DNA from: an uncultured Oscillospiraceae bacterium
Lineage (GTDB): Bacteria > Bacillota > Clostridia > Oscillospirales > Oscillospiraceae
Assembly: GCA_944385435.1 (NCBI GenBank)
Contig: CALWXG010000017.1
Span: 1 to 42,502, forward strand
Direction of reading: 5' to 3'
Length of the DNA stretch: 42,502 nucleotides
The notes below the pieces were generated by a model. It made no database searches, was not told the DNA's origin, and saw only the letters and a list, made by a program, of their open reading frames with translations. The translations under genes and the position numbers were made by a program. Shown one piece after another: positions 1-42,502 of this stretch (the first letter of the stretch is position 1; every line of letters starts with the position of its first letter).

Positions 1-3
1 TAG

Positions 4-285
4 GCCTACCCAACAATTGGTTGGCTCAAATTTGAGGGTTCCACTTCCCAATCGAAAATTGAAACGGCCGCAATCGGTATAAATACTGGGGTTGCGGTTG
101 CTTTCCTTCCACTATCACACACGAAGAGCCCTTTTAATTGGCTGTTTTGTGCGGAAGACAAGGGATTTTGTGTTGCGGGATATGAACTACAAAAACTGGG
201 ATCACATCCCGGTTTTTCAGATGCCATGTTTCTGAGCGTTTACACAGGGAAACTGAAAACTATGATCAAGCATGTATTATCCTGA
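4..285 (+). pseudogene. Unidentified C-terminal gene fragment
   Basis: An open frame begins just after an in-frame TAG at the window edge and ends with TGA at 283-285, giving about 93 codons with no convincing start or ribosome-binding site. The translation has a hydrophobic stretch (GINTGVAVAFLPL) and ends in a basic tail (GKLKTMIKHVLS). This is vaguely like the end of a LysR-type effector domain, but I cannot assign a family. It could be the decayed 3' end of a gene left of the window or simply chance. The terminator-like hairpin at 369-411 lies downstream in the same direction. Confidence 0.25.
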
Positions 286-368
286 AGCAGAGACGCATTA
301 GGGGATACATTAAACGAGAACTCGAACGTAAATTTCTGAAGCTCAATGATGTTTAGTGCCAATAACGT

Positions 369-411
369 CAAATAGGAAGAGCGCGGGGAGAAACCGCGCT
401 CTTCCTATTTG
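369..411. terminator. Bidirectional intrinsic terminator
   Basis: A perfect 18-bp stem (369-386 with 394-411) encloses a 7-nt loop. The stem ends are A-rich on the left (CAAATA) and T-rich on the right (TATTTG), so it can end transcripts from both sides. It sits between the fragment at 4-285 and the converging symporter gene. No other gene is seen between 286 and 464. Confidence 0.75.
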
Positions 412-464
412 AGATTAAGGATATTGTCGAAAGCATTGCAGATCGACTGTAAGTATAATCTGGG

Positions 465-2429
465 TCAAGAATATTTCTGGACTGCAGCTGCTCCCTTTTC
501 TGTAAGGCGGAGCTTCCGGCGGAACAATCCGCCTTCCACTACGTAGCCATGGCGGGTCAGATGGGAACATATGGCGGACATCTTCATGGACTTGATCTCA
601 TTCGCCTGCACAAAGCTTCCCATGCGATCTGGATGATCCCGTACTGTCTTCATCGGCTGAACATATAGCGGGCACAGGTGCTCCTGGGACATCTGAGCGT
701 CTCTGTCACTGAGCTGAGGCAGTACAGCGGCACCCTTTTCTGTGATGGTGAACGTATAAAATTTGGAACCGATCATGCCGGCGCGCACCAGATATCCGCC
801 CTGATCCAGTCGCTCAACGGCCGCACCGGAGGTCTTGGAGTCCACACCCAGTGCATCGGTCAGATCGGACATATAGCAGTGGCCGATACGGAGCATGGAG
901 AGGATTTCTTTATCCATGTCATTCAATTGGACATTACTGCGATTGGTAGCCGTGGGCACCCGCTCCCAACCGGCCTGGCCGTAATATTTGGGCTGTCCCA
1001 GGAGAGAGGCAATGATCGCCGCGGCCAACGTGACCACCAATCCCAGGGTCGCCAGATAGACATAGCTGCCCACATCAAAAATCCCGGTCAACTGCAGAAA
1101 AGTGAATACCACCATCGTAACCATACCGCACACAGCACCCCAGAGTGCCCCTCGGCTGTTGAACTTGGGCCAGATGACGCCCAGGCCCAGCAGGATAGCA
1201 GGAGGCACCAGCCAGCAGTTGGCAAAAGCAAACAGATAGGTGGGGCCGCCGGGGAACTGGCAGAGCGCAAAGGTGACTATGCCGATCAGGAGCATAATAA
1301 CCTTGGACATTCTCAGGCTTTTCTTGCTGTCCGCCTTGGGATTGATCAGACGCTGATAGATGTCCCGGTTAGCCACGGCGGACGCACCCAGGGCCGAAGT
1401 GGAGGCAGTGGAAATTGAGGCAGCCACCGCGCTGATTACCACCAGGGAGCCGAACAGCGGGACGAACGTCTTGGCCATAAAGCCGTAGGCGCCGGTGGGA
1501 GCTACCGTTCCGCCGTTGAGTGTCAGCTCTTCCGGATAGAAAGCGCCCATAAAGCCGCCGATCAGGCAGAGCGGGACCATGAAAACGACAGCCAGGAGGA
1601 TTGCGGCGATGACAAAGGAGTGCCGAGCCACCTTCTCACTGCGGCAGTTGGCTACCTTCATCCAATAGTAGTTATTGCCCCAGACCAAGGCCGCCGCAAA
1701 GCATACAATGAAGTTGAATACAGACGGATAGGTCAGTTTCATGCCGGGCATGGTTCCCACAAAGCCCTGGGTGACAAAATCGCCGGGACCCCAATTGGCG
1801 AAAATCGCATCGATCCAGCCGAAGCGGCCGGCCAGCAGGAAAAAGGTGGCGGGAACCACAATCACACCAATGAGAACCTGGAATAGATCTGTGATGGTGG
1901 TTGCCCACAGGCCGGATACAAAGGTAAAGACGATGATCACTGCAAACAGGACCGCCGTGATCAGCAGGCGATTCCAGCCGGTAAAGGCCGCGATGCTGTC
2001 CACGCTGGAGACGACATTATTGGCCATGATGCCGCACATGCCGATTACAGAGGTGATAGCGACAACGGAGCGCGTATTTCCGTCAAAACGCATCTCCAAA
2101 AACTCCGGCAGGGTTTGGGCTCCGCTCCGGCGAACCAGATTGGAGTAAATCAGGCCGAACAGAAGCAGACCGCACATGGAATAGATCAGGCTCCAGGCCA
2201 GACCGCCGGCCAGACCATATTGGATGGTAAAGCCAGGTGCCAGTGTAACCGTGGTCCCGGCAAAGCCAATGGCGATTACGCCCACAATATTGATGGGCGT
2301 GGAGATTTCCCGCCCGGCGAGCACAAAGTCGGACGACTCCTTGACCCACCGCTTGCTGATCAGCCCGGCACTCATCAGGAAACCGCAGAACAACACAAAG
2401 ATAATAACAAAAATGACATTTGCGTCCAC
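465..2429 (-). CDS. Sodium:solute symporter with C-terminal winged-helix region
   Basis: A 654-residue protein. Residues about 1-490 form a multi-spanning membrane domain of the sodium:solute symporter (SSS) type, with early motifs DFVLAGRE and GFAGTTVTLAPGF and a later SAVAASISTASTSALGASA segment typical of the sodium-site helix. Residues about 502-570 look like a winged helix-turn-helix (DKEILSML, then a wing ending FTITEKGAAVL). A second similar unit (KLRLTEKGAAAV) ends the protein at 654. GTG at 2427-2429 is chosen because GGAAGGAG lies 8 nt upstream; a longer in-frame start would overlap the upstream cyclase gene. The gene lies 26 nt after the cyclase, so the pair is probably one sigma-54-driven operon. 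The substrate is unknown, probably the substrate or product of the cyclase. The symporter call is firm; the winged-helix reading is by eye. Confidence 0.85.
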   Translation of the reverse strand: MDANVIFVIIFVLFCGFLMSAGLISKRWVKESSDFVLAGREISTPINIVGVIAIGFAGTTVTLAPGFTIQYGLAGGLAWSLIYSMCGLLLFGLIYSNLVRRSGAQTLPEFLEMRFDGNTRSVVAITSVIGMCGIMANNVVSSVDSIAAFTGWNRLLITAVLFAVIIVFTFVSGLWATTITDLFQVLIGVIVVPATFFLLAGRFGWIDAIFANWGPGDFVTQGFVGTMPGMKLTYPSVFNFIVCFAAALVWGNNYYWMKVANCRSEKVARHSFVIAAILLAVVFMVPLCLIGGFMGAFYPEELTLNGGTVAPTGAYGFMAKTFVPLFGSLVVISAVAASISTASTSALGASAVANRDIYQRLINPKADSKKSLRMSKVIMLLIGIVTFALCQFPGGPTYLFAFANCWLVPPAILLGLGVIWPKFNSRGALWGAVCGMVTMVVFTFLQLTGIFDVGSYVYLATLGLVVTLAAAIIASLLGQPKYYGQAGWERVPTATNRSNVQLNDMDKEILSMLRIGHCYMSDLTDALGVDSKTSGAAVERLDQGGYLVRAGMIGSKFYTFTITEKGAAVLPQLSDRDAQMSQEHLCPLYVQPMKTVRDHPDRMGSFVQANEIKSMKMSAICSHLTRHGYVVEGGLFRRKLRLTEKGAAAVQKYS

Positions 2430-2455
2430 AATAATGTCTCCTTCCTCTTGCGATT

Positions 2456-3229
2456 TTATTCTTCTATAATAGCCACTGCGCGGCACCACCCGGCACTGGC
2501 TCCCTTTACATTGACCGGCAGACAGGATATCTGGAATCCAGTCAGCGGCAGTTTGTCCAGGTTGGTGAGTTTCTCCAGATGGCAGTAAGCCTTCTCCCGG
2601 CCTACCCGGTGTGCCTCCCAGATAATAGAGGTGTCCCCGCTCTTGGCGAACTCCTTGGCCTCAATGGGGAGGGGAACATCCCAGCTCCAGCCGTCCGTTC
2701 CCATCACTCTGACACCGTGATCAATCAGCCACAGGGTAGCTTCCGCGCTCATGCCGGCTCCAGCCACCAGGTATTCAGCGGTGCCCCACCGCTTGTCCGC
2801 GCCGGTCTGGAGCAGGACGATATCCCCCACTTTGGGGGTATAGCCCGCCTTTGCGAAGTAGTCCGCCACGTCGGCCGCGCTGATTTTGTAGCCGTCCGGC
2901 TTGTCGCTGAAATCCATCTTGACGCCGTTGCCGATGCACCACTCCAGGGGAACTTCATCAATCGTCCAAGCCCGCTCCCCGTTGTTCATGGTGGGGTAAA
3001 AGTGATAAGGGGCATCCAGATGGGTGCCGGAGTGGGTAGTTAACCGAACATTCTCAATAGCCCACCCGTTGCCCTCTGGAAGGTCACTTACGGAAATACC
3101 ACCGTTGAAATAGGTGGTCATGATCTGAGCGGTGTCCTTGTGCCGGAGGTATTCGATGTGGGGAACCTGGGGCGGGGGATCGCTGGGAAGGCCATCCTCG
3201 ACAGGAATGGAAAGGTCAATGAGTTTCAT
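2456..3229 (-). CDS. Cyclase-family (kynurenine formamidase-like) metal hydrolase
   Basis: A 257-residue member of the cyclase/kynurenine formamidase family. It keeps the metal motif HSGTHLDAPYHF (HxGTHxDxPxH) near residue 66. A second conserved segment lies around GDIVLLQTGADKRWG, and the C-terminal part contains the usual PLPIEAKEFAKSG region. Family members are metal-dependent amidohydrolases acting on N-formylkynurenine, isatin or related amides, so the exact substrate cannot be told. ATG at 3227-3229 has GAGGAGG 7 nt upstream. It is the first gene after the -24/-12 promoter at 3287-3303 and is followed by the symporter, which suggests uptake and hydrolysis of one compound. Confidence 0.88.
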   Translation of the reverse strand: MKLIDLSIPVEDGLPSDPPPQVPHIEYLRHKDTAQIMTTYFNGGISVSDLPEGNGWAIENVRLTTHSGTHLDAPYHFYPTMNNGERAWTIDEVPLEWCIGNGVKMDFSDKPDGYKISAADVADYFAKAGYTPKVGDIVLLQTGADKRWGTAEYLVAGAGMSAEATLWLIDHGVRVMGTDGWSWDVPLPIEAKEFAKSGDTSIIWEAHRVGREKAYCHLEKLTNLDKLPLTGFQISCLPVNVKGASAGWCRAVAIIEE

Positions 3230-3286
3230 AGTGACTCCTCCTCAATTTGATAGTGTTGAATGTTTGTCCTTACGCCTTTTATCAAA

Positions 3287-3303
3287 AGCAAATCGCATGC
3301 CAA
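3287..3303 (-). promoter_or_regulatory. Sigma-54 (-24/-12) promoter for cyclase-symporter operon
   Basis: Read leftward, the sequence is TTGGCATGCGATTTGCT. It has GG at -24 and GC at -12 separated by exactly 10 nt, and matches the TGGCAC-N5-TTGC consensus closely. It lies about 58 nt upstream of the cyclase start, and a sigma-54 activator gene is encoded divergently. The site and the activator support each other. Confidence 0.85.
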
Positions 3304-3314
3304 ACCGGAGAAGC

Positions 3315-3352
3315 AAAAAAAGCGCCGGTTTTCAAGGTGTCCAGGCGCTTTT
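3315..3352 (-). terminator. Terminator-like hairpin upstream of sigma-54 promoter
   Basis: Stem AAAAGCGCC/GGCGCTTTT (3318-3326 with 3344-3352) has a 17-nt loop. On the minus strand it is followed by seven T (3315-3321 in complement). It points toward the cyclase gene and would block leftward read-through into the sigma-54 promoter. Confidence 0.55.
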
Positions 3353-3451
3353 GAAAAGATCCCGCTCTCGGGGTGTCATAAAAAGCTTACACATCAACAG
3401 CGGTGAGCGGCCAGCAAAAGGCGGAAGATTGTTGGCAGATCAACGCTTGCA

Positions 3452-3501
3452 AGAAGGGCGTAAGGAAATCCTGACATGTCAGGATTTCCTTACGCCCTTC
3501 T
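3452..3501. promoter_or_regulatory. 50-bp perfect palindrome, candidate activator-binding site
   Basis: The two 25-bp arms are exact reverse complements with no loop (3452-3476 and 3477-3501); the centre is CTGACATGTCAG. It is about 175 bp upstream of the -24 element, a usual distance for a sigma-54 enhancer site. A partial copy of the arm, CCTTACGCC, recurs at about 3268-3276. A terminator role is also possible, but no T tract follows. Confidence 0.5.
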
Positions 3502-3600
3502 CTTTGAAATTTGTCTGTTAAGATGAAAAAAGCACACCGAAGCTCCATTTCTGTGCAAAACGGTCAAAGCGGGCGGCTGAATTTGTAAAGAGTGTACAGT

Positions 3601-3629
3601 TTGAAAGTTCTGCTTTTCTGTGGTAGTAT
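3601..3629 (+). promoter_or_regulatory. Sigma-70 promoter of the activator gene
   Basis: TTGAAA at 3601-3606 and TAGTAT at 3624-3629 are separated by 17 nt. They lie about 40 nt upstream of the GTG start of the sigma-54 activator and point at it. Confidence 0.7.
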
Positions 3630-3667
3630 CATAATAACATCCTATTTTGAACGGGAGGTGCAGCGGT

Positions 3668-5048
3668 GTGAAAAATCGGTTGGATCAAAAGACCATGCGT
3701 GCATTCATCGAAGGACTGGATGGGACTGCCGTGTTGGATCAGACCGGCGCCTATGTCTATGTGAGTCCAGGCTGGGAGCGCTATACCGGTATCTCCGCAG
3801 AGGATGCGATTGGAAAGAAGGTCTGGGATTTGGTCCCGGACACCCATGCCACCGAGGTCTACCGCACCAAGAAGCCCGTATTTGCGCGGGTTGTGCGCTC
3901 CCAAGGGGTACCGGCCTTTACGAGCTACTTTCCCCACCTGGCGCCGGACGGCACACTCCTGGGCGTGTTCCTCTACATCATGTTCCAGGGGATGGATTCC
4001 GCTCAGGATCTCATCCGGCAGATCAGCGCCCTGTCCAGTACAGTAGAGTTTTACAAGCAGGAGTTGTCCAGGGAGCGCGGTGCCCGTTATGGTATTGACA
4101 GTATCATCGGGATGAGTGAAGCAATCGAGAGACTCAAAGAGCAGATCCGACAGGCTGCCCGCTCCAACTCCACCGTGCTGATTGAAGGGGAGACCGGGAG
4201 CGGCAAGGAATTGATTGCCCACGCCATTCATTCATTCACTCAGTGCGCGGAGCACTGCCCACTTTGTCCGGGTCAACTGCGCCGCCATCCCGGCAGAACT
4301 CCTGGAATCTGAGTTTTTTGGGTATGTCCCGGGGGCCTTCACTGGTGCTTCGAAGAAGGGAAAGATCGGGCGCTTTGAGTTGGCCAATGGCGGCTCGATT
4401 TTTCTGGATGAGGTCAACCTGCTGACCCCCACCATGCAGCCCAAGTTTCTGCGCGTCCTGCAGGAGCGGGAGATCGATCCGGTGGGAGGGGAAAAGAGCG
4501 TCCCCATCGATGTGCGGGTCATTGCTGCATCCAATATCCCGCTGGAGTCCCTGGTGGAAGCCGGGCAGTTCCGCAGCGACCTCTACTATCGCCTGAATAT
4601 TATCTGTATCCGGGCTCCTGCGCTGCGGGAACGCATGGAGGACATCCCGCTGCTGGAGGAACATTTAATTGAGAGACTGAACAGCCAGCTTGGTATGGTG
4701 GTACAGGAAATTGCCCCAGATGCCATGGAACTGTTGCTCCAATATGACTGGCCTGGCAATGTCCGTGAGCTGCAGAACGCCACAGAGAGCGCCATGAACC
4801 AGTGCGATGGCCGGATTTTGAGGAAAAAGGATTTTCGCCAGCTGGAACAGCGGATACGGAGTCGTGGCAGGAGACATTTAACAGGTCAGATAGATTATCG
4901 GCTTCGTCCGGCCAGACAGGCGTTTGAACGGGAGTTGATCCGAGATGCGCTGGCTGAGACTGGCGGGAACCGAGCGAAAACAGCCGAGTTGCTGGGGATC
5001 TCCCGGACTGTACTGTATGAAAAAATGGCAAAATATCAAATAATGTAG
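3668..5048 (+). pseudogene. Sigma-54-dependent activator (PAS, AAA+, Fis HTH), frameshifted
   Basis: The product would be about 460 residues if read through. An N-terminal PAS sensor (VYVSPGWERYTGISAEDAIG) is followed by an AAA+ domain with Walker A GETGSGKE, the sigma-54 contact loop GAFTGA, Walker B GGSIFLDEV, and a Fis-type helix-turn-helix at the end (GGNRAKTAELLGISRTVLYEKM). The start is GTG at 3668 with GGGAGGTG 7 nt upstream. The frame breaks just after Walker A, at (ATTC)3 in 4226-4237. Removing one ATTC joins HAIHS to LSARSTAHFVRVNC, the normal family sequence. Every other motif is intact, so this is a recent mutation, a reversible slippage switch, or a sequencing error. The target is most likely the divergent -24/-12 promoter. 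Confidence 0.88.
4226..4237 (+). repeat. ATTC tandem repeat at the frameshift site
   Basis: Three ATTC units lie inside the activator gene, exactly where the reading frame breaks. Two units would restore the full-length protein. Four-base tandem repeats are typical sites of slipped-strand mispairing. Confidence 0.75.
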
Positions 5049-5273
5049 CGCCTGTAGTTCTCGGCGAAAAGCGGGTCTAAAAATGTGTTTCGCTACCTGA
5101 ATTTGGCTGGGCTGTGGAAGCGGAACGGATTGAAGAGGAGATCTGCAAAACGGTATCCAGACACTGGGGGTAATTGGATAGGCAATATGGACTTGGCTGT
5201 GAAGCGATAGAGTGTATGCGCCACCCCTTTTTACGCGATAAGGCATAATGGATAGCTTTATTTGGCAAAATAA

Positions 5274-5498
5274 TTGACTCCGAATCAGCTGAATGCATTG
5301 GATCAAGTTTTTCAAGGCGAGCCAAAGTGTCATGGCTTCAAGGCCTGGGATGGTCCGTTGCTTTCCGCTTATATCAAATCAGAATACAGCATCGATCTGG
5401 GGGTGCGTCAGTGGCAGAGGATGTTTTGTAACCCTGGGTATTCGCGCATCCGCCCTCAGTCATATCCAGACATGGGATATGGGGATGCGGAGAATTGA
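5274..5498 (+). pseudogene. IS630-like transposase N-terminal fragment
   Basis: A 74-codon open frame whose sequence GFKAWDGPLLSAYIKSEYSI followed by LGVRQWQRMF and NPGYSRIRPQ fits the winged helix-turn-helix N-terminal domain of IS630-type transposases (pattern W-x4-L-x2-I-x3-[FY]-x8-R-x2-[LM] then GYS-x3-P). The DDE catalytic domain is missing. No clear start or ribosome-binding site is present. It is read as a decayed remnant. The stretch 5049-5273 upstream holds no gene I can name; one open segment there ends KTVSRHWG at about 5171. Confidence 0.5.
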
Positions 5499-5564
5499 GA
5501 AGTCTTTAAGACTTCGCTGGAAACAAATAGGACAGACCCAATATATTTCTTGTTGTGCATATTG

Positions 5565-5689
5565 ATGATTACGGCGTCAAAAGGTCTTCTTTCGGATCGG
5601 GAGCACAGTATACTGTACAGCCCACTGTGCGCAAGCCCAAAATATTGTGCTACAGTGGGATGAAAATACCCTTTTGACGCTCAAATCAT
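5565..5689. mobile_element. MITE-like element with 21-22 bp inverted repeats
   Basis: The left end (5565-5585) and right end (5668-5689) are imperfect inverted repeats sharing ATGATT, three mismatched bases, then GCGTCAAAAGG. The element is about 125 bp with no coding capacity. ATTG flanks it on both sides, a possible 4-bp target duplication. The interior contains dyads around CACAGTATACTGT. It lies just before a transposase gene, so it could also be terminal sequence of that element. Confidence 0.45.
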
Positions 5690-5736
5690 ATTGATGTTAT
5701 ATAGACTTATATAGACAGATGTGAGGAGGGTCCGCG

Positions 5737-6414
5737 ATGTATAAAATATCACCGGATGATCAGTTGAGTGAGGAAGAGTTTTTCCTGCCGTTCGATGGGA
5801 GACTATCCCGGAATAACCGCTGGGTGAAGCTGGCCCAGATCATCCCCTGGGATCGCATCGAGGAAGAGTATGCGGCTCATGGGAACATGGAAGAGGGCCG
5901 TCCCGCCCTTAGCTCCAGAATCGCCTTTGGTGCACTCTTCATCAAGGAGTACATGAACTTTACGGATGCGGAAACCGCGCAGGGAGTCCAGGAGAACGCG
6001 TACATGCAGTACTTTCTGGGTCTGCACGCCTATCGGGATGAGCCCCTGTTCGATTCCAGCATGATGGAGCACTTCCGGAAGCGTTTTTCCGCAAATACCC
6101 TTGCTGGAATCAAGGGATGCATCCGTACCGGGCGATGGCCTGATGAGAATTGGAGTGCAGACCGGAACGAAGAGAATGACGAAGAGCACGATGACCTGCA
6201 GCCGCCATCCGATGGAGCGGGTATACAGAAAGGAAGCCTAAAGGGGCAAAAAAACCGAAATACGTCCAAGAAGAAAGAAAAAAGGCAAAAAAAGAACCAG
6301 GGAAAGTCGATTCCGGACGCTGCAGCAGCTCCCGCGAACAGCAGATATCAAGCCGAATTCCAGCGACTTTGCGCGGCAATTAGGGCTAAAGTTAACGATG
6401 GAGAAGGGGGCTAA
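5737..6414 (+). pseudogene. IS1182/IS5-type transposase, truncated N-terminal part
   Basis: A 225-codon frame starting ATG with GAGGAGGG 7 nt upstream. Residues 1-130 match the N-terminal domain of IS1182-like transposases (NNRWVKLAQIIPWDRIEEEYA, FGALFIKEYMNFTDAETAQGVQENAYMQYFLG). The tail GKSIPDAAAAPANSRYQAEF is a degraded version of the conserved G-x-L-x-DAT-x-AP-x-D-I-x-Y-P segment before the catalytic region. The frame then stops, and the catalytic half is absent. The DE-rich and K-rich linker between these parts is longer than usual. It is non-functional unless complemented in trans. Confidence 0.65.
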
Positions 6415-6640
6415 AGCGGTAAGGAACAACAGAACCGGAAACGTCGTCCGCAGTGTGGCGCGACGTCTTGCACTCCGTTTTGCCTTCAAGCATTCAGGTT
6501 TGCCTGAAATAAGGCTGTGAAGTGTCTGGAAGCTGAGGGAAACACGTTCGAAATCATTAGCATCGGCCCGAGACAGGAGCGTAGTCGAACTGTCATGCGC
6601 CAGATTTCGCATTTGCTGGGCACAAAGGAGGCGGTCAGCA
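6415..6640. other. Non-coding or decayed stretch
   Basis: No frame here carries a recognisable protein. An open plus-strand frame runs through it (from about 6517) without homology that I can see. It lies between the truncated transposase and the fragment that begins at 6641. Confidence 0.4.
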
Positions 6641-6817
6641 TTGAGAATAGAAGCTTACGACCTCGATTCCTTGCGAGCGCTGGTGCGATCTTTGCAGGCG
6701 GAGAACCGGAATCTTCGAGAGCTGCTGGAAGAAAACACATTCCTGTCGAGCCCTCTGATGTATTTTCCGGCGCCAGCCAAGTGCCGGATGAACATGACCC
6801 CGACCAGACATCTTTGA
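6641..6817 (+). pseudogene. 58-codon leader fragment of a larger gene
   Basis: It starts TTG with AAAGGAGG 9 nt upstream, a strong signal for a real gene start. The translation begins LRIEAYDLDSLRALVRSLQ and continues AENRNLRELLEEN, an amphipathic coiled coil. This resembles the N-terminus of large helicase/primase proteins of the TOTE type in gut Firmicutes. TGA stops it at 6815-6817. The following frame contains LFAITDEVANQ (about 6820-6855), which may be continuing sequence after a frameshift. Family assignment is tentative. Confidence 0.35.
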
Positions 6818-6854
6818 TTGAGCTGTTTGCCATCACGGACGAGGTGGCAAACCA

Positions 6855-6990
6855 GTTGATCCCAAAACGCTTGTGGACAGAGTGTGGGACAATCCTGCGC
6901 CGATGGAAGAATATCGGGAAGAACACCTGGAGCTGCCTGCCAAGCATCGGGCCGTTGTGCAAGGCTGGAAGCGACGGGTTGGGGGAGACA
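6855..6990 (+). pseudogene. C-terminal fragment of an uncharacterised protein
   Basis: The plus-strand frame reads VDPKTLVDRVWDNPAPMEEY, then REEHLELPAKHRAVVQGWKR. It resembles the segment of an uncharacterised gut-Firmicutes family that has the pattern VW-x-NP-x(10)-EN-x(6)-E-x3-V-x-WK. It has no start of its own and runs into the terminator hairpin at 7008. It is probably gene debris joined to the preceding fragment by deletion. Confidence 0.3.
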
Positions 6991-7007
6991 AGGAATCCGA
7001 CTGGCAG

Positions 7008-7051
7008 AAAGAGGGCAGAGACGCCGCGGTTTGGCGTCTCTGCCCTCTTTT
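7008..7051. terminator. Bidirectional terminator after mogA-moaE
   Basis: A perfect 18-bp stem (7008-7025 with 7033-7050) encloses a 7-nt loop. TTTT ends the plus side, and CTCTTTC ends the minus side. It closes the minus-strand mogA-moaE gene, which stops at 7112, and also faces the decayed genes to the left. Confidence 0.8.
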
Positions 7052-7111
7052 AGTTTGGAAGAATGTTTGCCTCCAGCTTGGTTGCAATGCTGCCTCCGGT
7101 TCGGGATACAG

Positions 7112-7999
7112 TTACAATTCCTCTTCTGTGACGCACTGGCGCTTAAGGGTGCCCACCAGGGACTCCAGAGCGGCGATGACATGGGGACGGATGTCGCCGC
7201 CCACCAGCACCCGCATGAGATCGTCCCCCACCTTCAGCTCCCCCCGGTTCAGCCACACTCGAACATGATAGATTCCCGGCAGGCGGCGGGTCTCCTCCAC
7301 GGCGGTGGCCACCCGCTCCGGGTCATAGGAGAAGCGCATGCCGGACACCGGCTTGGCCTGGGCATCCCCCTCCCGGACCCGGGCCCGGGCTGTCTGGCGC
7401 ACCACGCCGTTGTGGAACAGGTACATGCCGATTTCCCCGGCTGCCTCCAGGGCCTTCGCCTCCCGGAGCCAGGCGTCCACGGAGGGAGGCGTCTCCCCGG
7501 AAGCCGGCGCGGCACAGTCCGCGGAGCCCTGGGAGCAGAGCATATCCAGGCCGTGGCCGATGGCTCCCAGCACGGCGTTCAGGTTCTCCCGGGACGCCTT
7601 CTCGCTGCCGGGAAGATTTATGATCAGAGTGCGGCCCCGGATTCCCGCAGCCTCCCGGGAGAGGCAGCCCCGGGGAGTGATGCGCAGGCTCTCTGCCCGC
7701 ATGGCCTCCGGAATGCCCGGCGTGGCCCGCTGGATCACCGCCAGGGTGGCCTCCGGCGTCACGTCCCGGGGAGAGAAGCCGGTCCCGCCGGTGGTCAGCA
7801 CCAGGGAGAGCTCCAGCTCGTCGGCGCAGCGGATCAGTTCCCGCTGGATCAGAATCTGTTCGTCGGGGAGAATGGCGGTGTGGGTTACGCGGTATCCCGC
7901 CTCCTCCAGGATGCGCACCAGGGATGGGCCGCTGGTATCCACCCGTTCGCCCCGGGCGCCCTTGTCACTGATGGTGATAACTGCCGCTGTATACTGCAT
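7112..7999 (-). CDS. MogA-MoaE fusion, molybdopterin/tungstopterin biosynthesis
   Basis: A 295-residue protein. Residues 1-160 are a MogA/MoaB domain (molybdopterin adenylyltransferase) with AAVITISDKGARGERVDTSG, TTGGTGFSPRDVTPEAT and IINLPGSEKA. Residues about 180-295 belong to a divergent MoaE family known from clostridia (MYLFHNGVVRQTARARVR, MRFSYD, GIYHVRVWLNRGELKVGDD). MoaE is the catalytic subunit of molybdopterin synthase. Here the usual C-terminal P-x-WK-K-E is replaced by VTEEEL, so the second catalytic lysine appears absent, while an LKR lysine remains. ATG at 7997-7999 has AGGAGG 7 nt upstream. It is the last gene of the leftward tungsten cluster, 103 nt after tupC, and is followed by the terminator at 7008-7051. 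Confidence 0.88.
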   Translation of the reverse strand: MQYTAAVITISDKGARGERVDTSGPSLVRILEEAGYRVTHTAILPDEQILIQRELIRCADELELSLVLTTGGTGFSPRDVTPEATLAVIQRATPGIPEAMRAESLRITPRGCLSREAAGIRGRTLIINLPGSEKASRENLNAVLGAIGHGLDMLCSQGSADCAAPASGETPPSVDAWLREAKALEAAGEIGMYLFHNGVVRQTARARVREGDAQAKPVSGMRFSYDPERVATAVEETRRLPGIYHVRVWLNRGELKVGDDLMRVLVGGDIRPHVIAALESLVGTLKRQCVTEEEL

Positions 8000-8102
8000 G
8001 ATCGTTCCTCCTGTCGCTGTGTGCCGGATGCTCCGGCGCACTGTGATCGAATGGTGAGCTGGGCCCGGACGGCCCGGAGGGGGAATCCGGCTTCCGTTCG
8101 GC

Positions 8103-8753
8103 TCAGAGGGCGTAAAAATCCAGAAAGGCCCGGGTTTCCGCCCGGCGGGGGTGAAAGAGCACCTGCCCGGCCTCCCCCTGTTCCACCAGGCGTCCCTCCC
8201 GGAGAAAGAGCACCTGTCCTGCCAGCCGCCGGGCCTGGGTCAGGGAATGGGTGACTAGGAGCACGGTACAGCCCGTCCTGGCCTGGTATTGCAGCAGAAG
8301 CTCCTCTGCCAGAAGGGTGGCGGCCACGTCCATGGCCGCAGTGGGCTCGTCCAGAATGAGAAAGGGATAGTCCTTCAGCAGAAGCCGGGCCAGGGCCAGC
8401 CGGGCGGTCTCCCCGCCGGAGAGACCCTTGGCGCTCTGCCGGGCCAGCCCATCCAGCCCGAAGGCCTTCAGCTGCCCCATGGCCTGCTCCCGCCCCGCCC
8501 CGGTGAGCTGCAGGTTGTGCAGCACGCTCATCCGGAAGGGATAGGACCGCTGGGGCATATACCCGGACGGCCCCACCCGGGGAAGGGCGCCGCCGTCCGG
8601 CTCCAGCACTCCCGCCAGGATCCGGGCCAGGGTGGACTTGCCGCTGCCGTTGGCGCCGATGACAGCGTGGATGACGCCGTCTTTCAGTTCCAGGCCGGGC
8701 AGATCCAGTACCTTGCGGCCGGCATAAGTTTTACAGATGGGAGGCAGTTTCAT
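8103..8753 (-). CDS. tupC: Tungstate ABC transporter ATP-binding protein TupC-like
   Basis: A 216-residue ABC ATPase with Walker A GANGSGKST, signature LSGGETARLALAR, Walker B FLILDEPTAAMD and the switch histidine in LLVTHS. It powers import of tungstate (or molybdate) through the membrane permease. Its ATG overlaps the permease stop codon (ATGA at 8750-8753), so the two are translationally coupled. It has no C-terminal TOBE domain, as expected for TupC rather than ModC. Assignment to tungstate comes from the TTTS motif of the binding protein and the neighbouring aldehyde oxidoreductase. Confidence 0.88.
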   Translation of the reverse strand: MKLPPICKTYAGRKVLDLPGLELKDGVIHAVIGANGSGKSTLARILAGVLEPDGGALPRVGPSGYMPQRSYPFRMSVLHNLQLTGAGREQAMGQLKAFGLDGLARQSAKGLSGGETARLALARLLLKDYPFLILDEPTAAMDVAATLLAEELLLQYQARTGCTVLLVTHSLTQARRLAGQVLFLREGRLVEQGEAGQVLFHPRRAETRAFLDFYAL

Positions 8754-9436
8754 CGCGTCAGCCTCCAGTGTAGCAGGGCCACTCCCGCGTTGAGCAGCAG
8801 GGAGATGGCCAGCAGGATAATGCCCAGGGCCAGGGCGGTGGTGAAGGCTCCCATGTTGGTGTAGTTCATGATGGCGGTGGTCATCACATTGGTCTTGTAG
8901 GCGATGGCGCCCCCCACCATGGACACCGCCCCCACCTCGGCAAAGGCCCGGCCCAGACCCAGCAGATAGGCGCTCACCAGCTGATACTGGCTCTCGTTGA
9001 TGGTCAGCAGCAGGATCCTGCCCCGGCCCAGGCCCAAGCCCAGGGCGGTCTCCCGGATGTCGGGAGCCACCGTGGACACGTGGGACTCCAGGGTGCCGGC
9101 AATCAGGGGAACCAGAAGAATCACCTGGGCGATGACCATGCCCCGCACGGTGTACAGCAGCCTCAGATGGCGCAGGGGGCCCACTCCGGAGAAGAGCATA
9201 TAGCACACCAGACCCACCACCACCGGCGGAAGGCCCATCAGGGTCCGGTTGATCACCACCAGGGGGCGTTTGCCCCGGCCGGCGTAACTGCCCAGCAGCA
9301 CCCCCAGCGGGGCGCCCAGCAGCAGGGCGATCACCGAGCTGGCCAGAGCCATGCGCAGGGTGGTGGCCAGGATAATGCCCAGCTGACGGTCCCCGGAGAG
9401 AATCAGGGCCAGCGCCTGGACAAAGGCAGTCTTCAT
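8750..9436 (-). CDS. tupB: Tungstate ABC transporter permease TupB-like
   Basis: A 228-residue membrane protein with about five transmembrane helices and a permease loop around EVGAVSMVGGAIAYKTNVMT, the place of the conserved EAA contact with the ATPase. TupB proteins of this size, with RETALGLGLGR-type sequence before that loop, import tungstate. ATG at 9434-9436 has AAGGAGG 9 nt upstream. The gene follows tupA after a hairpin at 9469-9502 that may lower expression relative to the binding protein. Confidence 0.88.
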   Translation of the reverse strand: MKTAFVQALALILSGDRQLGIILATTLRMALASSVIALLLGAPLGVLLGSYAGRGKRPLVVINRTLMGLPPVVVGLVCYMLFSGVGPLRHLRLLYTVRGMVIAQVILLVPLIAGTLESHVSTVAPDIRETALGLGLGRGRILLLTINESQYQLVSAYLLGLGRAFAEVGAVSMVGGAIAYKTNVMTTAIMNYTNMGAFTTALALGIILLAISLLLNAGVALLHWRLTR

Positions 9437-9468
9437 AGGTTCTCCCCTCCTTGCAACCTGTCTGATTC

Positions 9469-9502
9469 CAAAAAGAGCCTGCCCGGGGGCAGGCTCTTTT
9501 TG
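9469..9502 (-). terminator. Intercistronic hairpin between tupA and tupB
   Basis: A 15-bp perfect stem (CAAAAAGAGCCTGCC with its complement) has a 4-nt loop. A-run and T-run lie at the base. It can act as a partial terminator, giving more binding protein than permease, or as an RNA-stabilising end for the tupA transcript. Confidence 0.75.
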
Positions 9503-9624
9503 ACTCCTGGAAAAGCCTCGCACAGTTCGCGCCCGCAGGGGCGAAGCAGATGCAATCTGGGTCCGGCCGGGGCGTGTACCTGGCCGGACACACGTTCTGC
9601 GGCGGCCGAAGAGATCTGCCGGGC

Positions 9625-10671
9625 TTATTCCATCACGCCGTTGTTGGCCTGGAAGGTGAGGAAGGTGGCCTTGTCCGAGAGGATATAGGCGCCCATCTCC
9701 TCCGCCATGGTCAGGCACACACCCATGCCTGCGTTGGAGTAGGTGTACCAGTCGGTGTAGCCCTCCACAGAGGCGGCGTCCACGGTGATGCCCAGCTCCT
9801 CAGGCCACAGGGAGATCTCCTTGGTGTGGGTGCCGGACTGGTCGCCCCGGGAGACAAAGGGGTACTTGCCCTCGGCGATGGCGGCGAAGGCGTCCTTGAC
9901 GGTGGCGGCGTCCTTCACCCCGGCGGGGTCGGCGGAGGGGCCGCACAGGACAAAGTAGTTGTACATAAAGGTCAGCCGCTCACTGTCAAAACCGGGCAGC
10001 ACATAGGAGTAGCCGCCGGCCACGAACTCCTCCTCCTGGCTCTTGGAGTGAACCAGAAGCAGGTCGGCGTTGCCGCTCTCCGCGTTGGCGATGGCCTTGC
10101 CGGTGCCGGCGGAGGTGACCTCCACCGTGTAGCCGTAGGCGTCCTCAAACAGGGGCAGCAGATAGCCCAGCAGGCCGGAGTCATTCACGGAGGTGGTGGT
10201 GGACATGCGGATGGTCTTGGTCTCTTCAGTGGCCTGGGGGATCTCGGCAGTGGACACCGGGCCGTCTTCGGTGAGGTAGAAGAGGTACTCGCCGTAGTCG
10301 GCGTAGCCGTACTCAGCGGCGGCGGTCTTGCCCTCCTCGGAGAGCATCCAGTTGATCAGGGCGGAGGCGCCCTCGGTGTTGATGTACACGTCGGACACCG
10401 GGTTGCCGTCCGCGTCCACAAAGGGGGCGTCGGGGTTGACGGCCAGCAGGGAGTAGTTGTTGATCATGTCGTCGTCGGCCTCAAACAGGATGGTCAGATC
10501 CACCCCTTCCGCCGCGGGCTCCTCACTCTCAGGGGCCTGGCTCTCCGGAGCGGCACTCTCGGAGTTGGCGGGGGCAGGGGCCTGGCTTTCCGTGGACTGC
10601 GGCTGCGCGCATGCGGTGAGCAGCGCCGCAAGCAGGGACAGGGACAGCAGGATTGCTGCAATCTTTTTCAT
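9625..10671 (-). CDS. tupA: Tungstate-binding lipoprotein TupA-like, circularly permuted
   Basis: A 348-residue lipoprotein. Signal peptide MKKIAAILLSLSLLAALLTAC ends at a lipobox cysteine (LLTAC) and is followed by a Ser/Pro/Glu-rich linker. The anion-binding TTTSVNDSGLLGYLLPLFED motif, normally at the mature N-terminus of TupA, is here near residue 160. The segment normally found at the C-terminus (ILFEADDDMINNYSLLAVNP, then a helix ending INWMLSEEG and GEYLFYL) is instead at residues 58-135. The protein ends just after the position where that segment should begin (ATFLTFQANNGVME). This looks like a true circular permutation of one binding protein and not a fragment, since both pieces together make a whole fold. 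ATG at 10669-10671 has GGAG at about -14. It is the first gene of tupABC. Confidence 0.9.
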   Translation of the reverse strand: MKKIAAILLSLSLLAALLTACAQPQSTESQAPAPANSESAAPESQAPESEEPAAEGVDLTILFEADDDMINNYSLLAVNPDAPFVDADGNPVSDVYINTEGASALINWMLSEEGKTAAAEYGYADYGEYLFYLTEDGPVSTAEIPQATEETKTIRMSTTTSVNDSGLLGYLLPLFEDAYGYTVEVTSAGTGKAIANAESGNADLLLVHSKSQEEEFVAGGYSYVLPGFDSERLTFMYNYFVLCGPSADPAGVKDAATVKDAFAAIAEGKYPFVSRGDQSGTHTKEISLWPEELGITVDAASVEGYTDWYTYSNAGMGVCLTMAEEMGAYILSDKATFLTFQANNGVME

Positions 10672-10791
10672 TTCAGATCCATCTCCATTTCGTATCATTC
10701 CCCCGGAAGGGCCAGTCTGGAAGCCGCGAGCGGAGTGATGCCGGGCAGGATGACAGAGTCGGGACTTCCTGGATTTGAGCAGGAAAAACCC

Positions 10792-10874
10792 GGCGGCTCC
10801 ATCCATGACATGCTCCGAGCGTCCACTGCCAAAGGGCTCGTCCACCATTTGGAAGGATACACGCGTGCGCCGCC
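10792..10874 (-). ncRNA. Structured leader of tupA, possible Moco/Tuco riboswitch
   Basis: In the roughly 235-nt untranslated leader of tupA, GGCGGC (10869-10874) pairs with GCCGCC (10792-10797). Inside, CGAGC pairs with GCTCG around the loop CCTTTGGCAGTGGAC. Just upstream is a CCTCT/AGAGG hairpin. The 3' side of the outer stem is followed by GGGTTTTT, terminator-like. Location before a tungstate transporter and the CUUUGGC-x-GUG loop suggest a molybdenum/tungsten cofactor-sensing RNA. I could not verify a match to a known covariance model. Confidence 0.35.
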
Positions 10875-10911
10875 TCTCCCGGCCGGGCCGGTCAGAGGGT
10901 TTCTGTCTGTA

Positions 10912-10940
10912 ATAGTAATCTCCGGCGGTTGTTTTGTCAA
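10912..10940 (-). promoter_or_regulatory. Promoter of tupABC
   Basis: Read leftward, TTGACA (10935-10940) and TACTAT (10912-10917) are separated by 17 nt. Transcription would start near 10905, leaving a leader of about 235 nt before tupA. Confidence 0.75.
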
Positions 10941-11002
10941 GCCGGCCGGTTTCCCAGGGCAATTTTTGACGGTATCGTAGCGGGAACCAAACCTGAACGA
11001 GT

Positions 11003-11270
11003 CGCGGAGCATATGCTGGATTCCTGCCGAGCGTTTCTGGAGGGGGAACGGGAACTGACCAGGAACCGAAAAAAGAGAAAAGGGGGGCAGTCTGTTTTTC
11101 AATCGAACCTTTGCAAACGAAAAGCCCGCACTGGCCGAATATTATGACGTTCCGGCTCAGTGCGGGCAAATTCGAAAACTTCACGCAAAGGGATTGAACC
11201 GTTGGGTACCGGACAGTACGCACGGTGGCATGAGCGAGCGGCTACTCAGTTAATGGGGAGTCTCCTGTTA
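11003..11270 (+). mobile_element. Group II intron 3' remnant (RT fragment plus domains V-VI)
   Basis: At 11003-11112 the plus strand encodes AEHMLDSCRAFLEGERELTR, a fragment of an intron reverse transcriptase. It is clearly related in DNA and protein to 42198-42305 (AEHMLESCQKFLEGKLKLTM). At about 11196-11227 is a domain V-like hairpin: ACCGT, GTAC, a loop, GTAC, ACGGT. A domain VI-like element with GGCTACTCAGTTAATG follows at about 11236-11266. An inverted repeat GCCCGCACTG (11124-11133 with 11158-11167) lies between. The RNA 5' part and most of the RT are gone. It sits between tupA and the alcohol dehydrogenase, in 10941-11349, where no other gene is seen. Confidence 0.65.
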
Positions 11271-11349
11271 GATTTGTCTGTTTTTACAGTCCTTTTTGCC
11301 GGAAAGCGCTGCGCAGTCCGTACCCACAGGGCAGTGCCATTCCGGGCGC

Positions 11350-12561
11350 TCAGGCCCGCACTTTGTCAATGAACTGCCGGAACTCCTCCCTGCCCCACAG
11401 GACCGGGACGGGGTAGAGGGGATTGCCCTCCTTCATGGCCCAGGTGATGATCTGGGGGACATCCTCGTCCTGGATCATGTCCAGCTTCTCCGGAATGCCC
11501 ATCTCCTGTTTCAGATGTTCGATCCACTGGATAAAGCGCTCCGCCTTCTCCGCCACTGTGCCCGGACCCATGCCGCACACGTCGGCCAGCCGGGCCAGCC
11601 GGATGCGAACCGCCGGCCCGAATTCCCGCATCACATGGGGCAGCAGGATGGACATGGCCAGGCCGTGGGGGGTGCCGTACAGGCCGCCCAGGGTGTGGCC
11701 GATGGCGTGCACGTAGCCCACGCAGCCCCGGGTGAAGGCCCGGCCTGCCTTGAAGGCCGCCAGCTGCATGTTCTGCCGGGCCTGGAGGTTCTTCCCGTCG
11801 TGGTAGGCGGTGAGCAGGTTCTCATGGATGAGCTTCACCGCCTCCTCGGCGTAGCGGTTCTCCAGCCGGGTGTTGTAGGTGTGGTTGGTGTAGGCCTCCA
11901 CCGCGTGGCACAGTGCGTCCATGCCGGTGGTGGCGGTGATGAAGGGGGGCAGGCCGATGGTCAGCTCCGGGTCCAGCACGGCGTAATGGGGCAGGATGGC
12001 GGTGTCGTTGATGGACGCCTTGTGGTGGGTGGCGGAGTCGGTGATGACGGCGGCCACGGTGGTCTCCGAGCCGGTGCCGGCGGTGGTGGGCACCGCCACG
12101 AAGGGCGGGATGCGCCGCTTGTGGCGCACCTTCAGCAGGCCCTGGAGCTGGACCACAGACTTGTTGGGCCGGGCCACCCGGGCGCCGATGGCCTTGGCGC
12201 AGTCGATGGGGGAGCCGCCGCCGATGGCCACAATGCCCTTGCAGCCGTGCTCCAGGTAGATCCGGAGCCCCTCCTCCACGTTGTCGGAGGTGGGGTTGGG
12301 ACACACTCCGTCATACACCGTGTAGGACACGCCGGCGGCGTCCATGGCCTCCAGCATGGGCTTGGGCAGCTCCAGCTTCATCAGGCTGGCGTCGGTGACC
12401 ACCAGCACGTTGGTGATACCCAGGCTGCGGATGAACTCGGGAAGCCGTTTCACGCTGCCCGGGCCCTGCTGAACCTCCGGGGTCCGGTAGCCCAGAAGAT
12501 AGTTTCCAACCTTCAGGCACGCCTGAAAGGTCCTGCAATATGCCTTGCCTAAAATATTCAT
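11350..12561 (-). CDS. Iron-containing alcohol dehydrogenase
   Basis: A 403-residue group III alcohol dehydrogenase. It has the NAD(P)-binding GGGSPIDCAKAIG, the TTAGTGSE phosphate loop, DPELT, and metal ligands in TGMDALCHAVEAY (Asp and His) and GHTLGGLYGTPHG (two His). It interconverts aldehydes and alcohols with NAD(P)H. ATG at 12559-12561 has AAAGGAG 6 nt upstream. It lies 37 nt after the ferredoxin gene in the order aldehyde oxidoreductase, MoaD, ferredoxin, alcohol dehydrogenase. Together these can convert acids, aldehydes and alcohols, or detoxify aldehydes. Confidence 0.93.
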   Translation of the reverse strand: MNILGKAYCRTFQACLKVGNYLLGYRTPEVQQGPGSVKRLPEFIRSLGITNVLVVTDASLMKLELPKPMLEAMDAAGVSYTVYDGVCPNPTSDNVEEGLRIYLEHGCKGIVAIGGGSPIDCAKAIGARVARPNKSVVQLQGLLKVRHKRRIPPFVAVPTTAGTGSETTVAAVITDSATHHKASINDTAILPHYAVLDPELTIGLPPFITATTGMDALCHAVEAYTNHTYNTRLENRYAEEAVKLIHENLLTAYHDGKNLQARQNMQLAAFKAGRAFTRGCVGYVHAIGHTLGGLYGTPHGLAMSILLPHVMREFGPAVRIRLARLADVCGMGPGTVAEKAERFIQWIEHLKQEMGIPEKLDMIQDEDVPQIITWAMKEGNPLYPVPVLWGREEFRQFIDKVRA

Positions 12562-12598
12562 AACGATGCTCCTTTCTTCGTCGTTGAATCTTCCGCTG

Positions 12599-13009
12599 TC
12601 ACACCAGGGAGATGGCCTCCACCGGGCACCGCGCCGCGCAGATGCCGCAGCCGATGCAGTCCTCCGGGGCCCGCAGCAGGGCGATCATGGTGATGTCGCC
12701 GTGATATTTGGGGTCTGAAATGGCGAGACATTCCCTGGGGCAGTTCTCCACACACACCGAGCAGGCGGCGCACAGCGCCGGGTCGATCCGGGGCTTTTTC
12801 CACTGGTCCTTGGGCACTTTGGCCGCCGCCATCCCCCGGTCGTCCACGATGGCGCCGAAGGCGCACAGCCTGCCGCACAGCCCGCAGCTGACGCAGCGGT
12901 CCGGGTCGATGACGTGGCGCTCCTTCACCGTCCCGGTGATGGCTTTCATGGGGCAGTTCTTGGCGCAAAGGGTGCAGCCCCTGCACTTGTCCGTGATCCG
13001 ATAGGACAT
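12599..13009 (-). CDS. Four-cluster [4Fe-4S] ferredoxin-type protein
   Basis: A 136-residue protein with four CxxCxxCxxxC-type cluster motifs: CRGCTLCAKNCP, CVSCGLCGRLCA, CAACSVCVENCP and CIGCGICAARCP. Each can hold a [4Fe-4S] cluster, so it is an electron wire like the AorA/WorS-type small subunits found next to tungsten aldehyde oxidoreductases. ATG at 13007-13009 has AGGAGG 9 nt upstream; a TTG three codons earlier is an alternative but overlaps the ribosome-binding site. It lies 16 nt after the MoaD-like gene in the same transcript. Confidence 0.93.
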   Translation of the reverse strand: MSYRITDKCRGCTLCAKNCPMKAITGTVKERHVIDPDRCVSCGLCGRLCAFGAIVDDRGMAAAKVPKDQWKKPRIDPALCAACSVCVENCPRECLAISDPKYHGDITMIALLRAPEDCIGCGICAARCPVEAISLV

Positions 13010-13025
13010 ACGATGCAACCTCCTC

Positions 13026-13277
13026 TCAACCGCCGCTGGCCGGGGTCAGCAGCACCACCGCGTCCCCGTCCGACAGGGCGTGGCGGGGCCTGCACTGTTT
13101 GCCGTTGATCATGACGATGCAGGCGCGCAGGTCTTTCACGGTGACAGGCTCCAGACCGGTGCCGGCGGAGATTTCCGCCAGCCGGGCGTAGAGCTCATCC
13201 AGGTTTTTGGCCTCCAGCTGATATTCCTTCAGCCCGGAGCGCAGGCGCAGGGCGCCGAACAGCTTGACGCTCACCAT
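13026..13277 (-). CDS. MoaD/ThiS-family sulfur carrier protein
   Basis: An 83-residue ubiquitin-fold protein. It starts MVSVKLFGALRLRSG and ends PASGG, with the C-terminal Gly-Gly needed for thiocarboxylation. In the cofactor pathway it would donate sulfur to the pterin. Close linkage with aldehyde oxidoreductase genes is common, and such MoaD proteins are thought to serve tungstopterin. Its ATG is one nucleotide from the stop of the aldehyde oxidoreductase gene (TGACATG), so the two are coupled. The divergent ThiF/MoeB-like protein at 21067 is the likely activating enzyme. Confidence 0.93.
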   Translation of the reverse strand: MVSVKLFGALRLRSGLKEYQLEAKNLDELYARLAEISAGTGLEPVTVKDLRACIVMINGKQCRPRHALSDGDAVVLLTPASGG

Positions 13278-13278
13278 G

Positions 13279-15210
13279 TCAGCCGCCCCCTTTCAGCTTC
13301 AGCCGGCGCAGGGTGCTCCGGGTGGGGATGCCGTTGGAGTCCCAGCCCCGGGCGGCGTAATAGACGGGCTTCATCTTGTCCAGGGGGACGCGGCTTCTGG
13401 GCTCGTCCGGGCGCTCCAGCTCGTCGGTGAGCCGTTTGGGCAGGGTGTCGTCCTTTGCGGACACGCCGAAGCGGCAGTTGACGCTGCGCTCCAGGGTATA
13501 GCCCCGGTTGCCGATGCTCATGTATTTGCCGAAGGTCATGGGCATCCCGGTGGCGTACTGAAAGCCCCTGGTGTGGTGAAACACCGGAGAGAGATGCATG
13601 TGGACCAGCTGGGGGAAGCGGTTGAGCAGCCGCACCGCCGCACCCGCGTGGGGGAGTACCTTGTTCACCGCCTGGGTATACCAGGCGTTGGGTCGGGACA
13701 TGAGGAAGCCGGGGAAGAAGGCGTAGGAGGTGAACAGGCACTGGCCCGAGGCGGAGATCATCTCCATCAGGTTCTGGAACATGACGGTGAGATCCGCCTT
13801 GGCCTTGGGGGTCTGGCTGTCGATGTTCAGTCCCAGGCCCTCCAGGATGACCAGGTAGCCGCCGTTCAGGTGGCAGCCGCCCCGGTTGGACACGGCGTAG
13901 CCCAGGCCCATGCCCACGGCGTGGCGGGGCTCGTAGGCGGACAGTTCCAGCCCCTTGGACTGGATGGCAAACTCCTTCCCGCCGTACTTCTCCGACAGCC
14001 GTTTGGAGCCGTTGGCCAGCTCGTCGCCGATGCCCCGGCGGTGGGCGATGTCCTCCCACAGCCGGGAGATGCCGCCCACGTCGCCGAAGTTCAGGCCGCA
14101 GTTCCAGACGCCCTTTTCGTTGGCCTCCATGGCCCAGGCCAGGGTGCCGGCGGCGGAGATGGAGTCCATGCCCAGCTCGTCCAGCTCATAGTTCCAGCGC
14201 AGCAGCAGCTCCATGTTGTCGTTGCGGATGCCGCCGCCCAGCAGGCCCAGGGTCTCCAGCTCGGGGCCCTTCACCTCCTGCCCGTCCAAAGCCACCGTGC
14301 GGGCGCACCGGATGGGACAGGTGAGACAGCCCTTGTTCACCACGTTGAACTCCTCCGCCAGCCGCTCGCCGTTGACCTTTTCAAAGCTCTCGTTCTGGCC
14401 GTGCTTGAAGTTCTCTGTGGCCAGGATCTTGCGCATCTGCATCTGGCTCACCAGCCCGGCGGTGCCGATGCGGGGCAGCTGTTCCCCGGTGAGAGGGTGG
14501 GTGCGGAGATAGTGAAACCACTTCCGGTTCCACTTCAGCATTCCCTCCGGATCATAGGGACGCACCACATGGTTGCCGGTGACGGTGACGGCCTTCAGAT
14601 TCATCCAGCCCATGATGGCCCCCATGCCGGTGCGGCCGGAGATTCGCTCGTTGCTGATGATGGAGGCGTAGAGCACCCGATTCTCCCCCGCCGGGCCGAT
14701 GCACAGCTTGCCGCTCTTGTCCGGGGCGCCGTCCTGGGTCAGCAGCTGGGAGAGGGCGGCCTGGGTCTCGGAGGCCTTCTTGCCCCACAGCCCATCGGCG
14801 TTGTGGAAGATGAATTTGTCGTTGCGGATCTCCAGCCAGGTGTGCTCCCTGGCCTGCCCCCGGAGGATCAGCGCGTCGTAGCCCGCCTTCTTCAGGTAGT
14901 AGCCGAAATTGCCCCCACAGTTGGAGGAGGCCAGCAGGCCGGTCTGGGGGGACAGGGTGGAGATGTTGAAGCGGCTGGAACTGGGCGCCCCCGTCCCGGT
15001 GAGGGGCCCGGTGGCGATGACCAGCAGGTTCTGGTCGGAGAAGGGCTTTTCCTTTCCGGTGAGGTGGTCGCTGAGGATCTTGGCCGCCATGATCTTGCCG
15101 CCGATGTACAGCTCCCGCTCCCGGTCGGACCAGGGATAGGGGGAGACCTCCCCGGTGGCCAGGTCCACCTGGACGACCTTTCCCATATATCCGCCATATT
15201 TTGAAGACAT
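13279..15210 (-). CDS. aor: Aldehyde:ferredoxin oxidoreductase, tungsten enzyme
   Basis: A 643-residue AOR-family protein, slightly longer than the archaeal type of about 605. The N-terminal domain MSSKYGGYMGKVVQVDLATG and GKIMAAKILSDHL fits the tungstopterin-binding fold. Cluster ligands are CLTCPIRC (CxxCxxxC) and a later Cys in SASGQCLF, the expected fourth ligand. It oxidises aldehydes to acids, reducing ferredoxin, or runs in reverse. ATG at 15208-15210 has GGGAGG 7 nt upstream; a GTG five codons earlier overlaps that site. It is the first gene of the aor-moaD-ferredoxin-adh operon. The -10 element at 15258-15263 lies about 48 nt upstream of the start. Confidence 0.94.
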   Translation of the reverse strand: MSSKYGGYMGKVVQVDLATGEVSPYPWSDRERELYIGGKIMAAKILSDHLTGKEKPFSDQNLLVIATGPLTGTGAPSSSRFNISTLSPQTGLLASSNCGGNFGYYLKKAGYDALILRGQAREHTWLEIRNDKFIFHNADGLWGKKASETQAALSQLLTQDGAPDKSGKLCIGPAGENRVLYASIISNERISGRTGMGAIMGWMNLKAVTVTGNHVVRPYDPEGMLKWNRKWFHYLRTHPLTGEQLPRIGTAGLVSQMQMRKILATENFKHGQNESFEKVNGERLAEEFNVVNKGCLTCPIRCARTVALDGQEVKGPELETLGLLGGGIRNDNMELLLRWNYELDELGMDSISAAGTLAWAMEANEKGVWNCGLNFGDVGGISRLWEDIAHRRGIGDELANGSKRLSEKYGGKEFAIQSKGLELSAYEPRHAVGMGLGYAVSNRGGCHLNGGYLVILEGLGLNIDSQTPKAKADLTVMFQNLMEMISASGQCLFTSYAFFPGFLMSRPNAWYTQAVNKVLPHAGAAVRLLNRFPQLVHMHLSPVFHHTRGFQYATGMPMTFGKYMSIGNRGYTLERSVNCRFGVSAKDDTLPKRLTDELERPDEPRSRVPLDKMKPVYYAARGWDSNGIPTRSTLRRLKLKGGG

Positions 15211-15257
15211 CGTATCGCCTCCCACAGGATAACTCCTGCAATGGATTTTTCACCTTT

Positions 15258-15285
15258 ATCATAGCACAAACCCAGCGGAATTCAA
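15258..15285 (-). promoter_or_regulatory. Promoter of the aor operon
   Basis: Read leftward, TTGAAT (15280-15285), a 16-nt gap and TATGAT (15258-15263) are seen, with TGC just before the -10 (extended -10). The start codon is about 48 nt downstream. Confidence 0.6.
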
Positions 15286-15329
15286 CTCAAACCTGGACCG
15301 GAGCCAGGCAAAACGGAAAAAAGGCGCCG

Positions 15330-15365
15330 AAAAAACCAGAGCCCGCCGGGAAGCGGGCCCTGGTT
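15330..15365 (-). terminator. Terminator after the flavoprotein genes
   Basis: Stem AACCAG-x-GCCCGC with GCGGGC-x-CTGGTT has a CGGGAA loop. On the minus strand it ends in CTGGTTTTTTC. It lies 40 nt beyond the stop of the 15405 gene and separates that operon from aor. Confidence 0.8.
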
Positions 15366-15404
15366 CGGAACGGCTTTGGTCAAACCGCAGTGGAGACCGG
15401 CCGG

Positions 15405-16319
15405 TCAGCCGGCGGCTCCGGATTCCAGAGCCAGCGCGGCGGCCTCCCGCCCCGCCTGCGCTCCCTGGAGGCTCACCGTGTCCACCGTCCGGTGGATGTG
15501 ATGGCAGTTGCCGCACAAAAACACCCAGGAAGGCAGGGGATTCCCCAGCGGCCGCAGCAGCTCCCGCTCCGGGACCATGCCCAGGGCGGTGATCAGGGTA
15601 TCACAGGGCTGGAAGCGTTCCTCGCCGGTGTCCAGCTGCCGGAGGGTGACGCCCCGGACCCTGCCGGCGCCGTGGACCCGGCTCACCGTGGTGCGGGTGA
15701 GCAGGGGGATGCCGCACTCCACAATGCTCCGGCGGTAATTTCTCGGCAGGCCGCCGCAGCGCTCCCGCTGCTCCACCACTGCCGACACCTGACAGCCGGC
15801 GAGGGTGAGCTGCCGGGCCATCACCAGGCCCACGTCCCCGCTGCCCAGAATCACGGCGTCCCGGCCCAGGGTGAGGCCCTCCAGGTTCACCATCCGCTGG
15901 GCCTGGCCGGCGGTGAACACCCCCGCCGGGCGGGTACCGGGCAGGGCCAGTGCCCCGATGGGCACCTCCCGGCAGCCGGCGGCCAGCACCAGGGCGCGGA
16001 AGGACACCTCCTCCACCCCTGCCGGGCCGGAGAGCAGGGCCCGGCGCTCCGGGCTGACGGCAAGAACCGTGGTGTCCAGGCGAAGGCAGATGGGGGCGGC
16101 CTCCACCCGGGCGGCCCACCGGGCGGCGTACTGCGCCCCGGTGAGCTCCTGGCGGAAGATCACCTCGCCGAAGCCGGAGTGGAGGCACTGGGGCAGCACG
16201 CCCCCCAGGCGGGTATCCCGGTCGATCAGAAAGACCGTTCCCGCCCCCGCCTCCAGGGCGGAGAGGGCGGCCGCCATCCCCGCCGCCCCGGCTCCGATCA
16301 CCAGCACGTCACAGGTCAC
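15405..16319 (-). CDS. FAD/NAD(P)-dependent oxidoreductase (GlpB/sarcosine-oxidase-alpha-like)
   Basis: A 304-residue pyridine nucleotide-disulfide oxidoreductase fold. It has an N-terminal FAD-binding GAGAAGMAAALSA, a central second nucleotide site ILGSGDVGLVMARQL, and a late ALGMVPE segment. GTG at 16317-16319 is preferred: GGGAGG lies 8 nt upstream, whereas an earlier GTG is too close to it. It overlaps the end of the upstream GlpA-like gene by 11 bp. Pairs like this are usually labelled glycerol-3-phosphate dehydrogenase subunits, but here they sit among tungsten cofactor genes, so the substrate is open. Confidence 0.85.
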   Translation of the reverse strand: MTCDVLVIGAGAAGMAAALSALEAGAGTVFLIDRDTRLGGVLPQCLHSGFGEVIFRQELTGAQYAARWAARVEAAPICLRLDTTVLAVSPERRALLSGPAGVEEVSFRALVLAAGCREVPIGALALPGTRPAGVFTAGQAQRMVNLEGLTLGRDAVILGSGDVGLVMARQLTLAGCQVSAVVEQRERCGGLPRNYRRSIVECGIPLLTRTTVSRVHGAGRVRGVTLRQLDTGEERFQPCDTLITALGMVPERELLRPLGNPLPSWVFLCGNCHHIHRTVDTVSLQGAQAGREAAALALESGAAG

Positions 16320-17793
16320 GGCGCTCACCTCCCAGCAGCGGGCTGCCCGGCCCGTCCTGGGTCACCTCCCAGGGGGAGAGGCCCAGCTCCCGGGAGAGCA
16401 GCTCCAGCACCCGGTCCGCACACCAGCTGCCCTGGCACCGGCCCAGGCCCGTGCCCACCCGGCGCTTCACCCCGTCCAGAGTCACCGCCCCCCGGCGGAT
16501 GGCCTCTAAAATCTCCCCCTCGGTGACGTCCTCGCACCGGCAGACCACCCTTCCATAGGCGGGGTTGGCCTGTACCAGCGCCCGGCGCGCCGGAAGATCC
16601 AGGTCCCGGGGCCTGGGCGGCGGGGTGCGGCAGGGGTCAAACTCCGGATTGGGGGCGTCCTTGCCCAGATAGGCCGCAGCTTCCCCGGCCAGCATGGCCC
16701 CCAGGGCGTCGGCGCAGGTGAGCCCCGGGGTCTTGATTCCGATGAGGGACCAGAGCCCCGGGTGGGGGTGCTCGATGGCAAAGCTGTGGATGCCCCGCTC
16801 TTCCGGCACCCAGCCCTCCCCCTCCCTGCGGACATGGAAGGGATTGGGCCGCACCGCCCCGAAGGCCCGGATCACCTGGCTCAGGTCCAGGCCTGGGACC
16901 ACCCGGGCTGCCCTGCTGCGGAGAAAGTCCAGCCCCTGCGCCGTCACGGCCCGGTCAGACGCCTCCCCGCCGGGCTGCTCCGAGGGGCCCAGGAGCAGCT
17001 TGCCGTCGGTGGTGGGCACCAGGGTGAGGCCCTTGCCCTTCTGCTCCGGCTCCTGAAAAATCACATGGCGGACGAAGGGCCCCGCCGGCTGATCCAGCAC
17101 CAGATAGTCCGCCCGGTCGGGGATGACCCGCACGGCGGGGGACGTACACAGCTCCTGGACCCGGTGGGCGTTCAGCCCGCAGCAGTTGAGCACCGCCCCT
17201 GCCCGGAGGGTGTGGGGACCGGCGGTGACGATCCAGTTCGCCCCCTCCCGGGCCAGGGCGGTCACCGGGGCGTTGCGCCAGACCCGGCAGCCGTTGGCCT
17301 GCGCGTTCTCACAGGCGGCGAAACACAGCGCCCAGGGGTCGGTCACCCCGGTGCCGGGGGCCAGCAGGGCGCAGGAGATCCCCGGGGCCAGCCCGGGCTC
17401 CATCGCTTCGGCCTGGGCCCCGGTGAGGATCTCCAGATTTTCCACCCCATTGTCCCGCCCCTGCCGGTATTTGCGCCGGACCACCTGGTCCCCCCGGGGA
17501 CCATAGCTCACCAGCAGGGAGCCCCGGCGGACAAAGGGGACGCCCAGCTGAGCGCACAGAGCTTCAAAGGTCCGGTTGGCCTGTACGCACAGCCGGGCCT
17601 TCAAAGTGCCGGATTTGTTGTCGCAGCCGGTGTAGACAATGGCGCTGTTGCCCCGGGAGATGCCGGTGCACACGTCCTCCCGGGCCTCCACCAGGGCGCA
17701 GCGCAGCTTGTAAGACGTGAGATGCCGGGCGGCAAAGCAGCCCAGCAGCCCGCCGCCCAGCACCACCGCGTCGAAACGCTCCTCAGAAGACAT
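16309..17793 (-). CDS. GlpA-like FAD oxidoreductase with BFD-type [2Fe-2S] domain
   Basis: A 494-residue protein. Residues 1-370 form a DAO/GlpA-type flavoprotein (FDAVVLGGGLLGCFAARHL; ISRGNSAIVYTG). Residues about 415-480 are a bacterioferritin-associated-ferredoxin-like domain with CRCEDVTEGEI and GRCQGSWC, the four cysteines of a [2Fe-2S] site. Family members oxidise glycerol-3-phosphate or amino-group substrates. The start is ATG at 17791-17793, 11 bp inside the end of the MoeA fusion gene; only a weak ribosome-binding site is visible, consistent with coupling. With the next gene it forms a two-subunit dehydrogenase-like unit. Confidence 0.88.
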   Translation of the reverse strand: MSSEERFDAVVLGGGLLGCFAARHLTSYKLRCALVEAREDVCTGISRGNSAIVYTGCDNKSGTLKARLCVQANRTFEALCAQLGVPFVRRGSLLVSYGPRGDQVVRRKYRQGRDNGVENLEILTGAQAEAMEPGLAPGISCALLAPGTGVTDPWALCFAACENAQANGCRVWRNAPVTALAREGANWIVTAGPHTLRAGAVLNCCGLNAHRVQELCTSPAVRVIPDRADYLVLDQPAGPFVRHVIFQEPEQKGKGLTLVPTTDGKLLLGPSEQPGGEASDRAVTAQGLDFLRSRAARVVPGLDLSQVIRAFGAVRPNPFHVRREGEGWVPEERGIHSFAIEHPHPGLWSLIGIKTPGLTCADALGAMLAGEAAAYLGKDAPNPEFDPCRTPPPRPRDLDLPARRALVQANPAYGRVVCRCEDVTEGEILEAIRRGAVTLDGVKRRVGTGLGRCQGSWCADRVLELLSRELGLSPWEVTQDGPGSPLLGGERRDL

Positions 17794-19690
17794 GGCGCAC
17801 CCGGCCCGGCTGATCCAGGGTGTAGCCGCCCAGCTGTTCCAGCCGGGCCCGGAATTCCGGTCCGGCCAGGATGTCCAGCACCCGGCGGATCATGGGGGTG
17901 TCCCAGGCGTAGTCGGGGATGATCAGGTCATACTGCTCCACGCACACCGGCAGGAAGTCCAGACCGTAGATCTGCGCTGCAGAGTAGATCCCCATGCCCG
18001 CGTCGGCGGTGCCGCCGGCGATCTGGGCGGCCACGGCGGTGTGGGTGAACTCCTCCCGGTCATAGCCGTAGACCTGGGCGGGATCCACCCCCTCCTTCCG
18101 GCACAGGTAGTCGGCCAGGATGCGGGTGCCGGAGCCCTTCTGGCGGTTGACGTAACGCAGCCCGGGCCGGGCGATGTCCCCGAAGCCGGACAGGTGCAGG
18201 GGATTGCCGGGGGCCACCATCAGGCCCTGGGTCCGGCCCACGCACTCCACCTGGTACACGCCCCCCTGGGGGAACTGCTTTTCCAGGAAGGCGGTATTGT
18301 AGGTGCCGTCGGCCTCGTTGAGCAGGTGGCAGCCGGCCATGTGGGTCTCCCGCCGGCGGATGGCCATGAGGCCCCCCATGGAGCCCACGTGGGAGGAGCT
18401 CATACAGGCGCTGGGGTCCGCCAGATGGAGCAGGTCGGCCAGCTCGTCCAGCAGGGGGTCGTGGCTGCCGATGGCCACCAGGGTGTGCTCCAGATCCCGG
18501 GCGGGGCGCAGCAGACGGACGCGGACGGAAGTCCCCGCCTCCAGCCCCTCGCTGCCCTGGGGGATCTCCAGAATGCCGTCGGCCTTCAGGAAGGAGGACA
18601 CCACCCCGCTGCCCCGGGCCAGGGGGGCGGCCACCAGCCTCCCGTCTACCTGGCCCAGGCGCACCCGGACGAACTCCCGGTACTTCAGGCTGGACACCAC
18701 CCGGCGGCTGAGCACCGCCTGGGCGGTCTCGGCGGGCTGGGGCGCCCGGCACAGCCACAGATCCACCAGGGGCCGCAGCAGCTGTTCGATGACGATGATG
18801 CCGGACACCGGGTAGCCGGGCACGCCCAGGATGGGCTTGGCCCTCAGATGGCCCAGGATGGCGGGCTTGCCCGGCTGGATGGCCAGGCCGTGGCAGAAGA
18901 CCTCCCCCACCTGGCCGATGACGGCGGCGGCGTAGTCCTCCCGCCCGGCGGAGGAGCCGGCGTTGAGCAGCACCATGTCGCACTCCTTCAGGGCGCCCGA
19001 CAGGGCGTCGCGCAGTGCCTCCTCCCGGTCCGGGACGATGGGATAGGTCCTGGGCTGCGCCCCCCACTGCTCCACCATGGCGGAGAAGATGGAGGAGTTG
19101 AACTCCATCACATCCCCCGGCTTCGGGTCGGCGGAGGGGGGCACCACCTCGTCCCCGGTGGGGATGATGCCGATGACCGGCCGGGCCAACACCTCCGCCT
19201 CCAGCACGCCGGCGGCCAGCATGGCCCCGATGGCGGCGGGGGAGATGGCCGTGTGGCCGGGCAGGAGCATCTCCCCGGCGCAGATATCCTCTCCGATCTG
19301 ACGCACGTGCTGCCAGGGGGCGGCGGCCTGGCGGATCACCGCCTGCCCTTCGGTGAAGACCACCTCCTCCACCATGATCACCGCGTCCCGCCCGTCGGGC
19401 AGGGGGTCGCCGGTGTCCACCACGGTGTACTGTTCCGGGGTCAGGGAGACGGGGGTGGTGTCGCTGGCGCCGAAGGTGTCCCCGGCGGAGACGGCGATGC
19501 CGTCCATGGCGCAGGCGGGGTAGTGGGGCGTGCAGATGCGGGCGTACACCGCCCGGGCGGTGATCCGGCCCGCGGCGGCCTGGACCGGGATGGTCTCCGT
19601 CCGGGGGGTGAAGCCCTGCTCTTGGAGCAGGGCCAGATACTGGCTTCTGGCCTCGTCCAGAGGCCGGTTGTTGAGATATTGAAATGCCAT
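17783..19690 (-). CDS. MoeA fused to periplasmic-binding-like domain
   Basis: A 635-residue fusion. Residues 1-400 are MoeA (molybdopterin molybdotransferase): CAMDGIAVSAGDTF, PTGDEVVPP, GSSAGREDY and GVPGYPVSG. Residues about 410-635 are a type II periplasmic-binding-like (PBP_like, PF12727-type) domain without signal peptide, containing SHDPLLDELADLL, SSHVGSMGGLMAIRRRE and GSGTRILAD. MoeA inserts the metal into adenylated pterin, and the extra domain may bind the oxyanion or a regulator. The fusion is known in archaea and clostridia. ATG at 19688-19690 has GGAGG 8 nt upstream. It lies 28 nt after the second moeA, in the same transcript. Confidence 0.9.
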   Translation of the reverse strand: MAFQYLNNRPLDEARSQYLALLQEQGFTPRTETIPVQAAAGRITARAVYARICTPHYPACAMDGIAVSAGDTFGASDTTPVSLTPEQYTVVDTGDPLPDGRDAVIMVEEVVFTEGQAVIRQAAAPWQHVRQIGEDICAGEMLLPGHTAISPAAIGAMLAAGVLEAEVLARPVIGIIPTGDEVVPPSADPKPGDVMEFNSSIFSAMVEQWGAQPRTYPIVPDREEALRDALSGALKECDMVLLNAGSSAGREDYAAAVIGQVGEVFCHGLAIQPGKPAILGHLRAKPILGVPGYPVSGIIVIEQLLRPLVDLWLCRAPQPAETAQAVLSRRVVSSLKYREFVRVRLGQVDGRLVAAPLARGSGVVSSFLKADGILEIPQGSEGLEAGTSVRVRLLRPARDLEHTLVAIGSHDPLLDELADLLHLADPSACMSSSHVGSMGGLMAIRRRETHMAGCHLLNEADGTYNTAFLEKQFPQGGVYQVECVGRTQGLMVAPGNPLHLSGFGDIARPGLRYVNRQKGSGTRILADYLCRKEGVDPAQVYGYDREEFTHTAVAAQIAGGTADAGMGIYSAAQIYGLDFLPVCVEQYDLIIPDYAWDTPMIRRVLDILAGPEFRARLEQLGGYTLDQPGRVRHVF

Positions 19691-19718
19691 ACAGGATCCC
19701 TCCAAGCCCTCGCGGCGG

Positions 19719-20945
19719 TCAGTCCGCGAGGAAGATATGGACCAGGACCTGGGCTCCGGCGGGGAAGCCCTCACAGTCCCGGGGAATGCAGAAGTAGCCG
19801 TCCGCCCCGGCCAGGGCGGTGATGAGCCCGGACTTGCCCCGGATGGGCAGGGCCTCCAGCCCCTGGGGCCCCTCCCGGAGGAGGGCGCCGTTGTACTGGG
19901 CCCGGCCGTGGTTGGCGGACACCCCCTCGGTGAGCCGGGCGGTCACCTGCCGCCGGCGCAGTTCCCGGCCCTCCAGCCGGGCCAGAAGGGCCCGGACAAA
20001 GAGGTGGGTGACGAACAGGGCGGCCACCGGATGCCCCGGCAGGCCCACCATGGCCTTGCCCGCCGGTGTCCGGCCCAGCAGGGTGGGCTTGCCCGGCTTC
20101 ATGGCGATGCCGTGGAAGAGAACTTCCCCCAGGGCGGACATCACCCGGTAGGCCGCGTCCTTCTCCCCCACCGAGCTGCCTCCGGACAGGATCACGGCGT
20201 CCTGCTCTGCCAGGGCCTGTTCCACCGTCTGCCGCAGCCGCGCCTCCCGGTCCGGGACAATGCCGTAAAATTGGGGCAGGGCCCCCGCCTGCTCCAGCAG
20301 GGCGCACACCAGCGGCCCGTTCACGTCCCGGACCTGGCCGGCGGCGGGGGGATGGTCCGGCGCCACCAGCTCGTCCCCGGTGGACAGCACCCCCACCCGG
20401 AGCCGGGGCAGCACCGGCACATCCGTCACCCCCAGGGCGGCCAGGGCGCCGATGTCCTGGGGCTCCAGCCGGCGGCCGGCGGGGAGCACCCGGTCCCCGG
20501 GCTTGACATCGTCCCCCCGGAAAATCATGTTGTGGCCCGGGGCCACGCTTTTCAGGACGCCGATGGTGCCGTCGCCGTAGTCCTCACACAGCTCCAGCAT
20601 CTGCACCGCGTCCGCGCCGGCGGGCACCTCCCCGCCTGTGGGGACGGCGGCGCACTGGCCCGGGGCCAGGGTCAGCCCCGCCCCCTCCCCCATCCGGACC
20701 TCGCCGGCCAGGATGAGCTGGGCGGGCAGGGCGTCGGAGCAGCCGAAGGTGTCCGCGGCCCGGACGGCGTAGCCGTCCACCGCGGAGCGGTGAAAGTCCG
20801 GGACCCAGGCGTCCGCAGTTACGTCCCGGGCCAGCACCCGGCCCAGGGCGGCGCTGAGGGGAACGGCCTGCGGGGGCCGGTTCAGAGGGACGAAGGCGGA
20901 ATGGATGATCTCCAGGGCCTCGTCCGGGGTTTTGACTGTGAGCAT
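19719..20945 (-). CDS. moeA: MoeA, molybdopterin molybdotransferase
   Basis: A 408-residue standalone MoeA. Motifs are RSAVDGYAVRAADTFG, PTGGEVPAGADAV, STGDELV, SGGSSVGEKD and GLPGHPVAALF, with the C-terminal domain IV complete. It catalyses metal insertion into adenylated molybdopterin, the product of the MogA domain. ATG at 20943-20945 has AGGAGGG 7 nt upstream. Having two MoeA proteins next to each other suggests one for tungsten and one for molybdenum, as proposed for other organisms with paired MoeA; which is which cannot be read from the sequence. Confidence 0.93.
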   Translation of the reverse strand: MLTVKTPDEALEIIHSAFVPLNRPPQAVPLSAALGRVLARDVTADAWVPDFHRSAVDGYAVRAADTFGCSDALPAQLILAGEVRMGEGAGLTLAPGQCAAVPTGGEVPAGADAVQMLELCEDYGDGTIGVLKSVAPGHNMIFRGDDVKPGDRVLPAGRRLEPQDIGALAALGVTDVPVLPRLRVGVLSTGDELVAPDHPPAAGQVRDVNGPLVCALLEQAGALPQFYGIVPDREARLRQTVEQALAEQDAVILSGGSSVGEKDAAYRVMSALGEVLFHGIAMKPGKPTLLGRTPAGKAMVGLPGHPVAALFVTHLFVRALLARLEGRELRRRQVTARLTEGVSANHGRAQYNGALLREGPQGLEALPIRGKSGLITALAGADGYFCIPRDCEGFPAGAQVLVHIFLAD

Positions 20946-21004
20946 GAAATTTCCCTCCTGATACAGGACTGAGCATAGGGTGGGCCAAATCCCCCCCCCG
21001 GGGC

Positions 21005-21033
21005 TTGCCGCCCCCGGGGGAATCGGGTAAAAT
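21005..21033 (+). promoter_or_regulatory. Promoter of the ThiF/MoeB-like gene
   Basis: TTGCCG (21005-21010) and TAAAAT (21028-21033) are 17 nt apart. The spacer is a CCCCCGGGGG palindrome. A run of nine C at 20991-20999 lies just upstream, inside the short divergent region shared with moeA. Confidence 0.65.
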
Positions 21034-21066
21034 GAGAGCAAACCAAGCAAGAAAGGTGGAACTGCC

Positions 21067-21741
21067 ATGCAGGAGCGCTATATCCGCAATCTTGGCCCCC
21101 TCACCGAGGAGGAGTGCCTGCACCTGCGGGAGAGTCGAGTGTTTCTGGCCGGCTGCGGCGGGCTGGGGGGCTATCTCCTGGAGCACCTGCTCCGGGCGGG
21201 GGTGGGTGCGGTGACGGTGTGCGACGGGGATGTGTTTGCCCCCAGCAATCTGAACCGCCAGCTTCTGGCGGATGAGACCAGCCTGGGCCGGTCCAAGGCG
21301 GAGGCGGCCCGGGCCCGGGCCGCCCTGGTCAACCCGGAGGTCGCCGTGGAGGCCCTTCCCGTCTATCTCACCGAAGACAACGCCGGCCGGCTCATCGCCG
21401 GCCACCACCTGGTTCTGGACGCCCTGGACAGCCCGGCGGCCCGGCGCATCCTGGCCGGGGCCTGCCGTGAGGCGGGCATCCCCCTGGTCCACGGGGCCAT
21501 CCAGGGATGGTATGCCCAGGCGGCGGTGATGCTGCCGGACAGCGGCATGATGGAGCGGCTCTACCCGGCGGACACTCCGGGCCAGGCTGATCCGGGGAGC
21601 CTCTCCCCCACCGCCGGGCTGTGTGCAGCAGTCCAGGCGACGGAGGCCATCAAGCTGCTGTGCGGCCGGGCCAGTTCCCTGACCGGACAGCTGCTTTGGA
21701 TGGATCTGCTGGAACAGGAGTATCAGCTGCTCCCGTTCTGA
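21067..21741 (+). CDS. ThiF/MoeB/HesA-family adenylyltransferase
   Basis: A 224-residue E1-like enzyme. It has the nucleotide motif GCGGLGGYLLEHLLRAGVG, the DGDVFAPSNLNRQLL segment with catalytic Arg and Asn-Arg-Gln, and DALDSPAARR. It would adenylate the Gly-Gly tail of the MoaD-like protein at 13026. The ATG is at 21067 with AAGGTGG 8 nt upstream. The zinc-binding CxxC pairs of MoeB are absent, as in the shorter HesA-type proteins. It is transcribed divergently from moeA with 121 bp between the starts. Confidence 0.9.
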   Translation: MQERYIRNLGPLTEEECLHLRESRVFLAGCGGLGGYLLEHLLRAGVGAVTVCDGDVFAPSNLNRQLLADETSLGRSKAEAARARAALVNPEVAVEALPVYLTEDNAGRLIAGHHLVLDALDSPAARRILAGACREAGIPLVHGAIQGWYAQAAVMLPDSGMMERLYPADTPGQADPGSLSPTAGLCAAVQATEAIKLLCGRASSLTGQLLWMDLLEQEYQLLPF

Positions 21742-21777
21742 GCGGCGGGGCCGGTGAGCTGGAAAGAGTTCAGGACA

Positions 21778-21808
21778 ATTTCAATTCGCGCCCCGCGTGG
21801 GGGGTGAC
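21778..21808 (-). CRISPR. Solitary type I-C-like CRISPR repeat
   Basis: On the minus strand the 31-nt unit begins GTCACCCCCCACGCGG and ends GCGAATTGAAAT. It follows the type I-C pattern GTCGC-x-CCCC-ACGYG-GGGG-x-GATTGAAAT, with a short palindromic core and the ATTGAAAT end. Only one copy is present; no second copy is seen at spacer distance on either side. Immediately before it, in the repeat's own direction (21809-21870), is an AT-rich, leader-like stretch. No cas gene is in the window. The remaining 21871-22083 holds no gene I recognise. Confidence 0.6.
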
Positions 21809-22083
21809 AGCAAATTCATATAAAATTTGTTCAGCAAGCCCTACTTAAACTATAGTTGAATCTGCCCGCGCCTGTATTATGCTATTGTGGTTTGGCTCTT
21901 GTTGCAAGTGAAATACAATCTGACTTCTGGCTTCTTTCGTTTCAGCTCGGTCATGTACCGCCAACGTCTGGTTCCGCAGCTGTTTTGCCTCCCGGGCCGG
22001 TTCTGTCCGCGATAGGAGTATGCCCGGAAATGGATTAAATTGGCGGCTGGAAGCAAGAGACCCAACCAACAATTCTGGTCAGA

Positions 22084-22413
22084 TCAGTCTGCGGGCGGTT
22101 GGTTCTCCTGCTGTGCGGCCTGTGCTTCCGGATCGTGAATGGACCGCCAGAGCAGGACATGTTCCGCCACCATCGTGGGGTATTGGGGGTATATGCGGCG
22201 GCACAGCTTCTGATAGAGAGCCCGGAATCGGTCATCCGCTCCGAAATCCATCAACCCGTCCAGAATGGCTTCAATCTCCCGGGGGCTGCGGATGCTTCCG
22301 GCGAGAACCGCCTCCACCTGAGCGGTATACAGTTCCAGCGCGGCATCATGTAGCCGGCGGAGGGCCTCGCCGATCTGGTGCACCTGCGGCGGAAGGGGTT
22401 CTTCGAGTGCCAT
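22084..22413 (-). CDS. Hypothetical protein, 109 residues
   Basis: A small, mostly alpha-helical, acidic protein (begins MALEEPLPPQVHQIGEALRR; ends with a Gln/Ala-rich tail). No family recognised, no signal peptide or membrane helix. ATG at 22411-22413 has AGGAGG 9 nt upstream, and a promoter with 17-nt spacing lies at 22504-22532, so it is very likely a real gene. It is divergent from the two-component system and could be its target or simply a neighbour. Confidence 0.8.
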   Translation of the reverse strand: MALEEPLPPQVHQIGEALRRLHDAALELYTAQVEAVLAGSIRSPREIEAILDGLMDFGADDRFRALYQKLCRRIYPQYPTMVAEHVLLWRSIHDPEAQAAQQENQPPAD

Positions 22414-22503
22414 GGCATAACACCTCCTGGTTGATTCCACTGGACCCTGCTCCGGTTGGCCGGGCAGCAGGGTCACAATCAGTGGGCATAAGCGGACAGG
22501 ATC

Positions 22504-22532
22504 ATTCTATCAGAAGCTGCAGCAAGAAGCAA
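22504..22532 (-). promoter_or_regulatory. Promoter of the 109-residue protein gene
   Basis: Read leftward, TTGCTT (22527-22532) and TAGAAT (22504-22509) are 17 nt apart, about 90 nt before the start codon. It is back to back with the response-regulator promoter. Confidence 0.6.
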
Positions 22533-22582
22533 CGGCCTGCACCTGTCTGCGGTCCGGAATGGGGCAGAGGCGGCAAATTCCG

Positions 22583-22611
22583 TTGACAACCGGGGTGGCG
22601 CTCTCTATAAT
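22583..22611 (+). promoter_or_regulatory. Consensus sigma-70 promoter of the two-component operon
   Basis: Perfect TTGACA (22583-22588) and TATAAT (22606-22611) with 17-nt spacing. The leader is about 65 nt. Confidence 0.9.
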
Positions 22612-22681
22612 GAAAATGGTTTACAATAATGCAAGGGATGAGTTTCGGATCATCCGGGAGAAAACGGAGGGACAGCCGGTC

Positions 22682-23371
22682 ATGAATGCGGAGGTTCTGG
22701 TGGTGGACGACGAGGCGGCCATCGCTGAGCTGGTGGAGGTCTATCTGAACAACGAGGGATTTACGGTACACAGGGCCTACGATGCCGCCGGGGCGCTGGA
22801 CTGCGTGGCCCGGGAGCGGCTGGATCTGGCGATCCTGGACGTGATGCTGCCGGATATGGATGGGTTTACGCTGTGCCGGAAGATCCGGGAGGACCACCTG
22901 TTTCCCATCCTCATGCTCACCGCCCGGGTGGAGGATGTGGACAAGATCACGGGCTTGACCCTGGGAGCGGATGACTACATCACCAAACCCTTCAACCCCC
23001 TGGAGCTGGTGGCCCGGGTGAAGACGCAGCTGCGCCGCGCCACCCGGTACAACTGCCCTGTCCCGGCGGAGCCCCAAAGCTTCGATGTTCGGGGGCTGCA
23101 GATTTCCAGGGCCAGCCACAAATGCTTCCTGTATGGAGAGGAGCTGGCCCTGACGCCTTTGGAGTTCTCCATCCTGTGGTATCTGTGTCAGCGAAGGGGG
23201 CAGGTGGTGCCCAGCGAGGAGCTGTTCGAGGCGGTGTGGGGAGAGCGGTGCCTGGACGGCGGGAACACCGTCATGACCCACATCGCCCGGCTGCGGGAGA
23301 AGATGCACGAACCCAGCCGGAAGCCAAAATTCATCAGGACAGTGTGGGGAGTGGGATATGTCATTGAATAA
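22682..23371 (+). CDS. OmpR/VanR-like response regulator
   Basis: A 229-residue protein. The receiver domain (1-120) has VVDDEAAIAEL, the phosphoacceptor Asp in LAILDVMLPDMDG, and TKPFNPLELVARV with the conserved Lys. The C-terminal domain (about 140-229) is the OmpR winged helix, ending LREKMHEPSRKPKFIRTVWG. Closest in flavour to VanR-type regulators of clostridia. ATG at 22682 has GGAGGG 10 nt upstream. The longer in-frame extension back to 22559 overlaps the promoter and is rejected. It overlaps the kinase gene by 14 bp. No van resistance genes are nearby, so the regulon is unknown. Confidence 0.93.
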   Translation: MNAEVLVVDDEAAIAELVEVYLNNEGFTVHRAYDAAGALDCVARERLDLAILDVMLPDMDGFTLCRKIREDHLFPILMLTARVEDVDKITGLTLGADDYITKPFNPLELVARVKTQLRRATRYNCPVPAEPQSFDVRGLQISRASHKCFLYGEELALTPLEFSILWYLCQRRGQVVPSEELFEAVWGERCLDGGNTVMTHIARLREKMHEPSRKPKFIRTVWGVGYVIE

Positions 23372-24470
23372 TCTGAGCTCAGGCCTGACGGACCTGATGC
23401 GCCCCGGAGTCGGGGTGCGGCGGAATACCCTTCGGGTCTGGGGGCTCTATCTGCTGATTTTGCTGGCGTGGGTGGCTGTGGTGCTGTTGTTTTTGTTTTT
23501 CTGCTCCCTGCTGCCCTGGTACGCCACGCCCTTTTATCCGATTACAGACTGGATCCGGTTTTATCTCGTGCCGGTGTGCGCAGTGGTGATTTTGGCCGGG
23601 TGGGCCGTGATCAGCTACTTTTTTCTGGCAAGACCCATCTATCAGCTGGCTGCCCTTGCCCGGGCGGCGGAGCAGCTGGCGATGCCCGGCGAGGAGCCCA
23701 TCACCCTGCCCCGGGGGATGGAGGGGACGGCAGGACAGCTCAATCTGGCCAGGGAGCAGGCGCTGCGCAGCGCCAGAGCGGCGAAAGAGGCGGAGCAGCG
23801 GAAAAATGATTTGATCGTCTATCTGGCCCACGACCTGAAAACTCCGCTGACCAGCGTCATCGGCTACCTCACCCTGCTGCGGGACGAGCCCCAGATCTCC
23901 CCGGAACTGCGGGCACGGTATACCGGCGTCGCCCTGGACAAGGCGGAGCGGCTGGAGGAGCTGATCAACGAGTTTTTCGACATCACCCGCTTTAACCTGA
24001 CCCATCTGGAACTGGAGAAGCAGCCGGTGGATCTGACCATGATGCTCCGCCAGGTGGCCAGTGAGTTCGAGCCCCAGTTGAGGGAGAGACACCTCACCTG
24101 CCGGTTGTCCCTGCCGGAGCGGCTGGAGTATGACTGCGACCCGGACAAGCTTTCCCGGGTGTTCGATAATCTGCTGCGCAATGCCTGTCACTACAGCACC
24201 CCGGACACCGTGGTGGACCTTTCCGCCCGGCGGGAGGAAGGACAGATTGTCCTCACCTGTTCCAACCGGGGCAGGACCATTCCCCCGGAGAAGCTGGAGC
24301 GGATGTTCGAACAGTTCTTCCGCCTGGACAGTTCCCGGTCCACCCGGGACGGCGGCGCGGGGCTGGGCCTGGCCATTGCCAGGGAGATTGTGGAGCTCCA
24401 CGGCGGCACGATCCGGGCGGCCAGCGCCGACAACCGCGTGACCTTTACCGTGTGCCTGCCGGAGACCTGA
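23358..24470 (+). CDS. VanS-like sensor histidine kinase
   Basis: A 370-residue membrane kinase. Two transmembrane helices (about residues 29-53 and 68-92) flank a very short outside loop, followed by a HAMP-like region. The H box is YLAHDLKTPLTSVIGY; the N box is FDNLLRNACHYS; the G boxes are PPEKLERMFEQFFRLD and GGAGLGLAIAREIVELHGG. It probably senses a membrane or cell-wall signal. Its ATG lies inside the end of the response-regulator gene, so the two are co-translated. The hairpin at 24485-24522 ends the operon. Confidence 0.93.
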   Translation: MSLNNLSSGLTDLMRPGVGVRRNTLRVWGLYLLILLAWVAVVLLFLFFCSLLPWYATPFYPITDWIRFYLVPVCAVVILAGWAVISYFFLARPIYQLAALARAAEQLAMPGEEPITLPRGMEGTAGQLNLAREQALRSARAAKEAEQRKNDLIVYLAHDLKTPLTSVIGYLTLLRDEPQISPELRARYTGVALDKAERLEELINEFFDITRFNLTHLELEKQPVDLTMMLRQVASEFEPQLRERHLTCRLSLPERLEYDCDPDKLSRVFDNLLRNACHYSTPDTVVDLSARREEGQIVLTCSNRGRTIPPEKLERMFEQFFRLDSSRSTRDGGAGLGLAIAREIVELHGGTIRAASADNRVTFTVCLPET

Positions 24471-24484
24471 ACCGGCAAGACAAT

Positions 24485-24522
24485 TGCCCCGCCTTGATGG
24501 ACAGAGAAATCAAGGCGGGGCA
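24485..24522. terminator. Terminator between convergent operons
   Basis: A perfect 14-bp stem TGCCCCGCCTTGAT with its complement (24485-24498 and 24509-24522), 10-nt loop, then TATTTG. It separates the kinase gene from the converging metal ATPase gene. Confidence 0.75.
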
Positions 24523-24537
24523 TATTTGCGCGGTCAG

Positions 24538-26412
24538 CTATTTTTGCTTCCAGGTCAGAAGGAAGGCGGAGTTGACGATGACGAGGACAGAGCCCGCGTT
24601 GTGCACCAGTGCGCCCACCACCGGATTCAGCGTTCCGTTGATGGCCAGGACGATGGCGATGAAGTTCAGCGCCATGGAGAAGGTCATGTTGACCCTGATG
24701 GTGGTCATCATCCGCCGGGACAGGGCGATCAGATGGGGCAGTTCCTTCACCTCGTCGTCCACCAGGGCAATGTCGGCGGCATCCACGGCGATGTCGCTGC
24801 CCACGCCGCCCATGGCGATGCCCACCTGCGCCTTTTTCAGCGCAGGGGCGTCGTTGATGCCGTCCCCAATCATACACACGGGCTTGCCCGCGGCCTGGAA
24901 GCGGTCAATGGCGTTCAGCTTGTCCTCCGGCAGACAGTTTGCCTGCACGGTCTCAATGCCCAACCGGGCTGCCATGGCAGTTGCGGCGTTTTCGTGATCG
25001 CCGGTGAGCAGGACGGGCTGTACACCCAGCTGCCGGAGCCGTTTGATCATGCCGGAGCTCTCCTGGCGCAGCGTGTCAGACAGAACCAGATATCCGGTGA
25101 ACTCCCCGTCCACCGCAAGGTAGATGACGGTGCAGCCGTCCCGGAGGAACTGTTCCGCCTGTGCGGGCGGAGACAGCTTTATGCCATGTTCCCGCAGCAG
25201 TTCCGGGTTGCCGGCCAGGATCTGCCGGCCGTCCGCCCAGGCGCTGACCCCCCGGCCGGGAATCATCCGGAAATCCTGGACCGGGGGCAGCCAGGCGCCG
25301 CACTCCTGCTTGCAGCAGCGGACGACGGCCTTTCCCAGAGGGTGCTCGGACAGGCTCTCCACGCCGGCGGCCAGCTGGTAGACCTGCTCCCGTGTGAAGC
25401 CGGGGGAGACGCTGGTGACGGCGATCACCTCAGGGGTGCCGTAGGTCAGGGTCCCGGTTTTGTCAAAGGCGATCATCCTGACCTGGGACAGACGCTCCAG
25501 AGCGTCGCCCTCCCGGACCAGGAAGCCATGCCGGGTGGCATTTCCGATGGCGGCCATGATGGCGGTGGGTGTGGCCAGCACCAGGGCACAGGGACAGAAC
25601 ACCACGAGAATGGTCACGGCGCGGAGAATCTCGCCGGTGATGAGCCAGGTGAGGGCGGCGGCACTCAGGGCGATGACCACGATCCAGGTGGCCCAGCGGT
25701 CCGCGATGCCGACGATTTTGGCCTTCCCCGCATCCGCGGACTGGACCAGGCGGATCATCCGCTGGATGGAGCTGTCCTCCCCCACCTTGGTGGCCCGCAT
25801 CTCAAAGGCCCCGAATTGGTTGACGGTGCCGCTGGACACCTCGTCTCCCACGGTTTTGTCCACCGGGAGGGACTCGCCGGTCATCACGGCCTGGTTGATG
25901 GAGGTCTGCCCGGAGACGATCACCCCGTCCACCGGAATGCCCTCGCCCGGCAGAACACGCAGGACATCTCCCACCCGCACCTGTTCGGCGGGAACGACAC
26001 ACTCCCCTCCGTCTCTCAGCACCCGGGCGGTCCGGGGCGTCAGATGGACCAGCTTTTCAATGCCTGCCCGGGCTTTGGCCACAGTCAGTTCCTCCAGCAG
26101 CCCGCCCAGCTGCATGATAAAGGCCACCTCGCCGGCGGCGAAATCCTGGCCGATGCACACCGAGGCGATCAGCGCGATGGACACCAGCACGTCCGCTTTG
26201 ATGTCAAAGGCGGTGACCAGGCCGATGACCGCCTCCAGAATAATGGGCACGCCGCACAGAAGAATGGCCACCCAGGCCAGATCAAAGGGGAACGGCCGGA
26301 ACTTTGCCAGACTTAACAGCACCGCAGCCCCGGACAGGACCAGCGGAACGATGTCTTTCTTGATTCCGCCCAGCTCCAGCAGATGCTCCAACCTTTCTGT
26401 GTATGCTTTCAT
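24538..26412 (-). CDS. P1B-type metal-transporting ATPase
   Basis: A 624-residue heavy-metal ATPase. It has the metal-binding CPC in VVFCPCALVLATP, phosphorylation DKTGTLT, TGES, and hinge GDGINDAPALK. The HP-locus SEHPLGKAVV typical of P1B pumps is present. No N-terminal CxxC metal domain is seen. It would export a soft metal such as copper. The CsoR-type operators directly upstream support metal regulation. ATG at 26410-26412 is chosen; a GTG eight codons earlier is possible, and neither has a strong ribosome-binding site. Confidence 0.9.
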   Translation of the reverse strand: MKAYTERLEHLLELGGIKKDIVPLVLSGAAVLLSLAKFRPFPFDLAWVAILLCGVPIILEAVIGLVTAFDIKADVLVSIALIASVCIGQDFAAGEVAFIMQLGGLLEELTVAKARAGIEKLVHLTPRTARVLRDGGECVVPAEQVRVGDVLRVLPGEGIPVDGVIVSGQTSINQAVMTGESLPVDKTVGDEVSSGTVNQFGAFEMRATKVGEDSSIQRMIRLVQSADAGKAKIVGIADRWATWIVVIALSAAALTWLITGEILRAVTILVVFCPCALVLATPTAIMAAIGNATRHGFLVREGDALERLSQVRMIAFDKTGTLTYGTPEVIAVTSVSPGFTREQVYQLAAGVESLSEHPLGKAVVRCCKQECGAWLPPVQDFRMIPGRGVSAWADGRQILAGNPELLREHGIKLSPPAQAEQFLRDGCTVIYLAVDGEFTGYLVLSDTLRQESSGMIKRLRQLGVQPVLLTGDHENAATAMAARLGIETVQANCLPEDKLNAIDRFQAAGKPVCMIGDGINDAPALKKAQVGIAMGGVGSDIAVDAADIALVDDEVKELPHLIALSRRMMTTIRVNMTFSMALNFIAIVLAINGTLNPVVGALVHNAGSVLVIVNSAFLLTWKQK

Positions 26413-26489
26413 AACCGGCGGCAAGGCCTCTTCCACCGGGAAGAAGCCCGCCGCATCCCTCCTCGCCTTGAATTCGCCTCCACAGTTAT

Positions 26490-26505
26490 ATACCTATGGG
26501 GGTAT
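26490..26505. promoter_or_regulatory. CsoR-type operator 1
   Basis: ATACCTATGGGGGTAT is an inverted repeat of the ATACC/GGTAT type bound by CsoR-family repressors. It lies about 80 nt before the ATPase start, downstream of the -10. Confidence 0.75.
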
Positions 26506-26514
26506 GTGTATACA

Positions 26515-26540
26515 ATATACCCAGGGGGGTATATTGTCAA
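26515..26540 (-). promoter_or_regulatory. CsoR-type operator 2 overlapping the ATPase promoter
   Basis: ATATACCCAGGGGGGTATAT (26515-26534) is the second operator. Read leftward, TTGACA (26535-26540) abuts it, and the -10 (TATTGT or TATATT, 15-17 nt away) lies within it. A repressor here would block RNA polymerase directly. Confidence 0.8.
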
Positions 26541-26544
26541 GGAG

Positions 26545-26571
26545 AAAAAGCAGCCCGCCGGGCTGCTTTTT
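26545..26571 (-). terminator. Terminator of csoR
   Basis: Stem AAAAAGCAGCCC with GGGCTGCTTTTT (26545-26556 and 26560-26571), 3-nt loop. It begins 10 nt beyond the csoR stop, so the ATPase gene uses its own promoter. Confidence 0.85.
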
Positions 26572-26580
26572 GAAGAAGAA

Positions 26581-26856
26581 TCATCCCATATTGGAAAACC
26601 GTTCCACCGCTTTGGTGAATTGCTCGATGGTCTTATCTGCGTCGCCGTGCTCAATCCCGTCCCGGACGCAGTGCCTGATATGCCCTTCCAGAACCACCTT
26701 CCCGCACCCGTGGAGTGCGGATTTCGCGGCGTTGATCTGGGCCAGAATGTCCTCACAGGGGATATCCTGGTCAATCATCCGGTCGATTGCCTGCACCTGG
26801 CCGATGATTTTTTTCAACCTGCGGTGCAGATTGTCCGCGTCCATGCACTGTCTCAC
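26581..26856 (-). CDS. csoR: CsoR/FrmR-family metal-sensing repressor
   Basis: A protein of about 91 residues with the all-helical CsoR fold: MDADNLHRRLKKIIGQVQAI, then DIPCEDILAQINAAKSAL, HGCGKVVLEGHIRHCV. The Cys-His-Cys copper ligand pattern is present (Cys in DIPCED, His and Cys in GHIRHC). When metal binds, it should leave the two operators upstream of the ATPase gene. GTG at 26854-26856 has GGAGG 8 nt upstream; an ATG two codons earlier is only 2 nt from that site and so is less likely. Confidence 0.93.
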   Translation of the reverse strand: MRQCMDADNLHRRLKKIIGQVQAIDRMIDQDIPCEDILAQINAAKSALHGCGKVVLEGHIRHCVRDGIEHGDADKTIEQFTKAVERFSNMG

Positions 26857-26890
26857 AGCCATCGCCTCCAGCCTGTTGTGGTCTGGAAAA

Positions 26891-26923
26891 ATTATAGCCC
26901 GGGGGAGAGACATTGTCAATGTC
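26891..26923 (-). promoter_or_regulatory. Consensus promoter of csoR with palindrome at -35
   Basis: Read leftward, TTGACA (26914-26919) and TATAAT (26891-26896) are 17 nt apart, a perfect consensus. The -35 lies inside the palindrome GACATTGTCAATGTC (26909-26923). No ATACCC-type operator is present here, so csoR itself may not be copper-regulated. Confidence 0.85.
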
Positions 26924-26971
26924 AGGGACGAAAGACAAGCGAGGAGGAAGCAGAGCCGGAGAAAAACTCGT

Positions 26972-28495
26972 TCACAGAGCAGCCCGGAACGTCTCGGCAC
27001 CGGAGACCGACAGGGAGGGACGAGGGGCAGAGAGGTTTTGAAGCTGATTGTTCCGGAACAGAATCCGGCCATGAACTGCCATGCTTGGGCTGGGACAGCC
27101 GCCCTCCACGCACAGAACCGAGGCATTGCCGTGAATGCCGTAGTCACCGAAACCTACGTGGTCGAAGAGGTTGTGTTCCAGCAGGGCGCTGCCCACACCG
27201 CCTCCTTCCCGCCATTCCGTTTCCGGAGCGATGTGGACAGCTGTGCCCGGACAGTCCCGGAACGTACATCCGGTGACCAGAACAGTTTTCCCGCGGAGCA
27301 GAAGGCAGCGGGTGAGAATAGATTGGAACTGGCAGTCCCGGACAATAATACGGGGCTGCAGATTTTGGTTGAGCAGCAGGCCGTTCTGGTCCAAGGACCG
27401 GTCTAGAGTTACCCGTGCAGCCAGCGCGTCATGGTCCTCTTCCTGTGCGGTTACGGTATAATTGCCCAGAGGTTGCAAGGTATTCCGGTCATAAAGTCCC
27501 AGTATTTCGCCAGGAAGGGGGGCGTCGATGACCTGCGCGTGAGGGAATGTGGGGGAGTTGACCGGGAGCAGATAGTTTGTTCTGCCCAGCGGCACTGCAT
27601 CATAATAATAATTGTGGACGTTGAGTGCGTCGTCCTCGCTGGCGTGAAAGCAACAATGCTCCAGTTGGATAGTTCCGTCACAGCTGGCAAAGTGGCAGGC
27701 GTCGGTGTTGACGCTGATGGCGGCGCCGGGAGAGGGAATTACGTTCAGTGTCCGCAGGGACAGGTCTTGGCACCGCCAGGCCAAAAGTCCCATCCCGTAT
27801 TGGGCGCGGACGGTCACATTCTCCAGGTGTATGCCGTGGCTCTGTGCCAGAAACAAGGCAGGCCGGTAGTGATAGGTGTGGATCAGCACCGCTTTTCCGC
27901 CCGCCCAAGAGGGAAGGTCCGGCCCGCCAAAATATCGGATGATTCCAGGAGCGAGTGCAGTGCGGGAAAAAGACTCCATACAGCCTGAGGCAAAACCGCC
28001 GTCTGGGAGGATGGGAACGATGCGCGGGGCGGGAGTGCGTTCCGACACTCCGGAATCTGCGGGCAGCTGAAGGTCCAAATAACCCGTACCCTTCCGGACT
28101 ACCGATGCTGTGGTGAACGGCTTGGGCATACAGTCCACTTCCAGACCCCGGACAACAACCTGACTGCAGGCTTCCAGAGAAAGAGCCTGCATGGGGCCTG
28201 CAAGCAGAAAACGGGCGCCTGTGGCTTCTACCGTGCAGTGATGTACTCCACACAGGGAAAGGGCTGTGTCATAAGGAAAATACGGGGTAAAGATGAGCTT
28301 TTCCGGATCATCGCCCAGTCCGCCGTTCATCAGTTCCGCCCGGAGCTGCCTGGCCAGGGGTGTTTCCAGTCGGTAATCGCCCGGAGGAATATACAGGGTT
28401 GTGCCGGGATGGGCTGCCAGATCCTCCGCCGCCAGACGCAGTCGTTCCAGAAGCGAACCCTGAAACTCCTCCAGGGTGCGTGTCCGCCCGGTCAT
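26972..28495 (-). CDS. Right-handed beta-helix glycosidase, GH110-like
   Basis: A 507-residue protein without signal peptide. It begins with a helical segment and TLYIPPGDYRLETPLARQL, then many short beta-helix coils. The key segment CDGTIQLEHCCFHASEDDALNVHNYYYD matches in pattern the GH110 alpha-galactosidase active region, where a DD-x-(I/L)-N-(V/I)-H motif carries acidic catalytic residues. GH110 enzymes cleave alpha-1,3-galactose, for instance from blood group B. ATG overlaps the upstream HAD stop (ATGA at 28492-28495). The absence of a secretion signal suggests an intracellular substrate. Family assignment is by motif only. Confidence 0.75.
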   Translation of the reverse strand: MTGRTRTLEEFQGSLLERLRLAAEDLAAHPGTTLYIPPGDYRLETPLARQLRAELMNGGLGDDPEKLIFTPYFPYDTALSLCGVHHCTVEATGARFLLAGPMQALSLEACSQVVVRGLEVDCMPKPFTTASVVRKGTGYLDLQLPADSGVSERTPAPRIVPILPDGGFASGCMESFSRTALAPGIIRYFGGPDLPSWAGGKAVLIHTYHYRPALFLAQSHGIHLENVTVRAQYGMGLLAWRCQDLSLRTLNVIPSPGAAISVNTDACHFASCDGTIQLEHCCFHASEDDALNVHNYYYDAVPLGRTNYLLPVNSPTFPHAQVIDAPLPGEILGLYDRNTLQPLGNYTVTAQEEDHDALAARVTLDRSLDQNGLLLNQNLQPRIIVRDCQFQSILTRCLLLRGKTVLVTGCTFRDCPGTAVHIAPETEWREGGGVGSALLEHNLFDHVGFGDYGIHGNASVLCVEGGCPSPSMAVHGRILFRNNQLQNLSAPRPSLSVSGAETFRAAL

Positions 28496-29364
28496 AGCCG
28501 GGCCTGCTTTCTCAAAAAGTCCAGGAAGCAATCCACTCCGCCTCCCAGGTGGTTGACCCAGAGGGGCCGTTCTCCCGCTACAGTACCCACGTCAAAGAAA
28601 TCTCCCGGAGCAGACAGCGAGGTGCGCATAAAGGAGTCGCTGCCGTTTAGCCCGTCTGCCAGTTTGAGGTATTCGTCTCCCCAATAGGCGCATGCTTCTG
28701 GGCGGATCCCTCGGGGCAGCACCACAGTGTTCAGCAAGGCGTCCACGTTGTCAGATTTGTTCAGCAGCCCCACCTCCAGGTATTTGGCATCGCAGGTGAC
28801 CTTTAAGGGAAGATCCAACTCGTTTCCTACGGCCTGAGCCAGATCCAAAAGATCCGCAATGCCCCGGTTCAGACCGTGGGCAGCCAGCTCTGCCTGGACC
28901 TGAGTGACCTCGTCGCCGCTGAGAAACAGGGATTGCCCGCGGGTGTTCTGATTCATCAAGTCAATCTTACAGTAATTGGGCCGGTCGAAGACAATGTCGG
29001 TGTGATATCCGTACTCTTTCCAGAGCTTCCGATGGATTTGATAGGACGCATCGTGAATGCGCAGCACTGTGGTTTCATCGATTCCGGGATCTGCGACTTG
29101 GACAGGCTGGCCCTGTGTATTGTAGCCGTAGTTGTAGCTGCCCCGGCCCAACCCGAGAAAGAGATATTTGCGTTGGGCGGCGGTGAAATAGCCTCCCAAC
29201 CGGCCTCCGGCAATGTTGCCATAGGTAGTGCCGCTGATGATGAGCAGGCAGACGCCACGGTCCAGCAGAGGCGCCATGGCGGCAACGGCCTTGTCCACCG
29301 GAGCGGTACGGTTGAGTACCGCCGTGCCGTCCCAATCGAAAAAAATGGCCTGATAGCGTTTCAC
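28492..29364 (-). CDS. HAD-superfamily phosphatase, Cof/SPP-like
   Basis: A 290-residue HAD protein. Motif I is FFDWDGTAVLNR, motif II LIISGTTYGN, then a K in YLEVGLLNKSDNVDALL, and motif IV AYWGDEYLKLADG. The layout fits sugar-phosphatases of the Cof or sucrose-phosphatase type. GTG at 29362-29364 has AGGAGG 7 nt upstream and overlaps the upstream stop (GTGA at 29361-29364). Placed between a GH65 phosphorylase-like gene and a GH110-like gene, it may dephosphorylate the sugar phosphate released by the former; this is inference. Confidence 0.85.
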   Translation of the reverse strand: MKRYQAIFFDWDGTAVLNRTAPVDKAVAAMAPLLDRGVCLLIISGTTYGNIAGGRLGGYFTAAQRKYLFLGLGRGSYNYGYNTQGQPVQVADPGIDETTVLRIHDASYQIHRKLWKEYGYHTDIVFDRPNYCKIDLMNQNTRGQSLFLSGDEVTQVQAELAAHGLNRGIADLLDLAQAVGNELDLPLKVTCDAKYLEVGLLNKSDNVDALLNTVVLPRGIRPEACAYWGDEYLKLADGLNGSDSFMRTSLSAPGDFFDVGTVAGERPLWVNHLGGGVDCFLDFLRKQARL

Positions 29365-31235
29365 GACAACACCTCCTGATAACGGACAGTGACCTGTTCT
29401 CCGGGAGAAAGCCAGTGGCATTGTCCTCCCAGAAACAGGGACGCTGCCCGGCGGTTGTCCGGAGCGGCTGTGGCAGTGATGTGATCTTTTCCCGCATAGA
29501 TCCGGAAGCGGTTTCCCAGATAGCTCAGAGGGTATTCGATACCGGTCCAGTCTTCCGGAAGAATGGGCTGAACATGGATTCCGTCCTGTTCCAGGCTAAG
29601 ACCTCCAAAACCCCGTACGGCTACCATCCAGCTTCCGCCGTTGGCGGCCGGATGGGTGCCTCCGATGTACAGGTCGCCTACGAATCGTTTGTAGGCTCCT
29701 TTCAAATCCAGTGTGGCTGCCTGCATGAAGTAGGCTTTGGCTAACTGAGGCAAGCCGCATTTTACTGCGGAGAGCGCATAAATACAGCTGCTTAGACTGG
29801 AGCCGTGTTCTGTGCGCGGCTCATAATACTGGTAATTGGCCCGCCGGACCTGGGGAGAAAAATCACCGGGAAACAGTGCAGTGATCAAGCATACATCCGC
29901 CTGTTTGATTACCTGGGTCTGGACAGCAAGTCCCACAGGACTGCCTAGGTATTCGTTTGGCATGATGATCCGGCGCGTCAGTTCTTCCGGTGTAATGTCC
30001 TCCATGCGAAAGTGGCCGTCATACTGTTCAATCAACCCGGTATCCGGGTCTGGGGCGGCTACATACAGTTTTTCCTTGAGATCCAGAATGGCGGGCAGGT
30101 CGGTCCGGAAATCAAGCCGGTCCAGCAATTCCTCCAGTGCCTGCGGATGCCGTTCGGACAGCCATGATATTGCAAAATCCATGGCCTGCAAGGCCTTTTT
30201 TGCCATGTAATTGGTATAAAAATCATTGTTTACCCGCTCATGGTATTCATCTGCGCCGGTGACATCCAGCAGCTCATAGCGGTTTTTTTCATTTTTGAAA
30301 TAGCTCCAGCTGTACAGGAACCTGGCGCATTCCAGCAGCACCTCGGCACCGCCGTCCAGCAGGATGCTCTCGTCCCCGGTCCAGCGGAAGTACTCCCAGA
30401 TGCCATAGGCCACATCTGCACTGATATGGATCTGTTTATCGCGAAAATAGGTGCGCAGCGGCCGGCCGGTGAAGATGTCGGTGAGGTTGTATTCCGTGCA
30501 GCTGTCCCTGCCGTCTTCCTGGCTCTCCCATGGGTAAAATGCTCCGCGATAGCCGTATTCCTGGGCCTTTGCCCGGGCACCGTCCAGTGTGTTCACGCGG
30601 TACCGCACCAAATTGCGTGCGGTTTGAGGCAAACCGGCGAGGTACATGGGAAGCATGTACAACTCCGTGTCCCAGAACATGGCGCCTTTGTACACCTGCC
30701 CGGACAACCCCCGGCCGGGTACGGCCACCTTGTCGGTGTGGAATGGGGTGGATATCAGCAGCAAGTACATGCTGTACCGCAGGGCGAGATCCGCCGCCTC
30801 ATCGCCGTAAATCCGGACCAAAACCTGGTCCCACAGCTTTTTCCAGGCGGACCTGTGCTCCTGAAGCAGACGGTCAAACCCTGCATTGCGCGCGTTTTCT
30901 GCCTCGCGAATCGGGTCTGCCCAGTCCGGGTCGGTCTCTTTATATAGCGAAGCAAAGACGCAGACTTCCAGTGACTGGCCTGCCTCCAACTGAGCGGAAA
31001 TGCGGAATACCTTGCTGCCGGTTTCTACGGTGGCGCCCGGACAGGAAACAGCCTGGGCCAAAGTTACCTCAGTGTCCAGTTCCACAGTTCTGGCGGTGCA
31101 GCGCAACACATTTTTTGGGTCAATCATTTTTTCTGTGGGATTAACGCGAGTCCGCCAAGATATGGTAACTGGCCGCCACTCCTGACAGCGCGTCGAAAAG
31201 CGCTGAAGAGAAGATGCCGACGGTGAAGAACTCAT
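29361..31235 (-). pseudogene. Glycoside hydrolase family 65 protein, 5'-truncated
   Basis: From ATG at 31233-31235 it would encode 624 residues. The (alpha/alpha)6 core is present: GAMFWDTELYMLPMYL, GYRGAFYPWESQEDG and the catalytic acid in DVTGADEYHERVNNDFYTNYM. GH65 enzymes are about 750-790 residues, so much of the N-terminal beta-sandwich is lost. The start MSSSPSASSL does not resemble the family. The same frame stays open backward through the neighbouring ISL3 element, which is coincidental. A plausible promoter at 31274-31301 could still drive the shortened gene. GH65 members are phosphorylases or hydrolases of alpha-linked disaccharides such as maltose, kojibiose or trehalose; the GH65 call is firm, function doubtful. 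Confidence 0.8.
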
Positions 31236-31273
31236 AAGTGCTCCGGGAGCCCGTTCCCACCGACGCACCGGCC

Positions 31274-31301
31274 AGTGTAGCACTTTTCTCCGTGCGGTCA
31301 A
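31274..31301 (-). promoter_or_regulatory. Possible promoter for the truncated GH65 operon
   Basis: Read leftward, TTGACC (31296-31301) and TACACT (31274-31279) with 16-nt spacing lie about 39 nt before the ATG at 31235. AAGTGCT and AGCACTT form an inverted repeat between the -10 and the start. Confidence 0.45.
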
Positions 31302-31406
31302 GAGTCCCCGCCTGCGGCGGTGGCTGGTGCAGTATGCCTCCGGTTCGGAATCTATAAATGCTCCGCGTTCAGATTGGCTCAGGAGAAGAAAAAAGTTGCA
31401 TAAAAA

Positions 31407-31473
31407 AGGATCTCCCGGTATGATAGGGAATGCATCTACCCAGATGTAACAAACCCAATCAAAAGGAGATCCT
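31407..31473 (+). promoter_or_regulatory. Inverted repeat hiding the transposase ribosome-binding site
   Basis: AGGATCTCC (31407-31415) pairs with GGAGATCCT (31465-31473). The right arm contains the GGAG ribosome-binding site of the transposase. A small nested hairpin CATCT-ACCC-AGATG lies inside. Read-through transcripts from outside would fold and block translation. Confidence 0.55.
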
Positions 31474-31478
31474 CTGTC

Positions 31479-32888
31479 ATGGATTATACACGAATTGACG
31501 CCAATGGGCAACTGGCTTTTACACAATCTTTCGATTTTTTGATGATCCCGTCTTTCCTGCATGGCTTTCAAAACAACGCCACATCCACAAAGACTGCCAA
31601 ATCCGGAAGAACGGTCTTCTGCTTTGAGGGGATGCTGGATACCTTCGAGGAAGACCGTGTCTGTTCCTGCGGCGCCAAAATGCACATCAATGACCACCCG
31701 GAAATCACGCTGCGGCATCTCCCGTTTGGCAGCAGCCTGAGCTGCGTTCACTTTGAACGCAACCGATATGTGTGCCCCAGATGCGGCAAGACGAAGCTGC
31801 AGCCTATCTGCTTCAAGGCCCCGGGCCACATGATTACAGCAGAGCTTTACCAGTATGTCTGTGATCTGCTTGCAACGAACACCTATAACAACAAAGAGGT
31901 TGCCGAGCTGACCGGCCTTGGCCAAAACACGGTGAAGACCATCGATAGAGGACGGCTGCGCGGCTTATATAGAACCAAGGATGGCAGCCTGATCAAGCCA
32001 GAGAAACCTGCCAAATTCCTGGGTATTGATGAGTTTAAACTACATAACGGATACCGTTATGCCACGCACATCATTGACATGGAGACCGGGCACATCCTGT
32101 GGATCGCAGGCGGCAAGAAGAAACAGGTCGTCTATGACTTTATCGAGCATGTAGGCCTGGAATGGATGAGCCATGTAGAGGCAGTCGCCTGTGATATGAA
32201 CTCTGATTTTCAGGAGGCGTTTGAGGAAAAGTGCCCCCATATCCAGACCGTGTTTGATTACTTCCATATTGTCAAAAACTTCAACGACAAGGTCGTGAGT
32301 GAAGTGCGCAAGGATGAGCAGCGCCGCTTGATCCAGGAAGGCGATCTGGAGGCAGCCAAGGCGCTGAAGAAGGCGAGATATATCCTGACATCCTCCAGGA
32401 CTACCCTCCAGGAAAAGGATGCGCAAGCCGCACAGGAGCACGTCATCCACAAAGGCAGTGACCTGTTCAAAACGCAGGACATTGTCCGTAAGCCAGGTCA
32501 GGAAGAACGCTATGATAAGCTGATTGGAGAGAACAAACTGCTGTTTACACTTGACCTGGTCAAGGAGAAACTTACCCTGGCGTACAAGCAAACGGATGAG
32601 TGCCTCATGGCGCAAGAGGTCATCGGTATTATCGATATTTGCCAGGCCGCAGGCAACCGACATCTGCTGTGGTTTGGGCGTTTCCTCGAAAATCACTTTG
32701 AGGGGATTATTGCGCATGCCACTTATCATATTTCAGCGGGTAAGATCGAGGGCATTAACAACAAAATCAAAACTCTTCGCCGTCAGGGTTACGGGTATCC
32801 AGACGATGAGTATTTCTTCCTGAAACTCTTCGATATGAGCAGGAGATCCTATGTCAGAAATGTCCCATCCCACAGATTTTGTGATTGA
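31479..32888 (+). CDS. ISL3-family transposase
   Basis: A 469-residue, apparently intact transposase. The N-terminus has a zinc ribbon (CSCGAKMH and CPRCGKTKLQ), followed by a helix-turn-helix (LTGLGQNTVKTIDRGRL). The DDE catalytic domain shows GIDEFKLHNGYRYAT, ACDMNSDFQEAF and, near the end, ISAGKIEGINNKIKTLRRQG. ATG at 31479 has AAAGGAG 11 nt upstream. The full length and lack of stops point to a recent, possibly still active, insertion. Confidence 0.93.
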   Translation: MDYTRIDANGQLAFTQSFDFLMIPSFLHGFQNNATSTKTAKSGRTVFCFEGMLDTFEEDRVCSCGAKMHINDHPEITLRHLPFGSSLSCVHFERNRYVCPRCGKTKLQPICFKAPGHMITAELYQYVCDLLATNTYNNKEVAELTGLGQNTVKTIDRGRLRGLYRTKDGSLIKPEKPAKFLGIDEFKLHNGYRYATHIIDMETGHILWIAGGKKKQVVYDFIEHVGLEWMSHVEAVACDMNSDFQEAFEEKCPHIQTVFDYFHIVKNFNDKVVSEVRKDEQRRLIQEGDLEAAKALKKARYILTSSRTTLQEKDAQAAQEHVIHKGSDLFKTQDIVRKPGQEERYDKLIGENKLLFTLDLVKEKLTLAYKQTDECLMAQEVIGIIDICQAAGNRHLLWFGRFLENHFEGIIAHATYHISAGKIEGINNKIKTLRRQGYGYPDDEYFFLKLFDMSRRSYVRNVPSHRFCD

Positions 32889-32893
32889 GCCAT

Positions 32894-32918
32894 AAAAATC
32901 CAAATATATAGGATTTTT
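32894..32918. terminator. Hairpin after the ISL3 element
   Basis: AAAAATCC (32894-32901) pairs with GGATTTTT (32911-32918) across a 9-nt AT loop, starting two bases beyond the IS right end. Confidence 0.45.
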
Positions 32919-33030
32919 CAAGAACAGAAATAATCAGACGCGGCGCTGGAAGAAAGATAAGCTTGTCTGACAAGCCTCATGTTAACATATCGATTCATTG
33001 GTTGCAAGAGCGGTTCAAGTCCGTTGATAT

Positions 33031-33057
33031 CGGCTCCGGTTTCCGCAGCCGTTTTTT
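33031..33057 (+). terminator. Intrinsic terminator upstream of the M16 peptidase gene
   Basis: CGGCTCCGG-TTT-CCGCAGCCG forms a 9-bp stem with one mismatch and is followed by TTTTTT (33052-33057). No gene is visible that it would serve in 32919-33261; it may be left from sequence removed by the insertion. The sequence before it contains GGTTCAAGTCC, tRNA T-loop-like, without a tRNA around it. Confidence 0.65.
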
Positions 33058-33261
33058 CCAATGGAGTATTTTGAGAGGTTGGCACAAGTCAACTACGTAT
33101 TCATGTTGAGACATTCTGACAGAGTGAAAACGAAAAACCTTGAGACGGGGCTATGGACTTTAGACCTGCTATGCGATAAGATATCAGACAAGACACATAA
33201 TAGAGAAACCCGGAGCGGAGGAAGAGCGTACCGGGAATCCAATCTGATGAGGAGATGAAGT

Positions 33262-36159
33262 ATGGAGACAGAGATCAAACTTCACGTTTTTTCTATTTTG
33301 CGGGAGCAGAAACTGGAAGAGCTGCAGGCGGTGCTGCATCACCTGCGTCATGAGAAGACCGGGCTGGAGGTGGTCTGGCTGGAGCGTGAGGAGGAGAATA
33401 AAACCTTCGGCATCGCCTTTCAGACCATCCCGGAGGACAACACCGGCGTATTTCATATTCTGGAGCACTCAGTGCTGTGCGGATCGGACCGGTACCCGGT
33501 GAAGGAGCCCTTTGTGGAGCTGCTCAAGCACTCCATGAACACCTTTCTCAATGCCATGACCTTTCCGGATAAGACGTTTTACCCCGTGTCCAGCCGGAAT
33601 GAGAAGGATTTCCTCAACCTGATGCGGATCTATCTGGATGCGGTGTTCTGTCCGCTGATCTACAGCCGTCAGGCCATCTTCCAACAGGAGGGCTGGCACT
33701 ATGAGTTTGACCAGGAGGGACGGCCCGGCTACAAGGGTGTGGTATTCAACGAGATGAAGGGTGCCTACGCCGACGTGGATCAGCTTGCTGCCCGGGCGGT
33801 GAGTCAGGCTCTGTTCCCGGACACCTGCTACCGCTTCGAGTCCGGGGGTGATCCCGCCCACATCCCGGACCTTGCCTACGAACAGTTCCTGGACAGCCAC
33901 CGCCGGTGCTATTCCCCCTCCAACGCCTATGTGTTCCTGGACGGGGCGGTGGAGCTGGAGACGGTGCTGGCCATTCTGGATGGGGAGTACCTGAGCGGCA
34001 TGGAGCGGGGAGAGCGGCTCTCGCCCCCCGCCATGCAGGCCCCGGTCCGGGCGGAGACCCGGCAGGTGGAGTTTGAGCTGCCGCCGGAGGAGAGCGGGGA
34101 CAAACGCTGCCGGCTGGTGTGGGGCAGTGTGGTGGGCGCCTATGACCGGAGGGAAAAACTCACCGCCATGCGGGTGCTGGCCAGTGTGCTGTGCGGAGAC
34201 AACCAGGCACCCCTGTGCCGGGCGGTGCTGTCCCGGGGGCTGGCGGAGTCGGTGACGCTGCAGGTGTCAGACGAGGTCAGCCAGCCCTGGATTCAGCTGG
34301 AGGCCCGGAACCTGGCCCGGGAGGATATGGACCAGGTGGAGCGGGTCCTCTTCGATGAGCTGGAGCGGCTGGCCCGGGAGGGCCTGGACCGCCGCCGGCT
34401 GGAGTCCGCCCTGGCCAACCTGGAGTTCCAGATGCGGGAGCGGGATTATGGCTTTTATCCCCAGGGGCTGATGTTCGGCTTCCAGGTGCTGGACAGCTGG
34501 ATGCGGGGCGGCCGGCCCGAGGCCAATCTGGAGGTGGGCGGCCTGTTCGACGCGCTGCGGGAGAAGATGGAACAGGGCTATTTTGAGGATCTGATCCGGG
34601 AGGTGCTGCTGGAGCGGCCCCACAGCTGCAAGGTGGAGCTGCTGCCCTCCCGCACCGCCGGGGAAGAGCGCCGCCAGGCGGAGGCGGACCGGCTGGCCCG
34701 GGAGGCCGCGGCGTGGAGCGAGGCGGACCGGCAGGCATTGCTGGCGCAGCAGCGAGCTTTGGAGGACTGGCAGAACAGCGCGGACACCCCGGAGCAGCTG
34801 GCCGCACTGCCCCATCTGGAGCGGTCCGACCTGTCCCGGGAGCCGGTGGCTCTGCCCACCCGGATGGATGCGGTGGACGGCGTGCCCCTGCTGCGCCATG
34901 AGGTGCCCGCCTCGGGCGTGGTGTACCTCAACCTGTATTTTGATGCGGAGGGATATGCGGAGGAGGAGCTGTCCTGCCTGTCCCTCCTGTGCCGCCTGCT
35001 GGGCCGGGTGGACACCCGGGAGCACACCGCCGAGGAGCTGGGGATCCGGATGCGGCTGCTGTGCGGCAGTATGAGCTGCTATGTATCCTCCTATGAGGTC
35101 TTCCGGCAGCCGGGGACGTGCCGGACGAAGCTGTGCGTCTGTTTCAGCACCCTTGAGCACAACCTGGACTCCGCCCTGGAGCTGGTGGGCGAGCTGCTCA
35201 CCCAAAGCCGTTTCGAGCAGGAGCGGGAGATCCAGGATGTGCTCAAGCAGAACAAGATGAAGATGTTCCAGCAGATCGTCATGTCCGGCAACTCCATCGC
35301 CCTGGGCCGGGTGGCCGCCCAGACCTGCGCGGCGTCGGTGGCCCAGGAGTACGCCGGCGGCTTCGCCTACTACCAGTGGCTGAAGGGCTGGGAGGAACAG
35401 TGGGACTGGCCCAGACTGAAGGAAATGCTGAGCGGATTGTACCGCCGGGTCTTCGGCCGGGGCGGCCTCACCGTCAGCGTCACCGGCACACCCCGGCAGG
35501 ATGCGGCCCCCAGCCTGGCGCGGCTGCTGCAGCGCCTGCCCCAGAGGACGGCGCAGTCCGGCGGAGAGACGGGGCTGAAGCCCTGGGGCCGGCGGCTGGA
35601 GGGGATCGAGATCCCCGCGGACGTGTCCTTTGCCTGCCTGGGCGGAGCGCTGGGGGCGTCGGACGGCGCCTGGTCCGGGACGTGGAATCTGGCGGCCAAA
35701 GTGGTGGGCCTGAGTTACCTGTGGAATGCGATCCGGGTGCAGGGCGGGGCCTACGGCACCGGCCTGTATCTCCGGGACCTGAGCTTTGCGGGGTGCTATT
35801 CCTACCGGGACCCCAACGCGGCCCGCTCCCTGGACTGCTACCGCCAGGCGGCGGCGTTCCTGCGGGAGTTCTGCGCCGGCAAGCCGGATCTCACCGGCTT
35901 TATCATCGGCGCCGTCTCCGACGGGGAGCCGCTGATGACCCCCAGAATGAAGGGCATGACTGCGGACAGCCAGTACTGGCGGGATCTGAGCTGGGAGCAG
36001 CGGTGCCGGCTGCGCCGGGAACTGCTGGAGGCCGGCCCGGAGCAGTTGGCCGGCCTGGCCGACGCCCTGGAGCGGGTGATGAACGGGGGCGGCGTGTGTG
36101 TGATCGGCCCCCGGGGCCAGCTGGACCAGTGCGGACTGGATGAAATTTTGAGCGTGTAA
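33262..36159 (+). CDS. M16C zinc metallopeptidase (presequence protease-like)
   Basis: A 965-residue inverzincin of the PreP/Cym1 type, full length for the family (about 970). The zinc-binding HxxEH lies in VFHILEHSVLCGSDRYPVKEPF near residue 67, with the distal Glu in GVVFNEMKGAYAD. The two halves each hold paired M16 domains, linked by a helical hairpin. Bacterial members degrade peptides in the cytoplasm; there is no signal peptide. ATG at 33262 has GAGGAG 8 nt upstream. It is followed 12 nt later by the cysteine desulfidase gene, so the two are probably co-transcribed. Confidence 0.93.
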   Translation: METEIKLHVFSILREQKLEELQAVLHHLRHEKTGLEVVWLEREEENKTFGIAFQTIPEDNTGVFHILEHSVLCGSDRYPVKEPFVELLKHSMNTFLNAMTFPDKTFYPVSSRNEKDFLNLMRIYLDAVFCPLIYSRQAIFQQEGWHYEFDQEGRPGYKGVVFNEMKGAYADVDQLAARAVSQALFPDTCYRFESGGDPAHIPDLAYEQFLDSHRRCYSPSNAYVFLDGAVELETVLAILDGEYLSGMERGERLSPPAMQAPVRAETRQVEFELPPEESGDKRCRLVWGSVVGAYDRREKLTAMRVLASVLCGDNQAPLCRAVLSRGLAESVTLQVSDEVSQPWIQLEARNLAREDMDQVERVLFDELERLAREGLDRRRLESALANLEFQMRERDYGFYPQGLMFGFQVLDSWMRGGRPEANLEVGGLFDALREKMEQGYFEDLIREVLLERPHSCKVELLPSRTAGEERRQAEADRLAREAAAWSEADRQALLAQQRALEDWQNSADTPEQLAALPHLERSDLSREPVALPTRMDAVDGVPLLRHEVPASGVVYLNLYFDAEGYAEEELSCLSLLCRLLGRVDTREHTAEELGIRMRLLCGSMSCYVSSYEVFRQPGTCRTKLCVCFSTLEHNLDSALELVGELLTQSRFEQEREIQDVLKQNKMKMFQQIVMSGNSIALGRVAAQTCAASVAQEYAGGFAYYQWLKGWEEQWDWPRLKEMLSGLYRRVFGRGGLTVSVTGTPRQDAAPSLARLLQRLPQRTAQSGGETGLKPWGRRLEGIEIPADVSFACLGGALGASDGAWSGTWNLAAKVVGLSYLWNAIRVQGGAYGTGLYLRDLSFAGCYSYRDPNAARSLDCYRQAAAFLREFCAGKPDLTGFIIGAVSDGEPLMTPRMKGMTADSQYWRDLSWEQRCRLRRELLEAGPEQLAGLADALERVMNGGGVCVIGPRGQLDQCGLDEILSV

Positions 36160-36171
36160 GGTGAGAATGGA

Positions 36172-37449
36172 ATGGACAGACACAGTTACGAGGAATATAT
36201 CAGAATTCTGGAAGAAGAGCTGGTGCCCGCCATGGGCTGTACGGAGCCCATTGCCGTGGCCTATGCCGCTGCCCTGGCCCGGTCCGCTCTGGGCTGTATG
36301 CCGGACCGGGCGGTGGTGAAGGCCAGCGCCAACATCATCAAAAATGTGAAGAGCGTGGTGGTGCCCAACACCGGCGGGCTGCGGGGGATTCCCGCCGCAG
36401 CCGCCGCGGGGATTGCGGTGGGCCGGGAGGAGAAGAAGCTGGAGGTGCTCTCCCAGGTGACCCAGGAACAGATCGGGGAGATCCAGGCCATGCTGGATCG
36501 GCTGGACTGCACCGTGGAGCAGGCGGACAACGGCCACATCTTTTACATCGGGGTGTCCCTGTCCGGCGACGGCCACACCGCCTGGGTGGAGATCGCGGAC
36601 CACCACACCAATGTCACCGCCATAGAGCGGGACGGGCAGATGCTCAGCCAGAAGGCGGGGGAGGACTGGGAGCCCAAGCAGGCCGCAGACCGGAACCTGC
36701 TCACGGTGGAGCAGATTGTGGAGTTCGCCGACTGCGTGGACATCGAGGACATCCGGGAGGTACTCCAGCGGCAGATCGACTGCAACACCGCCATTGCCGA
36801 GGAGGGGCTGCGGGGCAACTACGGGGCCAGGATCGGGAGCATTCTGCTCCAGGCCTACGGGGACAGCGTCCACAACCGGGCCAAGGCCTATGCCGCGGCG
36901 GGGTCGGACGGGCGGATGAACGGCTGTGAGCTGCCGGTGGTCATCAACTCCGGCAGCGGCAACCAGGGGCTCACCGCCTCCCTGCCGGTGATCATCTACG
37001 CACAGGAACTGGGCTCCAGCCGGGAGGAGCTGTACCGGGCTCTGGCGGTGTCCAACCTGGTGACCATCCACCTGAAGACCGGAATCGGGCCCCTGTCCGC
37101 CTATTGCGGAGCCACCAGCGCCGGCTGCGGCGCGGGAGCCGGCGTGACCTATCTCTACGGCGGGCGGTTCCATGAGATTGCCCACACCATCGTCAATGCC
37201 CTGGCCATCAACTCCGGCATGATCTGCGATGGAGCCAAGGCCAGCTGCGCGGCCAAGATCGCCTCCGCGGTGGAAGCGGGCCTGCTGGGCATGCAGATGC
37301 AGCGCAACGGCAGCCAGTTCTACGGCGGGGACGGCATCATCGTCAAAGGGGTGGAAAACACCATCCGCAATGTCTGCGAGCTGGCAAGGGACGGCATGCG
37401 GGAGACGGATCACACCATCATCCAGATGATGATCAACTCCTGTATGTGA
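36172..37449 (+). CDS. cyuA: L-cysteine desulfidase, CyuA-like (UPF0597)
   Basis: A 425-residue protein of the serine dehydratase alpha-chain-like family. The Fe-S cluster cysteines lie in AMGCTEPIAVAYA, CGATSAGCGAGAG and CDGAKASCA, and the substrate loop is NSGSGNQGLTA. CyuA breaks cysteine down to pyruvate, ammonia and sulfide under anaerobic conditions. ATG is at 36172 with an AAGGTGAG site. Placement after a peptidase and before an ABC-class ATPase suggests a peptide or cysteine breakdown operon. Sulfide release could also feed cluster and cofactor assembly. Confidence 0.9.
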   Translation: MDRHSYEEYIRILEEELVPAMGCTEPIAVAYAAALARSALGCMPDRAVVKASANIIKNVKSVVVPNTGGLRGIPAAAAAGIAVGREEKKLEVLSQVTQEQIGEIQAMLDRLDCTVEQADNGHIFYIGVSLSGDGHTAWVEIADHHTNVTAIERDGQMLSQKAGEDWEPKQAADRNLLTVEQIVEFADCVDIEDIREVLQRQIDCNTAIAEEGLRGNYGARIGSILLQAYGDSVHNRAKAYAAAGSDGRMNGCELPVVINSGSGNQGLTASLPVIIYAQELGSSREELYRALAVSNLVTIHLKTGIGPLSAYCGATSAGCGAGAGVTYLYGGRFHEIAHTIVNALAINSGMICDGAKASCAAKIASAVEAGLLGMQMQRNGSQFYGGDGIIVKGVENTIRNVCELARDGMRETDHTIIQMMINSCM

Positions 37450-37469
37450 CGGTGCGGAGGAGGAGATTC

Positions 37470-39173
37470 ATGCAGACAGCCTCAGAACTGAGAGACCTGC
37501 TGGCCCGGATCGACCGCAGGGGCTATCCGGCCTACAAGGAGACCCGGGGAATGTACCGGTTCCCGGACTACCTGCTGTCCATTGACCATGTCCAGGGCGA
37601 CCCGTTTGCGGCGCCCTCCCGTCTGAGCATCCGGGTGAGCGGCGCCAAGGCGGGCTTTCCGCCCTCGCTCTATCGCCTGCCCTGCCAGCGCGTCGCCCTG
37701 CAGGACGCCCTCACCCGCCGGTTCGGGGCCCTGACGGCCAAGGCCTCCTTTCAGGCCAAAGGGTCAGGCCACAGCGGGCTTATCGGCGTGAGCCGGTGCG
37801 GGCAGCAGGTGCTGGAGCGCACCGCCTGCACCCTGGACCCGGACAGCGGAGAGCTCACCATGCGCCTGGAGGTGGGGTTCCCTGCCAACGGCAGGACCAT
37901 CAACGCCCGGGAGCTGGAGAAAATCCTGTTTGATCTGCTGCCCGGCTGTGTCCGGGGCGCACTGCTGTACGCCAGTCTGGACGCCGGACAGCTGCGGGCT
38001 GTGGCGGATCTGGCAGAGGATCAGCAGGCCATCCGTCAGGCTCTGCCGGAGCTGGGCCTGTGCGCCTTTGTGGCGGACGGCAGCATCCTGCCCAGAGCCT
38101 CCGGCGTGTCCGATCTGCCCATGAAGGGCGCCGTGCCCTTCCGCACCCCGCCGGAGCGGAAGGTGGAGCTGACGCTGCCCCACCGGGGAAAACTCACCGG
38201 TATGGGCATTCCCAGGGGAGTGACCCTCATAGTGGGGGGCGGCTACCACGGGAAATCCACCCTGCTCCGGGCCCTGGAACTGGGGGTGTACAACCACATC
38301 GCCGGGGACGGCAGGGAGTACGTCATCACCGATGACACCGCGGTAAAGGTGCGCGCGGAGGACGGGCGCAGCATCTGCAATACGGACATCTCCCTGTTCA
38401 TCCGCAACCTGCCCAACGGCAAGGACACGGTGCATTTCACCACCCAGGATGCCAGCGGCAGCACGTCCCAGGCGGCCAATGTGGTGGAGGCCATGGAGGC
38501 GGGCAGCCGGCTGCTGCTCATGGATGAGGACACCAGCGCCACCAACTTCATGGTCCGGGATGAGCTGATGCAGCGGGTGATCCGCCGGGACAAGGAGCCC
38601 ATCACCCCCTTCCTGGAGCGGGTGCGGGAGCTGTATGAGCGGTTCGGCGTCTCCACCATTCTGGTGGCGGGCAGTTCCGGCGCCTTTTTCCGCGTGGCAG
38701 ACCACATCATTCAGATGGACAACTACGTGCCCCGGGAGATCACCCGGCTGGCCAAAGAGGAGGCGGCGCGGGATCCGGACCGGAGAGACAAGCCGGAACC
38801 GGCAGACCCGCCCCGGTTTGACCGCAGCCCGATGCCGTCTCCGGAATTCCGGAAGGGGGAACGGGTCAAGCTCAAGACCATGGGGCGGGACGGCGTGTCC
38901 CTGAACCGGGAGAGCGTGGATTTGCGGGCGGTGGAACAGCTGACGGATGCGGAACAGACGGCAGCACTGGGATACAGCTTGCTGTATGCCCAGCGTTGCC
39001 TGATGGATGGGAAGAAGAGCGTGCGCCAGCTGGCCGGGGAGCTGGAGCGGCTGCTGGAGCAAAGAGGGCTGGCGGCCCTGTGCGAGAGCCCGGGCAATAT
39101 CGCGGCCCTGGCCCGGCCCAGAAAGCAGGAGATCCTGGCCTGCCTGAACCGATACCGGGGGCTGCGGGTATAA
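37470..39173 (+). CDS. Predicted ATPase of the ABC class (PF09818-like)
   Basis: A 567-residue cytoplasmic protein with Walker A GGGYHGKSTLLRALE, the family hallmark QDASGSTSQAANVVEAMEAG (signature-like), and Walker B LLLMDEDTSATNFMVRD. No membrane helices are seen, and no permease is nearby. The family is broadly conserved but its function is not known. ATG at 37470 has GGAGGAGG 6 nt upstream; an earlier in-frame start is rejected because it overlaps the desulfidase stop and this site. Confidence 0.9.
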   Translation: MQTASELRDLLARIDRRGYPAYKETRGMYRFPDYLLSIDHVQGDPFAAPSRLSIRVSGAKAGFPPSLYRLPCQRVALQDALTRRFGALTAKASFQAKGSGHSGLIGVSRCGQQVLERTACTLDPDSGELTMRLEVGFPANGRTINARELEKILFDLLPGCVRGALLYASLDAGQLRAVADLAEDQQAIRQALPELGLCAFVADGSILPRASGVSDLPMKGAVPFRTPPERKVELTLPHRGKLTGMGIPRGVTLIVGGGYHGKSTLLRALELGVYNHIAGDGREYVITDDTAVKVRAEDGRSICNTDISLFIRNLPNGKDTVHFTTQDASGSTSQAANVVEAMEAGSRLLLMDEDTSATNFMVRDELMQRVIRRDKEPITPFLERVRELYERFGVSTILVAGSSGAFFRVADHIIQMDNYVPREITRLAKEEAARDPDRRDKPEPADPPRFDRSPMPSPEFRKGERVKLKTMGRDGVSLNRESVDLRAVEQLTDAEQTAALGYSLLYAQRCLMDGKKSVRQLAGELERLLEQRGLAALCESPGNIAALARPRKQEILACLNRYRGLRV

Positions 39174-39214
39174 CCCGGGAGACATCCCTGCCCGGGCAAA
39201 ACAGAACCGGACAC

Positions 39215-39249
39215 AAAAAAACAGGCGGCGCCCGAAAGGGCGCCGCCTG
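39215..39249 (-). terminator. Terminator of secG
   Basis: CAGGCGGCGCCC-GAAA-GGGCGCCGCCTG is a 12-bp stem with a tetraloop. On the minus strand it is followed by seven T, a strong intrinsic terminator. It also lies 48 nt past the ATPase gene on the plus strand. Confidence 0.9.
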
Positions 39250-39266
39250 CTGCGGTCAGGGGAAGA

Positions 39267-39506
39267 TCAGCTCACGAAGCAGATCACCAGGGTCAGGACC
39301 AGGAACACGATAGCAACCCACTTGGTCATCTTGGCCATGCGGGCATCGGCGGACTTGGCCTTGTTCTTGGACAGGAAGGTGTCGGCACCGCCGGCGATGG
39401 CGCCGGACAGGCCGGCGCTCTTGCCGGACTGGAGCATTACGATGGCGATGAGAGCCAGCGCAACAATGAAGTAAATAATGGACAAAATCAGCTGGGCAGT
39501 GGTCAT
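39267..39506 (-). CDS. secG: Preprotein translocase subunit SecG
   Basis: A 79-residue protein with two transmembrane helices (about 5-25 and 58-77) and the family loop VMLQSGKSAGLSGAIAGGADTFLSKNKAKSAD-like region. It is part of the SecYEG channel. ATG at 39504-39506 has AAAGGA about 10 nt upstream. Single-gene transcript with its own promoter and terminator. Confidence 0.95.
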   Translation of the reverse strand: MTTAQLILSIIYFIVALALIAIVMLQSGKSAGLSGAIAGGADTFLSKNKAKSADARMAKMTKWVAIVFLVLTLVICFVS

Positions 39507-39571
39507 GCTATTCAATCCTTTCGGTTGTATGATCGTCAAATGGGCGCAACAGCCCCGTGCAGGTAACAAAT

Positions 39572-39600
39572 ATCTTAGCATACTCCGCGGTAAAAGGCAA
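39572..39600 (-). promoter_or_regulatory. Promoter of secG
   Basis: Read leftward, TTGCCT (39595-39600), a 17-nt gap and TAAGAT (39572-39577), with TGC before the -10. Start codon about 65 nt downstream. Confidence 0.65.
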
Positions 39601-39636
39601 GAGTTTTTTTCTTGAAACACAATCCTGGATAAGCCG

Positions 39637-39879
39637 GTGAGATGCTGTCATATCCAGCATGTTCCCCGGAAAACATTCCGAGCAGATGGGCTCCTGTATC
39701 TCAAGATTGTAGGCATAGATCACAGAGATGTCCCGGGATCCTTTCACCTTCGCCTTCCTAGAAAAATTGGACAGACTGTTTACCTTGCTCTCGTTGGATT
39801 TCAAGGCCCCATCCGCAATCAGATGGTGACCCTGCTCCACGCTGGCCGCACGGCCCATAATATAAATGATTGCGGGCAT
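39637..39879 (-). pseudogene. IS4/IS1634-type transposase internal fragment
   Basis: The minus-strand frame reads IADGALKSNESKVNSLSNFS, then RKAKVKGSRDISVIYAYNLE and EPICSECFPGNMLDMTAS. This is the conserved segment of IS4/IS1634-like transposases around one catalytic Asp (consensus DGTLK, SRKARVKG, DISVLYAYDLE, PICAEVFPGN, LDxxSY). Both ends are missing. The fragment stops just upstream of the secG promoter. Confidence 0.65.
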
Positions 39880-39945
39880 ACGCCGCCTTCATTTTACCCG
39901 GAGGAGATCTGATTCGAAAATTTCTTGTTGTTATGTGTTGATTTC

Positions 39946-40045
39946 TATGGTACAATACCCTCATAGCAGTTTTTCCTTTCTGTGTGGTCTTCTGTTAGGG
40001 GTAACATTACGATACCACAGAATCGCAAAACTGCTATCTTTTTTT
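39946..40045 (+). promoter_or_regulatory. Short transcript unit: promoter plus attenuator-like terminator
   Basis: A -10 TACAAT (39951-39956) with TTGTTA 17 nt before it would start RNA near 39963. There ATAGCAGTTTT begins (39963-39973) and pairs with AAAACTGCTAT (40027-40037), followed by seven T (40039-40045). The transcript of about 80 nt would be a folded leader or small RNA. It lies upstream of fic and could attenuate it. Confidence 0.5.
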
Positions 40046-40109
40046 GATCTTTACGGTTACAAGGAGCACCTTTGTTCCGTTAGCCACCGCGCTAGCGGTT
40101 TGGTACAAT

Positions 40110-40150
40110 AAGCGCAGAGCATTTCTGCGATGCAAAAATGCTCTGCGCTT
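40110..40150. terminator. Strong hairpin upstream of fic
   Basis: A perfect 15-bp stem AAGCGCAGAGCATTT with its complement (40110-40124 and 40136-40150). It directly follows a second TGGTACAAT box (40101-40109), so it may be another short promoter-hairpin module. Confidence 0.55.
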
Positions 40151-40227
40151 GATACACTACAGCCGACCGCCGTTGCCGGTCTTTGCCGGTGTATCCGGCA
40201 AGTCAGCCGCTTTGCGACTGATAACTG

Positions 40228-40236
40228 TGGTACAAT
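40228..40236 (+). promoter_or_regulatory. Extended -10 promoter of fic
   Basis: TGGTACAAT is the third copy of the same box in 300 bp and lies 33 nt before the fic start. No good -35 is seen at 17 nt. Confidence 0.45.
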
Positions 40237-40268
40237 GAGAAAAAGACTTGCAGATAAGGAGGGCTATC

Positions 40269-41042
40269 ATGACCGGCTATGAAAAGGTGCTGGCCTTATG
40301 GCAGCAAAAGCACATCACCACGGATGCCCAGTTGGCCGAGGCACTGAACAGCTACAGCATTGCTTTTGCCTATCACTCCGGGAAACTGGAAAACGAGAAT
40401 ATCACCTACCACGACACACGGGAGATCTTCGAGCATGACGGCGTGACCTCTTACACCGGCGACCTGCGCACCCTGTTGGAGATCCGCAACGCGAAAGAGG
40501 CCAATGAACTGTTCCTCTGCGCGTTCCGGGATCGCCGGGCGCTGGACGAGGCGTTTATCAAGGAGTTGCAGCGCCAGTTGACCCACGGCACCTATGACAC
40601 CTGCCGCTGGCAGTTGGGGGAGCGCCCAGGCGAGTACAAGCGTCACGACTGTGTGACGGGCCACGAGGAAGTGGGCGCCGCGCCGGAGGACGTGGCGGAC
40701 GAGATGTGCGGACTGCTCTCTGAGATCCAGGACGTGCCGGCGCAGAACGCTTTGACGGCTGCTGCCTATTTCCACGCCAAGTTCGAGAACATCCACCCCT
40801 TTGCGGACGGGAACGGGCGCACCGGGCGGCTGGCCATGAATTACTTCCTGGTGCTGCGCGACCATCCGCCCATCGTCATCCACGAGGAGGACCGCAAGGG
40901 CTACTACGAGGCGCTGGAGGCATGGGACCGCGGGCAGGAATTAGCTCCCCTGCGGCAGTTTCTCCAGGAGCAGACAGTAAAATCCTGGGCTAAGCAGATT
41001 GCACGGGCGGAAAAACAAAAGGACCGCTTCATGGACAGATAA
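40269..41042 (+). CDS. Fic-domain protein with N-terminal inhibitory motif
   Basis: A 257-residue Fic protein. The active site is HPFADGNGRTGRLAMNYFL (HxFx(D/E)GNGRxxR complete) near residue 175. A class II-type inhibitory motif SGKLEN (S-x3-E-N) sits near residue 37, so the enzyme is probably kept off until the motif moves. Fic enzymes transfer AMP or other nucleotide parts to target proteins. ATG at 40269 has AAGGAGGG 5 nt upstream. It is followed by a terminator and a MobC-like gene; such pairs occur on mobilizable elements. Confidence 0.92.
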   Translation: MTGYEKVLALWQQKHITTDAQLAEALNSYSIAFAYHSGKLENENITYHDTREIFEHDGVTSYTGDLRTLLEIRNAKEANELFLCAFRDRRALDEAFIKELQRQLTHGTYDTCRWQLGERPGEYKRHDCVTGHEEVGAAPEDVADEMCGLLSEIQDVPAQNALTAAAYFHAKFENIHPFADGNGRTGRLAMNYFLVLRDHPPIVIHEEDRKGYYEALEAWDRGQELAPLRQFLQEQTVKSWAKQIARAEKQKDRFMDR

Positions 41043-41056
41043 CCAAATACCAGACG

Positions 41057-41088
41057 AAAGCACCACTGCGATCAGTTGGTGCTTTTTT
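41057..41088 (+). terminator. Terminator of fic
   Basis: AAAGCACCA (41057-41065) with TGGTGCTTT (41077-41085) and TTTTTT at 41083-41088. Confidence 0.85.
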
Positions 41089-41111
41089 CATGCCAAGAAA
41101 TGAGGGAAGCT

Positions 41112-41486
41112 ATGAAAAAGCGAAATTGCCGGTTTGAAGTGCGCTTTACCAAGGACGAACTCTCCGACCTGACGAGGAAAGCCCGGAAAGCGCGTCTGAC
41201 CAACGCCGCCTTTATCCGCCGCGCTGTATGCGGAGCCGAGGTCAAAGAGGCGCCGCCCGCCGACGTCCCCCTGCTGATCGGCGAGGTGCGGCGCGTGGGC
41301 TATAACATCGACCAGATTTTGAAACTGGCCAATGCCCGCGGGATGCTGGACGTTCCCAGGCTGCGCAAGGCGCTGGAGGATAACCGGGCTGTGGAGCGCA
41401 TGATTGCGGACGCCTACACCATGGGGCCTGGAGACGCAAAAACTACCGAACTCTGGAGAAATGGGAACTGGGCAAAATTGCGCTGA
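41112..41486 (+). CDS. MobC-like relaxosome protein
   Basis: A 124-residue basic protein. It has a ribbon-helix-helix-like start (KKRNCRFEVRFTKDELSDLT) and the MobC pattern later (IGEVRRVGYNIDQILKLANA). MobC proteins help a relaxase open DNA at the origin of transfer. ATG at 41112 has GAGGG 5 nt upstream; a start at 41076 lies inside the fic terminator and is rejected. The relaxase gene normally directly downstream is missing, replaced by a hairpin and the group II intron, so the element is likely a remnant. Confidence 0.8.
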   Translation: MKKRNCRFEVRFTKDELSDLTRKARKARLTNAAFIRRAVCGAEVKEAPPADVPLLIGEVRRVGYNIDQILKLANARGMLDVPRLRKALEDNRAVERMIADAYTMGPGDAKTTELWRNGNWAKLR

Positions 41487-41562
41487 TGCTCGCGCCAAAC
41501 CTGAGGCTAGGGCAAAAGCGAATGTGTCCGCGGACGGTGGGGATCAGACAAGCGTGGATGCA

Positions 41563-41596
41563 AAATCGGGTTCGGTAATATTGCCGAACCCGATTT
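41563..41596 (+). terminator. Hairpin just before the group II intron
   Basis: AAATCGGGTTCGG (41563-41575) with CCGAACCCGATTT (41584-41596), perfect 13-bp stem and 8-nt loop. The intron 5' end begins 4 nt later. Some group II introns (class C) insert after terminator hairpins. Confidence 0.75.
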
Positions 41597-41600
41597 CATT

Positions 41601-42435
41601 GTGCGCCCGGCATGGGCAATAACTAGGTGGTGAAAGTCCACTACAGACTTGGCAGTAGGAACTGTTAGCCGAAGGCAAGGGTGTCCATCGTGAGATGGAA
41701 TCTGAAGGAAGCCGGATGTGGAGGCTGCGAAGTGCCGAAACGGGCAAACTCCCGGTCCGACGAACAGAAATCGCATATGAGGCAATGCAAGGCGGACGAG
41801 TCTGCAATGCAAGACGAAGTCCAATACTGCCCGAACCTTGTATTGTAAATGAGGCGGATATATGGGAGGAAGGTTATTGCTCTTACCCGGGGAGGTCTTA
41901 CGGACGCAGAAGTCGGGGGAAATCCGAACCTGCGGAGTAAAGCTTGCCGTAAGAAGTCAGCAGAGGCCGTAGTACCGGGGAAAAAACCCGGGAAGGGCCG
42001 AACAATCGTAAGTCTTGAGTACAGACCGGAGGATCCCCGCAAGGGGGATTATGTGGAGCTCCGCATAAGGGGGACAGTTGTCTCCGCTCCTGGCGAACAT
42101 CTACCTGAACGAATTTGAGCAGGAAATGACCAAACGTGGCGTAAAAGTAGTTCGGTATGCGGACGACATAGTAGTGGTGACCAAAAGTAAGCGGGCGGCA
42201 GAGCATATGCTGGAATCCTGCCAGAAGTTTCTGGAAGGGAAATTGAAACTGACCATGAACCGACAAAAGAGCAAGGTGGTCAGCCTGTTCTCCAATCGAA
42301 ACTTCAAGTTTCTTGGGTGCTGCCTGGGGAAGAATGGACGAGGAGTATATATCCGAGTTCACAGGAAATCCCTACAGAAAGCAAAACAGAAACTACGGGA
42401 ACTAACCAGGAGAAGCCAGGGCAGAAACGTAAGCG
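41601..42435 (+). mobile_element. Group II intron, internally deleted
   Basis: It begins GTGCGCCCGGCATGGGCAAT, the GUGYG 5' end of group II introns, followed by conserved domain I pieces GGTGGTGAAAGTCCAC and GGCAAGGGTGTCCATCGTGAG. RNA domains run to about 42065. The sequence then jumps straight into the middle of the reverse transcriptase, so the RT N-terminal half is deleted. RT similarity ends near 42435; domains V and VI are not seen. The element probably cannot move by itself. Confidence 0.8.
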
Positions 42436-42502
42436 TCAAATGTATAGGCGAAAAACCCAGCACGCCAAGGCCTGGCGTGCTGGGTAAAAAGATCGATGGT
42501 GT
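42069..42502 (+). pseudogene. Group II intron reverse transcriptase, 5'-deleted
   Basis: An open frame follows an in-frame TAA at 42066-42068. It reads GGQLSPLLANIYLNEFEQEM, then VVRYADDIVVVTKSKRAAEH with the catalytic YADD, then FKFLGCCLGKNGRGVYIRVH. RT motifs 1-3 and the start are missing. After about residue 120 the family sequence gives way to unrelated bases containing the hairpin at 42455-42485. The 11003-11112 fragment is a diverged copy of the middle of this gene. Confidence 0.8.
42455..42485 (-). terminator. Terminator of a minus-strand gene beyond the window
   Basis: ACCCAGCACGCCA pairs with TGGCGTGCTGGGT (13 bp, 5-nt loop). On the minus strand it ends in GGGTTTTTCG, so it should end a gene lying to the right of the window. 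Confidence 0.75.

Follow-up and report, generated by a model that had tools for sequence, protein, structure and literature searches.

Recent work on the use of tungsten by gut bacteria takes TupABC to be the tungstate importer (available text of PMC11980592 and PMC13328260), and the word ‘permut’ is absent from that text of PMC11980592. According to PMC13328260, genetic tools are established for Eubacterium limosum. Structures of the binding protein TupA include those from D. alaskensis (5my5) and G. sulfurreducens (3lr1), and 3muq and 3kn3 are assigned to TupA in the available part of PMC5517513. According to the same source, lobe A of the D. alaskensis protein is made up of two stretches, 2-76 and 201-251, lobe B spans residues 91-200, and a central strand lies at 77-89; the proposed anion-binding residues are T9-T11, S12, H59, R118, T124 and D170.

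A natural circular permutation has been described for T. pallidum MglB-2 (Tp0684), a glucose-binding lipoprotein with relatives in gut Gram-positives, and tethering has been raised as a possible reason for it (PMC4990184, available text). MglB-2 is the one described natural precedent for a permuted transporter binding protein in the open-licence PMC literature, in which no report of a permuted TupA was found. In the available text of PMC3688454, ‘circular permutation’ concerns permease folds.

The gene described here lies in a window of 42,502 nt (the whole stretch of DNA that was analysed; coordinates are positions in it) and very probably encodes a natural circular permutant of TupA, which would serve a TupABC tungstate importer as its substrate-binding lipoprotein. 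It has in common with canonical TupA the homology of both pieces, the ligand residues and the tupABC operon. It differs in the swapped order of the pieces, in a connector of about 17 residues and in three small insertions, one of them a DADGN loop; furthermore, the chain ends, which lie on lobe A in canonical TupA, would lie on lobe B in the permuted protein. Like MglB-2, it is a natural permutation of the lipid-tethered binding protein of an ABC importer. From the available description, however, MglB-2 is a Type I (cluster B) sugar binder, whereas TupA is of another structural type; the permutation of MglB-2 adds a fourth hinge crossing, whereas the number of crossings in permuted TupA is probably unchanged; and the permuted portion of MglB-2 is 13% identical to its canonical counterpart, whereas the homology of permuted TupA is clear and its canonical sister group has been identified. 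The permuted halves of ribose-binding protein, reportedly laboratory constructs (PMC9815098), are likewise re-wired pieces of a binding protein, yet they represent no natural lineage.

The locus and its predicted function

The features of the locus are collected in Table 1. In the ORF check the ATG of tupA reaches up to 10671 and the stop codon occupies 9625-9627. Family profile search gave the order tupA, tupB, tupC, with permease and ATPase genes adjoining tupA as in a TupABC importer. The tupB product matched NF038017 above its cut-off (E 2.6e-50) and the TupB model NF041773 below its cut-off (E 1.1e-36), while the start of tupC (ATG at 8751-8753) was read by eye, the family search having covered 8103-8750. 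A plasmid search returned 116 records that match in part, of which 0 reach 80% query coverage.

Table 1. Features of the permuted tupA locus, as positions in the window
Feature	Position	Strand	Basis
MoCF_biosynth (MogA/MoaB-like) and MoaE-like domain protein, pterin cofactor	7112..7996	(-)	domain search
tupC, ABC ATPase	8103..8753	(-)	family search on 8103-8750
tupB, permease, 228 aa	8750..9436	(-)	family profile search
Permuted tupA, 348-aa lipoprotein	9625..10671	(-)	ORF reading, TupA homology, orthologous loci
TTTS-led piece, residues 152-342; homologue of 3muq chain 5-179	9646..10218	(-)	phmmer, profile
New connector between the former C and N ends, residues 135-151	10219..10269	(-)	conservation, model
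Moved piece, homologue of the canonical TupA C-terminal piece, residues 57-134	10270..10503	(-)	phmmer, profile-profile
DADGN loop in the moved piece, residues 86-90	10402-10416		sequence comparison
Linker rich in Ala/Ser/Pro/Glu, residues 22-56	10504..10608	(-)	sequence and AlphaFold2 model
Signal peptide and lipobox LTAC (Cys21), residues 1-21	10609..10671	(-)	by-eye sequence reading
Leader core GGTGGACGAGCC upstream of tupA	10835-10846	(-)	core match only
ThiS/MoaD-like small protein	13026..13277	(-)	domain search
Aldehyde:ferredoxin oxidoreductase, tungsten-type enzyme family	13279..15225	(-)	PF01314 E 1e-107, PF02730 E 1.8e-63
MoeA-like gene, second; C-terminal PBP_like domain fused	17783-19774	(-)	domain search
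MoeA-like gene, first of two	19719-21068	(-)	domain search

The proposed ligand residues of the D. alaskensis protein map to T158-T160, S161, H208, R275, T281 and D333 of the window protein, all within the TTTS-led piece, and in 52 sequences they are invariant except for T160, which is conserved in at least 90%. Judged from its sequence, the window protein most likely functions as a lipoprotein that binds tungstate. Tungstate would be held between the lobes by the retained TTTS, His, Arg, Thr and Asp residues; TupA would then close and pass the anion to TupB, to supply the pterin cofactor of the aldehyde oxidoreductase encoded nearby. The oxidoreductase and the MoaD-, MogA/MoaB-MoaE- and MoeA-like neighbours form the setting expected of tungsten-pterin enzymes, and at least one relative of the oxidoreductase, MogA/MoaB-like or MoaD-like protein, some of them distant, occurs in 48 of the 80 loci examined (the best 80 of 120).

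That the specificity of the transporter has moved to another oxyanion, such as molybdate, is a distinctly improbable reading; the permuted clade does carry insertions that canonical TupA lacks, but TTTS, H208, R275, T281 and D333 are retained and the neighbours are a tungsten aldehyde oxidoreductase and genes of the pterin pathway. Alternatively, the permuted protein could have lost its transporter role and act as a sensor, a chaperone or a storage protein, and the missing lipobox of some members, which is odd in a single-membrane cell, would fit with this. We regard it as highly improbable, more so than a change of oxyanion, given that tupB and tupC lie directly downstream in 73 of the 73 testable relatives (those with at least 700 nt downstream, among the best 80 of 120), that the ligand residues are kept, and that no second TupA was found in the window's own genome (94% complete).

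Order of the pieces compared with canonical TupA

The sequence-only reading had suggested a circular permutation of TupA with one cut point, in the order lipobox, linker, C-terminal piece, TTTS-led piece and end. The sequence comparisons, profile matches, rotation scan and trees all agree with this suggestion, and the order matches the parts delimited in Table 1, the protein ending at residue 348 after the TTTS-led piece. The finding that would have overturned it, an unrelated N-terminal domain with a complete C-terminal lobe behind, is ruled out: the front piece itself corresponds by homology to the C-terminal piece of canonical TupA, and none of 146 TupA-like ORFs carries this piece again after the TTTS-led one.

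In a phmmer search of PDB sequences the whole protein matched 3muq with an E-value of 1.4e-43, and 3muq, 3lr1, 5my5 and 3kn3 each aligned as two stretches in swapped order. With 3muq, residues 152-341 of the query correspond to chain 5-179 and residues 57-106 to chain 182-232. The front-piece stretch was weak in these single-sequence comparisons, with i-Evalues of 0.24 (3muq), 7 (3lr1), 260 (5my5) and 100 (3kn3). Matches of this stretch to PDB chains were also weak when a permuted-family profile was used (0.23 and 47 for the two chains shown). Because the single-sequence matches were weak, profile was compared with profile, using HMMs of the front and rear pieces built from 52 permuted proteins. 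The front piece then matched columns 178-243 of the 259 columns of the canonical TupA alignment with a probability of 99.4 and an E-value of 4.7e-22 (41% identity over 66 columns), and the rear piece (residues 152-342) matched columns 1-175 with an E-value of 8.7e-72 and 57% identity.

The position of the cut was located by a rotation scan, in which all circular shifts of residues 57-348 were scored against a random sample of 25 out of 72 canonical TupAs. The best cut fell at residues 132-153 against 25 of the 25; the mean score was 441 for rotation at residue 152 and 285 for the unrotated protein, and the lowest of the scores printed, one for every tenth rotation, was about 108. The rotated protein is 53% identical to canonical TupA of locus L124 over 249 aligned positions, and 49% identical to that of L118 over 248. 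The swapped order, as read from sequence, thus rests on the profile-profile comparison, the rotation and the trees described below. Both the TTTS-led piece and the C-terminal piece belong to the TupA homology family, the latter at the N end, and the canonical chain order (TTTS-led, then C-terminal) is absent; a single cut, complete pieces and a common lineage of both, as in a circular permutant, were all found.

Annotation is affected as well, as tools bound to sequence order detect only a partial TupA. Against the NCBIfam TupA equivalog NF041772 the protein scored 137 bits, the curated cut-off being 400, and this cut-off was reached in 0 of the 391 genomes sampled from the window's class, so that canonical clostridial TupA is missed along with the permuted form.

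Spread and descent of the permuted form

Orthologues with the swapped order, which the sequence-only reading had proposed to look for, are numerous. When species genomes were scanned and the best 80 of 120 relatives examined, the order was intact in 79 of the 80 loci. In the remaining one, L055, the permuted tupA (L055:4821-5909) has its pieces in the same order, but positions 5352-5354 hold an in-frame stop codon; tupB and tupC are nevertheless present downstream. Among the 146 TupA-like ORFs, 85 have the swapped order, 54 the canonical order and 7 a single TTTS-led piece (one of these being the rear part of the L055 gene), and 0 are intermediate. The 85 swapped ORFs represent 82 distinct records, since L081 and L120 are the window gene and L119 and L122 are apparently the same as L002 and L024. 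An assembly artefact, in which a rearranged contig had joined pieces of two tupA genes, might be suspected where many of the records are metagenome assemblies; the same order in the 79 intact loci (of the best 80 of 120), including those of Flavonifractor sp. An92 and Slackia equolifaciens DSM 24851, refutes it, as these are independent records, and we give it a negligible chance.

The permuted records come mainly from Oscillospiraceae, Ruminococcaceae, Lachnospiraceae and other Clostridia, many of them from gut or rumen, and two are from Slackia (Actinomycetota). A match to the TupA family was present in 47 of the 391 genomes sampled from the class; at least four of these 47 are permuted (G000, G041, G202 and G368), and those of G059, G123 and G338 are short. 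The permuted profile matched 187 of 398 genomes sampled from the phylum, with a match over the full permuted length at E 3.4e-186 in the window's own genome only and a next best E-value of 4.0e-68. Among 60 near relatives five have a permuted TupA, full-length in each. In the family of Slackia equolifaciens 22 of 138 genomes match, 4 with a permuted and 18 with a canonical protein; 16 of the latter were confirmed as ORFs, and in the remaining two the matches themselves lie in canonical order. A very divergent TupA-like gene of 271 aa, in which the family match ends early, is present at L166 (G003) and also in G123 and G338; that of L166 forms a long branch in the TupA tree.

For the TupA trees the permuted proteins were rotated into canonical order before alignment. 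In the more careful tree, from which near-copies and the rows L166, L175, L139, L174, L178, L142 and L151 had been removed, the permuted proteins (33 of 107 rows) form one clade inside canonical TupA (support 100/100; 200 of 200 bootstrap trees), and the stem of this clade measures 0.52 changes per site. A quick tree, with near-copies removed and long branches kept, also places its permuted proteins (48 of 120 rows) in one clade with a support of 99. Within the sampled tree, these alignments show the permutation to have arisen once. The sister group in the careful tree is the canonical TupA of the Slackia family together with that of family f129 (G730, G810), at 100/97.

When the two pieces were placed in separate trees (89 rows, 15 of them permuted and hand-picked from the 33), the same sister group was obtained with the TTTS-led piece (100/93, 178 columns) and with the front piece (98/91, 70 columns); both pieces therefore come from one TupA lineage, and the front piece is not from another protein family or from a distant TupA. 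This bears on a rival in which modules were fused, a foreign C-terminal fragment of a binding protein having been put before a truncated TupA in place of its tail. The connector and the DADGN loop are indeed new, and the front piece is less like canonical TupA (41%) than the rear piece is (57%), but alone it joins the canonical sister group of the rear piece, albeit in a tree of 70 columns only. We therefore consider such a fusion very improbable, and barely less so than the loss of the transporter role considered above. A circular permutation of one TupA remains the preferred reading.

The Slackia equolifaciens protein falls within the clostridial clade in the careful tree and basal to it in the quick tree. 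Since most of the matching genomes of the Slackia family carry canonical TupA, this placement is read as a transfer of the permuted tupA into Slackia; from sequence, a movement in either direction would be conceivable.

No intermediates, such as a front piece at both ends or fused tandem copies, were found in the 146 ORFs, and in 17 re-searched genomes, several of them multi-copy, no full-length match of the permuted type was found beside a canonical one. Tandem canonical genes do occur: a sister-group genome has tupA-tupB-tupC-tupA (L188:5257-8650) and another has adjacent tupA-tupA (L195:5843-7883). Such separate tandem genes make a duplication route plausible, and no more. In the route that we infer, tupA would have been duplicated in tandem and the copies then fused, after which the TTTS-led part of the first copy and the tail of the second would have been lost.

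Fold, tether, leader and permease

The AlphaFold2 model of the window protein has a mean pLDDT of 86.7 and a pTM of 0.76, with a disordered linker of mostly low confidence; for the protein of L034, which is nearly without a linker, these values are 91.4 and 0.81. In both models the ten-residue blocks of core and connector have pLDDT values of 80-99, and strands and helices lie at the places predicted from homology, with the elements of the C-terminal piece coming first, the connector next and the TTTS strand last. In the window model both blocks of the connector score highly (pLDDT 94 and 98). In 52 sequences A147 and T151 of the connector are invariant and I144, T148 and E150 are conserved in at least 90%; the new connection is a conserved segment that is modelled with confidence. 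In Foldseek searches TupA structures ranked first for both models, with 5my5 for the window protein (E 1.9e-12, 194 columns, target TM 0.62) and 3lr1 for L034 (E 4.1e-13, 192 columns, target TM 0.67). The fit to 3muq was poor with both models (target TM 0.38). Partial matches of this kind are expected of an aligner that follows sequence order.

By phmmer alignment and hand count, Y201 of the D. alaskensis protein corresponds to Y73 of the window protein, the rear piece ends at about residue 180 of the D. alaskensis chain and the front piece starts at about 187. We infer that the cut falls within lobe B, at D. alaskensis residues ~180-187, before the last stretch of that lobe; the lipid anchor and both termini would therefore shift from lobe A to lobe B. 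Relative to canonical TupA, the sequence shows the chain re-opened a little ahead of the last ~65 residues, with the old ends bridged by the connector of ~17 residues. Lobe A, which is split in canonical TupA, would become continuous (about residues 73-232), and lobe B would become the split lobe (about 59-72 and 247-348), carrying the C end as well as the lipid anchor. By homology with TupA of known structure, the fold would close in the usual way with its two hinge crossings unchanged. Since the permease is encoded by a single gene, TupB presumably forms a symmetric dimer, and on general grounds either lobe could then face either subunit, so that the move of the tether would be tolerable. 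The sequence-only reading had proposed that the moved tether point could alter opening or docking on TupB.

By script, 63 of 85 rows (the window, L001-L080, L119 and L121-L123, two of which are second copies) contain a lipobox, located 8-62 residues ahead of the first strand. The remaining 22, read by eye, comprise 16 signal peptides without a lipobox and 6 sequences that are cut, mis-started or missed by the pattern. The 16 without a lipobox have little linker and include L017, L026, L034, L044, L045 and L072 along with ten others; the tether account is thus not valid for all members. Rows with a DADGN-type loop, by a loose pattern, number 31 of 33 in the permuted clade and 3 of 74 among canonical proteins. 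We take this loop to resemble calcium-binding loops and possibly to bind calcium. The alignments also show two more small insertions in the rear piece of the permuted clade, which canonical TupA lacks.

The core GGTGGACGAGCC was found upstream of tupA in 58 of the 85 permuted rows, and in 3 of the 27 misses the upstream region is cut. Downstream of the core there is often a hairpin resembling a terminator, along with a T run; examples of this conserved leader are L021:2930-3035 and L062:4887-4992. Of 216 loci, 43 carry a single copy of the 17-mer GGTGGACGAGCCTCTTT, at the tupA leader, a count that is uninformative on the rest of the genomes since the loci had been fetched around tupA, and the bare 10-mer GTGGACGAGC is unenriched in the window's genome (22 sites, against 27 for the reversed control). 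The leaders of 33 rows were aligned. Covariation is thin, with 3 of 10 predicted pairs changing on both sides. A model of the leader matched 13 of 90 sources, that is 13 of the 34 with a permuted tupA and 0 of the 56 with a canonical one; 2 of the 13 belong to the building set, and many of the 34 had been picked for missing the core. In the window the full model gave no match at E<=1.

No gathering-level Rfam match to the leader was found in 14 loci, and no convincing weaker match in the window or L021. Moco/Tuco riboswitches have been described (PMC2408646, available text), and that Rfam family gave no match to the leader. The leader is possibly a new metal- or cofactor-sensing attenuator. 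At L010, where the leader core was not found, a Moco/Tuco riboswitch (RF01055, 49.7 bits) lies upstream of the permuted tupA at L010:4794-4914.

The TupB proteins of permuted systems likewise form one clade. In a first tree, with L166, L089 and L146 dropped as long branches, its support is 100/100 and its stem 1.1 changes per site, the TupB of G730 being nearest (97/96). An enlarged tree, to which 16 rows of canonical TupB from the Slackia family were added and in which L055 is counted as permuted, has 48 of 102 rows from permuted systems; these again group together as a single clade (100/100, found in 200 of 200 bootstrap trees) with a stem of 1.03; here the grouping of this clade with the TupB of the Slackia family and G730 is weak (85/62). 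A swap to a TupB partner from elsewhere was rejected in view of the one TupB clade, the apparent exception, L055, being a permuted gene with a stop.

The very long TupB stem (1.1; 1.03) and the undescribed terminator-like leader RNA at most permuted systems suggest a further reading, which we put forward as speculative and on the whole unlikely: the permutation would not have been neutral, the tether and ends on lobe B and the DADGN loop would have changed the seating of TupA on TupB, TupB would have been remodelled along with it, and the importer so re-engineered would have arisen once and spread within gut Clostridia and also into Slackia. The permuted TupA is a natural experiment on the tolerance of a binding protein for re-wiring, and it makes accessible the question of whether the lobe that bears the tether matters for closing, docking or release. 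As the sampling takes in the permuted proteins together with their canonical sister group and the permease that partners them, cause and effect of the re-wiring are testable in close relatives.

Away from the operon, pieces of group II introns (RF02001, RF01998) lie at the right end of the window, at 41684-41998.
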